The notes under the pieces were generated by a model. That model was not told where the DNA came from and did no database searches. It saw nothing but the letters and a program-made list of their open reading frames with translations. Both the position numbers and the translations under genes were made by a program. From Ditibartonella apihabitans (GTDB lineage Bacteria > Pseudomonadota > Alphaproteobacteria > Rhizobiales > Rhizobiaceae): a DNA stretch of 64,000 nucleotides. Shown here one piece after another: positions 1 to 64,000 of this stretch (position 1 is the stretch's first letter; the number at the start of each line of letters is the position of its first letter). The stretch is taken from contig NZ_CP015820.1 in the NCBI RefSeq assembly GCF_002007485.1, positions 2,317,501 through 2,381,500 of the forward strand, given 5' to 3'.

Positions 1-1
1 A

Positions 2-1750
2 GAAGAATCCGACGAAAGAAAAGTCGATCGAATAGCCCAGATTGTACCGAGAAAAAATTTCGACGACAGGCAGCATTTCGATCTTTCAATCATGCAAAAG
101 CAAGGTGAAAAAGAGGTCATTCGAACTCAACCTTTCGAACTTGTGCGTATGGCTCTTGCCGAAGATCGGCCGAATAATTTGAAATATCCGCCCTTCAACG
201 CATTGACAATTTTTTCTGACCAAACTGTCAAACAAGGCGATAAGCCGGAAAATAACTTACAGATCTACGGTACAAAAGTAGAAACGGAAATTACACTCCA
301 TAGCATCGAGTTTGATGTGAACACCGCTACTTTTGATGATTCGGATCAATTGACTGCTGATCAGGCCGAACAGAATATTCGAGCAGCCGGTTTTGTTCTT
401 GGTGATAATATTACGCGCGTTGCCGCACTTCATTATCTTGACCCTGCGCAATTGGGGCATTTCGGTTCAATTAAATTTTCCGAAATGCCGGATGTTAAAA
501 TTATTCAGGAGAATGTCAGCATCTCTCCACGCATAGCGCCGAACGACAATTCAGAAGAATATGCCGAAGATATTATTCCATTCAGAAAAACCCAAACCAT
601 TATCAATGCTTTGAATGATGCCAATTATGGAGGGGAAGATGCTGATAAAATAGCTGCTGCACTTTCTCAATTCAACGGATCCGACACGCTTCGTGCCGGC
701 AACGTTTTGCGTATTGGAATAGAAACCAACGCGTCCGGTGATGACCATCTGGTAAGAGCCAGCATTTATCATGGTATGCATCATATCCTTTCAATTTCTC
801 TCAATGACCAGAAGCAGTTCGTCAGAAGCAACGAACCGGAAATGACACCGTTACTCAAAACCGCTTTCGAGGGCGGGGTGCCGCTTACACATATTAATGC
901 TTCGAATCTGCCGACAATCTATGATGCAATTTACCGTTCGGTTTTAAGTTATGACATGCCTCTCACCACAGCACGTCAACTCATTCGCGTCATGGCCAAC
1001 GATGTTGATCTGGAAGATCGCGTTTCACCCAATGATACACTTGAAGTATTTTACGCAGCGCCTGAAAAAGACTCGGAAGACACAGCCGAACCGGAAATCC
1101 GTTTTATCAGTGCTACACTTGGTGGCGTAACGCGAAAATATTATCGTTTCCGCTCCAATGATGGAACAATTGATTATTATGATTCGGAAGGTCGTAGTTC
1201 AAAGCAGTTCCTTTTGCGCAAACCCGTGCCCAATGCCATTTTCCGTTCACCGTTCGGCCCGAGAAGGCATCCGGTTCTGGGTTATGTCAGGATGCATACC
1301 GGTGTTGATTGGAGCGCACCAAGAGGATCACCGATTGTTGCGGCAGGAGATGGCGTCGTCACAAAAGCAGGTCCGGTTCGTGGCTATGGGAATCAGACCG
1401 AAATTAGACATGCCAACGGTTACGTAACGTCCTATGCACACCAGAACAGTTTTGCTCCTGGCATTAAAGCGGGAGCGAAGGTTCATCAGGGTCAGATTAT
1501 CGGTTATGTCGGTTCGAGCGGCCTTGCAACGGGTCCGCATTGCCACTTCGAAGTTTCAGTGAACAATACGAAAGTCGATCCGATGCGCATTCGCCTTCCG
1601 GATGCAAAATCCTTGCATGGAAAAGATCTTGAAGCGTTCAAACGCGACCGCAACAAACTTGAAGCATTGATCAACGGGCAAGACGACCAAAAACTTGCTG
1701 CGACCACGGGCACAGACGAGAAAAATCGGACATCCCGTTCAGATATCTGA
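2..1750 (+). CDS. M23 (LytM-type) peptidoglycan endopeptidase, 5' end outside window
   Basis: The frame is open from base 2 through the Met at 92 with no stop, so the gene very probably starts upstream of the window and the 552 residues from Met-92 are only part of it. The C-terminal third is a peptidase M23 domain with the zinc ligands HTGVD and HCHFE and the core YGNQTEIRHANGY, so it should cleave peptide cross-links in periplasmic murein. The part before it looks like the substrate-occluding and LysM-like regions of MepM/DipM-type proteins. The last 40 residues are charged and low in complexity. The family call is secure; the exact cell-division or elongation role is not visible. Confidence 0.88.
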   Translation, partial: EESDERKVDRIAQIVPRKNFDDRQHFDLSIMQKQGEKEVIRTQPFELVRMALAEDRPNNLKYPPFNALTIFSDQTVKQGDKPENNLQIYGTKVETEITLHSIEFDVNTATFDDSDQLTADQAEQNIRAAGFVLGDNITRVAALHYLDPAQLGHFGSIKFSEMPDVKIIQENVSISPRIAPNDNSEEYAEDIIPFRKTQTIINALNDANYGGEDADKIAAALSQFNGSDTLRAGNVLRIGIETNASGDDHLVRASIYHGMHHILSISLNDQKQFVRSNEPEMTPLLKTAFEGGVPLTHINASNLPTIYDAIYRSVLSYDMPLTTARQLIRVMANDVDLEDRVSPNDTLEVFYAAPEKDSEDTAEPEIRFISATLGGVTRKYYRFRSNDGTIDYYDSEGRSSKQFLLRKPVPNAIFRSPFGPRRHPVLGYVRMHTGVDWSAPRGSPIVAAGDGVVTKAGPVRGYGNQTEIRHANGYVTSYAHQNSFAPGIKAGAKVHQGQIIGYVGSSGLATGPHCHFEVSVNNTKVDPMRIRLPDAKSLHGKDLEAFKRDRNKLEALINGQDDQKLAATTGTDEKNRTSRSDI

Positions 1751-2171
1751 TGCGATTAATCATTTCGCTGAAAAATTGATTCTGCCTGAAAACAGTCTCG
1801 ATTATCAACATGCCAATGTTACCGGTCGAGCAAATAGAAAAAGCACAATGGCCTTTACAGAGCCTTACATAAAAAGGCATGAGGATACGAATAGAAAAAA
1901 CGAATCTGTTCGGTCTGTTTACAGATTTTCTTATGCGGCGCTGAATCGGGAAGCCCCTGCTTCAGGTCTATCAATGCAATGAAGCATGGCAGCGAAACGA
2001 CCGGAAGAAACTTGATATCGCGATTTGCCATAATTCGAAGTCAACCTTCATGATTTGCAAAATCGTGAAGCTGTTCGTTACCGCATTACATCATTACATA
2101 GTGCTGAATGACCGGATAAAGAGCTAGCATACTTTGGCGGTTGATAAGTTTGAATACCGCATTTGCAAATT
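1751..2171. other. Intergenic stretch, no gene seen
   Basis: About 420 bases between the peptidase and the 3' end of ecfG. Short open frames here overlap the peptidase end or lack a ribosome site. I see no RNA gene or clear terminator. Confidence 0.5.
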
Positions 2172-2729
2172 TCAGGAATTGGTAAAAGAACGCATTGTCG
2201 ACGATGCCGAATCAGCATCCGGACCATAGTCGGATTGTCCGTTGACGCCTAAAAGTTCTTGCAAACGGGTTCTGGCGCGACTGACACGACTTTTTATCGT
2301 ACCAACAGCACAACTACAAATCTCGGCAGTATCTTCATAAGAAAAACCTGATGCTCCGACCAGAATGATAGCTTCCTTCTGGTCTGCAGGAAGTTGGTCG
2401 AGCGCTTTTCTGAAATCCTGCAAATCGAGTGAACCATATTGGGCAGGATGTACAGCCAGATTTTCAGTGAAAACGCCTTCACTATCCTGCACTTCACGTC
2501 CTTTTTTGCGCATCTGGCTAAAAAACTCGTTCCTCAGAATCGTGAACAACCAGGCTTTCATATTTGTGCCGATCTCGAAGCTGTCCTGCTTCGCCCATGC
2601 TTTCATGATTGTATCTTGTACAAGATCATCAGCTCTATCATGTTGCCCGCTCAACGAAACTGCAAAAGCACGCAAGGCCGGCAGGTTTGACAAAAGTTCA
2701 CGTTTGAAATCTGGGTTATGTGCGTTCAT
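2172..2729 (-). CDS. ecfG: ECF sigma factor of the general stress response (EcfG type)
   Basis: A 185-residue sigma-70-family factor with only regions 2 and 4. Region 2 carries DDLVQDTIMKAW and TNMKAWLFTILRN; region 4 is the helix-turn-helix GFSYEDTAEICSCAVGTIKS. Size and placement 18 bases after nepR, divergent from phyR, are the hallmark of the alphaproteobacterial general stress locus. In this family EcfG is held by NepR until phosphorylated PhyR titrates NepR away, and it then directs RNA polymerase to GGAAC-N16/17-CGTT promoters. Two exact matches to that consensus lie in this window (5095 and 15908). It is probably co-transcribed with nepR. Confidence 0.93.
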   Translation of the reverse strand: MNAHNPDFKRELLSNLPALRAFAVSLSGQHDRADDLVQDTIMKAWAKQDSFEIGTNMKAWLFTILRNEFFSQMRKKGREVQDSEGVFTENLAVHPAQYGSLDLQDFRKALDQLPADQKEAIILVGASGFSYEDTAEICSCAVGTIKSRVSRARTRLQELLGVNGQSDYGPDADSASSTMRSFTNS

Positions 2730-2747
2730 GGGTGTGACTTTCCCATT

Positions 2748-2936
2748 TCAACTCTGGCTACCTTGTTCGGCTTTATCGAGCTTTTCAAGAAGATCGAGAA
2801 ATTTTTCCGGTATTTCTTCTTCCTGAATAGCCGTATAGAATTGCCGTAATTTCACCGCTATTTCACTATTGGATCCAAGCAGATCATCTTCCGGTCCGGA
2901 AACCTCGGAACCGATTTTTTCCTTGCTGTCATCCAT
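2748..2936 (-). CDS. nepR: NepR anti-sigma factor
   Basis: A 62-residue acidic protein whose C-terminal half, including EIAVKLRQFYTAIQEEEIP and a following leucine-rich helix, matches the two NepR helices that hold EcfG or PhyR. The N-terminus looks disordered (DDSKEKIGSEVSG). It is the first gene of the nepR-ecfG pair, 18 bases before ecfG, and is divergent from phyR. In the known partner switch it sequesters EcfG in unstressed cells. Assignment rests on this sequence pattern and the unmistakable context. Confidence 0.9.
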   Translation of the reverse strand: MDDSKEKIGSEVSGPEDDLLGSNSEIAVKLRQFYTAIQEEEIPEKFLDLLEKLDKAEQGSQS

Positions 2937-3020
2937 CTTAAGTCCCTTAAAAATGACGCCATCCGTTAATTAACAATCGTGTAAATAATTACACTTACCT
3001 TTAAGAATATAGAACTGACT

Positions 3021-3048
3021 AAAAAGTTCCAAGGGGCTGGAACTTTTT
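3021..3048. promoter_or_regulatory. Perfect inverted repeat between nepR and phyR, GGAAC in each arm
   Basis: Ten-base arms AAAAAGTTCC (3021-3030) and GGAACTTTTT (3039-3048) flank an 8-base spacer. Each outward reading starts with GGAAC, the EcfG -35 element, but I find no CGTT at 16-17 bases on either side. It could be a hairpin/terminator or two degenerate back-to-back EcfG promoters. Position between divergent start codons argues against a plain terminator. Confidence 0.5.
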
Positions 3049-3119
3049 TATTATTCATGAATTAATATTTCACATAACCTGTCTATGGTTACACTTTCAG
3101 GGGCAGAAGGAGTTCATAT

Positions 3120-3914
3120 ATGACTTTATCAACACGCATTGCACCACATTTACCTTATTTGAGACGATTTGCACGTGCTGTTACCGGTTCTCAGACGTCG
3201 GGCGATGCTTATGTTGCAGCTATGCTCGAAGCACTTATTGCCGACACATCAATTTTCCCCGAGGCGACATCCGACCGTATCAGCGTCTATCGGCTGTTCT
3301 GCGAATTGTTCGACCAAACAACGCCGAACGTTGCAGAGCCTTTACCTCAATTCGGTGTGGAACAAAAAGCCAATGCAAAACTTTCCTACCTTACTCCGAG
3401 GGCCCGTCAGGCATTTCTTCTCATTGCTGTCGAAGGGTTCAGTGACAAAGAAGTTATGGAGATCATGAATGTTGATCAACAGCAATTCAGAGCATTGCTG
3501 AACGAGGCTTCGCGTGATATTTCCGAACAAGTTTCCACACGCATTCTTATTATCGAGGACGAGCCGTTAATTGCGATGGATATCGAACAGCTTGTCGAAT
3601 CGCTTGGTCATCAGGTTGTTGGCATTGCACGTACGCGCGACGAAGCTGTTTCACTGTTCAAAAAAGAAAAACCGGGTATGGTTCTTGCCGATATTCAACT
3701 TGCTGACAACAGTTCCGGCATAGATGCTGTGAATGATATTCTTGAAACCGATGAGGTTCCGGTCATTTTCATTACCGCATTCCCCGAACGTTTGTTGACA
3801 GGTGAACGGCCTGAACCGACATTTCTTGTAACCAAGCCGTTTAATCCGGATATGGTGAAAGCTTTGATTTCCCAAGCGCTTTTCTTTCAGGAAAATGCAT
3901 CCAGAAAATCATAA
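3120..3914 (+). CDS. phyR: PhyR anti-anti-sigma response regulator
   Basis: 264 residues with the diagnostic PhyR layout: an ECF-sigma-like N-terminal half (about 1-130, including LTPRARQAFLLIAVEGFSD) followed by a receiver domain (about 140-258). The receiver starts RILIIEDEPLIAMDIEQL, has the phosphoacceptor Asp in MVLADIQL, the conserved Thr in FITAFPE and the Lys in VTKPF. Once phosphorylated, the sigma-like half mimics EcfG and captures NepR. It is divergent from nepR-ecfG and 44 bases ahead of a histidine kinase, its likely phosphodonor. Confidence 0.95.
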   Translation: MTLSTRIAPHLPYLRRFARAVTGSQTSGDAYVAAMLEALIADTSIFPEATSDRISVYRLFCELFDQTTPNVAEPLPQFGVEQKANAKLSYLTPRARQAFLLIAVEGFSDKEVMEIMNVDQQQFRALLNEASRDISEQVSTRILIIEDEPLIAMDIEQLVESLGHQVVGIARTRDEAVSLFKKEKPGMVLADIQLADNSSGIDAVNDILETDEVPVIFITAFPERLLTGERPEPTFLVTKPFNPDMVKALISQALFFQENASRKS

Positions 3915-3958
3915 CAGGTTTTCGTGAAAGAAATAAATCAGAAGGTTTTTAATTTCTT

Positions 3959-4972
3959 ATGATATCGGCTCCCCATTCTTCACCTGCTGTTGAAAAATTG
4001 CATGTGAGTGCCTTGACGCAGGCTATCCATGGAGCCGATATTTTTGTTCTTTATCAGACCCCCGACATGGTTTATCGCTGGGCAGAAAACTTGCCGGAAA
4101 TTATCGCCGAAAAGTGGTTTGCCGGATGTCGCGACAGCGATTTTTTATCCGAAAAACTTTCCGAAAATATGATGGATATCAAATTGCGGGTTTTGGAAAC
4201 CGGCAAGATGCACACGTTGGAAGCCCGATTTGAAAACAGTAACAATCGTATTTTCTGGTTCAAGTTTTCGATTGATTGTCACCGTGACGAGCGGGGAGAA
4301 ATCGTCGGTTTATTAACGACCGGCGTTAATATAACCGAATTGCGTCGGCGTGAACAGGTTCTGAAAGCTTTACTCAGGGAAGTAAGTCATCGTTCAAAAA
4401 ATCTTCTTGCCATTATTCAAAGCGTGGCCGGTCAAACCGCTCGTTATACCGATTCCTTGCAAACCTTTTTAAAAAAATTTCAGGGTCGCATACAATCATT
4501 ATCCCATTCACAAGATCTTGTGACTGATTCCGATTGGCGTGGTGCTCATTTTCGTGAGCTGTTTTTAAGCCAGACAGCAAATTATCTGGGAAAAGAACAT
4601 CGGCGTTTTACGATTGATGGTGATGACCCCTATCTTTTTCCTGGTGCGGCATTGCATATCGGTTTGGCATTCCATGAGCTCATCATCAATTCCCTTTCTT
4701 ATGGAGCACTTTCCAAACCGGATGGTGTAATCCATGTAACGAGCCGGATTGAAAAAGATGAGGGCAAGCCATCGCAATTATGCATTTCCTGGTATGAAGT
4801 CTTTTCGCCCGGACACACGCTCGACAATGATCGGAGAGCCTGCTTTGGCAGTGCCGTCCTTGAAAAGATTGTTCCGGTTTCTGTGAACGGCACGGCAAGT
4901 CTCGAATTTACAAATGACGGCGTGGTTTATCACCTTACACTCCCCGATACCTATTTCGATTTTTACGCCTGA
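3959..4972 (+). CDS. HWE-family sensor histidine kinase with PAS domain
   Basis: 337 residues, no membrane segment or signal peptide, so probably cytoplasmic. An N-terminal PAS-like domain (about 20-130, ending in LLTTGVNITELRRREQVL) leads into the HWE H-box EVSHRSKNLLAIIQSVAGQ with the phosphorylated His. The catalytic domain has HELIINSLSYGALS and the family-defining WxE as ISWYEV. Kinases of this class beside phyR (PhyK-like) phosphorylate PhyR in related bacteria. The stimulus is unknown. The gene follows phyR by 44 bases, so co-transcription is likely. Confidence 0.9.
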   Translation: MISAPHSSPAVEKLHVSALTQAIHGADIFVLYQTPDMVYRWAENLPEIIAEKWFAGCRDSDFLSEKLSENMMDIKLRVLETGKMHTLEARFENSNNRIFWFKFSIDCHRDERGEIVGLLTTGVNITELRRREQVLKALLREVSHRSKNLLAIIQSVAGQTARYTDSLQTFLKKFQGRIQSLSHSQDLVTDSDWRGAHFRELFLSQTANYLGKEHRRFTIDGDDPYLFPGAALHIGLAFHELIINSLSYGALSKPDGVIHVTSRIEKDEGKPSQLCISWYEVFSPGHTLDNDRRACFGSAVLEKIVPVSVNGTASLEFTNDGVVYHLTLPDTYFDFYA

Positions 4973-5094
4973 ACTTTTTCTTTTTGCGATAAGCGTTCGG
5001 GTTTTTTAGCTTTGAGTAAAACTTATCGCGATCAGGAATGAAGTAAAAAACAAATCCTTTATTCAGCTATTTTTTGTGGCATATGTTTTATTCC

Positions 5095-5119
5095 GGAACA
5101 AAAAACCGGCGAGCTCGTT
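5095..5119 (+). promoter_or_regulatory. EcfG-dependent promoter, GGAAC-N16-CGTT
   Basis: GGAAC at 5095-5099, 16 bases, then CGTT at 5116-5119: an exact match to the alphaproteobacterial EcfG consensus. It lies 63 bases before the start codon of the small exported protein at 5183 and just after the stress locus. About one such match per 64 kb is expected by chance, so location supplies much of the support. Confidence 0.75.
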
Positions 5120-5182
5120 ATCAAAGTATAAAAGAAATAAATTCATCCGCTAAATCTTAAAATGTTCCTGAAGGGGTCGATC

Positions 5183-5542
5183 ATGAATTCCGTCATCGCT
5201 GTAATGTTGCTTGTTTCCTGCACAGATGGTTTTTCTGCATGCAATGCCGCTGACGATATGGTCAAGGTTTATCCCACCCACGAAGCCTGCGAGGCAGCCT
5301 TGATACCGGCAGTCAATCACATCGGACAGTCCAACGAATTGGTGTTCGGTCAATGTATCAAAGCAGATCCGAACTTCATCAACGGTGATTTGAGCATTTA
5401 TTGGCGGGTTGACCAGAATGGCGATTTCATTGTGGAACTTGCCAATGAAGATAGCGAAGAAGAAGAATTGACTGTACCGTTACAAAAGATTGAAAAGCCG
5501 GTTGCCGGCGCAACACAAATCAATACAAAACCCGCAGCATAA
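5183..5542 (+). CDS. Small exported cysteine-containing protein of unknown function
   Basis: I do not recognise a family. The ATG at 5183 is preferred over the upstream one at 5162 because AAGGGG sits six bases before it; this gives 119 residues. The N-terminus MNSVIAVMLLVSCTDGFSA resembles a short signal or lipoprotein-like leader. Three later cysteines (SACNAAD, EACEAAL, GQCIKAD) could form disulfides, and the tail is acidic then Pro/Ala-rich. An exact EcfG promoter upstream makes it a probable member of the general stress regulon. Confidence 0.75.
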   Translation: MNSVIAVMLLVSCTDGFSACNAADDMVKVYPTHEACEAALIPAVNHIGQSNELVFGQCIKADPNFINGDLSIYWRVDQNGDFIVELANEDSEEEELTVPLQKIEKPVAGATQINTKPAA

Positions 5543-5698
5543 AGTTATCTTCTTTACATTATTCTTGGCCATTAATCTTGCCAATGGTCGGGATTTTCTG
5601 ATTAAAAGATTATTCACCAAAGCTTAAAATATTTATTTTCCATTGAAACATTGCTGTGAAACTCGTAAATGCGGGGCACTATCAATGGAGAATGTTCG

Positions 5699-6247
5699 AT
5701 GCGCGACGATTATCAATCCGGTTATGAAAATATGGATTATCAGGATCCTTATAATCAGCAGCCCATGCAGCCACAAGCGCCGCTGGATCCCGCAGTTGAA
5801 AAAGTAAGGCGGAAGCTGATGAGGCTGATGATCGTTTCTATTGGAATAACAATCGTTCTCATTCTGATTATTCTGGCCGCCGTTATCTATAAAGTTACAT
5901 CTTCGCCTTCCGATAAAGCACCGGCAAGCACTACGAAAACCGAAACAAGTCCGGTGCCCGGTGCTAACGCCGATCTATCAAATCAAGCGGTTAATGCAAA
6001 AACACCGGCTCCTGCTGTTCCGGAATTTATCAAACGTTCCATTGCTCTTCCTCAAGGAACACGCATCCTCTCGCAGAGTCTTTCGAACGACATGATTGCG
6101 CTTGAAACATTGACACCGGAAGGCAATACAGAGCTTGTTATTTACGATTATCGGCAAGGACATCTGGTTGCCGGTATTACAGTTGATACCTCACCGGTTG
6201 CAAAACAGCCTGTTGAAGAACCGGCTAACGCATCGCCCGCCCAATAA
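5699..6247 (+). CDS. Single-pass inner-membrane protein, DUF6476-like
   Basis: The start at 5699 (MRDDYQSGYEN) has GGAG eight bases upstream, better than the ATG at 5669, and gives 182 residues. A Gln/Pro-rich cytoplasmic N-terminus is followed by a basic patch (VRRKLMR) and one strong membrane helix (about 46-68, SIGITIVLILIILAAVIY). A Thr/Ala/Pro linker then leads to a small C-terminal domain with IALPQGTRILSQSLSNDMI and ELVIYDYRQGHLVAGI. The helix plus LPQGT...LVIYD pattern matches alphaproteobacterial DUF6476 proteins as I know them. Function unknown. It converges on clpB with a shared terminator. Confidence 0.8.
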   Translation: MRDDYQSGYENMDYQDPYNQQPMQPQAPLDPAVEKVRRKLMRLMIVSIGITIVLILIILAAVIYKVTSSPSDKAPASTTKTETSPVPGANADLSNQAVNAKTPAPAVPEFIKRSIALPQGTRILSQSLSNDMIALETLTPEGNTELVIYDYRQGHLVAGITVDTSPVAKQPVEEPANASPAQ

Positions 6248-6270
6248 GCTTAAGTAAAAAATTGCAATAA

Positions 6271-6294
6271 AAAGGCCGCTTGAAAGCGGCCTTT
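6271..6294. terminator. Bidirectional terminator between DUF6476-like gene and clpB
   Basis: Ten-base stem AAAGGCCGCT / AGCGGCCTTT with a 4-base TGAA loop, an A tract on the left and a T tract on the right, placed between convergent genes. It should end transcription from both sides. Confidence 0.88.
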
Positions 6295-6311
6295 TTTATG
6301 AGATTGAAATA

Positions 6312-8996
6312 TTATTTTTTAGGTTTATTCGGCTTTGTATCCGGCTTTTTTTCGTCAGCCTTTTCCCCGGCAGTTTCGGTACCCTTGTCCTCGACTTTCG
6401 ATTCATCGACAGGATGAGTTGGCGTCGGTGTGAAGATCAGGCGATCGGAACCGCGCGAAATATTGACAGTCGAACCATCAAGAATATCGCCGATGAGCAG
6501 CCTTTCAGCGAGCGGATCCTGAACTTCTCTCTGGATAACCCGTTTAAGAGGCCGTGCACCATAAGCAGGGTCATAGCCCTTGTCGGCAAGAAATTCGCGA
6601 GCACTATCATCAATAACAAGTTTGATCTTCCGGTCTGACAACAATGATTGCAAACGTTGCAACTGGATGTCGACAATGGCTCCCATTTCTTTCCGGTGCA
6701 ACCGGTGGAACAGGATAATTTCATCAACACGGTTGAGAAATTCCGGTCTGAATGCAGCTTTAACCACTGCCATAACATCATCACGGGCTTTCTCGGCTTC
6801 ATCATTATCGTCAAGAGCTGTCAAATATTCGGCACCGAGATTCGATGTCATAATAATGAGCGTATTGCGGAAGTCGACAGTGCGCCCCTGACCATCGGTC
6901 AAGCGTCCGTCATCAAGCACCTGCAAAAGAACATTGAAAACATCCGGATGGGCTTTTTCAATTTCATCAAACAAGATGACCTGATATGGCCGACGACGAA
7001 CCGCTTCTGTCAAAGCACCGCCTTCTTCATAACCGACATATCCCGGAGGAGCACCGATCAAACGGGCAACCGAATGTTTTTCCATATATTCCGACATGTC
7101 GATACGAACCATTGCGGTCTCGTCCTGGAACAGGAATTTTGCCAAAGCCTTGGTGAGCTCGGTTTTACCAACACCTGTTGGCCCTAGGAAAATGAACGAA
7201 CCAATTGGTCTGTTCGGGTCTTGTAAGCCCGCACGTGCACGCCTTACTGCGCGGGAAACAGCCTGAATTGCTTCGCCTTGTCCGACAACGCGTTTGGCAA
7301 GCTCGTCTTCCATTCTCAGAAGTTTCTCACGTTCGCCTTCGAGCATGCTATCAACCGGAATACCGGTCCAGCGTGATACCACTTGCGCAATGTGATCAGG
7401 TGTGACGGTTTCTTCCAGAATCGAGCCGTGATTTTCCTGACTTTCAGCCTCTTCCAATTGTTTAGCCAATTGCGGAATGATGCTGTAGGAAAGTTCACCA
7501 GCTTTCTGATATTCACCGTTACGCTGGGCAATAGCCAAATTGTTGCGCGCTGCTTCCAATTGTTTCTTCAACTCGGCAGCATGACCCAATTTCTGTTTTT
7601 CAGATTGCCATTTTGCAGTGATTTCATGCGATTGTTCTTCAAGCTCGACCAATTCGTCTTCGAGTTTTTCCAAACGATCTTTCGAAGCAGGATCGGTTTC
7701 GGCTTTCAAAGCTTCCCGCTCAATCTTCAACTGCATGACACGGCGGTCAATTTCATCAAGTTCTTCCGGTTTCGAATCAACCTGCATACGCAACCGTGAA
7801 GCTGCTTCATCAATAAGGTCAATTGCTTTATCGGGCAAAAACCGGTCGGTAATATAACGATTCGACAAAGTTGCCGCAGCAACGAGAGCGGAATCGGAAA
7901 TCCGGACTTTATGGTGTTGCTCGTATTTTTCTTTAATACCACGCAGAATCGAAATGGTGTCTTCAACTGTCGGTTCATCAACAAAGACCGGTTGGAAACG
8001 ACGGGCAAGAGCCGCGTCCTTTTCAACATATTTGCGATATTCTTCGAGAGTCGTTGCACCAACGCAATGAAGTTCACCACGGGCAAGAGCCGGTTTCAAC
8101 AAATTGGACGCATCCATTGCGCCATCCGATTTACCGGCACCAACCAATGTGTGCATTTCATCAATAAACAGGATGATTTCGCCATTTGCAGCCTGAACTT
8201 CGGTCAAAACCGCTTTCAGGCGCTCTTCAAACTCGCCACGATATTTTGCACCGGCAATCAATGCCCCCATATCAAGGGCAAGAAGCGATTTGTCCCGTAA
8301 TGTTTCGGGAACATCGCCGTTCACAATACGCAATGCCAGCCCTTCAACAATAGCCGTTTTACCAACGCCCGGTTCACCGATCAGAACCGGATTATTTTTG
8401 GTGCGCCGCGACAATACCTGAATTGTCCGGCGGATTTCTTCATCACGGCCGATGACAGGGTCAAGTTTCCCCTCGCGCGCATCTTTCGTCAAATCACGCG
8501 CATATTTCTTCAATGCGTCATACTGTGCTTCGGCATTGGCCGAATCAGCTGTGCGTCCTTTTCTCATTTCATTGATCGCCTTGTTTAACGCTGTTGGCGT
8601 AACCCCACTTTTGGAAAGAATTTCTGCTGTCTTGGCTTTCGGTTCCATCAACAGAGCTTGCAAAAGGCGTTCGACAGTCACAAAGCTGTCTCCTGCTTTT
8701 TCTGCCAGCTCTTCTGCTTTGGTAAAAACCTTGGCCATAGCTTCCGACATATAAAGCTGGCCATTGCCACCGCTTACTTTTGGCAATGCCGAAAGTGCCG
8801 TTGCCAACGCCTCTTTTGCCGCTTTTACGTTGCCGCCAGCCTTCTCTATCAATGAAGAGCAAAGCCCCTCATTGTCATCCAATAGCACTTTTAACAAATG
8901 CTCGGGAACGAACTGCTGATTGTCCGATGACAAGGCAAAGTTTTGTGCAGACTGTAAAAACCCCTGCACGCGCTCGGTATATTTTTCTAAATTCAT
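6312..8996 (-). CDS. clpB: ATP-dependent disaggregase ClpB
   Basis: 894 residues, a Hsp104/ClpB-type AAA+ hexameric chaperone that pulls proteins out of aggregates with DnaK. It shows the N-terminal Clp_N repeats, the first AAA module ([27 protein letters not shown]), the coiled-coil middle domain (about 410-520) that separates it from ClpA/ClpC, and the second module ([23 protein letters not shown]). The C-terminus runs about 30 residues past the usual end as a Lys/Glu/Asp-rich tail. A RpoH-type promoter and a hairpin next to the ribosome site lie upstream, consistent with heat induction. Confidence 0.97.
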
Positions 8997-9010
8997 TCTC
9001 GTCTCCTTTT

Positions 9011-9037
9011 CCCATAATCCATAAATGGCATTATGGG
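9011..9037 (-). promoter_or_regulatory. Hairpin in the clpB leader, next to the ribosome-binding site
   Basis: CCCATAAT (9011-9018) and ATTATGGG (9030-9037) form an 8-bp stem ending two bases upstream of the AAAGGAGAC ribosome site (about 9000-9008). A temperature-sensitive leader is conceivable, but the hairpin does not pair with the SD itself. Confidence 0.4.
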
Positions 9038-9083
9038 CTTGAAGTGACAGACTCCCGTTAAGGCAAGCCGTACTCGTTACCTG

Positions 9084-9112
9084 ATATGGTATTGACGATG
9101 AAATTCCACAAG
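9084..9112 (-). promoter_or_regulatory. Heat-shock (RpoH, sigma-32) promoter of clpB
   Basis: On the minus strand CTTGTG (9112-9107), 17 bases, then CCATAT (9089-9084). This fits the sigma-32 pattern CTTG...CCATAT and puts the transcript start about 80 bases before the clpB ATG. clpB is a classic RpoH target. Confidence 0.65.
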
Positions 9113-9197
9113 ATCAAAAATAATCAAGGCATTAAACAAAATCCATTGTCCGAAAAACAATGAAGTTAAGCCTCTAGAATTGACAAAGACAGGATTT

Positions 9198-9989
9198 CTA
9201 TTCGTCTGCAATCACGTCGAGTGGAATTGTAATGTCGAGTTTACGCAGCATTTTTTTGAAGTCTTGTAACCTGTATTCGGCACTTTCGGTTACCAGACCT
9301 TGAATAAGGCCGCTTCCTGAATATTTTTTTTCAAGTTTTCCGATAATGCTTTCGGCGGGATCAAGAAAACAGCATTGTGGCGCTGCTTTTTCAAAGAAGT
9401 TTTTAAGCCAAGGCAGATGGGTACTTGAAAGCGTGCATGTATCAACGGCCGGATATTTTTCCAACAAATCTCCCATGAAACGGTCGACTTCGGATTGCGT
9501 TTTTTCCGGATTGAATAAGAAAGTCCCGCTTTCGACCAATTCAACCATCGGTGAGGCATTGACGAGAGCGACATTGTCCGGCTTTTTACTGTGATTTTTG
9601 ACAAATGCCTTCCCCATCTCGCTTTTCACCATTGAGGCTACCCCCATAATTGCCACAAAGCCGCTTCGACTTTTTCTTTCCGCTTCTTCAAGCGGCGGAA
9701 ATACGCCATAAAGCGGCACGGGCGAACTGTCTTTGACGCGGTCAAACACCATAATAGACGGCGCGTTGGAAGCGATAATGATGGCCGAGGGGTCGTAACG
9801 CATCAACCGTTTGAATGTCAGCTTCATAATATCGGCAAGCTCGTCAGCCGTCTTTTTTCCATATGGGAAATGGGCCCGATCGGCAAAATAGATAATATCG
9901 CGTTGCGGCTGTTTTCTATGTAACAGGTCCACAATGGCATAAGAGCCGATACCGGCGTCGAAAATGGCAACGGGCTTTACGAGTTTCAT
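9198..9989 (-). CDS. Glutamate-racemase-like protein lacking both catalytic cysteines
   Basis: 263 residues, clearly homologous to MurI (Asp/Glu racemase superfamily) along the whole length: [12 protein letters not shown] for the usual FDSGx[12 protein letters not shown], and HLPWL near the C-terminus. The two residues that MurI uses as acid/base are changed: the CNTAS motif reads ASNAPS and the GCTH motif reads SSTHLP, so Cys is Ser at both sites; the FDSG serine is Ala. Normal racemization should be abolished or strongly reduced. The reading frame is intact, so it may have a different or non-enzymatic role. It overlaps yacG by four bases and ends the murA-to-yacG gene run. Confidence 0.85.
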
Positions 9990-10198
9990 TCTTCTTCATC
10001 CGCATTGTTAAAGGGTTTACCCGGCAGGATATATGAACCTTTAAGCCAACGATTGAGATCAATTGCACGACAACGGTCAGAACAAAATGGATAAGCTTCG
10101 CGGGTTGAAGGTTTGCCACATTCAGGGCATGGCCTTGGTGAACGCAACGGATATACTTTAGCGGTTGATCGGGATTGGTCTTTAACTGATGTTGCCAT
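9986..10198 (-). CDS. yacG: DNA gyrase inhibitor YacG, small zinc protein
   Basis: I place the start at the ATG at 10198 (MATSVKDQ), one base after the maf stop and with GAGGT upstream, rather than an in-frame codon inside maf; this gives 70 residues. The zinc knuckle is [21 protein letters not shown] (CxxC and CxxxC), followed by the YacG helix [14 protein letters not shown]. In E. coli YacG binds GyrB and blocks DNA binding by gyrase. The tail is acidic. It is translationally coupled to maf and to the racemase-like gene. Confidence 0.9.
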
Positions 10199-10199
10199 T

Positions 10200-10859
10200 T
10201 CAGACCTCATCTTTCTGCCAATGTTCAAATACGGGATAATTCTGTGTTGTTAACAATTCGACTGTTTCAGCGAGCGGCAAGCCTACAATCCCGCTATAGG
10301 AACCGCTAATTTGCAAGGCAAAACAACCGGCCCGCCCCTGAATGGCGTAACCTCCGGCTTTTCCCTGCCATTCGCCCGACAAGAGATATGCTTCGATAAC
10401 CTCGCGCCCCAATCGTTCAAAACGCACACGGCTTTCAACAAGCTTATGATGACTCTTTCCCTTGGCGTTAATGAGACAGACACCGGTATAAACTTTATGC
10501 GTCCGGCCAGACAAAAGTCGCAAACATTCACGTGCTTCATCTTCATCAACGGGTTTCGGCAGAATTTTACGCCCGACGGCAACGACCGTATCGGCAGCAA
10601 GAACAAGCGCATGCTCGAATTCCGGCATAACACAAACGAGTTCTGCACCTCTTTGGGCTTTTTCCTTTGCCAAACGTCTTGCGAGAAAACGCGGATGTTC
10701 GAGACGCCTTGGCGTTTCATCAATATCGGCAGGATGCAAATGATCGGGGAAAACACCAATCTGCCGGAGCAATGCCAAGCGTCTTGGCGAAGCTGAAGCA
10801 AGAACAAGCTTGGTTTTCACCCGCGGGTCTTCTTCCGGCATAACAGAATTTGTCGTCAT
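10200..10859 (-). CDS. maf: Maf-like nucleotide pyrophosphatase
   Basis: 219 residues with the Maf signature [18 protein letters not shown] at the N-terminus, ETPRR, and [16 protein letters not shown] with the catalytic Asp. Family members hydrolyse dTTP, UTP or modified nucleoside triphosphates to monophosphates and sanitise the pool. It lies 2 bases after infA and 1 base before yacG, the usual rhizobial order infA-maf-yacG. Which nucleotide it prefers cannot be read from the sequence. Confidence 0.93.
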
Positions 10860-10861
10860 AA

Positions 10862-11080
10862 TTATTTATAACGGTAGGTGATCCTACCCTTGGTCAGGTC
10901 ATAAGGTGTCATTTCCACCATAACCTTGTCTCCAGCGAGAACTCTGATGCGGTTTTTACGCATACGCCCTGCTGTATGAGCGATAATTTCGTGATCATTA
11001 TCGAGCTTTACGCGAAACATCGCATTGGGTAAAAGCTCCGTAATCACGCCGGAAAATTCCAATACTTCTTCTTTGGCCAT
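10862..11080 (-). CDS. infA: Translation initiation factor IF-1
   Basis: 72 residues, the normal IF-1 length, one S1/OB-fold domain with [19 protein letters not shown], the RNA-binding [17 protein letters not shown] and the terminal GRITYRYK. It occupies the ribosomal A site during 30S initiation. It heads the infA-maf-yacG run and has an upstream leader of about 150 bases with a GC-rich hairpin (11131-11160). Confidence 0.98.
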
Positions 11081-11130
11081 AAATTACCTGTTTCTAGACT
11101 GTTTATTTTGATCAAAATTTGACAAACGGC

Positions 11131-11160
11131 AGGTGCCGCCCGTCCAGTTGGGGGGAACCT
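11131..11160. other. GC-rich imperfect hairpin upstream of infA
   Basis: AGGT-CC-CCC pairs with GGG-GG-ACCT around an 8-base loop, with two 1x1 mismatches, in an otherwise AT-rich gap. It lies 51 bases before the infA ATG on the minus strand. No T tract follows on either strand, so it does not look like an intrinsic terminator. Confidence 0.4.
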
Positions 11161-11236
11161 ACCCTATTCTCGGCCATTTGTGAACATCTGAATCAAAAGA
11201 GCGCAATAGTTTATGCGGTTTTTAAGCAAATGGGCA

Positions 11237-11683
11237 CTATTTATTGGCAAAGCGCGCCATTATCCGCTTTTTCAGGTTTTCCCTGATATCCCGATAGGCA
11301 TCAAGAATTTGTTCGCGCGAACCCGTTGCAAGTGCCGGATCAGGCGTTGGCCAATATTCGACATCGACCGAAAACCCGCGCATCTGTTCGAGCACTGCAT
11401 GATGAGCTTGCGGCGTAAGGGTGATGGCAAGATCGAAATAGCCATCCGACAATTCTTCCAGCCCGCGCGGATTGTGCCCTTCCATAGAAAGCCCGTCTTC
11501 GGCAATAACCGCGGCTGCAAAAGGGTCACGATTGCCTTTGACGACGCCGGCAGATGCAACATAAATATCCGGAAACATTTTGCGTGTCAGCGCCTCGGCT
11601 ATTGGCGAGCGTATAGAATTTTGCCCGCAAACAAAAAGCACTGATGAAGGGCGTCTTGATGTTGATTTATAATCTTCAGCCAT
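11237..11683 (-). CDS. Low-molecular-weight phosphatase family protein
   Basis: The start is placed at MAEDYKS (11683), two bases after the UPF0262 stop with GGG upstream; 148 residues. It has the CX5R phosphate loop as CGQNSIRS after a beta strand (SVLFV) and the catalytic-acid loop PTPDPA, so the LMW tyrosine phosphatase / arsenate-reductase-like fold is clear. The loop differs from classical CxGNxCRS and matches the alphaproteobacterial subgroup next to UPF0262. Substrate is unknown. Likely co-transcribed with hisD and UPF0262. Confidence 0.85.
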   Translation of the reverse strand: MAEDYKSTSRRPSSVLFVCGQNSIRSPIAEALTRKMFPDIYVASAGVVKGNRDPFAAAVIAEDGLSMEGHNPRGLEELSDGYFDLAITLTPQAHHAVLEQMRGFSVDVEYWPTPDPALATGSREQILDAYRDIRENLKKRIMARFANK

Positions 11684-11685
11684 CG

Positions 11686-12156
11686 TCACCCTTTCCAGTA
11701 TAGAACACAAAGAAGAGTGAAAAGCCGCCGCGCCGTTTTGAAATCCATATCTATTTTTCCGCGTAAGCGATCTTGCAGAGTGGTCGACCCTTCATTGTGC
11801 AAGCCGCGACGCCCCATATCGATGGCTTCGATTTTTGTAGGCGTTGCAGACCGGATAGCCTCGTAATAACTGTCACAAATCAGATAATAATCTTTAACAA
11901 TGCGCCGAAACGGCCCAAGCGAAAGTATATGGGTGGTTACCCATTCGCCATTTTCACGGGAAATATCGAAGACCAGACGCCTGTCAACAAGCGACAATTT
12001 CAGTTTATAGGGACCGGTTCCGGTGTCTCCCACGGGCATAAAACTATTTTCCTCAATGAGATCGAAAATAGCAACTGCACGCTCATGCTCGACCTCGGGC
12101 GTCGAACGCCCGATGGTTTCATCAAGTTCGACATCAATGAGCCGCGCCTTCTCCAC
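11686..12156 (-). CDS. UPF0262 family protein
   Basis: 156 residues beginning at a GTG with a strong GGGAGGGGGA ribosome site. Recognised as UPF0262 by [28 protein letters not shown], the [22 protein letters not shown] core and the conserved [10 protein letters not shown]. Restricted to alphaproteobacteria and of unknown function; no catalytic motif or membrane segment. It sits 20 bases after hisD and 2 bases before the LMW phosphatase, a conserved arrangement. Confidence 0.88.
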
Positions 12157-12176
12157 ACTCCCCCTCCCTTTTCAAA

Positions 12177-13469
12177 CTAGAGATTCAATCTTATGGCAAC
12201 AGACCTTCCATGGGCTTCCAGTCCTTCCGCATTGGCAAGTTCTATCGCCGATGGTCCAAGCTTGCGCAATTCGTCTGCACCAAGTTTTAAAATCGAGCTG
12301 CGTTTCATATAGTCAAGAACTGAAAGACCGGATGAAAATCTTGCCGAACGGGCAGTTGGCAAAACGTGGTTGGAACCGCCAACATAATCACCAATCACTT
12401 CCGGTGTGTAACGCCCGACAAATATAGCTCCGGCATTCCGTATCAAGGGTAAAAAGCGCTCAGGGTCTTCCACCGCCAATTCGAGATGTTCCGGCGCAAC
12501 ACGATTGGCAAGTGGAAAGGCTTGTTCAAGATCATTGACAAGAATGACCGCACCAAAGTCCTGCCAGCTCGAAGAAGCGGTTTTACCGCGTTTCAATGTT
12601 GTCAATTGTGTTTGAACCGCCTTCATAACCTCGTTTGCAAAAGCTTCGTCATCGGTCATGAGAATGGATTGGGCGGCTGTATCATGTTCGGCTTGAGCGA
12701 GAAGATCAGCGGCAATCCAGTCAGCATCATTAAGCTTATCGGCAATGACCAGAACTTCCGACGGTCCGGCAATCATATCAATGCCGACTTTGCCGAAAAC
12801 CTGCCTTTTGGCTGCCGCAACAAAAGCATTACCGGGGCCGACAATTTTTGCCACCGGCTTTATGGTTTTTGTACCATAGGCAAGGGCTGCCACCGCTTGC
12901 GCCCCGCCAACACGATAGATCTCGCTCACACCGCCAAGTTTGGCTGCGGCAAGAACCAGCGGATTGAGATGTCCATCCGGCGTCGGAACCACCATGACAA
13001 TACGCTCAACGCCCGCAACTTTGGCCGGCACAGCATTCATCAGCACCGAGCTCGGATAGCTTGCCGTACCACCTGGCACATAAAGCCCGACTGATTGAAC
13101 AGCCGTCCAGCGCCAACCGAGTTCGACACCCAGCGGATCGACAAAGCGTTCATCCTTTGGCAGTTGTTTCTGGTGGTAGACAACAATACGATCATGGGCA
13201 AGCTTCAAAGCATCAAGCGTTTTTGGCGGAACGTGCTTCATCGCTTCATCAATTTCACTCTCGCTAATTTTTAAACCTTTTTCTTTAAGGTCCACACGAT
13301 CGAATTTTGCCGATAAGTCGATCAAAGCCTGATCACCCTCATCGCGAACCGTTTTGATAATGTCGCGCACAGTGTCATCAACACTCTGGGAAACTTCACG
13401 CTTTGAATCGAGAAATTTACGAAACTCGTTTTCGAAATTTGCCGATGATTGACGAAGAATTTGAACCAT
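12177..13469 (-). CDS. hisD: Histidinol dehydrogenase
   Basis: 430 residues, usual family length. The zinc enzyme oxidises L-histidinol to L-histidine in two NAD-dependent steps, the end of histidine synthesis. Seen: YVPGGTASYPSS, the signature ending DMIAGPSEVLVIAD, the metal and catalytic histidines in LAQAEHDTAAQS and APEHLEL, and GGSNHVLPT. No other his gene is near, as is common for hisD in Hyphomicrobiales. It lies 21 bases after the DUF2948 gene and 20 before UPF0262. Confidence 0.97.
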   Translation of the reverse strand: MVQILRQSSANFENEFRKFLDSKREVSQSVDDTVRDIIKTVRDEGDQALIDLSAKFDRVDLKEKGLKISESEIDEAMKHVPPKTLDALKLAHDRIVVYHQKQLPKDERFVDPLGVELGWRWTAVQSVGLYVPGGTASYPSSVLMNAVPAKVAGVERIVMVVPTPDGHLNPLVLAAAKLGGVSEIYRVGGAQAVAALAYGTKTIKPVAKIVGPGNAFVAAAKRQVFGKVGIDMIAGPSEVLVIADKLNDADWIAADLLAQAEHDTAAQSILMTDDEAFANEVMKAVQTQLTTLKRGKTASSSWQDFGAVILVNDLEQAFPLANRVAPEHLELAVEDPERFLPLIRNAGAIFVGRYTPEVIGDYVGGSNHVLPTARSARFSSGLSVLDYMKRSSILKLGADELRKLGPSAIELANAEGLEAHGRSVAIRLNL

Positions 13470-13490
13470 TCTTTTTCCTGTCGAAAAAAA

Positions 13491-13934
13491 TTATCTGTGA
13501 TGCGGGTTGGCCTTGGCCTGCCAGACAGGACCAAGGTCGGTCAATTGCGCTTCAATACATTCCACTTCAAGACGGATAGCCGCTTCACCGGAAAAAATCA
13601 GCGTCACAATACCGGCGGGAGGAACTGTCGGCTGGAATTGCATTGTCAAAAGAGACAAGACATTGTCTTTTTTTTCACGATCGAAACCACGTGTTTTGAC
13701 ACTTAGAACCCGATCGAAGCGGAGAGCCGTACGATGCCGTTCACCGGTTTTTGTGCGCGAAAACAATCCCCCCTTCATCTGTTCTTCCCAGGCAAAACGG
13801 TTAAGTGCCGCTATAAAACGCTTCTCGGTACTGCGCCAGTCGAGATCGGCAACTTTAACGACAGCATCTTGTAAATGCGCCGACAAGATCTCCAGATCCT
13901 CGTCATCCATGGCTATCAATTTCAAAAGCGGCAT
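13491..13934 (-). CDS. DUF2948 family protein
   Basis: 147 residues, an alphaproteobacterial family of unknown function recognised by KLIAMDDEDLEILSAHLQDAVVKVADL and the following RFIAALNRFAWEE. There is no membrane segment, signal peptide or catalytic motif. Its usual place between murA and hisD is kept here (57 and 21 bases), so it belongs to this transcription unit. Confidence 0.85.
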   Translation of the reverse strand: MPLLKLIAMDDEDLEILSAHLQDAVVKVADLDWRSTEKRFIAALNRFAWEEQMKGGLFSRTKTGERHRTALRFDRVLSVKTRGFDREKKDNVLSLLTMQFQPTVPPAGIVTLIFSGEAAIRLEVECIEAQLTDLGPVWQAKANPHHR

Positions 13935-13991
13935 CTTACCACTCCATTCCCTTTCAATAATATCCTGTTTGCGACAGGAAAGATATTGTCA

Positions 13992-15281
13992 TTATCCGCT
14001 TATACGTTCAATCTGTGCACCACAATTTGAAAGCTTCTCTTCAAGCCGCTCGAAACCGCGGTCGAGGTGATAAACACGATTGACTGTTGTTTCTCCTTCT
14101 GCCGCAAGCCCCGCTATAACGAGAGAAACCGAGGCACGCAAATCGGTTGCCATAACCTGTGCGCCCAATAGCCGCTCGACACCTTCAACTGTAGCCGTTT
14201 GGCCAACTAGCGAAATATGGGCACCAAGGCGGGCAAGTTCCTGAACATGCATGAAACGGTTTTCAAAAATTGTTTCGGTGATGTGCGAAACACCTTTTGC
14301 CCTTGTCATCAGCCCCATAAATTGCGCCTGCAAATCTGTCGGAAAACCCGGAAATGGTTGTGTTTCAATATCGGTCGGAACAATATCGAGACCGTTTCTT
14401 GCAACACGGATACCCTCTTCACTTTCTTTTATTTCCAATCCGGTTTTGGAAAGTGTATCGAGAACAGAACGCAAGTAATCGGGACGTGCGTCTTTCAGCA
14501 GAACATCTCCACCGGTCATGGCAACCGCCATGGCATAGGTGCCTGCTTCAATACGATCGGAAATAACCTTGACGCGTGCGCCCGAAAGCCCCTCGACGCC
14601 CTCAATATAAATTGTGGGTGTACCCGCTCCCTTGATTTTTGCCCCCATGGCATTGAGACATTCGGCAAGATTGACAACTTCCGGCTCGCAAGCAGCATTG
14701 TGTAAAACAGTATCACCTCTTGCCAGACATGCTGCCATTAACATGGTGTGCGTACCACCGACCGTCACCTTCGGAAAAGTAAATTCGGCGCCTCGCAGCC
14801 CTTTCGGAGCTTTGGCATGTACATAACCATTTTCGATATTGATTTCTGTGCCCAATGCCTCAAGCCCTTGAAGAATAAAATCAACAGGACGGGTGCCGAT
14901 TGCACAGCCACCGGGAAGTGAAACGCAAGCTTCTCCCATGCGGGCAACCAAAGGCGCGATAACCCAGAAACTCGCCCGCATTTTCGACACAAGCTCATAG
15001 GGTGCACGTGTTGTAACAATTTGGCGGGCTGTAAAATGCACCGTTCGGGAATAGGCGCCATCCTGATGCTGACGACGGCCATTCACCGAATAGTCGACAC
15101 CGTGATTGCCGAGAATCCTGATAAGTTGTTCGACATCGGCCAAGTGGGGTACATTATCAAGTGTTAATGTATCATCGGTAAGCAAAGAGGCAATCATCAA
15201 CGGTAATGCTGCATTTTTTGCACCTGAAATAGGAATAACCCCGTTCAAACGATTCCCGCCAATAATTTTTATACGATCCAT
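13992..15281 (-). CDS. murA: UDP-N-acetylglucosamine 1-carboxyvinyltransferase
   Basis: 429 residues. MurA transfers enolpyruvate from PEP to UDP-GlcNAc, the first committed step of peptidoglycan synthesis, in the cytoplasm. The N-terminal [12 protein letters not shown] (Lys-22 region), the fosfomycin-reactive Cys at about residue 126 in [13 protein letters not shown], and [10 protein letters not shown] are all present. The catalytic Cys is intact, so normal fosfomycin sensitivity is expected at this target. It is the first gene of the murA-DUF2948-hisD-UPF0262 run. Confidence 0.97.
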
Positions 15282-15400
15282 CCGTTAAGACCTTTCTTTG
15301 TTTTGCGATTGGTAGCAATCGTCCGGTTTATCCATTCGCCCTGTAAGGACAAAAGGTGGCACAAACAGGACTTAAAATTAAAAAATTAAGAATAACCGGA

Positions 15401-15562
15401 TTATTTTGCCGGTACACCTTGCGGATGTTCTGCCTCGTCGTGGCCTGTCTTTTCGCGCATTTCTTCGCGCTCACGCGCTTGTTGTTTGCGCCGGACAAGA
15501 TTGGCGCGCAATTGTTGCGCCAAACGTTTTTGGCGACGTTCCTCAGCGATTGAATCTGCCAT
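15401..15562 (-). CDS. Small basic, Arg/Gln-rich protein (53 aa)
   Basis: An ATG at 15562 opens a 53-residue frame ending in TAA at 15401. It begins MADSIAEERRQKRLAQQLRA and continues with a charged helix rich in Arg, Gln and Glu (RRKQQAREREE), then a short EHPQGVPAK tail. Similar small RRK-rich proteins lie next to murA in other Hyphomicrobiales, from memory. It is 120 bases upstream of murA on the same strand. AAGG abuts the ATG, so the ribosome site is poorly spaced. Function unknown. Confidence 0.65.
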   Translation of the reverse strand: MADSIAEERRQKRLAQQLRANLVRRKQQAREREEMREKTGHDEAEHPQGVPAK

Positions 15563-15731
15563 CCTTCAAACCTGTTGAATATTCTAAAAAAACGGTTCCG
15601 GTCATAACACCATGTTAAAAAAATTGCCAGCCAAAGAATATTGCCTTGATTTTTCTTATGAGAAACGTGAATGTCCGCTTGCCTATTTCTTTACAATGTG
15701 GCAGAACGCCGCCCGAAAACTATTTTTCTTA

Positions 15732-15806
<75 letters not shown>

Positions 15807-16289
15807 GAATCCATTTCCACTTGCAATCCGTGATATTCACTGCCAAAACCAGCCAAATAAACGGTAGGCCGATTGCATCAGTACTTTCAAAAATCAATAC
15901 GGCAACCGGAACTTACGCGAAAACCGGCTCGTTCTGTTGTTCTCTATTCTCGTTCTGTTGTTCCCCATTCATTGCCAATAATCGCCACAATTAATGATCA
16001 TAAAAGACAATAAAGATGAAGAAGACAAGCAATGAAACCTCGAAGCGGGGGCACTCTCCAATTCTGACGAATTGCAAGACATTTGTGATTTTATAAGTTT
16101 TTGATCACCGGACTTTTTTGATCACCTGATTATCGCCCAAAAGCTTGGTCTTGTCAGAAACGGCTTTTGTTAAAATAATTTAACGGAAGAGAGAATGGAA
16201 CATGCCTTTTTCCTGCCGTCAAATTGGTCTAGAGATGGCACTTTCTCTATTCAACCGAATTTTGCCAATATAAGTTCGTACGGTTCGTA
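15807..16289. other. Intergenic region with direct repeats, no recognised gene
   Basis: 483 bases. It holds an exact EcfG promoter match at 15908, a 15-base direct repeat CTCGTTCTGTTGTTC at 15928-15942 and 15949-15963 (period 21), and a repeat TTTTTGATCACC at 16098-16109 and about 16115-16126 (period 17). A mini-frame at 15994-16104 (36 codons) contains an in-frame TGA at 16033 and has no ribosome site. Confidence 0.5.
15908..15933 (+). promoter_or_regulatory. EcfG-type promoter, GGAAC-N17-CGTT, with no clear gene
   Basis: GGAAC at 15908-15912, 17 bases, CGTT at 15930-15933. The nearest recognisable downstream gene on this strand is the L,D-transpeptidase at 16290, about 350 bases away. It may drive that gene, a small RNA, or be a chance match (about one expected per 64 kb). 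Confidence 0.5.
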
Positions 16290-17590
16290 ATGTTTCATAT
16301 TTCTTCAGTTTCCAATTTGACAATTGCCCTTGTCATGGCATCGCTCCCTTCTGTTTATGCAAACGGAACGAGCACAACACAAAGTGACGAACCAATCGAA
16401 CTGGCACAACTTTATGACCCCTCCGATTTGCCGCGTCATCGCCAGCAATTGCGCGTTTATCGCGATCAATATGGTCGGCGCATCTATGTCGATGAAAATG
16501 GACAGGTTGTTCGTGTGGAAGAGCCGGAAAACTATCCCCAAGGTGTGACGCCGCCACCCTATGGAACGAACAATCAGGGGCCGATAGAAGGTGGCGTGCC
16601 TTATGATCAGGATGTACCTGAAGCACCCGATGCCAAGCCTTATCGTGGTGGTGGCGAGGCTAATCAACCTTCTTATAGAAAACCACTCCCCGTTATCAGG
16701 CTGGCGAAATGCCGAGCGAACATACCCCCGCGATCAATGTTCCGAAAGGTCGTGAAACAGTTGCTGCTGTTCAGATTTTAATGGACCGGCTGGGCTCCTC
16801 ACCAGGAGCAATTGATGGTTTGGCCGGTAGCAATTTCGATAAGGCTGCCGCCGCTGCAAGTGAAATCAGTGGCCGTTTTATTGACCCCAATGACAAACAA
16901 CGTCTGGATTCGGCTCTACAATCAACCGGCGGTCCTGCCTTTACGCAATATACTATTACCGAAAGCGATTTGAACCGCCAATATGTCTCTTCTATTCCTG
17001 CCGATTATGCTATGAAAGCACAGATGCCTGCCATGGCCTATACATCGGTTAGAGAAATGTTGGCAGAGCGTTTTCATATTGATGAGACATTCTTGCAGGA
17101 ACTCAATCCGCAAGCCCATTTCTCCCGTGCCGGCGAAACAATCAAGGTTCCCAATCTGGTTTTGCCCAAACGCGAAAGTGTCGACCGGATTGTTGCCGAC
17201 AAGGCCCGCAAACAGGTGCGCGGCTATAATGCGGAAGGCAGGCTTGTTGTTGCTTATCCGGCAACAATCGGTTCGTCTGACAACCCCTCGCCATCGGGCA
17301 CGGTACAAGTCGAGCGCATCGCATTTAATCCGAACTATACTTATAACCCGAAGGTCAATTTCAAACAGGGAAGCAATAATGAAATATTGACTATTCCCCC
17401 CGGCCCCAACGGACCTGTCGGAACGGTCTGGATAGCTCTTTCAAAACCGACCTATGGTATTCACGGCACACCCGATCCTTCACGAATCGGAAAAACGTCA
17501 AGCCATGGCTGTATCCGTCTAACAAATTGGGATGCCGAAGAATTGGCAAAATTGGTAAAGCCCGGTGTGGTTGTCCACTTTACCGATTAA
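16290..17590 (+). pseudogene. L,D-transpeptidase (YkuD), split by a frameshift
   Basis: Two overlapping frames give one protein if a base is added in the A4 run at 16679-16682: signal peptide (MFHISSVSNLTIALVMASLP, cleavage near ANG), a Pro-rich linker, then after the shift a peptidoglycan-binding-like segment (AAVQILMDRLGSSPGAIDG), a LysM-like part (ETIKVPNLVL) and the YkuD domain with HGTPD and catalytic Cys in SSHGCIRLTNWD. Restored length about 433. The second frame alone lacks an export signal. Family members make 3-3 cross-links or attach proteins to murein. It is either truly disrupted or a sequence error; three other genes here show the same kind of break. Confidence 0.8.
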
Positions 17591-17643
17591 TGTTTTGATC
17601 ATTGATCAGTTGATCGGAAATTTGAAAAAAATAAAGAGCGGTT

Positions 17644-19641
17644 TTATATCCGATTAAACGGCCAGAAATTGAAAAACCGCTTTTTTGCCAAAGCATGAAT
17701 TCCTGATTGAATATCTGCCAAAGCATCATCGCATCGTTTAAGTGCTTTTTTATCATCATCGGCAAGCGCCACGACACGGAGTTCGTTGACCAGTCCGGCT
17801 GCTTTTTCCAGTAATGGTTTTGCCGCCTTTTTTGGCACTTTTTGTGCCCAGTCTTTGAGCATCAACGCATAGCTGCGCTTGATATTCGAGAGCTTGTTCG
17901 GCTTGTTTTTCAACACTGGCGAAAGGAGCAGCTTTTCATAAATTGCTCGTGATTTGGCAAAAGCTTCAACCACATTGCCGAATGACCCCAAACGCCACAA
18001 AACAAGTGCGTGATGGGAATGGGCTTCCAATTGTTCATCCACATTATCGAAAGGTTCATTCCCTATGATGATAAATGCTGTTTCAATGGCGCTATTGGCC
18101 GCTTTGAGCAAATCGACAGGAGTTGTCGAATCTTTGCGCCTTGCCATGGAATAGAGAACATGAGCCAAATTGCTATAAAGCCGAAAAAGCTCGTTTTTAT
18201 CCCTATCGGGATCAAGCTTAGCAATTGCCAAGCGGAAGTCCAGTTCGGACTGTTTGAGCCATATCAAACCTTGATGACCTTTTTCGTCTTCACCAAGACG
18301 GGCACGGGCAAGAGCACGCCATTGCAAAATCCGGTTAAAGAGTTTGGCGTTTTGCTGGCCTTTAATCGTGTCCAGAACTTCATTATAAAGTTTTACAGCT
18401 TCCCGTAACAGTTCACCGCGCCTTTCCGGTACTTCTATATTGGACGCCGCCTGAAGGGCCGCGCCCAATTCGATAAAATAGGAAAGCCAATCTAGCGGAC
18501 GAGCCAATTTTATTTCTTTGCCAATAGCGTTACGCAAGGCAGCAATTGCTTCATATCTTTTTTCTAGTTCCTGAGAGGGAACGGATGCAAAATTGGCAAG
18601 CTGGGTCAGATCTTTTCCCAAATTGCCATAGGTCATTGCCAGTCCCAGCGTTTCACTCTTATCTTTGAGAAGATCAATATTGGAACGATAAAGTGCGACC
18701 GATTTTTCGAGAAGTTCAATAGCACTGTCCCGATCTTTCTGCTGGGCGAAAAGCGCAAGAGCCAATGCCGTCTCGTTTTGAAGACGACTCAATGCGTGTA
18801 CACTCCCGTCGTCTTTAAATGTCGCACTGGAATTTTCGAAAGCTTTCAATGCTTTTTCCATAAGCCCGAGATTGGCTGGCGTGTCCATTGTTGCCCTTTG
18901 CATCAAGGCACGACCCATCTCGAAATAAACATAGGAAATATCTTGCGGTTGGTCATCCTCATCAAAGTAGTTCAGCGCCGTTTCAAAACGTTCAATAGCA
19001 AGGTCGAGATCATCCCTTGCTTTTTCGACCGGTTCGATTCGTGCCAATTGGGCCGCAACCAGCGCACTTGCCGAAACGGCAAGCGACCAGTAATGGAAAT
19101 TTTCTTTTGCGCGTAAAATAGCAATGGCTTCATTGAATGCATCCAATGCCAATTTCAGTCGTTCTTCACGCGGTCTTGAAAAATCAATATCCGAAAGTGC
19201 GCGATAGACATGGCCTTTCTCAGTTAAAATGAGCGCCCGATCAAACGCACCTTTCTTTTTTGGCAGCGCTCTACAGACTTCATCAAGTAAAGAAAGTCCG
19301 CGTTTAAGCCGTAAAATAGCAATTTCCCCCTCTTCGCGCAGCGCATAATTGCGTAAACACCGCACATAAGAAACAATAATCCCGCCCCAACGACTAAAAT
19401 TACGTTTGCGGGTGAAAACCTGTAAAGCTTTTTCGAAGCCCGATGCTGCCTCGTTATAGTGGGAAAGCGCATCATCATCACTGTCTTCGGCATCTGCAAG
19501 TGCCAACAAGGCTTCGGAAAGTTCTATATGCGCTTCTGCCCATGCGGTATTGTTATCGGCACGCTTTTTAAGAGACAATGCCAAATCTGCATCCTCAACC
19601 TTCTGGCGAAGTGTTTTTTTGCTGTCACTATCCAAGGCCAA
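17644..19641 (-). CDS. Large helical (TPR-like) repeat protein of unknown function
   Basis: 665 residues starting at TTG (AAAGGA nine bases before). Almost entirely helical repeats of TPR type, for example ALDAFNEAIAILRAKENF, ALKAFENSSATFKDDG and AIELLEKSVALYRSN, with acidic and basic faces. It has no signal peptide, membrane helix or enzymatic motif, and ends in a short aromatic-basic tail (FFNFWPFNRI). I do not recognise a named family. It stands alone between convergent and divergent neighbours, so context gives no function; a cytoplasmic scaffold is the simplest guess. Confidence 0.8.
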   Translation of the reverse strand: MALDSDSKKTLRQKVEDADLALSLKKRADNNTAWAEAHIELSEALLALADAEDSDDDALSHYNEAASGFEKALQVFTRKRNFSRWGGIIVSYVRCLRNYALREEGEIAILRLKRGLSLLDEVCRALPKKKGAFDRALILTEKGHVYRALSDIDFSRPREERLKLALDAFNEAIAILRAKENFHYWSLAVSASALVAAQLARIEPVEKARDDLDLAIERFETALNYFDEDDQPQDISYVYFEMGRALMQRATMDTPANLGLMEKALKAFENSSATFKDDGSVHALSRLQNETALALALFAQQKDRDSAIELLEKSVALYRSNIDLLKDKSETLGLAMTYGNLGKDLTQLANFASVPSQELEKRYEAIAALRNAIGKEIKLARPLDWLSYFIELGAALQAASNIEVPERRGELLREAVKLYNEVLDTIKGQQNAKLFNRILQWRALARARLGEDEKGHQGLIWLKQSELDFRLAIAKLDPDRDKNELFRLYSNLAHVLYSMARRKDSTTPVDLLKAANSAIETAFIIIGNEPFDNVDEQLEAHSHHALVLWRLGSFGNVVEAFAKSRAIYEKLLLSPVLKNKPNKLSNIKRSYALMLKDWAQKVPKKAAKPLLEKAAGLVNELRVVALADDDKKALKRCDDALADIQSGIHALAKKRFFNFWPFNRI

Positions 19642-19727
19642 GTGAACGATTCCTTTTATAAATTTAATCTTTGTAACATACGCGTTTCTGGTAAAAGAGA
19701 AATAACCTTGTCACGAGTGAGTAACAA

Positions 19728-20453
19728 ATGAATATAACTCCAAATATTGTCATTTTAACAGGTGCAGGCATATCGGCTGAATCGGGGCTCGAAACCTTTC
19801 GTGGTAGCGATGGTACATGGAATAAATATAAAGTTGAAGACGTAGCAACACCCGAAGGTTTTGCACGCTCGCCCGATCTCGTCAATAATTTCTATAACAA
19901 GCGCCGTCATGATGCTGCAAATGCACGCCCCAACAAGGCTCACCTTGCTCTTGCAAAACTGGAAAAGAATTTTCCGCACTCTTTTCTCCTCGTGACACAG
20001 AATGTCGACGATTTACATGAACGGGCGGGATCAAAAAATGTTCTACATATGCATGGCACCCTCAACCATGTTCTATGTCTTACATGTCACAAAAGAGCCG
20101 AATGGAAAGGCGATGTAACGGCGGAAAGCATCTGTCCGCATTGTCATGCGAAAGCGAGTCTCAGACCCGACATCGTCTGGTTCGGTGAAATTCCTTTTTA
20201 TATGGAAAAAATCGAAAAGGCATTGTCTCAAGCCGATATTTTTGCGGCTATCGGAACATCCGGCCTCGTCTATCCGGCAGCCGGTTTTGTTGGCCTTGCA
20301 CGACAAGCCGGTGCAGAATGTTTCGAAATTAACCTTGCTACCAATCCGGCTACTTATGAATTATTCGACGAGGTTATTTCCGGACCTGCAACAAAAACAG
20401 CTCCGGATTTTGTAGACAATCTCATCGCGAAATACAGTCAAGTGACAGATTGA
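19728..20453 (+). CDS. cobB: NAD-dependent protein deacylase (sirtuin, CobB type)
   Basis: 241 residues. Sir2 motifs: LTGAGISAESGLETFRG for NAD binding, TQNVDDLHERAG, catalytic His in LHMHGTLN, zinc cysteines CLTC and CPHC, and GTSGLVYPAAGF. The acyl-pocket Tyr and Arg that mark SIRT5/CobB class III enzymes are present in NNFYNKRR, so desuccinylation or demalonylation as well as deacetylation is expected. Monocistronic, divergent from the TPR-like gene. Confidence 0.95.
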   Translation: MNITPNIVILTGAGISAESGLETFRGSDGTWNKYKVEDVATPEGFARSPDLVNNFYNKRRHDAANARPNKAHLALAKLEKNFPHSFLLVTQNVDDLHERAGSKNVLHMHGTLNHVLCLTCHKRAEWKGDVTAESICPHCHAKASLRPDIVWFGEIPFYMEKIEKALSQADIFAAIGTSGLVYPAAGFVGLARQAGAECFEINLATNPATYELFDEVISGPATKTAPDFVDNLIAKYSQVTD

Positions 20454-20765
20454 AGAAAGCTGAATTAGCTGAAACCTGCCCGCCCTTCTCTGAGATCCGG
20501 ATGTTTTGTTCAAAAGAAATGTCTTCAATTCGACAGTTTTCCAATCTGTCATCCTGTTTGCATGAAACACGCAAAATCTGTTTTTCAATCCAAGCCTACC
20601 CGATCGGTAAAGTCCAGAATTGAATAACTTTCACCTCATGGAAGGAAATTCATCACCCGGTTTCAATCCAATCCCGTTTGAAAGGACAATATTACATCAC
20701 GAAAAACAAAAGCCTCCGCTCACGGCTTTCTTGTCCGCAACACAAAGATGGAAAGACCGAAAACT
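20454..20765. other. Intergenic stretch, no gene seen
   Basis: About 310 bases between the convergent sirtuin and arsC genes. No clear terminator, RNA or coding frame. Confidence 0.45.
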
Positions 20766-21137
20766 TCATTCTTCCGGTAAAATCAGCAGATTTGTCACTG
20801 TTTCAGCAGGCCTACAAAGTTGAACACCTTTCGGGCAAACAACAATCGGCCGATTGATGAGTTCCGGATGATCATGCATTTTTTTGGCGATGACATCGTC
20901 GGGCAATGATTCATCATCCAGGCCTAACTTTTTATAGGCCGGTTCTTTTGTCCGCAAAAAATCCCGTATGGAAACATTGGCACGGTTGGCTAGCCAAAGA
21001 AGCATTTCCGGTGTAGGCGGTGTTTTCAGATATTCGATAATATGGGGTTCATAACCCATAGCCCGCACAAGACCGACCACGCTTCGCGAAGTTGCACAAC
21101 GCGGGTTATGATAAATAATAACATCGGTATTTTGCAT
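20766..21137 (-). CDS. arsC: ArsC-family arsenate reductase
   Basis: 123 residues, thioredoxin-fold ArsC of the glutaredoxin-dependent type: IIYHNPRCATSRSVVGL holds the catalytic Cys and downstream Arg, and the substrate-binding arginines appear in FLRTKEP, INRPIVV and QLCRPAE. This subgroup reduces arsenate to arsenite or acts as a Spx/YffB-like glutathione-dependent reductase. No arsenite pump or ArsR is nearby, so a role in arsenic resistance is not shown by context. Confidence 0.88.
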   Translation of the reverse strand: MQNTDVIIYHNPRCATSRSVVGLVRAMGYEPHIIEYLKTPPTPEMLLWLANRANVSIRDFLRTKEPAYKKLGLDDESLPDDVIAKKMHDHPELINRPIVVCPKGVQLCRPAETVTNLLILPEE

Positions 21138-21566
21138 GAATTGGCCCTTTATTGCCGTAATTGTCGGGAAAAACTTGGTTAGTGCGAGAGGACGATATTG
21201 GATAAGACTATTCTATCTACCCTCTTTCGAATAAACTGTTTTAAATTCCCGTTTTGTTGTTCTTGACGTTCGCAATAAACTTTGTCGAACAATTTTATAG
21301 TCCTTGTCAATAGAACGCGTGGCAGGTGAGTTTTACACACTATCAAAATAAATTCGACAAAAGTGTTCTCCCATTGCCGCCCATTAAAAACGTTTCCACC
21401 ACATTGTCGCGAATTTTCCTGCCGGAGTTATTTTTAAAAGAAAGGGCAAACAAAATAATGTCGGGGTAGCAATCGGCTGATTGAATAAAACGTTTAACCG
21501 ATACGAGCGCCAAGAAACAAAAATACAAAGCTCGAAGCAAGAATAGGAACAAAGGTTGGGATTAAT
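21138..21566. other. Intergenic stretch, no gene seen
   Basis: About 430 bases between arsC and tRNA-Leu. Open frames over it run into the tRNA and look like chance frames. Confidence 0.45.
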
Positions 21567-21652
21567 TGGTGCGGGTGGTCGGAATCGAACCGACACTCCT
21601 TTTGGGAACCAGATTTTGAGTCTGGCGCGTCTACCAGTTCCACCACACCCGC
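21567..21652 (-). tRNA. tRNA-Leu(CAA)
   Basis: On the minus strand: acceptor GCGGGTG / CACCCGC, long variable arm as expected for Leu, anticodon loop CTCAAAA (anticodon CAA, reads UUG), T loop GGTTCGATTCC, and encoded ACCA end at 21570-21567. Confidence 0.96.
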
Positions 21653-21821
21653 ATCGATGAAGTGAGGACACAAACCATGTGTCACGGATTTGTTGGTTAT
21701 ATTAAGAACCGAGGTCTCGTCAACTGCCTTACACACAATTATCTTAAAAAATTTTGTTCAAGCTACTGGATTAACGCTTTAACCATCTTTAGAGATAGCT
21801 TGATTGACGAGGAATAACAAA

Positions 21822-22409
21822 ATGCTCAAAAAGCTCGGAGAGTGGACTTTATCTCTGGCAGGCCGCAGATCAGCCGAATACTGGCTGGCCTTTATCGCTT
21901 TTGTAGAGAGTTCTGTTTTCCTTATTCCGGCAGATGTCCTGTTCATCCCGATGTCACTTATCAATAAAGAAAAAACCTATCGCTATGCATTTATTGCATC
22001 ACTTTTTTCTGTTCTCGGCGGAATATTGGGATGGCTTATCGGCCATTTTGCATATGAAGCGATAGCAAAACCGGTATTGGAATTTTACGGAAAATTCGAG
22101 ACTTTCGATGCGTTGCGCAGCAATACCAGTATGGAAATCATCCTGTTATTGCTGATCACATCAGGCATATCCCATCTTCCGCCCATCAAGGTTGTTACGA
22201 TTCTTGCCGGTGTTGTCGGTATGAACATCTGGGTTTTCATAATTTCAGCAATCGTCGCACGCGGCGCACGATTCTATTTTCTGGCCTGGCTCATTAAAAA
22301 ATATGGTGCAACCATGCTGGACTATATCTTGCCAAGATTAAAATGGATTATCGCCATTGCTTGCACCGTTCTGATAATTGGCTATATTTTATATAAAATA
22401 CTGGTCTAA
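21822..22409 (+). CDS. YqaA/DedA-like membrane protein
   Basis: The ATG at 21822 with GAGGA eight bases upstream is preferred over a TTG at 21804; 195 residues. An N-terminal WTLSLAGRRSAEYWLAFIAFVESSVFLIPADVLFIP motif region with ESS..PAD, several membrane helices and the GG..GWLIGHFAYEA glycine pattern place it in the SNARE-associated/YqaA branch of the DedA superfamily, inner-membrane proteins linked to lipid scrambling or envelope homeostasis. It is 11 bases ahead of dsbB, so the two are likely co-transcribed. Confidence 0.85.
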   Translation: MLKKLGEWTLSLAGRRSAEYWLAFIAFVESSVFLIPADVLFIPMSLINKEKTYRYAFIASLFSVLGGILGWLIGHFAYEAIAKPVLEFYGKFETFDALRSNTSMEIILLLLITSGISHLPPIKVVTILAGVVGMNIWVFIISAIVARGARFYFLAWLIKKYGATMLDYILPRLKWIIAIACTVLIIGYILYKILV

Positions 22410-22420
22410 GGGGATTTGTT

Positions 22421-22963
22421 TTGATTGGTTTTGCTTCGCCCATTTATCTGTCCGGACGGCTTCAAACAATTCTTTCCTGTTTGATACTGGTCTTGATGGT
22501 GATTGCTATTGGAACCGCACTCGGTTTCGAACATATAGGCGGCTATATGCCTTGTAAACTTTGCCTTGAAGAACGTATTCCCTATTATACCGGTATACCT
22601 TTAATGATCATAACTTTGGCTTTGTCGCTCACAGGAAAACCGGGATTTCTTATCCGTTTGCTGTTTTTGATTACCGCTTTCCTAATGGTTTATAATCTCG
22701 GTCTATCAATCTATCATGCCGGTGCGGAATATAAATTCTGGCCAGGTCCAACAGATTGTTCGGCGGCCGCTACAGCCATTACTTCCGATGCAAATGATCT
22801 ACTGGCAAATCTGAACAAAAAACGACCACCTTCCTGTGATACTGCGGCCGGTTATTTTCTAGGGCTTTCATTTGCCGGTTGGAATGCTGTATCGAGCCTT
22901 TTTCTAGCCTTTCTTGCTCTTGTCGGCACTTTTTGTGCATACAAAAAAAATGGTGAACATTAA
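22421..22963 (+). CDS. dsbB: Disulfide bond formation protein DsbB
   Basis: 180 residues from a TTG start with AAGGGG seven bases upstream. Four-helix inner-membrane protein that reoxidises DsbA and passes electrons to quinone. The first periplasmic pair is CKLC (Cys 45 and 48, in GGYMPCKLCLEERIPYY) and the second pair lies in the long loop (PTDCSAA and PPSCDTA). Neighbouring yqaA-like and gluQ genes are tightly packed; the stop overlaps the gluQ start by 14 bases. A dsbA gene is not in the window. Confidence 0.93.
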   Translation: MIGFASPIYLSGRLQTILSCLILVLMVIAIGTALGFEHIGGYMPCKLCLEERIPYYTGIPLMIITLALSLTGKPGFLIRLLFLITAFLMVYNLGLSIYHAGAEYKFWPGPTDCSAAATAITSDANDLLANLNKKRPPSCDTAAGYFLGLSFAGWNAVSSLFLAFLALVGTFCAYKKNGEH

Positions 22964-23828
22964 GCCCGTCCGGTTACGTTTCGCACCTAGCCCCAACGGC
23001 TATCTCCATCTCGGGCACGCCTATTCGGCGCTGGTCAACAAACATATCGCTCGAATATTAAAGGGCGAACTTGTTTTGCGCATGGAAAACATTGATACAA
23101 CACGCTGCAAAACACACTATGAAAATGCGATTGTGGAAGATCTATCATGGCTAGGGGTCGATTTCCGAAAACCTTTCCGGCGACAATCGGAACATTTTTC
23201 AGACTATCAAAAAGCACTTGATGAACTTGAAAAACTCGGTCTTGTCTATCCCGCATTTTTGACCCGTGGAGAGGTAAAAGAAATCATTGCCGAAGCCGAG
23301 CGAAAGGGCAAAAATTGGCCGCGTGACCCCGATGGCACACCGCTTTATCCGACGGATGAACGTTCGCTTTCAAAGTCAAAAGCACGCGAAATGATTGCCG
23401 AAGGTGTGCCTTATTCATGGCGGCTTAACATGGATCTTGCATTGCGTTTTTCAGGTAACGATCTCTACTGGTACGAATTTCATGGCAATCAGACAAAGAA
23501 AGTAATTGCTCACCCCGAACTTTGGGGCGATGTCATTATCGCACGTAAAGACATGCCGACAAGCTATCATCTATCGGTCGTTGTTGATGATGCTCTTCAG
23601 CACATCACCCATGTTGTCAGAGGCAATGATCTGTTCCAGGCCACTTCGGTTCACCGGCTCTTGCAGACGATTCTCGGTTATGAACCACCGCTTTATTACC
23701 ACCATCCGCTCGTTCTCGGTCATGATGGACACAAATTGTCAAAATCCAACAAGGACACAAGTTTGCGGTCGCTCAGAGAGAAAGGATTGACGGCGAACGA
23801 TATTTTTGCCCTTTTGCCGAAAATTTGA
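22950..23828 (+). CDS. gluQ: Glutamyl-Q tRNA(Asp) synthetase
   Basis: Start placed at MVNIKPVRL (22950), overlapping the end of dsbB by 14 bases; 292 residues. It is a short GluRS without the anticodon-binding domain: FAPSPNGYLHLGHAYSA (HIGH region), RMENIDTTRC, and the KMSKS motif as KLSKS. The enzyme glutamylates queuosine at position 34 of tRNA-Asp. The zinc-binding cysteines found in E. coli GluQ are replaced (FLTRGEV in place of CxCTR), as in several alphaproteobacteria. Confidence 0.92.
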   Translation: MVNIKPVRLRFAPSPNGYLHLGHAYSALVNKHIARILKGELVLRMENIDTTRCKTHYENAIVEDLSWLGVDFRKPFRRQSEHFSDYQKALDELEKLGLVYPAFLTRGEVKEIIAEAERKGKNWPRDPDGTPLYPTDERSLSKSKAREMIAEGVPYSWRLNMDLALRFSGNDLYWYEFHGNQTKKVIAHPELWGDVIIARKDMPTSYHLSVVVDDALQHITHVVRGNDLFQATSVHRLLQTILGYEPPLYYHHPLVLGHDGHKLSKSNKDTSLRSLREKGLTANDIFALLPKI

Positions 23829-23909
23829 CCATTGCTATCATGCGCCCTCTTTCCACGCTTTTAAAAAGCGACTAGGGTTTCCAATCATAATATTCGATGG
23901 GTTTTTAAA

Positions 23910-24401
23910 ATGATTACCATTAGACCGGCTGAAGAACGTGATCTTAAAGCCATCACTGATATTTATAACGATGCGGTAGAGAATACGCTCGCTATCTGGA
24001 ATGAAAAAACCGTCGATATTGATAATCGTCGGGAATGGTTGAAAACACGAAATGCTTCCGGATATCCGGTATTGGTTGCTGTGGATGATGGCAAAACAGT
24101 AGGCTATGCAAGCTACGGACCGTTCAGACCTTTCGAAGGCTACCGCTATTCGGCTGAAATATCCATTTATATTGAAAAGACCGAACGCGGAAAAGGAATT
24201 GGCAAAAAACTTCTGGCGGCTTTAATCACACATGCCGAACAAAACCATATCCATGTTCTTATTGCCGGTATTGAAGCGGGTAACAAAGCTTCTATCGCCA
24301 TCCATAAGGCGTTCGGCTTCACAATAACCGGACACATGCCGGAAGTTGGTACAAAAGCCGGACAGTGGCTCAATCTTGTATTGATGCAACGGATTCTCTG
24401 A
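23910..24401 (+). CDS. GNAT acetyltransferase (phosphinothricin/methionine-sulfoximine type)
   Basis: 163 residues with a full GNAT fold: ITIRPAEERDLKAITDIYNDAV at the N-terminus, YRYSAEISIYIEKTERGKGIGKKLL for acetyl-CoA binding (R-G-x-G-I/G), and AIHKAFGFTITGHMPEVGTK. The AEISIYI...E...GK pattern and W-N-E-K-T early in the sequence are typical of the Pat/Bar/MddA subgroup that acetylates methionine analogues. Which substrate matters in this organism is unknown. It converges with the GH25 gene four bases away. Confidence 0.88.
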   Translation: MITIRPAEERDLKAITDIYNDAVENTLAIWNEKTVDIDNRREWLKTRNASGYPVLVAVDDGKTVGYASYGPFRPFEGYRYSAEISIYIEKTERGKGIGKKLLAALITHAEQNHIHVLIAGIEAGNKASIAIHKAFGFTITGHMPEVGTKAGQWLNLVLMQRIL

Positions 24402-24405
24402 CACG

Positions 24406-25109
24406 TTACCAGCCGGTCGGGAACGTTTCAAACAAATCCCTCGTACCATTGAAGATATCAAGGTCGATAAAATATTCTTGGCCCCTATACCCTTGAAGAC
24501 GACCCACGGGATTATATTGCCAGAAGGCCCATTGGTGTTTGTCCGGCAAATCCGGTCGGCTAAAAATCGAACGGTACCACAACAGATAACCGGAAAACCG
24601 GCCGGCGATATAATTTTTATAGTTTTCTTCATCTGTATAAATAATTGGCTTTGAACCATAATAGCTTTCGACATGTTGAAGAAGATTGCCAAGTCTCTCT
24701 AAAATGACTTGTCGGTCAGGGTTTTTCGTTTGATCGATTTCGACATCTATTGCCGGAGGTAACATGTTTTTATATTCGGGCACCGAACTGATAAAGTTTT
24801 CTGCCTGCAACACACCGTCCGTTTCAGGCCTGAAAAATGATAAGCACCAACTCTCAAACCGGCCTCTAATGCATGGTCCCAATTTTTCTTGAATTGAGGA
24901 TCCTTGAAATCACCACCTTCTGTCGCTTTGATATAGGCAAAACTGATATTCTGGCTTTTTATTTTATGCCAATCGATTTCGCCTTGATGATGCGATACAT
25001 CAATCCCGCGAACCGGATAGTTATCAAGTGATAACCGCGCCAAGAAAAAGTAAAAAACCGCAATCAATGCAAAGACAAAAAGCAAAAAAACAAGAATGCG
25101 CTTGCCCAT
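24406..25109 (-). pseudogene. GH25 muramidase (lysozyme), split by a frameshift
   Basis: The natural start is MGKRILV at 25109 with AGGA eight bases upstream. An N-terminal membrane anchor or signal (LVFLLFVFALIAVFYFFLA) precedes the GH25 barrel: GIDVSHHQGEIDW with the first catalytic Asp, then the second half in another frame with PAIDVEID (the D-x-E pair), IIYTDEENY and WAFWQYNP. Adding one T in the T5 run (minus strand; A5 at 24833-24837 on plus) joins the frames through GAYHFFRPETDG, the expected family sequence, giving about 234 residues. As it stands the product loses the catalytic Glu. Real decay or a sequence error. Confidence 0.82.
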
Positions 25110-25843
25110 GTGATTTTTCCTGAAGAGCAAATATCCGACGCTGTCAAACACCAATTTTAATATGGTTAAATTATAGTTTTTATCTGCTTTTGACAAAAAC
25201 GATTTTCATATAAATTTTATAGCTCTTTCGCGTCGTCTATCGATTGTGGCAATTGGTAAAACCGTTCGGGTCAATTTGTTTCCAGTGGTGAAAAATCACA
25301 AAAATAAGAAGCTGATAAATCAATATCACCATGTTCAATTCAATCTGTTCAATAAAGCCTGTTTTGTTCAGGCAAACATAAAAGCCGATCGCCAATGTAA
25401 AAAACAAATTTCGACATTATTGATTGGCAAATGCATTTTCCCGATGACCGTTCTTTCCAAAAACGTCGGTGCGAGCTTTCTGATCAGGCTCAAAACCAGC
25501 GATTGAATTCTGCTTTTTTTAAAAATCAAAGGATGACATTTATCGCTATTTTTGTAACAACCGAACGGGGGAAATTTTGGGTCGAAAAATCGGAAATCAA
25601 TGAATGGAAACAGCGTTTAGCTTACTATGCCGGTGACACATAAAAAATACGGCATCCCCAATCAACGGGAGCTTATACATAGCCGGTTGTCGCGAATAAC
25701 CGGTTTGTTCAGGCTTTACCTGATCTCATTGTCGTAAATTTTCGTTGCAACCGAGCTGAGAAGTCACATTCACGAAAATTAACCCATTCACAATCGAGTG
25801 CATGCAATATTTTCCGGTTGAATTTCCTTCCAACTCAACTAAT
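25110..25843. other. Intergenic region upstream of mbfA
   Basis: About 730 bases. Two small plus-strand frames (25246-25506, 25431-25643) have no convincing ribosome site or family. An inverted repeat AGCCGGTT / AACCGG lies near 25682-25705. I see no RNA gene. Confidence 0.45.
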
Positions 25844-25858
25844 TTAGAATAATTCTAA
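25844..25858. promoter_or_regulatory. Irr box (iron control element) upstream of mbfA
   Basis: TTAGAAT-A-ATTCTAA is a perfect palindrome matching the Hyphomicrobiales ICE/Irr motif, 14 bases before the mbfA ATG. Irr represses mbfA under low iron in Agrobacterium and Bradyrhizobium, so the same is expected here. Confidence 0.85.
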
Positions 25859-25872
25859 TTTATAGGTCTCCA

Positions 25873-26859
25873 ATGTTTTCAAAACTCTTTGCATCATCCT
25901 ATCGGAAACCGTTTTCTTCGCTTAGCGAAAAGGAAATTCTCGCTCTTGCCATTTCTTCGGAAGAAGATGACGAGCGCATTTATCTTAACTATGCTGATGG
26001 TTTACGTGACGAGTTTCCGGCAACTGCCAAAATTTTTGAAAAAATGGCAGATGAGGAACATAGCCACCGCGACAGGCTGATAAAGATTTTTGAAAAACGC
26101 TTTGGCAAAATGATTCCGCTTATCCGGCGCGAACATGTGAGCGGCTTTTATGACCGCAAACCGGATTGGTTGGTTCGCCCGCTCGGCATTGATAAAGTGC
26201 GTGATTCGGTTGCACAAATGGAAGACCAATCGGCGCGCTTTTATGAACAAGCTGCCGACCATGCCAAGGATGCGGAAATCCGCAAACTCTTAGGCGATCT
26301 TGCTCTTGAAGAAAAACACCATGAAGATGTTGCTATCGAGCTTGAAAAAAAATACGCGCCGAAATCTGTTGCCGATGAAGAACGCGCAAAAGAACGCAAG
26401 CAAACGCTTCTCACATGGATACAACCGGGTCTAGCCGGTTTGATGGATGGTTCCGTTTCAACTTTGGCGCCGATTTTTGCGGCTGCCTTTGCAACTGGTG
26501 ACACAAGACAGACTTTTCTGGTCGGTTTATCGGCGTCACTCGGCGCCGGTATATCAATGGGCTTTACCGAAGCTGCCCATGATGACGGAAAGCTATCCGG
26601 CCGCGGCTCGCCAATCAAACGCGGCGTTGCCAATGGTGTTATGACATCTCTCGGCGGTCTCGGCCACGCGCTTCCGTTTCTCATACCCGATTTCCATATT
26701 GCGATTGCCATTGCATTTGCGGTTGTGTTCGTTGAATTATGGGCAATTGCATGGATTCAGAACAAATTTATGGAAACACCCTTCTGGCGTGCTGCTTTGC
26801 AGGTTGTTGTCGGCGGAGCGCTGGTTTTTGCCACCGGTATTCTTATCGGTAGTGCCTGA
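25873..26859 (+). CDS. mbfA: Membrane-bound ferritin MbfA (iron exporter)
   Basis: 328 residues. N-terminal ferritin-like (erythrin-type) domain with duplicated E...ExxH metal ligands (KMADEEHSHRDRL and DLALEEKHHEDVA), then a C-terminal VIT1-like membrane domain of about five helices starting at LTWIQPGLAGLMDGSVSTLA. MbfA exports iron and protects against iron and peroxide stress in related bacteria. The Irr box upstream fits that regulation. It stands alone, 87 bases before dut. Confidence 0.94.
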   Translation: MFSKLFASSYRKPFSSLSEKEILALAISSEEDDERIYLNYADGLRDEFPATAKIFEKMADEEHSHRDRLIKIFEKRFGKMIPLIRREHVSGFYDRKPDWLVRPLGIDKVRDSVAQMEDQSARFYEQAADHAKDAEIRKLLGDLALEEKHHEDVAIELEKKYAPKSVADEERAKERKQTLLTWIQPGLAGLMDGSVSTLAPIFAAAFATGDTRQTFLVGLSASLGAGISMGFTEAAHDDGKLSGRGSPIKRGVANGVMTSLGGLGHALPFLIPDFHIAIAIAFAVVFVELWAIAWIQNKFMETPFWRAALQVVVGGALVFATGILIGSA

Positions 26860-26945
26860 AAAAGACCGGCCCTAAGGGAACTTGTAACTTTCTGCCATCC
26901 CCTTTAAAAGGACTGGCAGTGATTATATCGTCCTGAAGGCTTTCC

Positions 26946-27413
26946 ATGTCGCAAACCGATTTCGTTAAACTCGCCATTCGTCGTCTCCCACATTCTGAAG
27001 GGCTGAAATTGCCCGCTTATGAAACTGTGGGCTCGGCCGGAATGGATTTGAGGGCAGCTTTGGAAGAGGGAAAAGAACTCATCCTTTCCCCCGGTGAACG
27101 TGTCCTCGTCCCTACCGGTTTGATATTCGAGTTGCCGGAAGGTTACGAAGCGCAAATTCGTCCGCGTTCCGGTCTGGCCTTCAAAAATGGCGTTACATGC
27201 CTGAATACGCCTGGCACAATCGACAGTGATTATCGCGGAGAAATAAAAGTTTTACTCATCAATCTCGGTCAAGAACCATTCACAATTACCCGCGGCATGA
27301 GAATCGCGCAAACTGTCATTTCTCCGGCTCCCCAAATTGCCGTTGTGGAAACCACAACAACTTCGGATACAATTCGTGGAACCAAAGGGTTCGGTTCAAC
27401 CGGACACAACTAG
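26946..27413 (+). CDS. dut: dUTP diphosphatase
   Basis: 155 residues, trimeric dUTPase with all five motifs in order: [32 protein letters not shown] (motifs 2 and 3 combined region), [13 protein letters not shown] with the catalytic Asp, RIAQTVI and the C-terminal GTKGFGSTG. It hydrolyses dUTP to dUMP, keeping uracil out of DNA and feeding thymidylate synthesis. Confidence 0.97.
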
Positions 27414-27570
27414 ACAATCAACACCCAAAGAAATTTTTTAAGATAATAATTGTGAAGAAAGGTGCAATCGGCTGATTCGCTTTAGCTCACGAGCTCCTTT
27501 TGATCACACTTTTGCCATTGCTGATATTGCGTTTGCATCATCAACGGATAAACGAAACATTAAAATAAAA

Positions 27571-27597
27571 CCGCAATGTTTTGGAAAAACATTGCGG
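27571..27597 (-). terminator. Terminator of the formate dehydrogenase operon
   Basis: CCGCAATGTTTT pairs with AAAACATTGCGG across a short loop; on the minus strand the stem is followed by TTTTATTTTA. It lies 30 bases after the cytochrome b gene stop. Confidence 0.85.
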
Positions 27598-27626
27598 TTA
27601 AATTGATTGAAACCTTAAAATAAAGC

Positions 27627-28307
27627 TTAGCGGTCTTTAATGCGGTTTGCGCGCAAAAGCGCAATATACCATTTGCGATGGTGCGCCCATGCAAAGCCGC
27701 CTGAAATCTTGCCCTTGATCATTGCACCAATCGAACCGGCAACCCAATAACCGGCATAGACGTGGAAAATCCACACCGCGATAATGCAGGCGGCAACCAG
27801 TGAATGGGTGAGTAGTGCATAACGCTGCCATTCAATCGGAACAAAAGGTGCAAAATAGGCTTGCCAAACCATAAAGCCGCTCACAATCAATATGATAAGA
27901 CCAATCGACATCGACCAGAAAATACATTTTTGACCAAAATTGTATTTTCCGATCATAGGCAGTCTTTCTTCATCGCCTTCAAGGACATCCTTGATATCGA
28001 CAATCCATTTCAAATCGGAATTTTCCCAGATATTGAGGCGCCAGAAGCGGAAGAAAAGTCCGGCAAAACTGATAACCATGACAACACCGATATAGGGGTG
28101 AATGGTACGCACCACTTGCCCGCCTCCAATGAGATTTGATAGCGGGAAAAGTGGTGGCCAATACATCATCAGACCGGTCAATGCCAAAAGAATCATCGAA
28201 ACAGCGCCAATCCAGTGATTGATGCGTGCGCCTTTTGTATAGCGGTCGACCATAACCGGATGACCTTCATGGACATAATCGTATTTTTCATAAAGCTTAT
28301 GCGTCAT
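27627..28307 (-). CDS. fdhC: Formate dehydrogenase cytochrome b556 subunit (gamma)
   Basis: Start at [11 protein letters not shown] (28307), with AAGGA eight bases upstream inside the end of fdhB (overlap 11 bases); 226 residues. Four membrane helices with heme-b histidines, as in [39 protein letters not shown] and [10 protein letters not shown]. It is the FdnI/FdoI-type subunit that takes electrons from the FeS subunit to the quinone pool, anchoring the periplasmic enzyme to the membrane. Last gene of the fdhABC operon, followed by a terminator. Confidence 0.93.
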
Positions 28308-29241
28308 GTTCGACATCCTTCAAGGTTTTCTCGGCACGTTCTTCGTCGTGCTTGGTTACTCTCGTACGTCCGATGAAGATACCATGTGCAGCTGCTCCAA
28401 GGATAGCTGCAGCAATAGCACCAAGTCCGAAATATTTGGAAATGCCCTTCCACGTTTTCACAATCGGTGAAATATGCGGGTCTTCCGGCAAGTTTGCATA
28501 AATGCTTGGCTGATCGGCATGGTGAAGAACATACATAACGTGCGTTCCGCCAACACCTTGCGGGTCATAAAGGCCGGCATTCTTGTAACCACGGTTTTTC
28601 AGATCGGCAATGCGTTCTTTGGCGTGTTCTTTAAGCTCGGCCTTTGTCCCGAACATAATCGCTTCAGTCGGGCAGGTCTTCGCACAAGCAGGCTTTTGCC
28701 CGACAGCAATGCGGTCGGAGCACAAAGTGCATTTATAGGCTCTGTGGGTTACTTGCGAGACACGCGGAATATTGAACGGACAGCCTTTGATGCAATAACC
28801 GCAACCGATGCATTTATCGTGAATAAAATCCACAATACCGTTTGAATATTGCACAATCGCACCGGGTGACGGACAAGCGGCAAGACATCCCGGTTCCGAA
28901 CAATGCATACAACCATCCTTGCGGATAAGCCATTCCAGTGCATCGGTTTCCGGATTAACCCATTCTGTGAAACGCATAATTGTAAAAGCGTCCGGCGAAA
29001 GGTCACGCGGGTTATCATAAACACCGACATTGTCACCAATTTCGGGGTTCAGCTCGTTCCATTCCGAGCACGCCGATTGGCAAGCTTTGCAACCAATGCA
29101 GCGTGAAACATCAATCAGCTTGGCTATTTCTTCCAATTTTCGCTTTGGTTTCGGCGCTGGCGAAGCGGAAATCCGGATGTAGTCATCCGGACCGATCTGC
29201 GGTTCGATTTTATCCTGTGTTGGAGGATTAATATTAATCAT
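28297..29241 (-). CDS. fdhB: Formate dehydrogenase iron-sulfur subunit (beta)
   Basis: 314 residues, FdnH/FdoH type. Four ferredoxin-like cysteine clusters are visible: [41 protein letters not shown] and CTLCSDRI...CAKTCP. One C-terminal membrane helix (about 268-290, [19 protein letters not shown]) anchors it to the inner membrane. It passes electrons from the Mo/W centre of FdhA to the cytochrome b subunit. Start overlaps the fdhA stop as ATGA, so translation is coupled. Confidence 0.95.
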
Positions 29242-32200
29242 TTTTCCGCCTTTCCATTCTCATCGACCGGTGCTTTCGATTTTTCCATATTCACCAGAAA
29301 TGCCTTGAATTCAGGCGTCTGGGAGTTGGCATCGCCAACAAATGGCGTGAGCGAGTTAGGACCGAAGCCTTTCTTCGCCTCACCGATAAAGCCCCAATGC
29401 AGTGGAATGCCGATAACGTGAACCGGCTTGCCGTCACAAATGATCGGACGGATACGTTTGGTAACCAGCGCTTTGGCAAAAACCTGCCCGCGTTTGTTCC
29501 AAACTCTTACCCAATCACCTTTCACAACACCTTTCTCTGCTGCCAGTTCTTCCGAAATTTCAACAAAGAATTGCGGCTGCAAAGCAGCGTTAATCCGGTT
29601 GTTTTTCGTCCAGTAGTGGAAGTGCTCGGTCAACCGATAAGAGGTTGCGGCATATGGGAATTCATCACTTGTTCCCAATTGTGCAAGATCTTCATCAAAG
29701 ATACGAGCGGCCGGATTACCACGGACATTCGGAGCAATCGGGTTGACGATCGGCGATTCGAACGGTTCGTAGTGAACCGGGAACGGTCCATCACGAAGTC
29801 CGGCAAGTGTAAAGAGCCGGCCAGTGCCTTCCGCATTCATGATAAACGGACCAACAGCGTGCGGATCGGATGCGGGCGGAATATCCGGAACATCAAATCC
29901 CGTCCATTTCTCGCCATTCCATTCGATAACTTTACGCTCCGGATCCCAAGCCTTACCGTCAAAATCGGCAGAGGCACGATTATAAAGAATACGACGGTTT
30001 GCAGGCCATGCGAATGTCCACTTCGGATAAAGTCCGGCACCATCATAGTCGGTGTTATCACGCCGTGCCATCATGTTTCCGTCTTCGGTAAAGCTACCTG
30101 AATAAATCCAGCAGCCCGAAGCGGTACTTCCATCGGCCTTCAACGAAGCAAAGCCTGGAACCTGTTTGCCTTTTTCAAGGATTTTCTTGGTCGGGTCTTT
30201 CGGATCATAAAGATCTTCAACAGCATAACCGTTCATTTCCTTGGCAAGTTCTGCCGGTTGAGGTTCGCTTGCGTCCTTATATGGCCAATGCAAATTGACG
30301 ATAGGATCGGGGAACACACCGCCTTCTTTTTCATAAAGCTTTTTCAGCCTTAACCAAAGTTGTGCCATGATCCAAGTATCGTGCTTTGCGTCACCCGGCG
30401 GATTTTGCCCCGCCCAGTGCCACTGCAACCAGCGACCGGAATTGACAACAGCTCCTTCATCTTCAGCAAAGCAGCTTGTCGGCAATTGGAAAACTTCCGT
30501 TTTGATTTCGGATGTATTGACATCATTGAAATCACCGTGGTTTTCCCAGAAACGTGCCGTCTCTGTTTCCAACGGATCCATCACGACAAGGAATTTCAAT
30601 TTGCTCAAGCCGCGCTCGACCTTTTTACGGTTCGGGAAAGCAAGAACAGGATTGAACCCTTGGCAGAAATAGCCGTTCATCTGGTTATGATCCATCATGT
30701 CGACAGCTTTAAGAATATCGTAATTGGCGATATCAAGCTTCGGCAGATAATCATAGGCGAAGTCGTTTTCTTTTGTTGCGGCCTTGCCCCACATTGCCTT
30801 CATGAACGAAATGAAGAACTTGTCATAATTCTGCCAGTAGCTAACCTGATTCGGCCGCGTTGGTGTGAACTTGCGTTTCGCGAGATAGGTCTTGAGATCG
30901 GTCTCGTTTTCCATCGGAATATTCATATAGCCCGGAATGAGGTTGGACATCAGTCCGACATCTGTAAGGCCTTGAATATTGGAGTGGCCACGAAGGGCAT
31001 TCACACCGCCACCACGTACACCGATATCACCAAGAATAAGCTGCAACATGCACATTGTGCGAATGTTCTGCGCACCCTTGGAGTGTTGTGTCCAACCGAG
31101 AGCATACATGGATGTCATTGCCTTTGTCGGGCTTGAACATTCTGCAATCATCTCGCAGATTTTGAGGAACTTGTCCTTCGGTGTTCCGCAAATTCTTTCA
31201 ACCATTTCAGGCGTGTAAACCGAAACATGTTTTTTAAGAAGCTGCCATACCGAACGCGGATGCGTCAAAGTCTCGTCATTCTTGGCATAACCGTTCTCGT
31301 CCATTTCATAGGACCAGGTCGAGCGGTCATAATCACGTTTGGCTTCGTCATATCCGGTAAACAGACCATCTTTGAAACCGAAACCTTTATTGACGATCAA
31401 ACCGGCATTGGTGAAATGTTTGACATATTCATACTGAACTTTGTCATGCGTTATGCAGTAGTTGATGACACCGGACAAAAAGGCAATATCGGTTCCCTGA
31501 CGGATCGGTGCATAAAAATCGGCAACCGAAGCCGAACGGGTAAAGCGTGGATCAACAACGATCAGCTTTGCACCGCGATGCTCTTTTGCATAAGTAACCC
31601 ACTTGAAGCCACAAGGATGTGCTTCGGCAGCATTACCACCCATGATAATGACGAGATCCGTCGACCGGATATCCGTCCATGGATTTGTCATCGCGCCACG
31701 ACCAAATGTTGGGCCCAGACTGGACACCGTGGGGCCGTGTCAAACGCGTGCTTGGTTATCGAATGCCAGCATACCGCATGAACGTACGACCTTATAAGTC
31801 GCAAATGCGGTTTCGTTTGTGGCTGCAGAAGCAGCAAGAAATCCTGTTGTTAACCACCGATTGACTGTCTGGCCTTTTTCATTTTTCTGAACAAAATTGG
31901 CGTCGCGATCATCTTTCATGTAGCGGGCGATTTTATCAAGTGCCTCGTCCCATGTGATTTCTTCAAAGTGGTCGGAACCGGGGCGACGAACCTTCGGTTT
32001 TGTCAAACGGTTCTTTGAATGGATTGTATCAAGAAGGGCTGCACCTTTCGGGCACAGAGTACCATGATTGGTCGGGTGATCAACATCACCCTCGACGTGG
32101 ACAACTTTCGCTGTGCCATCTTTCATTGATCCTTTTGAATAAAGGATAATACCACAAGCAACCGAACAATATGTACAGGTCTGTCGGGTCTGGGTTGTTG

Positions 32201-32336
32201 AAGCTAACCTGAAAGGCTTTATCGCTGAAACAACTGTTGCTTCAGCCTCGCTAAAACCAAGCGCACCCAATGCTGTTGCGCCGACACCCGCACCAGCACC
32301 CTTTAAAAAGGCGCGACGCGAAATCTCTATATTCAT
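29238..32336 (-). CDS. fdhA: Selenocysteine-containing formate dehydrogenase major subunit
   Basis: A single 1032-residue gene read through an in-frame TGA at 31742-31740 (residue 199). Flanking residues ...[18 protein letters not shown] match FdnG/FdoG, where Sec binds Mo or W. Start at [13 protein letters not shown] (32336), a twin-arginine signal, so it is exported folded to the periplasm. The first cluster motif CTYCSVACG binds 4Fe-4[16 protein letters not shown] and the C-terminal molybdopterin-binding part follow. It oxidises formate to CO2. Full Sec machinery sits beside it. Annotation as two genes (29238-31727 and 31740-32378) would be an artefact. Confidence 0.96.
31706..31742 (-). 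other. Sec UGA codon and predicted bacterial SECIS hairpin
   Basis: On the minus strand the UGA (31742-31740) is followed three bases later by GGCCC (31736-31732), which pairs with GGGCC (31716-31712) around a 15-base apical part. Position and size fit a bacterial SECIS bound by SelB. Confidence 0.8.
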
Positions 32337-32412
32337 ACGGGCATTCCTCTTGTATTTTTGATCATCCCACAAGCTCACAATTGTAAATCAACAATTGTTT
32401 CAAAGCAACCAA

Positions 32413-32652
32413 TCAAGCTTCAAACAAGTCTGCTTGATGCCCTGTTGTTACAAAAGCGGATTCTATTGATCGGGGAAGATCATTCGCAGCTTTTTCATAT
32501 GGATCCTGAAAGACAATAATGCAATCGCTTTCCCGATGGCGTTGACGTTTTGTGAACACAGGCGATTGATCGTGATGAAGATGAGCTACATTGCACGCAT
32601 GTTTGACAAATGCTAATATTGTCAAACTGTCGGATATCTTTGATACCCACAC
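32413..32652 (-). CDS. Possible small protein upstream of fdhA (doubtful)
   Basis: An open frame of 79 residues ending 76 bases before the fdhA start, with a C-terminal half (RESDCIIVFQDPYEKAANDL) that reads like protein. Its first part covers the likely selD promoter and operator, and no good ribosome site is seen; a GTG start at VFTKRQ would give about 48 residues. I do not recognise it. It could be chance. Confidence 0.25.
   Translation of the reverse strand: MWVSKISDSLTILAFVKHACNVAHLHHDQSPVFTKRQRHRESDCIIVFQDPYEKAANDLPRSIESAFVTTGHQADLFEA
32602..32626. promoter_or_regulatory. Inverted repeat TTTGACAA-N9-TTGTCAAA between fdhA and selD
   Basis: Perfect 8-base arms (32602-32609 and 32619-32626) with a 9-base spacer in the divergent region of the formate/selenium module. 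It looks like an operator and overlaps the predicted selD -35. The cognate regulator is unknown; the half-site does not match the FNR TTGAT-N4-ATCAA palindrome. Confidence 0.55.
32619..32646 (+). promoter_or_regulatory. Predicted sigma-70 promoter of selD
   Basis: TTGTCA at 32619-32624, 16 bases, TGATAC at 32641-32646, about 30 bases before the selD ribosome site. The -35 is one arm of the inverted repeat at 32602-32626. Confidence 0.45.
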
Positions 32653-32681
32653 AAAATTGAATATTTAAAAAGGAAACTTCG

Positions 32682-33725
32682 ATGACACCCTTCCGTTTGA
32701 CAAGTCTTGCTCACGGTGGGGGTTGCGGTTGTAAACTGGCACCCTCCGTTTTGCAGAAAATGCTGAAAAACCAGCCGGAATATGGACCATTTGAACATCT
32801 ATTGGTGGGAACCGAAACAAGTGATGACGCTGCCATTTACGAACTGGACGATGGCACTTGTGTCATCGCTACGACAGACTTTTTCATGCCGATGGTGGAT
32901 GACCCTGTCACATTTGGCCAAATTGCTGCGACCAATGCTATTTCCGACGTTTATGCTATGGGCGGAAAGCCGATTATGTCGCTGGCAATTCTCGGAATGC
33001 CGGTTGACAAAATTGATCCGGCAATTGTCGGAGAGATTTTAAAAGGTGGACGGCAAAAAGCCGCAGAAGCCGGCATTGCTGTCGCCGGTGGTCATTCGAT
33101 CGACAATCCCGAGCCGGTCTATGGTTTGGCTGTTATCGGCATTTGCAAAAAAGACGAGATCAAATTGAATGCCCGTGCCCATGTAGGCGACAAACTGGTA
33201 CTCATGAAAGGTATCGGCGTTGGCGTTTATTCGCATGCATTCAAAACCGGAAAACTTTCCGATGAGGCCTATCAGGAAATGATAGCGTCAATGACGCTTC
33301 TCAATAAAATCGGTACAGAGCTTGGAAGAAATCCCGATGTTCACGCATTAACCGATGTGACCGGTTTTGGAATTTTAGGCCACAGTCTCGAAATGGCACA
33401 AGGTTCCAATGTCGAGATTGCTATAAATTATTCGAAAATTCCATTTCTCAAGCAAGCTGAAGCACTTGCAAAAGATGGATGCTTCACCGGTGCTTCACGC
33501 CGTAATTGGGACAGCTATGGCGAACATATTGTATTGCCGCAAAATTATCCCGATTATAAACGCTTTCTGTTGACCGATCCGCAAACATCCGGCGGATTGT
33601 TCGCTTCCGTCTCACCTGAAAAAGCCGACTCTGTCATCGCTTATGCGAAAAGCCGAGGCTATCCGCTTTCGACTATTGTCGGTGAAGTACGTTCCGGTAC
33701 TCCGAAAGTTATTATAGAAGAGTGA
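32682..33725 (+). CDS. selD: Selenide, water dikinase (selenophosphate synthase)
   Basis: 347 residues. SelD makes selenophosphate from selenide and ATP, the Se donor for Sec-tRNA. The N-terminal active-site loop is [11 protein letters not shown] with Cys (not Sec) and the catalytic Lys. ATP-binding [20 protein letters not shown] and [13 protein letters not shown] follow, then [15 protein letters not shown] and DPQTSGGLF. It is divergent from fdhABC with about 345 bases between start codons and serves the same system. Confidence 0.97.
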
Positions 33726-34100
33726 TTCGAACAATTTCTAGTTGTTTCGGGCGGGCAAGAAATCAAATCTTACCTGCCCGAATAAACACGCACATGACCA
33801 TATAGCCAATTTTTACGAGATATTATGGCTTTTCATTTCAATAAGATGTCGAATTTTGAAAAAAGTGCTTGGCAATTGGGATGAACAACGCTAGTTTCCA
33901 CTATACCAGATAAATCGTCATGGAACATAGCTGTTGGAGTCGTTTCCATAGGCTTTTTGAGATTTTCAAAAAATTGATTTGAGCTTGATGGCTTGTCAAC
34001 AAGCATAATCAAAAACGGGTATTGGCGCTAAAGCCATTATATTCTTGTCAGAAAATCGACTGAATACAAATAGATAAAACATATTCTTAAAGAGATCATT
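33726..34100. other. Intergenic stretch after selD
   Basis: 375 bases. A weak stem CGGGCA (33752-33757) / TGCCCG (33775-33780) just after selD may be a terminator but has no T tract. No coding frame or RNA is recognised. Confidence 0.45.
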
Positions 34101-34769
34101 ATGAGGCCACAACAAAATAGGCGCATCCGTGGACGCAACAATAATAATAACAACAGACGCGGTCCAAACCCTCTTTCACGCAATTATGAAAGCAACGGTC
34201 CGGATGTAAAAATTCGTGGTAACGCACAACATATAGCAGATAAATACACAGCTTTGGCACGGGATGCCCAGGCTGCCGGTGACAGGGTGATGGCAGAAAA
34301 CTACCTCCAACATGCCGAACACTATGTCCGCATCATTCTGGCAGCACAAGCACAAATGCCGCAACCAATCCAGCGTGAAGAACTCAGTGATGATGAGGAG
34401 GAAGACGAAAACACTCCTATCGCATCATTGGAAATAAGTGAAGAGCATGAGGCGGCTGGAAGCGGTCCGCAACCGGAAATTCAAGGGGTACCGGCTGAAG
34501 TTGCTCTTGCCGAGGATACCGGTGAAGTCGGAAAAGTTGTCGAGCTCAAGAAACCCCGTCGTGCACCACGTCGTCGGAGCACTCCGGTAGGCCGTTCCGA
34601 TGCCGGTGAAAGGGAAGCCGAAGAGCAAGCTAAAGAAAAAGCGGAAGCCCCTGAAGAAGCCGTTGAAAAGGCGGAAAAGCCTGCTGAAACTGAAGAGATT
34701 GTTGAAAAGAAGCCGCGTCGCAGACGCACAACAAAACCGAAAGTGGTCAAGGCTGAAGAAGAAGCCTGA
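34101..34769 (+). CDS. DUF4167 domain protein
   Basis: 222 residues. The N-terminal 80 residues are the DUF4167 domain: an Arg/Asn-rich start (MRPQQNRRIRGRNNNNNN), then VKIRGNAQHIADKYTALARDAQAAGDRVMAENYLQHAEHY. The remainder is a disordered Glu/Lys/Ala/Pro tail ending in Arg/Lys clusters (KKPRRRRTTKPK), which suggests nucleic-acid contact. Function is unknown; elsewhere in the order it sits near prfA/prmC, so its place inside the selenium module is notable. A terminator follows at 34791. Confidence 0.88.
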   Translation: MRPQQNRRIRGRNNNNNNRRGPNPLSRNYESNGPDVKIRGNAQHIADKYTALARDAQAAGDRVMAENYLQHAEHYVRIILAAQAQMPQPIQREELSDDEEEDENTPIASLEISEEHEAAGSGPQPEIQGVPAEVALAEDTGEVGKVVELKKPRRAPRRRSTPVGRSDAGEREAEEQAKEKAEAPEEAVEKAEKPAETEEIVEKKPRRRRTTKPKVVKAEEEA

Positions 34770-34790
34770 TTTTCTGCTTGATAGTCATCA

Positions 34791-34816
34791 AAAAGACGGG
34801 TTATGACCCGTCTTTT
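34791..34816 (+). terminator. Terminator after the DUF4167 gene
   Basis: AAAAGACGGG (34791-34800), 6-base loop, CCCGTCTTTT (34807-34816) followed by more T. It lies 22 bases after the stop. Confidence 0.88.
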
Positions 34817-35138
34817 TTGTTTTCCCGCCTCTTTGTTTATTGCGTACTTTTGTGGTTGTTATCTGTTTTTGTTCATTGATAGCGAAGCAATTTTCCCGAT
34901 TAAAAGTTTCCGGAACTTCCAAGACGCATATCTTTCCGATTTCAAAAAACTATCGTGATGCATTCTTCCTTGCAGAAGAAAAGCTTAACCGAACACGTCT
35001 CTAACACCCGTTACTTTTTTCGCAGTGCTTGATGGCTCAAGCCCTTCCCGACACTTGATGTTCACGGCAATAAAACGGTTCGGAAACAGTAATGATAAGC
35101 AATGTGTTTCAACTGAACATGATTCAATTGAAAATAAT

Positions 35139-35234
35139 TGGCGGAAGAGCATGGGAGTCGAACCCATAAAAGACCGTCTCACGGCCCCTTACGGCTTTGA
35201 AGGCCGCATCCATCACCGGATGAAAAGCCCTTCC
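35139..35234 (-). tRNA. selC: Selenocysteine tRNA (tRNA-Sec, UCA)
   Basis: A 96-base minus-strand tRNA with the hallmarks of bacterial tRNA-Sec: an 8-bp acceptor GGAAGGGC / GCTCTTCC, anticodon TCA in the loop of the GCGGC/GCCGT stem, a long variable arm (GGGGCCGTGAGACGGTCT region), T loop GGTTCGACTCC, discriminator G and encoded CCA. It begins 37 bases after the selB stop on the same strand, so it can be co-transcribed with fdhE-selA-selB. SelB in the same operon delivers it to the fdhA UGA. Confidence 0.95.
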
Positions 35235-35271
35235 GAATGTCTTATGCGGCTTTTAGGCAAAAACTGCAAGT

Positions 35272-37200
35272 CTAACTATCGGCAAACAGGTCAAGCCGAT
35301 GCGGATTTAGTCTTCTGATATCGCCTTTTCTGATTGTCACGCCATGGCGGTCAAAAAATTCCAGTAGAAAAATTGAAACCTTGCGACCATTATTCAAACG
35401 GTCACGCAAATCGGCTGCGACAAATTCGTGCTTTTCTTTTTTTTCAGCAATGTCCCGCATAATCATAATAATTTCTGCCAGCACTTCACGCGGGAAAAAA
35501 TAGTCTTGTGCCACTTCATAGACACGCCCCATTCGTGCACATGATTTGAGGATTTGCCGCATATGATTTTCTTCGATTCCAAGTTCTTGCGCAAAATCAC
35601 GCGTGCGTGGGGGGCGGAAACGTTCTTCCCCCTTCAAAACTTTATAGACACGTTGCCAGATTGCTTCATCTTCGGGCGATAATTTGGCTTCATGACCGGC
35701 AAGGCCAACCCAGGCGCCACGAATCTTCAACCGGCCTTTATCAATTTCGTTTTGTAACAGATCACGAAAATAAGGAGCGCGAATTTCGCGGGCAACGTCA
35801 CGACGCAATTTTTCAAGACCAACGCCGAAAAGATCAGGCTCTTTTTTATGAAATTCGACAAGATAATCGACAATTGCCTTTTGCAAGCGCTGTTCTTGTT
35901 GTTGTTCCATAACAAAACGGTCTTGACCATGTTCAAGAACAACAAAATTTCCGCTCGAAAGAAGTTTGGCCGCCTCGACTTCCGACAGATTACGCGCACG
36001 ACAAAAATAAAGCCAGTCAATGCCATAAGGTGGCAATGCCAGAATTGCCGACAAAGCTTGAAGATGATCTTCTTTTTCCATTGCGGCAAGAAATTTGAAC
36101 CGCTCCGGCGCGCGGCGGTGCCTTTCCGGTGCTAGCGGATCAAGAATAATGCCGCCACCAATTGTACGGCTTGCCGATGTGTCACGAATGACAAAGCGGT
36201 CGCCGCTTGCGGCAATAATAGCTTTATCGGAAATAATCTGAACATAAGCAGTTTCACCGGCTTTCATGGTGTCTTGCGACAAAAATACAAGACGGGCATT
36301 GGTTTCCAAAGAGCCATGGTGCAAGTGAACAGGAAACCATTGTTTCAACGGTTTCGGTTCGGAGGCAAGAATTGTGAGACGAACATCGAACCTTTGACTT
36401 GGCTTATCAAGAAACGGGTCAATGACCATCATACCCCGTTTGACGTTATCCTTGTTGATTGCGTCACCAACAATATTGAGTGCCGCTCTGTCGCCCGTTC
36501 TTGCTTTATTAGAAACCTCATCCTGTACATGGATCGACCGTAACCGAGCTTGCAGATGATCGGGTGCAATGACCATAAGATCATTGGTCGATGCTTCGCC
36601 AGAAAGCACGGTTCCGGTCACCACTGTGCCGGCACCGGAAAGCACAAAACAACGGTCAATCGCATGGCGAAACCGCCCATAGGAAACACGTTTTTTCAAA
36701 TGTGAAGCGGCGTTTTCTATCTCTTCCCGAAGGGCCTCTATCCCCTCGCCCGTCAATGACGACACAGGAAATATCGGTGCATTTTCCAGAAACGAACCTT
36801 TGAGAAATTCGTGTAATTCCGCTTGCAATGCTTCAACACGCTCTTTATCAACAAGGTCGATGCGGGTAATGACAACAACCCCGTGCTTTAACCCCAGAAG
36901 CTTCAATATTTCGAAATGCTCGCGCGTTTGCGGCATAATGCCGTCATCGGCTGCGACGACCAGCATGACATAGTCAATGCTACCGGCCCCTGTCAGCATG
37001 GTATGGATGAGTTTTTCGTGTCCCGGAACATCAACAAAACCGATACGCTCGCCATTTTTCAATGTCTGATAGGCAAAACCCAATTCAATCGTGATACCAC
37101 GTTGTTTTTCCTGCGGCAGACGATCTGTATCAATGCCTGTCAGTGCTCTGACGAGAGCTGTTTTTCCATGGTCAATATGACCGGCAGTACCAATAATCAT
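35272..37200 (-). CDS. selB: Selenocysteine-specific elongation factor SelB
   Basis: 642 residues, usual length. EF-Tu-like GTPase part with [39 protein letters not shown] and TRID. Domains 2-3 follow, then winged-helix repeats at the C-terminus (about 400-642) that grip the SECIS hairpin. It carries Sec-tRNA to ribosomes paused at UGA. Overlaps selA by ATGA; selC follows 37 bases downstream. Confidence 0.97.
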
Positions 37201-38579
37201 GATAGTTTTTCGAGATTGTTAACAAAACCGTTTGTATCATCCAGACAACGCAAATCAAAAACCAGCCGGTTGGCATGCATGCGTCCGATAACGGGCTTTG
37301 GCAATTGGCGCAAACGATAAGCCAATTCTGTCAATGAAACGGCCGGATCAACCTGGCTTATCGATATGCCATAGCTTGGCAAAGTTTCCATCGGCATTGC
37401 GCCCGAGCCGACCTGACTATTACAGGCACAAATTTCAACATGAAAAGCCGGTTGAAAAAAGTCGCTTATTTTTGCGCATAAATCGGCGGCCTGATGGGCA
37501 ATATCACTTTGGTTGCGCGAAAGATAACGCAAGGTCGGAATTGTTGCGTTCCTCTTTTCTTCATTCCGATAGGCGCGCAAAACCGCTTCCAGAGCGGCAA
37601 GGCGTACCTTGTCGACACGAAGCGAACGTTTCATGGGGTTTTTATTGACCCGCGCAATCAATTCCTGCTTGCCGATAATAAAACCGGCTTGGACACCGCC
37701 CAATAATTTATCGCCGGAGAAAGTGACAATATCCGCTCCCGCTTTGATGACATCCTGAACAGTCGGCTCATAAGGAAGCCCGAAACTAACGAGATTGACA
37801 AGCGTTCCCGAACCAAGATCTTCCATAAAAGGTACTCTTTTCGTTGCAGCCAATGCCGCGAGTTCTTTTGTGGTGACTGACGAAGAAAATCCTTCAATAC
37901 GATAGTTCGATGTGTGCACTTTCAATAAAAGCGCGGTCTCTTCATTGATTGCTTTTTCATAATCGGCAAGGTGGGTGCGATTGGTTGTTCCGACTTCCAC
38001 CAGTGTGCAACCGGCACTTTCCATAATATCGGGCATACGGAAAGCACCGCCGATTTCGATAAGTTCGCCACGCGAAATAATGCTTTCACCCTGTTTTCCC
38101 GCAAGCGTATTCAACACCAGAAGAACGGCTGCCGCATTATTATTGACAAGGGTTGCATCTTCCGCACCGGTAAGCTCGCAAATCAATTCGCGCAAATGGT
38201 CGTCGCGCTCTCCTCGCTCGCCACTTTCAAGATCATATTCCAGCGAAACCGCGTTGCGCATGGCATTGACAGCGTTCTCAATTGCAACTTCCGGCAGTTG
38301 TGCACGTCCGAAATTGGTGTGCAAAATTGTACCGGTCAAGTTGAACACGGCACGCATGGTCGATTGGGAATCCACCTCCAGTCGTTCGAGCGCCATCATT
38401 GCCAACACATCACTCGTTCGCGGTGTGCGTCCTGCTTTGATGAGAATGCGCTCGTCGGCAAGGGCTGCCCTGATAGCATCAACCGTTGCACTATGCCCGA
38501 ATTTGGCCGCCGCTTCTTTTGCCGCTTGTTCGGCAAGAATTGCGTTGACCGGAGGTAGGAGAGAAAAATCTGAGACCAT
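37197..38579 (-). CDS. selA: L-seryl-tRNA(Sec) selenium transferase
   Basis: The ATG at 38579 overlaps the fdhE stop (TGATG); 460 residues. PLP enzyme converting Ser-tRNA(Sec) to Sec-tRNA(Sec) with selenophosphate. Seen: the N-terminal tRNA-binding region, FNLTGTILHTNFGRAQLP, NNNAAAVLLVLN, and the PLP lysine in TFSGDKLLGGVQAG. It lies between fdhE and selB with overlaps at both ends, so all three are one translationally coupled operon. Confidence 0.97.
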   Translation of the reverse strand: MVSDFSLLPPVNAILAEQAAKEAAAKFGHSATVDAIRAALADERILIKAGRTPRTSDVLAMMALERLEVDSQSTMRAVFNLTGTILHTNFGRAQLPEVAIENAVNAMRNAVSLEYDLESGERGERDDHLRELICELTGAEDATLVNNNAAAVLLVLNTLAGKQGESIISRGELIEIGGAFRMPDIMESAGCTLVEVGTTNRTHLADYEKAINEETALLLKVHTSNYRIEGFSSSVTTKELAALAATKRVPFMEDLGSGTLVNLVSFGLPYEPTVQDVIKAGADIVTFSGDKLLGGVQAGFIIGKQELIARVNKNPMKRSLRVDKVRLAALEAVLRAYRNEEKRNATIPTLRYLSRNQSDIAHQAADLCAKISDFFQPAFHVEICACNSQVGSGAMPMETLPSYGISISQVDPAVSLTELAYRLRQLPKPVIGRMHANRLVFDLRCLDDTNGFVNNLEKLS

Positions 38580-39493
38580 CAATAACCCGCCAGAAATGGA
38601 TTGAATGCACCTCTTTTAAATGTACCATCCTCTTTCATCAAAAGATCAAGTGCCAGCGAGCCTATATCATCGGCAAACACATCAAAATGGCTATCTTTTT
38701 GATGATTCATCTGTTTGCAATAGCGTTTGCAAGTATCACATGTCTCGGCAAGAATGGTTCCCGGGCCCCCGTCGATCTCGCGGAAACTGATTCCCTTGGT
38801 CTCTTCGCAAAATGTACATTTGATGCGGACATAACGCCACAGGGAACCACAATAAAGGCATGAACAGAACCGGATACCTTCTGACGATGGCCAACCGACA
38901 ATCATCGAAGCTGAATGGGTACCACCGCAACAGGGGCAAAGATTGCCTTCGATAGGCTGCAATTTTTTGGGGTCAAGTTTTGCAGCAGCCAATGTCAACA
39001 CAATCTGCAAAGCACCTGTTACATAAATATGCTGAGCCAGATTTTCCTGCGGCAATTTATGCGCAATTATATCGGAAGCCCAGTTTTGCCATTTTGCCTT
39101 GTTGGCTCTTGTATCCTCCAGAGCAACAAGACTTGAACTCTTCAGCTTTCTGTTGCCGAGAACTTTGAAAAAACTATTGGCAATTTCTTCAAAAACAGGG
39201 GCGGATATAATAGCCTGCCGGTCGATCGGCGGCATAATGAATTTTTGCGCCTGATCCTGATCGGCTATCGGAATATCGCTTGCCGCAAATTCGTTACAGA
39301 CGAATTGCTGGGCTCCGGTAAATTCCACCAAAAAATCTATATAGTCTTTAACCGGACTTGTGGGAGCAAGTTCTTCAAAACGTTTGCTCCGTTCCTCGAA
39401 TAACGTATTGATATCGGGAAGCCGGACGAAAGGAGGCGTGCGCATATGACCGACTTCGGTCATATCTCCTTCGAATTTTTTATTACGCGGCAT
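38579..39493 (-). CDS. fdhE: Formate dehydrogenase accessory protein FdhE
   Basis: 304 residues. FdhE binds the Tat-targeted FDH catalytic subunit and is needed for its maturation. The rubredoxin-like metal sites appear as four CxxC pairs: CPCCGG, CLYCGS, CTFCEE and CDTCKR. First gene of the fdhE-selA-selB(-selC) operon. Its presence independently supports a respiratory, exported formate dehydrogenase. Confidence 0.95.
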   Translation of the reverse strand: MPRNKKFEGDMTEVGHMRTPPFVRLPDINTLFEERSKRFEELAPTSPVKDYIDFLVEFTGAQQFVCNEFAASDIPIADQDQAQKFIMPPIDRQAIISAPVFEEIANSFFKVLGNRKLKSSSLVALEDTRANKAKWQNWASDIIAHKLPQENLAQHIYVTGALQIVLTLAAAKLDPKKLQPIEGNLCPCCGGTHSASMIVGWPSSEGIRFCSCLYCGSLWRYVRIKCTFCEETKGISFREIDGGPGTILAETCDTCKRYCKQMNHQKDSHFDVFADDIGSLALDLLMKEDGTFKRGAFNPFLAGY

Positions 39494-39758
39494 ATTTGAT
39501 TGAACTCCATTTTAAACTCGGTCAATTTTATAACCGGAAAAGGGAACTTGTCCAACCAACTCTGCTTGAAAGTCGCTCCACGTATTTAAAAAATCTTTCT
39601 ATTGGGCGTTTTATTTCTCTGTAGTTTTTCTTCTATTTTGATGGATGCTATTTTATGGAGACACACTTGTTGAATGAGCCCAAGCTTTTTGACTGCTTAA
39701 ACAACCAAATCATTTTTTAATTACGTCAAGCAGTCACACTATCTGGCCAGCAATGACA

Positions 39759-40190
39759 CTATTTGGCAGCCGGAGCTTTTTCCAAACCGACAAGGCCTAT
39801 TTTTGTGTAGCCTGCCGCGCGCAATTCATTAAGTAGCGCAATAATGCCGCTATATTCCACGCCTGCATCACCACGAATAAAGATTTTTTCTTCATGATTG
39901 TTTGACGTGAGCCGATCAAGAGTTGTCTTGAGATCTTCCAGTGACGCTTTCTCTTCTCCCACATAAAGTGATTTATCCTGCTGTAATGTTACATAGACAG
40001 GTTTATCGGGCTTTGGTTGCGCGGGTGTCGAAGATGTCGGCAGTTGTACTGGAATATCGCTCGTTGCCAAAGGTGCGGCAACCATAAAAATGATGAGCAA
40101 AACCAGAATAACATCAATGAACGGTGTTACATTGATTTCATGGCTGACATCGAGTTCTTCATTGTCAAGATCTGCAAGCTTGGTAGCCAT
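39759..40190 (-). CDS. exbD: ExbD-type proton-channel subunit
   Basis: 143 residues with one membrane helix carrying the essential Asp (VTPFIDVILVLLIIFMVAAP) and a periplasmic domain ending GYTKIGLVGLEKAP. With ExbB it uses the proton gradient to energise TonB. A separate TolQ/TolR pair is at 54.6-55.8 kb, and the VTLQQDKSLYVGEE stretch is ExbD-like. It lies 6 bases after exbB. No tonB is adjacent. Confidence 0.9.
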   Translation of the reverse strand: MATKLADLDNEELDVSHEINVTPFIDVILVLLIIFMVAAPLATSDIPVQLPTSSTPAQPKPDKPVYVTLQQDKSLYVGEEKASLEDLKTTLDRLTSNNHEEKIFIRGDAGVEYSGIIALLNELRAAGYTKIGLVGLEKAPAAK

Positions 40191-40196
40191 TCTGTC

Positions 40197-41231
40197 CTAC
40201 TCCGCTGCGATCGACAAATTAGGCCGCTTGGCTGCTTCGATCTTGACTTTACGAAAGTCGAGATCACGACTGACCAGACGTTCAATTCCGGCTGAAACGT
40301 CGATGAGTTGTTGACGATAACCGGTAATCAGACGGGCAAAGACGTTATAGATAATGACGGCCGGTACGGCGGCAACAAGGCCGATAGCGGTTGCAAGAAG
40401 CGCTTCGGCAATACCAGGAGCAACAACGGCAAGATTGGTTGTTTGCGCTTGAGAAATGCCGATGAACGAGTTCATAATGCCCCATACAGTTCCAAAAAGC
40501 CCAACAAACGGACCAATGGCACCAATTGTTGCCAGAATACCTGTTCCGAAGGCTACATGGCGACCGGAAGCAGAAATAAGGCGTGAAAGAACAGAGCTCA
40601 ATCTTTCTTTCAAGCCTTCTGTGCCGACACTGTCAACGACTGCAATGGAAGCTTGCACTTCGTCTTGTGCTGCCTGAACCAGAACAGGACAAACACCCTT
40701 TTGTTTTTTAACAGTCAAAGCGAGTTCGGAAAGATTCTGGGCACGGTAAACTTCGAGCAGCGTTGCTTTCGCACGGCGTTTCACAATAGAAACTTCTGTC
40801 AGTTTCACAATAAAGATAACCCATGTCAAAACCGATGCAAGCGCAAGGCCGACCATAACAACTTTGACCACCCAGTCTGCGTTCAGGAACATTCCTATCG
40901 GCGATAAGTCATGCGGGATAGAGGCCATAAAATGATCGGCAGCCTGATTAGCCGTGTCGGCAGCAGCTTTGGCTGTGTTTGCAGTCTCCGAGGCGGCCGA
41001 TTCCAAAGCCTGTTTGCCTGCTTTCAAAGTATTTTCACCGGCCTGTGCAGCGTTTTCACCGGCCTGGACAGCATTTTCGCCGGTTTGTAAGGCTTTTTCG
41101 CCAGCTTGTTCGCCAGCTTGCAACACCTGACTGCCGGTCGGTTGCGGTGTCTCGGTCTGTGCCGATGCATAGCCGCCAGCCAAGCATAGAAATGCTGTAG
41201 CAGCTACAAGCCTTGTCAAATATCTCATCAT
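40197..41231 (-). CDS. exbB: ExbB-type proton-channel subunit with repeat extension
   Basis: 344 residues. Signal peptide (LVAATAFLCLAGGYASA), a periplasmic Ala/Gly/Glu-rich extension of about 75 residues with heptads such as QTGENAV, QAGENAA and QAGENTL, then the MotA/TolQ/ExbB domain: first helix at WVVKVVMVGLALASVLTWVIF, and GFVGLFGTVWGIMNSF-like IGPFVGLFGTVWGIMNSF with AEALLATAIGLVAAVPAVI. Long N-terminal extensions are known for alphaproteobacterial ExbB, but the regular heptads are unusual. A RirA-like iron box lies about 55 bases upstream. Confidence 0.9.
   Translation of the reverse strand: MMRYLTRLVAATAFLCLAGGYASAQTETPQPTGSQVLQAGEQAGEKALQTGENAVQAGENAAQAGENTLKAGKQALESAASETANTAKAAADTANQAADHFMASIPHDLSPIGMFLNADWVVKVVMVGLALASVLTWVIFIVKLTEVSIVKRRAKATLLEVYRAQNLSELALTVKKQKGVCPVLVQAAQDEVQASIAVVDSVGTEGLKERLSSVLSRLISASGRHVAFGTGILATIGAIGPFVGLFGTVWGIMNSFIGISQAQTTNLAVVAPGIAEALLATAIGLVAAVPAVIIYNVFARLITGYRQQLIDVSAGIERLVSRDLDFRKVKIEAAKRPNLSIAAE
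41032..41109. repeat. 21-bp tandem repeat inside exbB
   Basis: Units starting TTTTC(A/G)CCGG at 41032, 41053 and 41074, with a partial fourth at 41095; period 21 bases, encoding the heptad repeats of the ExbB extension. Copies differ by several bases. Confidence 0.75.
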
Positions 41232-41284
41232 CGCTCTCGTTCCTGAACTTCAATTCGATGGCGATTAATTAACAAAATTTAATA

Positions 41285-41299
41285 TGATAAATCAAGTCA
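41285..41299. promoter_or_regulatory. RirA-like iron-rhodo box (TGA-N9-TCA) upstream of exbB
   Basis: TGA at 41285-41287, nine bases, TCA at 41297-41299, in the promoter region of exbBD. It matches the IRO motif bound by RirA in rhizobia, which represses iron-uptake genes when iron is plentiful. The six fixed bases are a weak signature; the iron-uptake target raises confidence. Confidence 0.5.
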
Positions 41300-41360
41300 T
41301 GTTTAAACAAATATTGAACTTATTTTCCGGGAGTAAAGAAATTCTACCGCCAACGCTGTT

Positions 41361-42656
41361 TTAACGGATAAGGATAGCGCGGAAATCATTGACATTGGTT
41401 CCCGTCGGGCCGGTTACAAGCAGGTCATCAAGCATATCGAATGCAGTCCATGCATCGTGGCGGACAAGAAAAGTTGCGGGGTCGAGGCCCTGCTGTTTGA
41501 GACGCGAGCAGCTATTTCCGTCACAAAACGCACCGGCATTATCTTCGCTACCGTCGCGACCATCCGTATCCGCTGCAAGTGCAATAATAGAGCTCTCCCC
41601 CTCGATTGCTATTGAAAATGACAGCAAAAATTCGCTGTTTCTTCCGCCTTTGCCAACCTCACCCTTGCTGTAATCGCCTGTTATTGTCACACTTGTTTCG
41701 CCGCCCGAAAGCATGACGACAGGCTTTTCAAAGGGGCGGTTTTTCAAGGCAATTTCGCGAGCAATGGCGGCATGCATCAATGCAATATCCTTTGCTTCGC
41801 CCTCGATTGAATCCGAAAGGATAACAGCGTTCCATCCCCGTTTCCGTGCATGAGCAGAGGCGGCTTCCAGTGATGTCGCCGCCGATGCAACAATATAGGC
41901 AACGTTTTTGTCAAAAGCGGGATTATCCGGTTTAGGGGCATCAGCCGCTGGACTGTTCAATAGGCTGACCGCTTTTGGAGGCAAATCAATATGATATTGT
42001 TTGACGAGTTTCAGAGCATCTTCACGCGTCGACCAATCCGCAACGGTCGGGCCGGAAGCAACTTGCGAGGCAATGTCTCCTGGAATATCCGACACAATGA
42101 AACTGACGACGCGGGCGGGCGCTGCATAATAGGCAAGCCGCCCGCCTTTGATTTGTGACAAATGCTTTCTGATCGTATTCATCGCACCGATGGGAGCGCC
42201 ACTTTTTAACAATGCCTCATTGATTGCGATTTCGTCTTTAAGTGTCAAAGGCTCAAGCGGCAAAGGTAACAAGGCCGAGCCGCCACCACAGATAAGAGCA
42301 ATGACAAGATCGTCGGGCGATAATCCTTGAACAAGTTTGACAAGCTTTTTTGCAGCCCTCAGCCCGTTTTCGTCCGGCAAAGGGTGGGAAGCTTCCATAA
42401 CTTCAATCGAATGAAGCTCTACACCACAACCGTAGCAAGTGACGACAGCGCCTTCAAGCTTGCCATAGCCAGCCTTAGCCCAAAGTTTTTCAAGTGCCAA
42501 AGCCATTTGGGCAGAGCCTTTTCCGGCTCCGACAACAATTGTTCTGCCCTTCGGCTTTTTCGGCAAAAACTGTTCCATCAAATGTTCCGGATTGGCAGCC
42601 ATAACCGCACAATCAAAGAGTTCTTTTAGAAAACTGCGATCTGTGGAATTTATCAA
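41361..42656 (-). CDS. Glycerate kinase type 2 (MOFRL family)
   Basis: 431 residues from a TTG start with GGGAGGAG upstream. It has the GckA/DUF4147 N-terminal domain (VVGAGKGSAQMALALE, ALICGGGSALLPLP) and the C-terminal MOFRL domain (MLSGGETSVTITG, GGRNSEFLLSF, AADTDGRDGSEDNAGAF). Such enzymes phosphorylate D-glycerate to 2-phosphoglycerate; older databases call them hydroxypyruvate reductase TtuD. No glyoxylate or tartrate genes are adjacent. Confidence 0.92.
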   Translation of the reverse strand: MINSTDRSFLKELFDCAVMAANPEHLMEQFLPKKPKGRTIVVGAGKGSAQMALALEKLWAKAGYGKLEGAVVTCYGCGVELHSIEVMEASHPLPDENGLRAAKKLVKLVQGLSPDDLVIALICGGGSALLPLPLEPLTLKDEIAINEALLKSGAPIGAMNTIRKHLSQIKGGRLAYYAAPARVVSFIVSDIPGDIASQVASGPTVADWSTREDALKLVKQYHIDLPPKAVSLLNSPAADAPKPDNPAFDKNVAYIVASAATSLEAASAHARKRGWNAVILSDSIEGEAKDIALMHAAIAREIALKNRPFEKPVVMLSGGETSVTITGDYSKGEVGKGGRNSEFLLSFSIAIEGESSIIALAADTDGRDGSEDNAGAFCDGNSCSRLKQQGLDPATFLVRHDAWTAFDMLDDLLVTGPTGTNVNDFRAILIR

Positions 42657-42835
42657 TTGTTCTCCTCCCGAAAAACTATCGTTCGTTTTGTTGCTTCGGA
42701 TTTTCGATTATAGTTTATTACTGACACAGTTTTTAGAAAAAAGTGGAAAAACTGAATGCGATAACTATGTAATTAAAGTACATCGACGAAAATTATTCGT
42801 ACGATCATTCATTCGCAAAAGCAGGAGAAACCGTT

Positions 42836-43146
42836 ATGCCAAAAGAAAATGCAACGCCAACCGAAAAAGTCTTCAGGAACAATTCGAACAGTTGAAGAAA
42901 GAAGTGTCCAATATTCATTCGACACTCAATGATCTGGGCTCCGAAAAACTGACGGCCGCCAAAGGCAAAGCCGAAAAACTTTATGCTTCTGCCAAAGAAA
43001 ATGGTGAAGAGGCCATTTCCCAGGCAAAAGAAAAAATTGATGATGTGCAAAGCCAGTTATGCAATTGCATCCGCGAAAAGCCGGTTGCAAGCCTTGTTGC
43101 GGCAGCAGGTGTCGGCTTTGTTCTTGCTCTGTTGATGCGGCGTTAA
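42836..43146 (+). pseudogene. DUF883 (ElaB/YqjD-like) protein, frameshifted near the start
   Basis: The natural start is the ATG at 42836 (MPKENATPTEK) with AGGAGAA upstream, but that frame stops after 19 codons. One more A in the A5 run at 42864-42868 joins it to SLQEQFEQLKKEVSNIHSTL and the rest, giving 103 residues. The protein has a long coiled coil and a C-terminal helix (PVASLVAAAGVGFVLALLMRR), as in ribosome-associated inner-membrane proteins of the ElaB/YqjD family. It heads a pair with a holin-like gene that is broken the same way. Confidence 0.8.
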
Positions 43147-43149
43147 GAT

Positions 43150-43586
43150 ATGTGGCGGCTTATCGCGCCGCTCATGAGCGGTTTGGCAAATGGCAGCGTA
43201 AAGACGGCAGTCAAATCAACGCGCAATCAGGCAATTTGTTATTTTCTGATTGGATTATCGCTGTTTTTCGCGGTGATATTCTTATGCGTTATTGCATTTA
43301 TTGCGTTGAGCTGGATTGTCTCGCCCATCTTATCGGCAACAATTATTTTTGCCTTTTGGCTTATCGTCGCGCTCGTGGTGTTTTTATCGGCCGCATCATT
43401 TCGGCAAAGAGACGTAAAATCTATCAGCAACAGATGGACGATGAACGTTTCAATCTGGTCGCTGCTTCTCTTGTTGCCGCTGTTCCGGCCATTTTGAAAA
43501 ATAAAAAAACGCTTGTGCTTGCTGTTCCTCTCATCGGACTTGCGGCTTTGATGTTCTGGAACAAAGACAAGAACTCCAAGTCCTGA
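43150..43586 (+). pseudogene. Holin-like (YqjE-type, DUF1469-like) membrane protein, frameshifted
   Basis: Starts MWRLIAPLMSGLANGSVK at 43150, with two membrane helices (AICYFLIGLSLFFAVIFLCV and a second ending FWLIVALVVF). In the T5 run at 43381-43385 the frame is lost; one added T restores IGRIISAKRRKIYQQQMDDE and the C-terminal helix (LVLAVPLIGLAALMFW), about 145 residues. It resembles rhizobial phage-holin-family or nutrient-deprivation-induced proteins that follow DUF883 genes. Real double decay or sequence errors. Confidence 0.75.
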
Positions 43587-43610
43587 GGGGCATGAAGGAA
43601 TGATCTCATT

Positions 43611-43641
43611 AAAAAACCGGTTGTAAAACAGCCGGTTTTTT
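43611..43641. terminator. Bidirectional terminator after the holin-like gene
   Basis: AAAAAACCGG (43611-43620) pairs with CCGGTTTTTT (43632-43641); an inner TGT/ACA may extend the stem. Placed between the convergent holin-like and barrel-protein genes. Confidence 0.85.
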
Positions 43642-43663
43642 ATGTCACTATTTTTGGCAAATT

Positions 43664-44395
43664 CTATTTGAACGCGTATCTTATTCCGACTTTGACATCG
43701 TGCGATGTCAAATGATCAAGCTTGAGCGTAGCTTCTTTTGAAAAATCGCCGGTTTTTGCGTCTCCCAGATCGCTGTAGCTATATCCGATATCAAGAATAA
43801 CATTTCGCGATAGTTTAACACCAACGCCCGCATGAATGGCCCAAGCAATATCCCAATTCGTTTTTGACGAGGCCTCATAGTGATCGCTACCAGCATCAAC
43901 TTCAAAATCGTTCATGCGATTGGCACTCGCGCCAATTCCTGCCCCGATATAGGGCGTGACATTGTGATAGGTTACAAGGTCCGCATAAGCATTGGCCATC
44001 AGCACAATTGACGAGGCATTGCCTTCATATTTTCGTATGTTTGAAAAATTTTGATCACGTGCGCTCATTTTATTTTTTGCATGATATTCGACTGTTCCAT
44101 CAAGACGGACAATATCATTCATACGATAGCCTAAACCCACTCCGCCAAGAAAAGCGTCATCCATGTCACTTTTATTTTTCCAGTGATAATCGCTATCCAC
44201 CCCAAAAGAGGGAAATTTATTGAGGTGATCAGCATCTGCCATACTGACCCCGACATAGCCTTTCAGATAAAAAGGAACTGTTTCGGACGCAATAGCAACT
44301 TCCGGCACCTTGTCCAGATCAATATCACCGGCGAGTGCAGGCATTGAACCAAGAACCGATATCGCCCCGCCAACAAGTGCAACGCAAAATTTCAT
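43664..44395 (-). CDS. Outer-membrane beta-barrel protein (opacity/Omp25-like)
   Basis: 243 residues with a signal peptide (MKFCVALVGGAISVLGSMPALA) and alternating amphipathic strands such as FYLKGYVGVSMADAD, LGGVGLGYRMNDIVRLDGTVEYH, NVTPYIGAGIGASAN and HAGVGVKLSRNVILDIGYSYS, ending in SHDVKVGIRYAFK, a beta-signal-like terminus. Fits the small 8-stranded opacity/Omp25/Hbp-like proteins common in Brucella and Bartonella. Specific ligand or host role is not evident. Confidence 0.85.
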   Translation of the reverse strand: MKFCVALVGGAISVLGSMPALAGDIDLDKVPEVAIASETVPFYLKGYVGVSMADADHLNKFPSFGVDSDYHWKNKSDMDDAFLGGVGLGYRMNDIVRLDGTVEYHAKNKMSARDQNFSNIRKYEGNASSIVLMANAYADLVTYHNVTPYIGAGIGASANRMNDFEVDAGSDHYEASSKTNWDIAWAIHAGVGVKLSRNVILDIGYSYSDLGDAKTGDFSKEATLKLDHLTSHDVKVGIRYAFK

Positions 44396-44530
44396 GTAAA
44401 GCCTCTAAACAAGGCATTGAAGCCTCTCTCATTTCAAGAAGCTTTTTAAACATGATTGGTTAAGACGTTCTTAACCATAATTCTTAACCACCTATTTTCC
44501 ATAAATTTAAACGTCATCACGTCATAAATA

Positions 44531-44557
44531 AAAAAGCAGCCCGACAAAGACTGCTTT
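44531..44557 (-). terminator. Terminator of glmM
   Basis: AAAGCAG / CTGCTTT stem around 11 bases; on the minus strand it is followed by TTTTATTT. It lies about 40 bases after the glmM stop. Confidence 0.75.
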
Positions 44558-44598
44558 AAAAAACTCATAAATCCAATTTGATAGAGCAAAATTTCCGG

Positions 44599-45951
44599 TT
44601 AAACGGCATCTCTTACTTTTTTGAGCGCCTCGACAATCTCGTCAACCAGTGTGCCAATAAGATGTTCGTCATCCCCTTCCGCCATAACGCGGATAAGTGG
44701 TTCGGTTCCCGACGGGCGAATGACCAGTCGACCGTTTTTCCCCAAACGTTTTTCGGCATTTTTGATAACATCTTTGACGTGCGCATCTTCAAGCGGTTTG
44801 CCTTCGGAAAAGCGGACATTCTTCAAGACTTGTGGTACCGGCTCGAAGCGATGACACAATTCGCTCATCGGTTTTTGTGATTCTTTTGCACAACCCAATA
44901 TTTGCAGCGATGTCACCAGACCATCACCGGTCGTCCCGTAATCGGATAGAACAATGTGACCCGATTGTTCACCACCGACATTGAAACCATGCTGGCGCAT
45001 ATATTCGACAACATACCGGTCACCAACCTTGGTTCTTGCCATAGTCAGTCCTTTTTGGGCAAGAAACCGTTCAAGCCCGAGATTGGACATGACTGTCGCG
45101 ACAATACCGCCACCCCGTAAAAGACCATTTTCCAGCCAACGTTCGGCGACAACCGCCATTAACTGGTCACCATCGATAATGGCACCGGTTTCATCAACCA
45201 TCACCACGCGGTCACCATCGCCATCAAGTGCTATTCCCGCATCTGCCCTCACCTCATGAACCTTCCGCATCAAAGCAATCGGGTGGGTCGAACCGCATTC
45301 TTCATTGATATTTGTGCCTGTCGGCTTGTCGCTTAGTGTCACAACTTCCGCACCGAGTTCCCACAAAGCAAGCGGCGCGGCTTTATAGGCTGCTCCATTT
45401 GCACAATCGACAACAATCCGCATACCGTCGAGCCGTACATCGCGCGGCAATGTACGTTTGGCAAATTCGATATAACGATAAATATCACCTTCAACACGCT
45501 TTGCCCGACCGATTTGCGATTGGCCGGCAAGCTCGTTAGTCATATCGGTTTCAATGAGCTTTTCGATTTTCAACTCGATTTCGTCGGAAAGTTTGAAACC
45601 GTCCGGACCGAACAATTTTATACCATTATCGAAAAAAGGATTATGTGATGCCGAAATCATAACGCCGACATCGGCACGCAGCGAACGACAAAGCATTGCG
45701 ACGGCAGGTGTCGGAATTGGCCCTAAAAGAAACACTTCCATGCCACTTGCCGTAAAGCCTGCAACCATTGCATTTTCCAGCATATAACCTGACAGGCGTG
45801 TATCTTTACCGATAACAACGCGTCCCGGCCGACCTTGGCTGCGAAAAAGAATCCCCACCGCCATACCGACTTTCATAGCCACATCTGCGGTCATCGGAAA
45901 TGTATTGGCTTTTCCTCTTATTCCATCGGTACCGAAATATTTAAACGCCAT
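44599..45951 (-). CDS. glmM: Phosphoglucosamine mutase
   Basis: Start at [13 protein letters not shown] (45951), with AGGA seven bases upstream; 450 residues. Converts glucosamine-6-phosphate to glucosamine-1-phosphate for UDP-GlcNAc. The phospho-serine loop is [17 protein letters not shown], the metal loop [11 protein letters not shown], the sugar loop [12 protein letters not shown] and the phosphate loop [12 protein letters not shown]. Gene order ftsH-glmM is conserved in alphaproteobacteria, but here a terminator lies between them. Confidence 0.97.
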
Positions 45952-46133
45952 TATATTTTCCTTTTTCGACAAAATTGAAAATCGATAAAATTCTGCCCGC
46001 TACTCATATACCTGTGTCTTTTGTTTCGATTATCAATTTTTAAGCCAAAAACCAATGATTTCCTCTATCAACAAAGCTGGTAAAGGCCGGAATTATCAAG
46101 ACAAGGTTAACATAGCGGCACTTGAATAAAATA

Positions 46134-46162
46134 AAAGCGACTTGAGTTTATCAAGCCGCTTT
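46134..46162 (-). terminator. Terminator of ftsH
   Basis: AAAGCG-A-CTTGA pairs with TCAAG-C-CGCTTT around a 5-base loop; on the minus strand the stem runs into TTTTATTTTA. Confidence 0.82.
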
Positions 46163-46182
46163 GACGTTTTTTAAAATAAAGT

Positions 46183-48360
46183 TCAGTCCTTTTTATTATC
46201 CGGATTATCAGTGCCGGTTTCTGTTTTTGCCGATTTTTTTGCCGGCTTTTCAACTTTTTTTACCGGTTTTTCGGACTTTTCCGACTTTGACGTTTTGGTT
46301 GTCCCCGTCGTCTTTGCCGTCTTTGTTGCCTTGGTCGTCTTTCTGGTCCTTGTCGGCTTTTTCTCAGCCGCAGCTTTTTCTGTTTCGGACTTGTCGGAAG
46401 CCTCTGTCTTTTCATCGACTTTATCGGTCGAATGAGAAACAGCTTTTGCCCTTACGACAACCGACTTCGCATGATCGGCTTTGGATTTTTCAGGCGTTTT
46501 TCCGGCTTTCGGAACACTTGAAACATGCGGGGTCGGCGAATCCTTGCCCATATCGCGTGATGGCGGTTTGCCGTTGATGACTTCCTGAATTTCGGCTCCC
46601 GTAAGAGTCTCGTATTCAAGCAAACCTTCGGCAAGAGCAACCCATTGTTTCTTCTTCGACGTCAAGGTTTGTTTTGCTGTCTGATAGGCTTCGTCGATAA
46701 GACGACGAATTTCAGAATCAATAACTCTTGCTGTCTCTTCCGAAACCTGTTGGTTACGGCCACCACCTTGAAGATACATATCTTCCTGACTTTCGCCATA
46801 GGTAACCTTGCCGAGTTCGTCGGAAAAGCCCCAACGTGTGACCATCGCACGGGCAAGTTTTGTTGCCTGTTCGATGTCGGAGGAAGCGCCTGAAGTGATA
46901 TTATCCTTGCCGAATTTCAATTCTTCGGCAACACGGCCACCCATCATGATTGCCAGACGCGAAATCATGTAGCGGTAGCTCATCGAATATTTGTCACCTT
47001 CCGGCAATTGCATAACCATACCGAGTGCACGTCCACGCGGGACAATTGTTGCTTTGTGCACAGGATCGGCTGCCGGCATATTGATTGCAATAATGGCGTG
47101 TCCGGCTTCGTGAAATGCTGTCAGCTCTTTTTCTGCCGGTGTCATGGCAGAATGGCGTTCGGCCCCCATCATGACCTTATCTTTGGCATCCTCGAATTCC
47201 TGCATGGTGACCAGGCGTTTGTCGCGCCGGGCTGCCATAAGTGCTGCTTCATTGACAAGGTTCATCAAATCGGCACCGGAAAATCCGGGTGTACCGCGCG
47301 CTACAATCTTCAAGTCGACATTGGGTGCCAAAGGCACATTGCGAACATGGACTTTAAGAATTTCCTCACGTCCTGCAACGTCGGGATTGGGAACAACCAC
47401 CTGCCGGTCAAAACGACCCGGACGCAACAATGCCGGATCAAGAACATCGGGACGGTTGGTTGCGGCAATCAGAATAATGCTTTCATTCGGCTCGAACCCG
47501 TCCATTTCAACAAGGAGCTGGTTCAATGTCTGTTCACGTTCATCATTGCCACCGCCGAAACCGGCACCACGGTGACGACCGACGGCATCGATTTCATCAA
47601 TGAAAATGATACATGGCGCATTCTTTTTCGCCTGCTCGAACATGTCGCGAACACGGCTTGCACCAACACCGACAAACATTTCGACAAAATCCGAACCGGA
47701 AATTGTGAAGAACGGCACATTGGCTTCACCGGCAACGGAACGGGCGAGCAATGTTTTACCGGTTCCGGGAGGGCCGACAAGCAAAACACCGCGTGGAATA
47801 CGACCGCCAAGACGCTGGAACTTTTGTGGTTCACGCAAAAATTCGACAATTTCCTGTAAATCCTGTTTGGCTTCGTCGACGCCAGCGACATCCTTGAAAG
47901 TCACACGGCCATGCGCTTCGGTGAGCAATTTTGCCTTGGATTTACCAAAGCCCATCGCTCCGCGTGCACCCCCTTGCATCTGACGCATAAAGAAAATCCA
48001 CACGCCGATAAGAATGACAACCGGCAGAAGCGTGATGAGCAAATTCATAAAGGTGCTATTGCCCGTGCTTTCCGGTTGGGCTCTGACATTGACATTTTTG
48101 CTTTCAAGACGAGTGACAAGACCGGGATCATTGGGTGCAAAGGAAAGAACCGTTCTGTTATCGTTTGTGATGCCGGTCAAACGTTGACCTTGAATGGTAA
48201 CAGTTTTGATTTCTTTATTATCGACCCGTTTCAGAAAATCTGAATACGTTATCTCTCCTGTGCCACCCTGTTGACTATTTCCGTTAAAAAACGAAAATAA
48301 AGTAATCAATAAGAGTGCGATGATCCCCCATATCAGGAAGGAACGATAATTTGGATTCAT
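46183..48360 (-). CDS. ftsH: ATP-dependent zinc metalloprotease FtsH
   Basis: Start at MNPNYRSFL (48360); an upstream TTG is less likely. 725 residues. Two membrane helices frame a periplasmic domain, then AAA+ ([31 protein letters not shown]), the second region of homology and the zinc site HEAGH. It degrades membrane proteins and short-lived regulators. The C-terminus extends roughly 80 residues past the usual end as a Lys/Thr/Ser/Ala-rich low-complexity tail ([20 protein letters not shown]), which is unusual. A sigma-70-like promoter lies at 48425-48453. Confidence 0.97.
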
Positions 48361-48376
48361 ATTAGGTCCACTCAAT

Positions 48377-48409
48377 CTATTTCGCTCTATTGGCTATTAC
48401 GCTCTATTG
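48377..48409. repeat. 17-bp direct repeat in the ftsH leader
   Basis: CTATT(T/A)CGCTCTATTG at 48377-48392 and 48394-48409, one mismatch, lying between the predicted promoter and the ftsH start codon. Function unknown. Confidence 0.6.
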
Positions 48410-48424
48410 GATAAATTTTATTGT

Positions 48425-48453
48425 AACATATGTGCTTGAAGTTGCCTTGCCAA
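48425..48453 (-). promoter_or_regulatory. Predicted ftsH promoter
   Basis: On the minus strand TTGGCA (48453-48448), 17 bases, TATGTT (48430-48425). An overlapping CTTGGC-N15-ACATAT also resembles a sigma-32 site, fitting heat-shock control known for ftsH in E. coli. Confidence 0.55.
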
Positions 48454-48480
48454 GGCTGAACTTGAGCTTTTCATAATGTT

Positions 48481-49830
48481 TCATCCAGCTTTTTGGTCAT
48501 TTTCTTGCGATGTCGACAATGTCAGTTCAAAAAAACGGCTTAATATTTTAAAAAGCGGGTAATCATCAGAAGAGATCAGCCAACCGAACGGGCGCATGAA
48601 TCTCTTGCAGGTGAGATTTTCGGCATGAACAAGTTTTCCGGTAAGAGCCGGAATATCAATTCCCGAACGGCTGAAAATTGCCAATGCTGTCTGTAGTGAC
48701 AGGAAATGGATCGAACGGGGGTTAATATCTTCTTCCCGCGCTACAGACTTTATATCGCAAAGAGAGGGAACATTTACCCGCACAGCATTGTCCGACCGGT
48801 TATCAATACGATAACGGCCATCCCAAATGATCGAAGATTGGGCAGCGGCGACACTTGCTGTCTGATTTCTCGCCTCGCGCCACAATCTGATATTTTTACC
48901 GTTAAGCTCGATCACCGTTCCAAGTAACGTAAAATGATAAAGAGCCGTCCGTTTCTTCATGAGCTGGGTTTTCAGAAATTCAACCTGCGAATCGCTCGCG
49001 AGAACCTGCGCTCCCCCAATAATGGAAGCGAGAGCCCCCATGACAAAAGGAAACTCCGGGTCATTCAACTGTTCGTCCGTGACCGCGCTTATCGTACATA
49101 AGGCATGTTGCATTGTTATGTCGAGTTTACCGATGAGATCGGCTGCGGCTTTACTTTGTGTGCGCCTGAAAATTGCCGCTTCGTCAACTTTTTTTGCAAT
49201 GGCATCAACATCCTCGTCTTTGAGGCGTTTGCGAATGCGTACCCGTTCATAATGCGGATTTTCATTTGTCGGGTCGTCAATCCAATCCTGTTTAATGGAG
49301 CGTAAATATTCACGCAACTCTTGCCGTTTCACTCCGAGGAGAGGCCGGATCAAGCGTATTTTGCGCATGAGAAGCGATTCTCGTGGCATACAGGCAAGGC
49401 CGCGATGGCTACCGCGATGCAACCGCATTTCATAAGTTTCTGCCTGATCATTCAAGGTATGACCGGTCATAATGACACTCGCACCGACTTTCTCAGCAAC
49501 AGAAAAGAGCAAACCATAACGTGCTATTCTCGCTTCATGGGACAAAGCTGTTTGAGGTTTCGCATCTGCCCAGCAAACCGTCTCATGTCTCACGTGAAGA
49601 CGATCACATAATTTTCCGACTTCTTCGGCCTCGGCCGCAGATTCGGGACGCAGACGATGATCGACTGTGACAGCGATGAGTTCGGGCGGATTTGCAAGAC
49701 CTTTCAAATAGTCACGCAGAAGAAACAGAAGAGACGTTGAGTCCCCGCCCCCGGAAACCGCAGCAATGACTATTTTACAGTTTTCGAAATCTGAAGGCTG
49801 AAAGAGTTTTTTGAAATCTATTATTGACAC
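48481..49830 (-). CDS. tilS: tRNA(Ile)-lysidine synthetase
   Basis: Start placed at a GTG at 49830 (VSIIDFKKLF), overlapping the cpoB stop by 10 bases; 449 residues. The N-type ATP pyrophosphatase loop is AAVSGGGDSTSLLFLL; TGHTLNDQAETYEMRL and DWIDDPTNENPHYERVRIR are TilS signatures. It changes C34 of tRNA-Ile(CAU) to lysidine, needed to read AUA. A distal open frame to 49920 lies inside cpoB and is not used. Order cpoB-tilS-ftsH is conserved. Confidence 0.95.
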   Translation of the reverse strand: MSIIDFKKLFQPSDFENCKIVIAAVSGGGDSTSLLFLLRDYLKGLANPPELIAVTVDHRLRPESAAEAEEVGKLCDRLHVRHETVCWADAKPQTALSHEARIARYGLLFSVAEKVGASVIMTGHTLNDQAETYEMRLHRGSHRGLACMPRESLLMRKIRLIRPLLGVKRQELREYLRSIKQDWIDDPTNENPHYERVRIRKRLKDEDVDAIAKKVDEAAIFRRTQSKAAADLIGKLDITMQHALCTISAVTDEQLNDPEFPFVMGALASIIGGAQVLASDSQVEFLKTQLMKKRTALYHFTLLGTVIELNGKNIRLWREARNQTASVAAAQSSIIWDGRYRIDNRSDNAVRVNVPSLCDIKSVAREEDINPRSIHFLSLQTALAIFSRSGIDIPALTGKLVHAENLTCKRFMRPFGWLISSDDYPLFKILSRFFELTLSTSQENDQKAG

Positions 49831-50870
49831 TTGTTGCGACTTTGCTCGTCTTTGACACGTTTCAAAACTGCCGGATCTACAGTTTTGTAACGTTTTGTCA
49901 CTTCGGCAAAGGTTGCGCAAGCCACTTTCTGTTCATCAAGATGAGCCATGCTCATACCAAGTTTTAAAAGATTTTCCGGTCCACGCGGTGAATCTTTGTA
50001 ATTACGCTGCACATCAATATAGGCTTGTGCCGCTTCACGATAGCGCTTCTGGCCGAAAAGAGATTCGCCAAGCCAGAAACTTGCATCCGCAATTTGCGGG
50101 TCGGTGGAATAGCGCTCCTGAAAAGCACGAAAATCGGCTTCGGCTGAACGGTAATCACCGGCAAGGATATTTTTATAACCGATGTCATAAAGCTCTTTTG
50201 CACTGGTTGTTTGTGGAACCGTGGGCAATGCTGTTGCGGTTTGTGTGCCCGACTGACCTTGAGAACCGGTGTCTACTGCATCCTTATTGATACTTCCATT
50301 AAGAACATTGCCATTCTTGTCAAATTCAATCGAGCCGAGATCTTTAGGCGCTTCTTGCGGATTTATTTTTTGTCCATTTTCGCTGTTTTGAGGAACACTG
50401 TTTCCTGTAGCCCCTTCAACGGAGCTTCCGGCAATAGACTTGCCAGTATTGGCTGTCGCCGCAGATGACTGGGATGACGATGGAAGTGACTGGGCTTGTT
50501 GCGGCGATGACGGCTGTTGGGTCGAACCAGAAGAGCTCGCCGAGCCTCCCTGCAATTGACGCAATTGTTCCTGCATTTGCAGAACCATAAAGTTGAGCTC
50601 TTCTACTTTTCCTGTAAGTTCACGCACCTGTTGTTGAAGATCGGTAACGCGGCTATCGGGTTGAGGAGACATTTGTACGGTTTGGCTTTCAACTGTTTTT
50701 TTCTTGCCAAAAGGAAAAAGCCCGTTTGCAAATGACGATCCGCCTTGCTCTGACGACGCGCTATAACAAGGCACCAGCACCGACCACGATAAAGCCTGAG
50801 CGAGTATAACCGTTGTTGCCAAACGTTTTACCGAACATGCCAATAAATGCGGGGAAGAAAGAAAACCCAT
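49821..50870 (-). CDS. cpoB: Cell division coordinator CpoB (YbgF)
   Basis: 349 residues. A signal-like N-terminus (LATTVILAQALSWSVLVPC), a coiled coil (VTDLQQQVRELTGKVEELN), a long Ser/Gln-rich linker, then three TPR units (ELYDIGYKNILAGDYRSAE, ASFWLGESLFGQKRYREAA, NLLKLGMSMAHLDEQ). CpoB links peptidoglycan synthesis with Tol-Pal during constriction. It follows pal, but a terminator sits between them, so it likely has its own promoter. Confidence 0.93.
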   Translation of the reverse strand: MGFLSSPHLLACSVKRLATTVILAQALSWSVLVPCYSASSEQGGSSFANGLFPFGKKKTVESQTVQMSPQPDSRVTDLQQQVRELTGKVEELNFMVLQMQEQLRQLQGGSASSSGSTQQPSSPQQAQSLPSSSQSSAATANTGKSIAGSSVEGATGNSVPQNSENGQKINPQEAPKDLGSIEFDKNGNVLNGSINKDAVDTGSQGQSGTQTATALPTVPQTTSAKELYDIGYKNILAGDYRSAEADFRAFQERYSTDPQIADASFWLGESLFGQKRYREAAQAYIDVQRNYKDSPRGPENLLKLGMSMAHLDEQKVACATFAEVTKRYKTVDPAVLKRVKDEQSRNKCQ

Positions 50871-50932
50871 AGCTTTGTCCTTTTATGTTCGTATCAATTT
50901 TGGTTATCAACCAACTTCGGCGGAAGTTTGAC

Positions 50933-50965
50933 AAAAAAAACGGCCCTTGACAGGGCCGTTTTTGA
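50933..50965 (-). terminator. Terminator of pal
   Basis: AAAAACGGCCCT / AGGGCCGTTTTT with a 4-base loop; the minus strand continues with eight T. A strong intrinsic terminator 20 bases after the pal stop and before cpoB. Confidence 0.9.
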
Positions 50966-50985
50966 CATTGGAATAAAAATGTAAA

Positions 50986-51477
50986 TTAGCGTGCGTTGTT
51001 CAAGACTGTAACAGCGCGACGGTTCTGGTTCCAGCACTGCGGAGCGTCACAAACAGCAACCGGACGTTCCTTACCATAGGAAATGGTCCGCATGCGGTTC
51101 GCGGCAACACCTTGTGAAATCAAATAATCGCGGGCGGCAACAGCACGACGCTGACCAAGAGCGATATTGTATTCGCGTGTGCCACGTTCATCGGCATGAC
51201 CTTCAACAGTGATGGTGTATTGCGGATAACGCTGCAACCATTGTGCCTGACGTGTCAATGTCTGCTGGGCATCTGCACGAATGCTGGATGAATCAAGATC
51301 AAAGAATACGCGGTCACCAACGTTGACTGTAAAGTCCTGCGCTGATCCCGGTTTTGCGTTGTTCAGTCCCAGCGCATTCGGGTCATTCAGGCCGTGTTTG
51401 GCGCAGCCAGCGAGAGTTAGCGATAGGACAAATGCTATAGCAAGCGGATTGCGAGCAAGTTTTTGGAAACGGCCCAT
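50986..51477 (-). CDS. pal: Peptidoglycan-associated lipoprotein Pal
   Basis: 163 residues. Lipobox LTLAGCAKH, so lipidated and outer-membrane anchored. OmpA-like domain with YTITVEGHADERGTREYNIALGQRRA, which binds meso-DAP of peptidoglycan, and NRMRTISYGKERP. Partner of TolB and TolA in pulling the outer membrane in at division. It is 370 bases downstream of tolB with a terminator in between. Confidence 0.97.
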   Translation of the reverse strand: MGRFQKLARNPLAIAFVLSLTLAGCAKHGLNDPNALGLNNAKPGSAQDFTVNVGDRVFFDLDSSSIRADAQQTLTRQAQWLQRYPQYTITVEGHADERGTREYNIALGQRRAVAARDYLISQGVAANRMRTISYGKERPVAVCDAPQCWNQNRRAVTVLNNAR

Positions 51478-51707
51478 GTGCCGAGACTCCTTAAAAGTTA
51501 GCGGTTGATTTTCAAGGCTTTTAGCTTGATTTGCTTAAAAAGCTCTCAACACGCATGGTTAATGAATACTTACGCATCACTTTTTTATAAAAAATACAAA
51601 TCCACCGGTTGCTCGCTGATTGAGGCGGAAAGACGGCAGATGTGATTTTCCTTAGCGCGAAATGAGTAAAAAGTCCAATAGCAAGTTGTTCAAGAAAGCC
51701 GGTAAAT

Positions 51708-51741
51708 AAAAACACCGTTTCAATTCTTTGAAACGGTGTTC
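51708..51741 (-). terminator. Terminator of tolB
   Basis: AACACCGTTTCAA pairs with TTTGAAACGGTGTT around a very short loop, followed on the minus strand by TTTATTT. About 107 bases after the tolB stop, upstream of pal. Confidence 0.82.
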
Positions 51742-51847
51742 GGTATTTTGAAAAAACCTTCTTGTAGCAAGCCGGAAAAGTCAATTGATGCCATCAAGAA
51801 ATTGAAAGCTTATGGCCTTTCAGCTTGATAAGGTTGATATAAAATTC

Positions 51848-53176
51848 CTAGTCGAGAAGTGGCGACCAGGCCGGATCGGATGCACCATTGGGTGTCGGTA
51901 ACACACGTTCATTGCGTCCGGTTATATCAATCGTATAGAGCTTTGGCTGCTGCCCCTGATTTTGCCGGAAGAACATGATAACGCGACCGTTCGGTGCCCA
52001 TGTCGGACCTTCATTATGGAAACCGGAAGTCAACAAACGTTCACCCTGCCCGTCGGGCTTCATGACACCGATTGAAAACTGCCCCTGCGACTGTTTGGTG
52101 AAGGCAATATAATCGCCACGAGGTGACCAGACCGGCGTTGAATAGCTGCCATCGCCGAACGAGATGCGGTGCTGGTTACTGCCATCGGTATTCATGACAT
52201 AGATTTGCGGTTTTCCTCCACGGTCGGACTCAAAAACGATCTGGGTGCCATCGGGTGAATAGGAAGCCGATGTATCGATCGCCGGCGTTGTTGTAAGCCG
52301 TGTTGTCGAACGCGAACGCAAATCCATTGTGTAAAGATTGGCACTGCCATTATCTTGCAACAAACTCATAATCACCTTTTGACCATCCGGTGAAAAACGC
52401 GGTGCAATGGTCATGTTCGGAAAAGTACCGACAAGTTCACGCTGACCGGTTTCGATTTGTTGCAAATAAACCTTCGGAACATTGTTGCCGGCATAAGCCA
52501 TATAGGTAATTTCCTGACGGCTTGGTGAAAAACGTGGTGTTAAAACAAGTTCACGACCGTTCGAGATATAGGTAAGGTTTGCTCCGTCCTGATCCATAAT
52601 AGCAAGACGTTTGACACGTGCATTTGCTGCACCTGTTTCATCAACGAATACAATGCGTGTATCAAAATAACCTTTTTCACCGGTCATTTTCGTATAAATG
52701 GCATCGGCAATGATATGGGCAACGCGACGCCAAGTTTGCGGTGTTGCATAGAACTGGCGGCCTTCAAGCTGTTTGCCACCATAAACATCCCACAAGCGGA
52801 ATTCGACCCGCAAACGCCCGTCAGCTTCTTTTGTAACACGGCCGGTTACCAAACCTTGTGCATTGATTTGCTGCCAATCGGGAAACCGCGGTTGTACATC
52901 CGGATTGGAGATACGTTCCAGAAATGACGATTTGTCAATCGGCTTGAAAAGACCGGAGCGTTCAAGGTCGGCAGTTACGACCGAGGAAATCTGTACGCCC
53001 ATCTGATCACCGGCAATAAAATCGGTCACTGCAATGGGAATCGGGTTAAAATCGGCCGACGAGACAGTTCCTTTCAATTGCGCAAAAGAGGTTTGCCAGC
53101 TTAAAAATGGCAAAACCATTGACAAAAAAACAAAAATATAAAGGCGCTTATTTTTCTTAATCATCGAAGAAACCAT
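51848..53176 (-). CDS. tolB: Tol-Pal system protein TolB
   Basis: 442 residues, signal peptide ([20 protein letters not shown]), N-terminal TolB domain ([15 protein letters not shown]), then a six-bladed beta-propeller with repeats such as [20 protein letters not shown] and [22 protein letters not shown]. Periplasmic; it docks on Pal and is displaced by TolA. Located 400 bases after tolA with no gene between. Confidence 0.97.
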
Positions 53177-53578
53177 TTTCTTTCCGTTGCCTTAAAGCAT
53201 TCCACTTTACGTCTTTTTTATATCGGAATAGTAAAAATTCCGGATATTTATTTTCCAATTTCAGATTTTGAATCATGACAAGACTTGTTTGAAAAACCGT
53301 TTCCAAGCCCTTTCACATCAGATCCTTGCAGACCTTTCCAATACCTTATGACCATTTTCGAGCAACGTCTTGTTTTCTGCCGCTATCATCACTGCGATGA
53401 GATAATTTTGCCAAGCCGGAAACCGGATATGCAATCGAAAAAACCTGAACATCGAAAACTGTTTTCCGCCATTATGAAGAAATTATTTCATCAACACCAT
53501 TGGCGAATAAAAAAGTCGGTTATCTCTCCTAAAGTTGTTTACTTTGTTTAATCGCGTCACAAAAATACATCGCCACAA
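53177..53578. other. Long gap between tolA and tolB, no gene seen
   Basis: About 400 bases in a locus where tolA and tolB are usually close. An 88-codon plus-strand frame (53285-53551) has no family match that I recognise. Possible separate tolB promoter region. Confidence 0.45.
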
Positions 53579-54631
53579 TCAGAACGAGTTGAACGGGTCG
53601 ATTTTCAAATCAAATCCCTGACCCCATTTGTCATATTGGTCACGTGGCAAATCCTCGAACGGCTGACAGGCAAATATGGCCGCGCGTGTCTGATTAATCA
53701 GCAAGTCCACTTTATTGGGGTTGCCACTCATTCCGGTAATGATCGGTTCACCGACAACTTTACCTTCTATGCTCAAATTGAACTTGGCTTCGGCAACCGG
53801 ATTTTCTCCGGCAACCCCGCCACCGAGGGCGGCCAATTTCAAGTTTTTGGTGATACAGCTTGTTGCCGCATTAACGAGTGTCTGACCAACATCCTGACCA
53901 TTGCCGATATTTTTCTTGGCGCCAAAACCTGCAGGTCCTTGCGAACGGGCAGCACCACCGCCGGATGTGCGCGTTTTATCAATCAAGGCCTTTTCATTCA
54001 TTGCCAGAATATCATCGACACTTTCACCTTTGGCTTTAACAGCAGGCTTAGGTTCTGCCGGTTTCGGTTTGGCTGTCGGCAAAGGCGCTTTTTCCGGCAA
54101 ATTCGGGAAAGGATCCTTCTTCGGCTCGCTTGCAGGTTCACTCGCATCGGCCGATTCTTCCGGTTTCGGCTCTGCCTGATCCGGCTTGGAACTTTCTTCC
54201 GGCTTTTGTTCTTCTACCTTCGGTTTTTCTTCAGGTTTGGGAGTATTATCCGGCTTTGTTTCGGGCGTTTTTGTAGGCGGAACAGGATTAGGATCCGCGT
54301 CGGGTGTGCCCGAAGGCGGCGGTGTTGCATCGACATCGCGATCTTTTTCCTTGGGCTTTAATGGCGCTTCATTATCAACCTTGCCATCGCCGACATGCTC
54401 GGCATCAGGTTTTTCAACCGGTTTTGTGGTTGGTTTCGGTGCGGCTTTATTCTCTTTGGATGCTGTCAATTCGCCCTTTTGTATCGAAGTTGTTTCGGCA
54501 ATCGGCACCAGAGAAACCGGCAAAGCTTCGGTTACCTCTGCATTAAAATCGGCCGGCGAGGAAAGGCTGATAAGCCCCCAGGTAAGAATCAGGGCATGTG
54601 CCGCTACCGATGTTGCCAGACCTGCTTTCAT
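53579..54631 (-). CDS. tolA: TolA, TonB-like energy transducer
   Basis: 350 residues. One N-terminal membrane helix (ATSVAAHALILTWGLISL with the SH..H-like motif), a very long Pro/Glu/Lys/Asp-rich linker (for example PNPVPPTKTPETKPDNTPKP) and a C-terminal domain (LKLAALGGGVAGENPVAEAKFNLSIEG, ACQPFEDLPRDQYDKW). The linker is proline-rich, not the alanine-rich helix of E. coli TolA, as is normal in Hyphomicrobiales. Spans the periplasm between TolQR and Pal/TolB. Confidence 0.92.
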   Translation of the reverse strand: MKAGLATSVAAHALILTWGLISLSSPADFNAEVTEALPVSLVPIAETTSIQKGELTASKENKAAPKPTTKPVEKPDAEHVGDGKVDNEAPLKPKEKDRDVDATPPPSGTPDADPNPVPPTKTPETKPDNTPKPEEKPKVEEQKPEESSKPDQAEPKPEESADASEPASEPKKDPFPNLPEKAPLPTAKPKPAEPKPAVKAKGESVDDILAMNEKALIDKTRTSGGGAARSQGPAGFGAKKNIGNGQDVGQTLVNAATSCITKNLKLAALGGGVAGENPVAEAKFNLSIEGKVVGEPIITGMSGNPNKVDLLINQTRAAIFACQPFEDLPRDQYDKWGQGFDLKIDPFNSF

Positions 54632-54652
54632 AATATCAGTTTATCGCCAATT

Positions 54653-55114
54653 TTACTGTTGTGGCAGACTTGCCAATGCAACATTGGTAAAGCCCGCTTT
54701 CTGAATGATTGCAAGAAGATCAAGAACCTTCTGGTATTCTACTGTTTTTGCCCCGCGAACAAAAATACGTTGCTTGGAAGCATCACCGCCTGATTCTGTA
54801 ACCGCTTTCAATTTTGCAACAACTTCATCCGGCGTATCATAATATTCTTCGTTAACGGCAAGGCGCCCCTGATCGTTAATGGAAACTGTCAAAGGTTTTG
54901 TTTCGGTATTGACGGGGCCGGCTTGCGTTTTCGGTAAATCAAGCGGCACACCATTAACAAGCAATGGTGCCGAAACCATAAAAATAATCAACAGAACCAG
55001 CATCACATCAACGAATGGTGTCACGTTGATTTCACTCATCAAGCCACGACGCGGCGCACCGCCACGGCGACCACGCCGTTTTGAACCACCGGAACTTCCT
55101 ACAGCCATACCCAT
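54653..55114 (-). CDS. tolR: TolR proton-channel subunit
   Basis: 153 residues. A basic Gly/Arg-rich cytoplasmic start (GGSKRRGRRGGAPRRG), one helix with the essential Asp (VTPFVDVMLVLLIIFMVSAP) and a periplasmic domain ending AGFTNVALASLPQQ. Works with TolQ to power TolA. Thirteen bases after tolQ and 21 before tolA, so tolQRA is one operon. Confidence 0.96.
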   Translation of the reverse strand: MGMAVGSSGGSKRRGRRGGAPRRGLMSEINVTPFVDVMLVLLIIFMVSAPLLVNGVPLDLPKTQAGPVNTETKPLTVSINDQGRLAVNEEYYDTPDEVVAKLKAVTESGGDASKQRIFVRGAKTVEYQKVLDLLAIIQKAGFTNVALASLPQQ

Positions 55115-55127
55115 CTCAGAATTCCTT

Positions 55128-55841
55128 TTAGTAAGACTGGCGAGAAGTCAATTTCTCATCGATTTGGCGGGAAAGAATGGCTGAAAATTCGTCGGCAAAG
55201 CCTTCAAGACGACCGGTGATTTTTCCCGCATCTCCCGACAATTTATTGAAAGCAATAACCGCCGGAATAGCAGCAAGAAGACCGATAGCCGTTGCCAACA
55301 AAGCTTCCGCAATACCGGGTGCGACGACAGCAAGGGATGTATTCTTCGAAGCTGCAATGGACTGGAAAGAACTCATAATACCAACAACCGTTCCGAAGAG
55401 GCCAATGAACGGACCTGCCGAGCCGACTGTTGCCAGAAACCCTAAACGTGATTCCATCCGGTCGCTTTCGCGGGCAAGTGCAACATCCATGGCTTTATCA
55501 ATACGGCTTTGCAACCCCATCGGCGAGCGCGCACCCTTTTCAAGTGACTTTTTCCACTCGCGCATAGCCGCCATAAAAATGGCTCCCATGCCAAAAACCC
55601 GCCTTTCGCTCAAATTTCTATACAAGTCCTCAAGCGATTGGCCGGACCAGAAAACCTGCTCGAAACGGTTCATCGCATGACGAATGCGACTATAAGCAAT
55701 CAATTTATCAATAATGATTGCCCAGCTCCAGATAGATGCCAATAGCAAGCCGATCATGACAGCTTTTACAACCCAATTGGCCTGCATGAACAGGCTCCAG
55801 ATTCCTACCGACGCTGGACTCGCTAATTCTATTCCCGGCAT
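55128..55841 (-). CDS. tolQ: TolQ proton-channel subunit
   Basis: 237 residues with three membrane helices: WVVKAVMIGLLLASIWSWAII near the N-terminus, then VGSAGPFIGLFGTVVGIMSSFQSI and LAVVAPGIAEALLATAIGLLAAIPAVIAFN. Same family as the ExbB gene at 40.2 kb but without the extension. First gene of tolQRA; the usual ybgC gene is not upstream here. A GC-rich hairpin lies in the leader (55866-55889). Confidence 0.97.
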   Translation of the reverse strand: MPGIELASPASVGIWSLFMQANWVVKAVMIGLLLASIWSWAIIIDKLIAYSRIRHAMNRFEQVFWSGQSLEDLYRNLSERRVFGMGAIFMAAMREWKKSLEKGARSPMGLQSRIDKAMDVALARESDRMESRLGFLATVGSAGPFIGLFGTVVGIMSSFQSIAASKNTSLAVVAPGIAEALLATAIGLLAAIPAVIAFNKLSGDAGKITGRLEGFADEFSAILSRQIDEKLTSRQSY

Positions 55842-55865
55842 AATGTGTTAATCCCTGAATCCAAA

Positions 55866-55889
55866 CGCCCGGCATCTTTTCACCGGGCG
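55866..55889. other. GC-rich hairpin upstream of tolQ
   Basis: CGCCCGG (55866-55872) and CCGGGCG (55883-55889) with a 10-base loop, 25 bases before the tolQ start codon. The T run after it on the minus strand is only three bases, so it may be a leader structure and not a terminator. Confidence 0.5.
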
Positions 55890-56457
55890 GTCTTAAGCAA
55901 AATTCTTTACTTCCCGTCAAAATAACTGAAGCATCAGATTTACCGATAGACCTGCTTCACGATATTTCCCTGCTTCACGTTATTTCTATGACGTTTAAAT
56001 TTGTTGAAACAAAGGCCAAAACTTGAATATTCCGGCGCGTTTGCTTCGACGATATCAATAGATAAGGATGGTTAATTTTTAGTAATAATAAGTCGGCTAA
56101 TTAAAAACAAACCTGAACAGGTCAATTTTTAACGGTCTACAAGTTCAACTTTAGAGGATTAAAAAATCTGCCTTTGCGGGCACAAGACCACAAAGAAACA
56201 ATATTTCATATGTTAAAAAGCAACGTTACAAAATTTATCATTTATAATGTGAAATATAAATTATTATAATTATCTATATATAATAAAAAATCGAACGCTA
56301 AATTTAACACATCATAACAAAACCGTAAAAAACTATCTATACAATTGATATATCCGAATTTTCGATAAACAAAACCCGCAATTTTTTCAAATTGCGGGGT
56401 GAAACGACTAGTTAATTTTCCAACCAATCAAGTCTGACAGCTTGACTGGTAAAAAAC
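55890..56457. other. AT-rich intergenic region with a trcR terminator
   Basis: Nearly 570 bases without a gene, very AT-rich at 56220-56340. CCCGCAAT (56375-56382) / ATTGCGGG (56391-56398), followed on the minus strand by TTTTGTTT, is a likely terminator for trcR. Confidence 0.6.
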
Positions 56458-57132
56458 TCAGTTATCGTCGTGATTATCACTTTTAAGAGATGAAAGCTTG
56501 GCAAAAACCTTATCGGCATCAAGCTCTTCATCCTTGTTATCATTGATTTCAAGATTCTCGGTAGCTGATGCCGGTAATAATGTGCCGTCTTCCGGCATCA
56601 CTGCCGGACGGTTCTTGGCGGCTTTTTCAACTTCTATATCAAGCTCGATTTGTGAGCAGAGCCCGAGTGTTACCGGATCCATCGGTGTCAAATTTGCCGA
56701 ATTCCAGTGCGTACGATTGCGGATTTGCTCGATTGTCGATTTGGTTGTGCCGATCAAACGGGCAATCTGGGCGTCTTTCAATTCGGAATGATTGCGCACC
56801 AGCCATAAAATAGCATTCGGACGGTCCTGACGCTTTGAAAGCGGTGTATAGCGCGGTCCTTTACGTTTGTTTTCCGGAAGGCGAACTTTGGGTTCGGAAA
56901 TTTTCAGGCGGTAATCATTATTCTTTTCGCCGCGTTCAATTTCATCACGCGTCAATTGACCGGTAATAATCGGATCAAGCCCTTTGATGCCTTGTGCTGA
57001 TTCTCCATCGGCAATCGCTTTGACTTCCAATGGATGCAACTTGCAAAAAGCGGCGATCTGGTCAAAAGAAAGCGCCGTATTATCAACCAGCCAAACGGCT
57101 GTAGCTTTGGGCATCAATAGTTGTGTTGCCAT
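56458..57132 (-). CDS. trcR: Cell-cycle transcriptional regulator TrcR (DUF1013)
   Basis: Start at MATQLLMPKATAVWLVDNTAL (57132), with GAGG eight bases upstream; 224 residues. DUF1013 is confined to alphaproteobacteria. Two helix-turn-helix-like segments are visible: LSFDQIAAFCKLHPLEVKAIADGES and LKDAQIARLIGTTKSTIEQIRNRTHW. The C-terminus is acidic and disordered. The name follows the Caulobacter TrcR family; targets here are unknown. Conserved partner of the downstream-lying lineage core, transcribed alone with its own terminator. Confidence 0.9.
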   Translation of the reverse strand: MATQLLMPKATAVWLVDNTALSFDQIAAFCKLHPLEVKAIADGESAQGIKGLDPIITGQLTRDEIERGEKNNDYRLKISEPKVRLPENKRKGPRYTPLSKRQDRPNAILWLVRNHSELKDAQIARLIGTTKSTIEQIRNRTHWNSANLTPMDPVTLGLCSQIELDIEVEKAAKNRPAVMPEDGTLLPASATENLEINDNKDEELDADKVFAKLSSLKSDNHDDN

Positions 57133-57264
57133 AACATTATCCTCTCGTTCGCCCGCTCCGGTGAGGCGGGACGTGGAATAGACCACATTTTCCGGGAATT
57201 CGCCAAGCCTTATAAACCGAATTTTATAAAACGACAAGACATGAGGTGAAACTCGCAAGTCCCC

Positions 57265-58266
57265 TCAATCGATTTGGAGAATAATTTTGCCGATATGGGC
57301 GCTTGATTCCATGCGTTCATGGGCTTTGGCGGCTTCTGCAAGCGGAAAAACCTTATCAATAACCGGATGAACTTTTTGCGTTTCCAGGAGCGGCCAGACC
57401 TTTTCCTTTAATTGCGCGGCAATGGCAGCTTTAAACGCTGTGTCACGTGCCCGCAACGTCGAGCCGGTATGAATAAGCCGCTTTACATAAATGTAGTTGA
57501 GATTGACTGTTGCCATAGAGCCGGAAAGATTGGCAATCTGCACAATGCGCCCTTCAGGAGCAGCAATTTTGTAATTCTTGTTGACATAGTCTCCCCCGAC
57601 CATATCAAGAATGACGTTGACACCTCTTTTATGGGTAAATTCCTGAGCCTTGCTCACAAAGTCCTCTGTCCGGTAATTGATTGCAAGATCGGCCCCGAGT
57701 TTCAAACAGGCTTCGCATTTTTCCGCTGTTCCTGCTGTGGCAAGCACCTTGGCACCGAAAGCTTTTGCCAATTGGATAGCTGTCGTGCCAATGCCCGAAG
57801 TGCCACCGTGAACAAGAAAAACTTCACCCGATTTCAAATGTGCGCGATCAAACACATTGCTCCAGACGGTAAAGAAAGTTTCAGGCAGCGCCGCCGCTTT
57901 TATAAAATCATAGCCATGTGGAACAGGCAAAACATTATCGGCAGCAACAGCCGCATATTCGGCATAACCTCCACCGGCAATCAGCGCCGTGACTTTGTCG
58001 CCAACCTTCCATTGTTTGACTGCACCACCAAGCTCGACAATTTCACCGGCAATCTCCAAGCCCGGTAGTGGCGAGGCTCCTTCCGGCGGCGGATAACTCC
58101 CCATCCGCTGGAAAACATCCGGACGGTTCACACCGGCTGCACGAACACGCACAAGAACTTCATTATTCTTTATGTCCGGAATGTTGACATCAACGAGTTT
58201 GAGCACTTCGGGCCCGCCTTTACCGGCAATTTCAATAGCCTTCATTGTCTTTTTCGAGACAGTCAT
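57265..58266 (-). CDS. NAD(P)H:quinone oxidoreductase, PIG3/zinc-free MDR family
   Basis: Start at MTVSKKTMKAIEIAG (58266), with AAAGGG upstream; 333 residues. Medium-chain reductase: GroES-like N-terminus (VLVRVRAAGVNRPDVFQRMGSYPPPEGAS), and the NADPH-binding HGGTSGIGTTAIQLAKAFGAKV. It lacks the structural and catalytic zinc ligands of alcohol dehydrogenases, so quinone or enone reduction is expected. The substrate is not determined by sequence. Confidence 0.92.
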   Translation of the reverse strand: MTVSKKTMKAIEIAGKGGPEVLKLVDVNIPDIKNNEVLVRVRAAGVNRPDVFQRMGSYPPPEGASPLPGLEIAGEIVELGGAVKQWKVGDKVTALIAGGGYAEYAAVAADNVLPVPHGYDFIKAAALPETFFTVWSNVFDRAHLKSGEVFLVHGGTSGIGTTAIQLAKAFGAKVLATAGTAEKCEACLKLGADLAINYRTEDFVSKAQEFTHKRGVNVILDMVGGDYVNKNYKIAAPEGRIVQIANLSGSMATVNLNYIYVKRLIHTGSTLRARDTAFKAAIAAQLKEKVWPLLETQKVHPVIDKVFPLAEAAKAHERMESSAHIGKIILQID

Positions 58267-58284
58267 TGTAAACCCTTTCTTCAA

Positions 58285-58751
58285 ACTTCCGACATTCGTG
58301 CCAATCTTGCCCTGACATAACAGTCCTGCTCTGGCATTTTATGTGTAAATGTCTTTCATGACATATGGTCTTTGCCCCCGCAAAGTCTATTTCCGTGCAA
58401 TTTCCTTTTATCCAGAACCATTTTTGCGTAACAAAAACTTTATGCCCCCCCTATGATATCGGGAAATTCATGTTCAATGAAGTAATAGCAAGAAATAAGG
58501 CTTAAGCCAAAAGAGTGATTGTCAAAAAAACTTGTACATTATTTTTAACGGCACATTGTACAAGTAGCCAGCGAAACTTTTGTAAAAAATTTACAAAACC
58601 GTGTTATAAAAAAACGCCTCGTTTGGTGTGAAAATACACCTTGTCCGGAAAGGGAAAATCTCCCCTTTCCTTCATGCAAGCTTCACTCAGGACAAAATAA
58701 TTTTGTAACCTGTTTCAAAAAATCGATAAAACTTTAAACAATCAATTAAAA
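58285..58751. other. Intergenic region rich in inverted repeats
   Basis: About 470 bases with ACTTGTACA (58530-58538) / TGTACAAGT (58557-58565), TTTTGTAAA (58578-58586) / TTTACAAAA (58590-58598), GGTGT/ACACC near 58625-58643 and GGAAAGGG/CCCTTTCC near 58649-58672. The last may be a terminator for the DUF465 gene. No protein gene is seen. Confidence 0.5.
58530..58565. promoter_or_regulatory. Operator-like inverted repeat ACTTGTACA-N18-TGTACAAGT
   Basis: Nine-base perfect arms, each containing the near-palindrome TTGTACA. Upstream of the quinone oxidoreductase (minus) by about 265 bases. Looks like a paired binding site; regulator unknown. Confidence 0.45.
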
Positions 58752-58919
58752 CTAAAGCGTTTTGAGTTTTTCGATCTCGTCCTTGAGAGCAAGCTTCTTC
58801 CGTTTGAGTTCATTAATGGCAAGATCATCAGCCGAAGGCGAAGCCATGGCTTTGTCGATTTTTGTTTCAAGCTCCTGGTGCTTACGTTCCAAAGATGCCA
58901 GATGTGCTTCAGTTGCCAT
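58752..58919 (-). CDS. DUF465 (YdcH-like) small protein
   Basis: 55 residues from the ATG at 58919 to a TAG at 58752. MATEAHLASLERKHQELETK and INELKRKKLALKDEIEKLKTL are the typical DUF465 coiled coil with the RKKLxLKDEI motif. Function unknown. A divergent second DUF465 gene begins at 59154, so the two form a paralogous pair. Confidence 0.9.
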   Translation of the reverse strand: MATEAHLASLERKHQELETKIDKAMASPSADDLAINELKRKKLALKDEIEKLKTL

Positions 58920-59153
58920 AACTATGCTCCTTATCTCTTTGATATTAACTTCATAATTCTTGCGAAGCCTTTTCTAATCGGCAAAGAATAGCTTGGCATC
59001 TTTAACATTAATTGTCGACTTTAAAATGAATTACCACAGATTTTGGCAATTAAACATTTTCGCAATTTTTCTTTCGTGGTATAGGCGAAAAAATGACGAT
59101 GGGCGACAACAATGCCCGATGAACAAGCCCATGCAAAATAGGACGGCCGCTAA

Positions 59154-59357
59154 ATGTCTGAACAGGAACAGGTTGATGTCAAATTGGCTGTTGCAAAATT
59201 GAAGCAGGAACATGCAGATTATGATGCAGCAATTGACGCAATGATAAAAACAGGCTGTGACCAGTTACAAATCCAGCGAATGAAGAAAAAGAAACTGGCG
59301 ATTAAAGATCAACTGCAAAAGCTCGAAGATCGTATTATTCCCGACATTATTGCATAA
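59154..59357 (+). CDS. DUF465 (YdcH-like) small protein, second copy
   Basis: 67 residues: a charged coiled coil with [20 protein letters not shown] and the conserved [23 protein letters not shown]. Same family as the 55-residue protein at 58752-58919 but with a different N-terminal half. It precedes purE by 20 bases and may be co-transcribed with purEK, a layout common in the order. Confidence 0.9.
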
Positions 59358-59377
59358 AAACTATGACAGGAAAAAAT

Positions 59378-59881
59378 ATGGGCACGAAAACACATGATGT
59401 TGCCATTATTATGGGCAGCCAATCCGATTGGGAAACAATGCGCCATGCTGCTGAAACGCTAAAAAGTCTCGGCATCAGTTATGAAGCAAGAATCGTTTCG
59501 GCTCATCGCACTCCTGATCGCTTGTATAATTTTGCCAAAGGCGCCAAAAAGGCCGGTTTCAAGATTATTATTGCCGGTGCCGGAGGCGCTGCCCATTTGC
59601 CGGGAATGACTGCCGCAATGACCAGTCTTCCGGTATTTGGTGTTCCGGTACAGTCGCGCGCATTATCGGGACAGGATTCGCTTCTTTCCATTGTGCAAAT
59701 GCCGGCGGGTGTGCCGGTCGGAACACTTGCCATCGGAAAATCGGGTGCCATCAATGCCGCACTCCTTGCCGCTTCTGTTCTTGCCCTTTCTGACAAAGCC
59801 CTTGCCGGTCGGCTTGATGAATGGCGAGCCAATCAAACGGCCAGTGTTTCGGAATTTCCCATCGATGAGGTGAAAAAATGA
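59378..59881 (+). CDS. purE: N5-carboxyaminoimidazole ribonucleotide mutase
   Basis: Start at [17 protein letters not shown] (59378), with AGGA seven bases upstream; the ATG at 59363 lacks a site. 167 residues. Class I PurE, converting N5-CAIR to CAIR in purine synthesis: [26 protein letters not shown] with the catalytic His, and [15 protein letters not shown]. Overlaps purK by ATGA. Confidence 0.97.
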
Positions 59882-60960
59882 AAAATCTTGAACCAGGAGA
59901 TACAATCGGCATTATCGGTGGTGGGCAGCTTGCCCGTATGATGGCAAGTGCCGCTGCACGGCTTGGATTTCATACAATTATTCTTGAGCCGACACCAGAT
60001 TGTCCGGCCGCCCAAACAGCCAATCGTCAAATTGTTGCAAATTATGATGATGAAAAAGCGCTGGATGAACTCGCCAATTTATCCGATGTGATCACTTACG
60101 AATTCGAGAATGTTCCGGCACGTGCCGTTGACCGGCTTGCCAAGAAAGCCACTGTTTTGCCAAAACCGGCAGCACTCGAAGTTTCTCAGGATCGCTTTAC
60201 CGAAAAGAAATTTCTGAATGACAGCGGAATTAAAACGGCTCCGTGGTTTCTCGTCGACGATCGTCAAATGCTGATTGCCGGTCTCGGCAATGTTGGCGGC
60301 AAAGGCATTCTGAAGTCACGCCGATTCGGTTATGATGGCAAAGGGCAGGTGCGGCTTGATAATCCGGATGAAAAAGAAATTGACAAAGCCCTTGCCGATA
60401 TCGGCAATGTGCCTGCCATTCTTGAAGGATTTGTTCCGTTCAAAAAAGAAATATCGGTGATTGCCGCACGTGACTTTAATGGCAATATTGCCTTTTATGA
60501 CTGCCCTGAAAATGTTCACCGTGATGGAATTTTAAGGACATCGACCGTTCCTGCCTCTATCGACAAAAAAACCATCGAGGCAGCGCAAAAGGCTGCAAAA
60601 ACAGTTCTTCACGAACTTGATTATATCGGTGTGATCGGAGTGGAATTTTTTGTTCTCAAAGATGGCTCTGTCTTGGCCAATGAATTGGCACCACGCGTTC
60701 ACAATTCCGGCCACTGGACAGAAGCTGCCTGCCTTATCTCGCAATTCGAGCAGCATATACGTGCAGTCGCCGGTCTTCCTTTGGGGAAAACAACGCGGCA
60801 TAGCAATTGTGTGATGGAAAATCTGATCGGCGAAGATGTGAAACGCTTGCCCGATCTGTTGGCGGAACCGCAAACTTTCATCGACCTTTACGGGAAAGCG
60901 GACATAAGAGCGGGAAGAAAAATGGGGCACATTATAAGACTGACCGGTCGTGCCGAATAA
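59878..60960 (+). CDS. purK: N5-carboxyaminoimidazole ribonucleotide synthase
   Basis: 360 residues, ATP-grasp enzyme that makes N5-CAIR from AIR, bicarbonate and ATP, feeding PurE. Seen: [52 protein letters not shown] for ATP binding, and [18 protein letters not shown] for metal. Translationally coupled to purE by a four-base overlap. Confidence 0.97.
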
Positions 60961-61047
60961 CAGCAAAACGACAGGCTTGAACGTCTCCAAAGCGTGATTC
61001 TTGATAGAGTTTGACAATGGAAACACTATTTTTGCGTGATTTAGAGT

Positions 61048-61076
61048 TGACAAACCCTCTATCGTCAGGCTATTTG
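61048..61076 (+). promoter_or_regulatory. Predicted rpmJ promoter
   Basis: A consensus TTGACA at 61048-61053, 17 bases, then CTATTT at 61071-61076, about 74 bases before the rpmJ ATG. The -35 is perfect, the -10 moderate. Confidence 0.6.
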
Positions 61077-61149
61077 ACCGACGAAATTCAAGCCCGATTA
61101 TGGGTCCAATCCTTTTACCCGGCGACGGGTTATACAAACGGTGATTGAA

Positions 61150-61275
61150 ATGAAAATTAAAAATTCGCTCAGAGCGCTCAAGGGTCGTCACCGCGACAAC
61201 CGCATGGTTCGCCGCAAAGGTCGTATTTACATTATCAATAAGACCAACCCGCGTTTTAAAGCCCGTCAGGGTTGA
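61150..61275 (+). CDS. rpmJ: Ribosomal protein bL36
   Basis: 41 residues: [20 protein letters not shown], then [21 protein letters not shown]. This is the cysteine-free, zinc-independent form (C-minus) typical of alphaproteobacteria, with the usual basic composition and length. The start at 61150 is the only ATG; a terminator follows 18 bases after the stop, so it is a short single-gene transcript from the promoter at 61048. Confidence 0.97.
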
Positions 61276-61293
61276 TTATTCGATATATGATTT

Positions 61294-61321
61294 AAAAAGG
61301 CTCCATTATGGGGCCTTTTTT
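61294..61321 (+). terminator. Terminator of rpmJ
   Basis: AAAAAGGCTCC pairs with GGGGCCTTTTT (one G-T) around ATTAT, then more T. Confidence 0.87.
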
Positions 61322-61465
61322 ATTTTGCACTATATTCCACCATTGCTTCAATTCCCTCATCATTATAATATTGCTGCCATAATATGCGGCGGGCGTTGAA
61401 AAACAAAATCATCTGTCGCGGACTTCATGTGACAAAGAAAAACGGCCCTGACACAGGAAATCATG

Positions 61466-62161
61466 ATGAATAAATGGAAAATTCGTTTTTTCATAATTTC
61501 TCTGTCCATTATAACGGCTGTGTCGCCCGCTACAGTGTTTTCTCAAGGCTTGCCGGAACTTCCACCACAAGAAGACCCTGATTCTCCGCCATTATCACCG
61601 GAAGATATGATTCCCGACAAACCGTCACGGGAAGAAGCATTACCCGATCTTGGAAAAGATCAGAATGCAGCACAAAAAAAGCAGGCTGAACTTGACCACT
61701 TGCTTGCTGTTTTGAAAAGAACCGCCAATCAAAAGGAAGCGGCAAAAATCAGTCGCCAGATTCAAGGCCTATGGTCGCAATCGGGAAGTGATACGATTGA
61801 TCTTCTTATGCAATGGGCTGAAGATGGTATTAACCAGCAAGACTATGCCAGGGCGCTCGATTTTCTTGATAATGTGGTGGCCTTGCAGCCCGATTATGCT
61901 GAAGGATGGGCGCGTCGTGCAGTAGTTCATGTGCAATTGAATGACTTGACGCTCGCAATGAGTGATCTTCACCGCTCGCTTTCATTGGAACCCAGAAATT
62001 ACAATGCCCTGTTTCTCGTCGGGTCGATTCTGGAAATGACCGGACGAAATAAACTTGCGCTACACGCCTATGAAGATGCCTTGAAAATTTACCCGCAAAT
62101 GCAACGCGCGCAAAAACGTGTTGGCGACATTCTTGAAGAACAAACCGGACGGGCTATCTGA
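61466..62161 (+). CDS. Exported TPR-repeat protein
   Basis: Start at the second ATG (61466) with AGGAA seven bases upstream; 231 residues. Signal peptide (KIRFFIISLSIITAVSPATVFS), a Pro/Glu-rich linker (LPELPPQEDPDSPPLSPED), a helical segment, and three TPR units (MQWAEDGINQQDYARALDFLD, EGWARRAVVHVQLNDLTLAMS, NALFLVGSILEMTGRNKLALH). Likely periplasmic. This family is common upstream of 6S RNA in the order; partner proteins are unknown. Confidence 0.88.
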   Translation: MNKWKIRFFIISLSIITAVSPATVFSQGLPELPPQEDPDSPPLSPEDMIPDKPSREEALPDLGKDQNAAQKKQAELDHLLAVLKRTANQKEAAKISRQIQGLWSQSGSDTIDLLMQWAEDGINQQDYARALDFLDNVVALQPDYAEGWARRAVVHVQLNDLTLAMSDLHRSLSLEPRNYNALFLVGSILEMTGRNKLALHAYEDALKIYPQMQRAQKRVGDILEEQTGRAI

Positions 62162-62261
62162 TTTCTTCAAAGATTTAGGGATTTAAATAAAACTTGCAAA
62201 TTAAGTTTCAAAAACCTGATTGTGGACTGGTAACAAGTCGGGACTTAACCTATATTGGCCG

Positions 62262-62420
62262 AGGCGTTCTGCTCTTCTCGACAGGAATAACTGCATCCCC
62301 GGGGCCTTATTGATCTCTAAGGGAGCTGTCCCTGATTAGGCTCGTGGGCCTTTTCATATGGCGCCCACCTACGTTGTAGGTTTCCCGGGATCAAATACAT
62401 TCCACCGGTTGCTGCGGATC
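62262..62420 (+). ncRNA. ssrS: 6S RNA (SsrS)
   Basis: The stretch has the alphaproteobacterial 6S RNA core: CATCCCCGGGGCCTTATTGA, GGGAGCTGTCCC, GTGGGCC..GGCGCCCAC and the late TTTCCCGGGATCAAATACAT strand that closes the stem, with an open central bubble mimicking a melted promoter. A -10-like TATATT at 62251-62256 fits a start near 62262. It lies just upstream of the 5-formyl-THF cyclo-ligase gene, the classic ssrS neighbour. It binds the main RNA polymerase holoenzyme in slow growth. Ends are approximate. Confidence 0.88.
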
Positions 62421-62790
62421 GCCACTTTCTTCTCTCAAATTGTTTAGGGCATAAACGATAATCAGTTTATCCTTTTAAGCCATAGCCCATTTCGATTTTG
62501 AGCTGCCCTTCTCTTCCTGCTTCAAATTTATCTTTTCACATCGAACTTACAATCATCTTCAAATTGTTTCGATCAATGATCGCAATTTCTGCCCCTTGCC
62601 GATCTTTGTGAGGATTTGTGATGATTAAAGAAGCCATGGCGGTTATCGTCACGATTTAAAGGTTTCCACTGTTCTCTTGATAAGATTTTTCAAAACAGCT
62701 TTGACAAAACCGGATGATCGTCCATTATCGTTAAAGTTAATCCGGATTTTAACAATAAATTGCAGAGCAGCTTTGAAGAAATAAACGGAA
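62421..62790. other. Intergenic stretch between ssrS and the cyclo-ligase gene
   Basis: About 370 bases; a minus-strand frame (62649-62891) runs into the next gene and is a shadow. No further RNA is recognised. Confidence 0.45.
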
Positions 62791-62811
62791 GTGGAAGACG
62801 TTTCTCGCAAG

Positions 62812-63378
62812 ATGACCAACAACAAAAAAACGCTTCGACAGGAAGCACTGGCAAGACGTGACCGGATGCGGCAAGAACAGCGCGTTATCATTTCGCAAAA
62901 ACTCGTCGATGAGCTTCAAAAGCTGCTTGCCATTTTAAAAGGCAAAACTGTTGCAGGTTTCTGGCCGATCAAAAGCGAAATTGACCCGCGCCCGATTATG
63001 TTGGCACTGAAAGAACATGGATTTAAACTGGCTCTACCTGCCATTATCGATAAAACAACAATGGTTTTCCGAATTTTTGAAGATGAGGGAAAACTCGTTG
63101 ATATGGGGTTTGGTACAGTGGGGCCATCCGAAGACGCGCAAATTGTTACGCCGGAAACACTCCTCGTTCCGCTTTCGGCTTTTGACAGCAAAGGAAACAG
63201 GATCGGTTATGGTGCCGGTTACTATGATCGGGCAATTGCAAGCATGAGGGAAAACGGGCATAACCCTTTATTGATAGGACTTGCTTTTGATTGTCAGGAA
63301 GTTCCATCAATACCGGCCGAGCCACACGATCAAAAATTGGCAATGATACTCACCGAAAGTGGTTTAAGATCGTTTTGA
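62812..63378 (+). CDS. 5-formyltetrahydrofolate cyclo-ligase
   Basis: Start at the ATG 62812 (MTNNKKTLRQEALARRD); a GTG at 62791 is possible and neither has a strong ribosome site. 188 residues. It turns 5-formyl-THF into 5,10-methenyl-THF with ATP. Motifs: KKTLRQEALARRDRM (ATP), GFWPIKSEIDPRPIM, and the signature PLSAFDSKGNRIGYGAGYYDR. The 6S RNA directly upstream matches the ssrS-ygfA linkage of many proteobacteria. Confidence 0.93.
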   Translation: MTNNKKTLRQEALARRDRMRQEQRVIISQKLVDELQKLLAILKGKTVAGFWPIKSEIDPRPIMLALKEHGFKLALPAIIDKTTMVFRIFEDEGKLVDMGFGTVGPSEDAQIVTPETLLVPLSAFDSKGNRIGYGAGYYDRAIASMRENGHNPLLIGLAFDCQEVPSIPAEPHDQKLAMILTESGLRSF

Positions 63379-63399
63379 AGAGATGTTTAGAGTAGAATT

Positions 63400-64000
63400 A
63401 TGAGATTTTTATTTTTAGGTGACATGGTTGGCAAATCCGGCCGCACGGCAGTGTTCCAGAAGCTTCCGGGCCTGATATCAAGTCTTAAACTCGACTTTGT
63501 TGTCGTTAACGGCGAAAACGCAGCTTCCGGTTTTGGCATTACCGAAAAAATCTATAATGAAACACTGGAAGCCGGTGCAAATGTTGTAACCACCGGTAAC
63601 CATGCGTTTGACCAGAAAGAAACTTTAAATTATGCCGATCATGCCGACCGGTTTTTAAGACCTGCAAATTTCCCGAAAGGAACGGCAGGCAAAGGTTCGG
63701 GTGTCTATATAGCAAAAAACGGTGCGCGTGTGCTTGTTGCCAATGTTATGGGACGGGTATTCATGCATCCCGATCTTGACGATCCGTTCGAGGCAGCCGA
63801 ACGCATTGTCGGCGAATGTCCGCTCGGCGAGCAGGCCGATGCTGTGATTTTTGATTTCCATGCCGAAGCCACAAGCGAAAAACAATGTTTTGGCCATTTT
63901 CTTGATGGTCGCGCCAGTGTGGTGGTGGGCACCCATACCCATGTTCCGACAGCCGATTATCAGATTTTTAACAGCGGCACAGCCTTCATGTCGGATGCCG
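63400..64000 (+). CDS. YmdB-type metallophosphoesterase (TIGR00282 family), 3' end outside window
   Basis: The frame opens at the ATG at 63400 and runs off the right edge, so about 200 residues are visible of a family of about 270. It shows the two-metal phosphodiesterase ligands: GDMVGKSGR, VVNGENAASGFGI, TTGNHAFDQKE, IFDFHAEATSEKQ and VVGTHTHVPTADY. YmdB-like enzymes hydrolyse 2',3'-cyclic nucleotides and affect RNA turnover in Bacillus; the alphaproteobacterial role is unknown. It follows the cyclo-ligase by 21 bases, so it is probably co-transcribed. Confidence 0.92.
   Translation, partial: MRFLFLGDMVGKSGRTAVFQKLPGLISSLKLDFVVVNGENAASGFGITEKIYNETLEAGANVVTTGNHAFDQKETLNYADHADRFLRPANFPKGTAGKGSGVYIAKNGARVLVANVMGRVFMHPDLDDPFEAAERIVGECPLGEQADAVIFDFHAEATSEKQCFGHFLDGRASVVVGTHTHVPTADYQIFNSGTAFMSDA

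Follow-up and report, generated by a model that had tools for sequence, protein, structure and literature searches.

A MurI homolog with serine at both catalytic positions

We analyzed a window of 64,000 nucleotides from Ditibartonella apihabitans (contig NZ_CP015820.1, positions 2,317,501 to 2,381,500 of the forward strand). It contains a gene for a homolog of the glutamate racemase MurI in which serine occupies the positions of both catalytic cysteines (hereafter Ser/Ser; canonical proteins are Cys/Cys). The gene (product P0001) and its surroundings are organized as follows.

6312..8996, minus strand: clpB-like ORF of 894 amino acids; downstream of the Ser/Ser gene, with a 201-bp gap
9198..9989, minus strand: Ser/Ser MurI-like gene (P0001, 263 amino acids); ORF with predicted MurI fold, TIGR00067 score 92.9 bits
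9423..9425, minus strand: codon AGT of Ser189, which stands in place of the second catalytic cysteine of MurI
9768..9770, minus strand: codon TCC of Ser74, which stands in place of the first catalytic cysteine of MurI
9986..10228, minus strand: yacG (PF03884 and NF002362), directly upstream of the Ser/Ser gene
10200..10859, minus strand: maf (PF02545), upstream of yacG
10862..11080, minus strand: ORF of 72 amino acids, presumably infA-like

An earlier note, made from the letters of this DNA, had described an intact frame joined to yacG. This description holds: the 263 codons contain no internal stop (the plus strand in the same register across 9198-9989 has many), and the ATG of the Ser/Ser gene overlaps the yacG stop codon as ATGA. 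The same overlap was present at all seven other Bartonella loci in which the yacG frame was measured (8/8 with the window), and the junction at a further locus outside these eight (L030) has a similar appearance. The order with the clpB-like ORF is repeated at locus L130. P0001 is 95% identical to a protein of Bartonella sp. M0177 and 84% identical to one of B. apis PEB0122, and on this basis we assign the genome to the bee-living B. apis group. For gut symbionts of honey bees, genome engineering in one step has been demonstrated (PMC11389375). Past the clpB-like gene, the window has two plus-strand ORFs, 5162-5542 (126 amino acids) and 5669-6247 (192 amino acids), for which no Pfam family was found at E <= 0.001. 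By eye, the latter resembles a membrane-anchored protein.

The serine pair is conserved from Bartonella to archaea

P0001 carries the motifs FDAG (residues 10-13), ASNAPS (73-78) and LSSTHLP (187-193). We read the two catalytic positions in 120 rows of homologs, corresponding to 119 distinct sequences, with the window gene present twice (P0001 and L021). Among the distinct sequences, 86 were Ser/Ser, 31 were Cys/Cys and two were fragments missing one site each (L171, L172); no mixed sequence occurred among the 117 that cover both sites. Since the sorting into groups used these very sites, what carries information is the absence of mixed sequences and the identical split in the tree (see below). 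The replacement of both cysteines, which the earlier note had read from one gene, is thus confirmed on the minus strand at Ser74 and Ser189; it goes beyond chance and is more firmly established than originally claimed. Relatives as distant as archaea share the serine pair with Bartonella. Every one of the 39 archaeal copies examined was Ser/Ser (36 matches of the phylum draw described below and copies from three further Nitrososphaera genomes).

Ser74 and Ser189 are present in 87/87 Ser/Ser rows (86 distinct), as are E153, T190 and H191. D11, D37 and the PYG motif are invariant in the 86 rows that cover these positions, one row (L031) being without its N-terminus. Overall, the residues that line the pocket or act as helpers (D, D, PYG, N, E, T, H) show little or no variation in both the Ser/Ser and the Cys/Cys group. 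We take D11, E153 and H191 to assist the two catalytic positions in MurI, and the conserved pocket residues presumably grip the glutamate-like substrate. The two groups differ at further positions, among them S16 (where MurI has G), P77, P99, S188 and L192 (where MurI has Y or F). The change of FDSG to FDAG, also pointed out earlier, is present in P0001 but is not a feature of the family: the archaeal Ser/Ser proteins displayed keep FDSG, and FDAG was seen only in the bacterial members, with FDTG in L073. Both serines are also kept in archaeal proteins with variant motifs, LCSTHL in L074 and Ile in place of N75 in L202.

Bacterial carriers also encode a canonical MurI

The genome of the window contains a second MurI, as the earlier note had considered. 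This protein (L001) has the motifs FDSG, ACNTAS and ACTHYP and is thus canonical Cys/Cys; P0001 shares 30% identity with it over 215 residues. A search of the same genome with PF01177 gave one match, in the ORF of L001 (C1:1438526-1438981), and did not match the Ser/Ser gene. In a draw of Bartonella genomes, a lower-scoring MurI-type match (97-130 bit) was present in 61/61, and the 21 of these copies whose residues were read were all Cys/Cys. Canonical MurI was also found in two Staphylococcus genomes (G210, G211), in Fusobacterium (W02) and in genomes G232, G239 and G201. Since the bacterial carriers checked have a canonical MurI as well, our best reading is that the cell does not obtain its wall D-glutamate from the Ser/Ser protein. 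In archaea, the Ser/Ser protein was the sole homolog in 12/12 genomes searched at E <= 1e-5; in the archaeal genome G424, there was no TIGR00067 match at this limit other than the Ser/Ser protein L081.

Profile matches and predicted fold

The profile models closest to P0001 are those of glutamate racemase, and all score below their cut-offs. With TIGR00067, P0001 reached 92.9 bits versus a cut-off of 146.65, below the NCBI equivalog score. Pfam returned no family at E <= 0.001, PF01177 (Asp/Glu racemase) included, and TIGR00035 gave no match to P0001 at E <= 1; the best TIGR00035 match among the members scanned was weak (E 2.5e-12, L017). Two archaeal Ser/Ser members passed the TIGR00067 cut-off (L017, 166.1 bits; G537, 152.6 bits). 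Note that automatic annotation is expected to name both of these genes, L017:5989-6786 (+) and the G537 copy (L074/L142), glutamate racemase.

An AlphaFold2 model of P0001 built with 32 sequences (pLDDT 93.7, pTM 0.90) predicts a MurI fold. Its best structural match was MurI 3IST (Z 29.6, 2.2 Å over 254 residues). MurI chains head both structure-match lists, and the fold match is full-length. Aspartate racemases come next (Z ~13 to 17), with allantoin racemases near 14. A shared fold alone is no proof of function.

A single branch separates the two groups, and the Bartonella copies are under selection

In an IQ-TREE analysis of 55 rows, one branch with support 100/99 split 41 Ser/Ser from 14 Cys/Cys sequences; the tree was rooted by midpoint only, with canonical MurI modestly sampled. 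Judged from these sequences, one change suffices to turn one state into the other; as the tree has no root beyond the midpoint, the direction is only presumed to be from Cys to Ser. The Bartonella copies group with those of other Proteobacteria, and those of Staphylococcus are split over two weakly supported positions (80/86).

Of the 36 pairs formed by nine Bartonella loci, 16 are listed; dN/dS was 0.07-0.12 in nine pairs, with dS saturated in the other seven. These ratios are rough, with dS above 1 in several of the nine pairs. Across the nine loci, all variation in the two serine codons is synonymous (TCC, TCT, TCG; AGT, AGC). In the window, each is one base away from a cysteine codon, and serine is kept in 9/9 loci. 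The lack of drift at the serines and helper residues argues that the protein is not a relic. The dN/dS values, the MurI fold and the second MurI together support the earlier suggestion that the gene is selected for something other than D-glutamate for peptidoglycan.

Scattered carriers among bacteria, frequent carriers in part of an archaeal phylum

Named records provided 17 loci. Sixteen were Ser/Ser, and the exception, L018 of a Crocinitomicaceae MAG, was Cys/Cys. The 16 belong to Bartonella, Staphylococcus pettenkoferi, S. argensis, S. marylandisciuri, a further Staphylococcus and Nitrososphaera-type MAGs. In the plasmid collection, 63 records had a tblastn match, and both of the two read were Ser/Ser; Ser/Ser copies from this collection are those of Phyllobacterium zundukense (53%) and Fusobacterium vincentii (39%). 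The F. vincentii record (L020, NZ_CP084075.1, 2.1 Mb) is filed as a plasmid and is chromosome-sized, and it holds canonical MurI besides the Ser/Ser copy. Twenty phage records had a weak match, the one read being Cys/Cys, and a viral scan found no relative.

Among the 61 Bartonella genomes, 11 have a Ser/Ser copy above 300 bits (the copy in G161 ends at a contig edge), and G167 has only a 24-residue scrap of the gene. Matches in wider draws were as follows: 1/150 genomes of the order of the window (E limit 1e-40); 3/398 of Pseudomonadota, the window's own genome among them (1e-45); 18/151 of family f94 (1e-45); 3/390 of the order around f94 (1e-50); 6/29 of family f65 (1e-45); 12/108 of the Staphylococcus family (1e-40); and 36/250 of the archaeal phylum (1e-30). 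Our guess is that f94 is Halomonas-like and f65 Thalassospira-like. Bacillota gave four matches in 348 genomes (1e-45) with a single Ser/Ser carrier (1/348); L136-L138 (156-163 bits) were ruled out as members by their Cys/Cys residues. Two matched f94 genomes, those of L171 and L172, contain only short ORFs (133 and 188 amino acids), which may be truncated or split copies. The distribution of the Ser/Ser gene is thus patchy among bacteria, and within the archaeal phylum the gene is common in one part. That part is taken to be the ammonia oxidizers, on the basis of the accessible text of PMC12363236 and of the titles of the Nitrososphaera records.

Gene neighborhoods differ between lineages

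Of 17 f94 loci (from 17 of the 18 matched genomes), 11 have a LysE/RhtB exporter gene immediately upstream of the Ser/Ser gene and on its strand. The other six are without it, and at L193, counted among the 11, the Ser/Ser gene is represented by a short ORF only. In the Staphylococcus family, an exporter gene lies directly downstream at two of seven loci, and a YbgC/FadM-like thioesterase gene directly upstream at six of the seven. PF01810 was confirmed for one exporter from each of the two families. In the S. pettenkoferi group, all three loci checked have a transporter-like gene directly upstream (L013:4760-5797 (+)), which we call YkvI-like and for which Pfam and NCBIfam gave no match. Note that neighbor distances were measured from alignment edges.

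The f94 and Staphylococcus-family exporter associations look independent because these lineages are far apart in the tree. They could also be due to chance, LysE proteins being common. As to the substrate, these exporters are a weak indication of an amino acid or a derivative of one. At one f94 locus, L178:8729-11264 (-), the Ser/Ser gene is preceded on its strand, with a gap of ~450 bp, by a gene of the RidA family, an ORF that by eye looks cytochrome-c-like and a gene for a flavin amine oxidase, a further hint of amino-compound chemistry.

At archaeal loci, the fetched stretch contained a Snf7-like gene in 22/24 cases and a member of a tetrapyrrole methylase cluster (one Pfam-identified) in 23/24; in 16/24, the methylase lies directly beside the Ser/Ser gene on the opposite strand. 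We considered a link to cobalamin and read this arrangement as shared gene order only, given the strand of the methylases; staphylococci are not known to synthesize cobalamin, which also counts against the link.

By tblastn, none of yacG, the thioesterase, the transporter-like gene or LysE was found beside the copies of f65 (five loci), Phyllobacterium, Fusobacterium or archaea (seven loci). Inspection by eye and ORF clustering noticed no yacG in the Staphylococcus-type, Phyllobacterium, Fusobacterium, f94, f65 or archaeal neighborhoods; this check covered ORFs of 60-70 amino acids and more, used no profile and could miss a short gene. No conserved pathway partner was common to all lineages examined.

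A probable MurI-derived subfamily with a putative function of its own

We consider it the best explanation, with a probability of about 0.58, that the Ser/Ser proteins form a distinct subfamily derived from MurI that has its own putative small-molecule function and does not serve as a source of D-glutamate. This reading draws on the residue pattern, the predicted fold, the signs of selection, the split in the tree, the distribution and the second MurI. Both catalytic positions would have switched to serine within the MurI fold in a single event. The kept fold and the retention of nearly all substrate-gripping and assisting residues suggest that a ligand is still bound, most likely a small amino-acid-like or dicarboxylate compound held between two opposed serines, and probably also converted there by chemistry that can do without a thiolate. 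We further infer the class of substrate and the role: in bacteria, the gene has the look of an accessory one that spreads horizontally and helps the cell to handle or dispose of an amino acid or one of its derivatives. An ordinary racemase would be expected to have thiols, so the serine pair argues for another function. Counting against this explanation, the neighbors differ by lineage, and binding without catalysis could be enough to conserve the helper residues. In addition, an active RacX with Ala, described in the accessible text of PMC12838360, indicates that the catalytic sites are not absolute in every relative.

More tentatively, the opposed serines together with the old Asp and His/Glu helpers of MurI might catalyze a new, cofactor-independent reaction in organisms from ammonia-oxidizing archaea to Bartonella. 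Examples would be nucleophilic hydrolysis or elimination on a lactone, a thioester or an activated amino acid.

Alternatively, the protein may be a non-catalytic pseudoenzyme whose MurI pocket binds an amino acid or dicarboxylate, acting as a sensor or as a partner of another protein. The replacement of both nucleophiles with the pocket motifs remaining would fit such a role, as would the lack of shared pathway neighbors. However, D11, E153 and H191 are as invariant as the serines, and a pure binder might let some of them drift; a constant partner gene is also missing. We therefore regard this alternative as rather unlikely.

A racemase that uses serine, acting on glutamate or another amino acid, with archaea consuming D-glutamate, is implied by the accessible text of PMC12363236, in which an archaeal protein is matched to 2GZM and credited with catalytic sites. 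The conserved pocket motifs agree with this proposal, but the 39 archaeal copies are all Ser/Ser and the bacterial carriers retain canonical MurI as well. Cys-to-Ser exchange is also costly in relatives: the Cys197-to-Ser variant of EcL-DER was without racemase activity, as far as the available part of PMC12838360 describes. According to the same source, one natural RacX is active with Ala in the first position; its C193S variant was markedly reduced in activity, with no statement there that it was dead. For MurI itself, the accessible portion of PMC8142540 explains why cysteine is favored as the racemase base and describes Cys-to-Ser mutants in which elimination of 3-chloroglutamate depended on which cysteine remained. 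Overall, a serine-dependent racemase appears improbable.

The earlier note had also speculated about a gyrase-binding protein acting with YacG. The overlap with yacG at all eight Bartonella loci measured is in line with this idea, and four MurI proteins inhibit gyrase by a molecular mechanism said not to be known (PMC10886550, accessible text). Against it, inspection by eye and ORF clustering noticed yacG beside the Ser/Ser gene only in Bartonella, and we find little reason to maintain the link. Ammonia-oxidizing archaea mostly lack gyrase, which would exclude it as a target of the whole family. A decaying duplicate or a sequencing error, to which the short ORFs in 2/18 matched f94 genomes (L171, L172) might point, can be dismissed in view of dN/dS values of 0.07-0.12 and of 86 distinct sequences that share both serines.

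Implications for D-glutamate use by ammonia-oxidizing archaea

We found no description of a Ser/Ser MurI subfamily in the open literature searched, a scope that leaves out most subscription journals, and no biochemistry of any member in the literature searched. According to the accessible text of PMC12363236 (2025, Mariana Trench), a glutamate racemase with a MurI-like fold is widespread in different clades of ammonia-oxidizing archaea; the Nitrosopumilus maritimus protein matches 2GZM and is stated to have the necessary catalytic active sites. In the main text, as far as it was accessible, the word 'cysteine' occurs nowhere but in the title of a reference or something similar. The D-glutamate use by these archaea proposed there is built on the racemase label. 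The protein in question, 'GLUR' (K01776), is very probably the archaeal branch of the Ser/Ser subfamily, and the archaeal proteins labeled racemase probably do something else. A whole subfamily, hidden under the name of glutamate racemase, would thus be set apart from that enzyme. If the Ser/Ser site cannot racemize, the D-glutamate diet of ammonia-oxidizing archaea described in that source needs revision; if it can, the subfamily would be an exception to the two-thiol chemistry of the family.

Comparison with known racemases

The Ser/Ser proteins resemble MurI (TIGR00067; PDB 3IST, 2GZM, 1B73) in their predicted fold and in D11, D37, PYG, N75, E153, T190 and H191. They differ from it by serine at both catalytic cysteine positions, and further by GS instead of GG at residues 15-16, by P77 and P99, and by THL instead of THY. 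With aspartate racemase and the EcL-DER/YgeA/RacX group they share the superfamily fold (Z about 13 to 17). Some members of that group have Cys/Thr or Ala/Cys at the two sites, a precedent for the replacement of one catalytic cysteine (PMC8142540 and PMC12838360, accessible text). Unlike the Ser/Ser proteins, however, they keep at least one cysteine. A further counterpart is 'GLUR' of the ammonia-oxidizing archaea, very probably the archaeal branch of the subfamily: it is credited in the accessible text of PMC12363236 with catalytic sites and D-glutamate use, whereas the 39 archaeal copies read here have serine at both positions.
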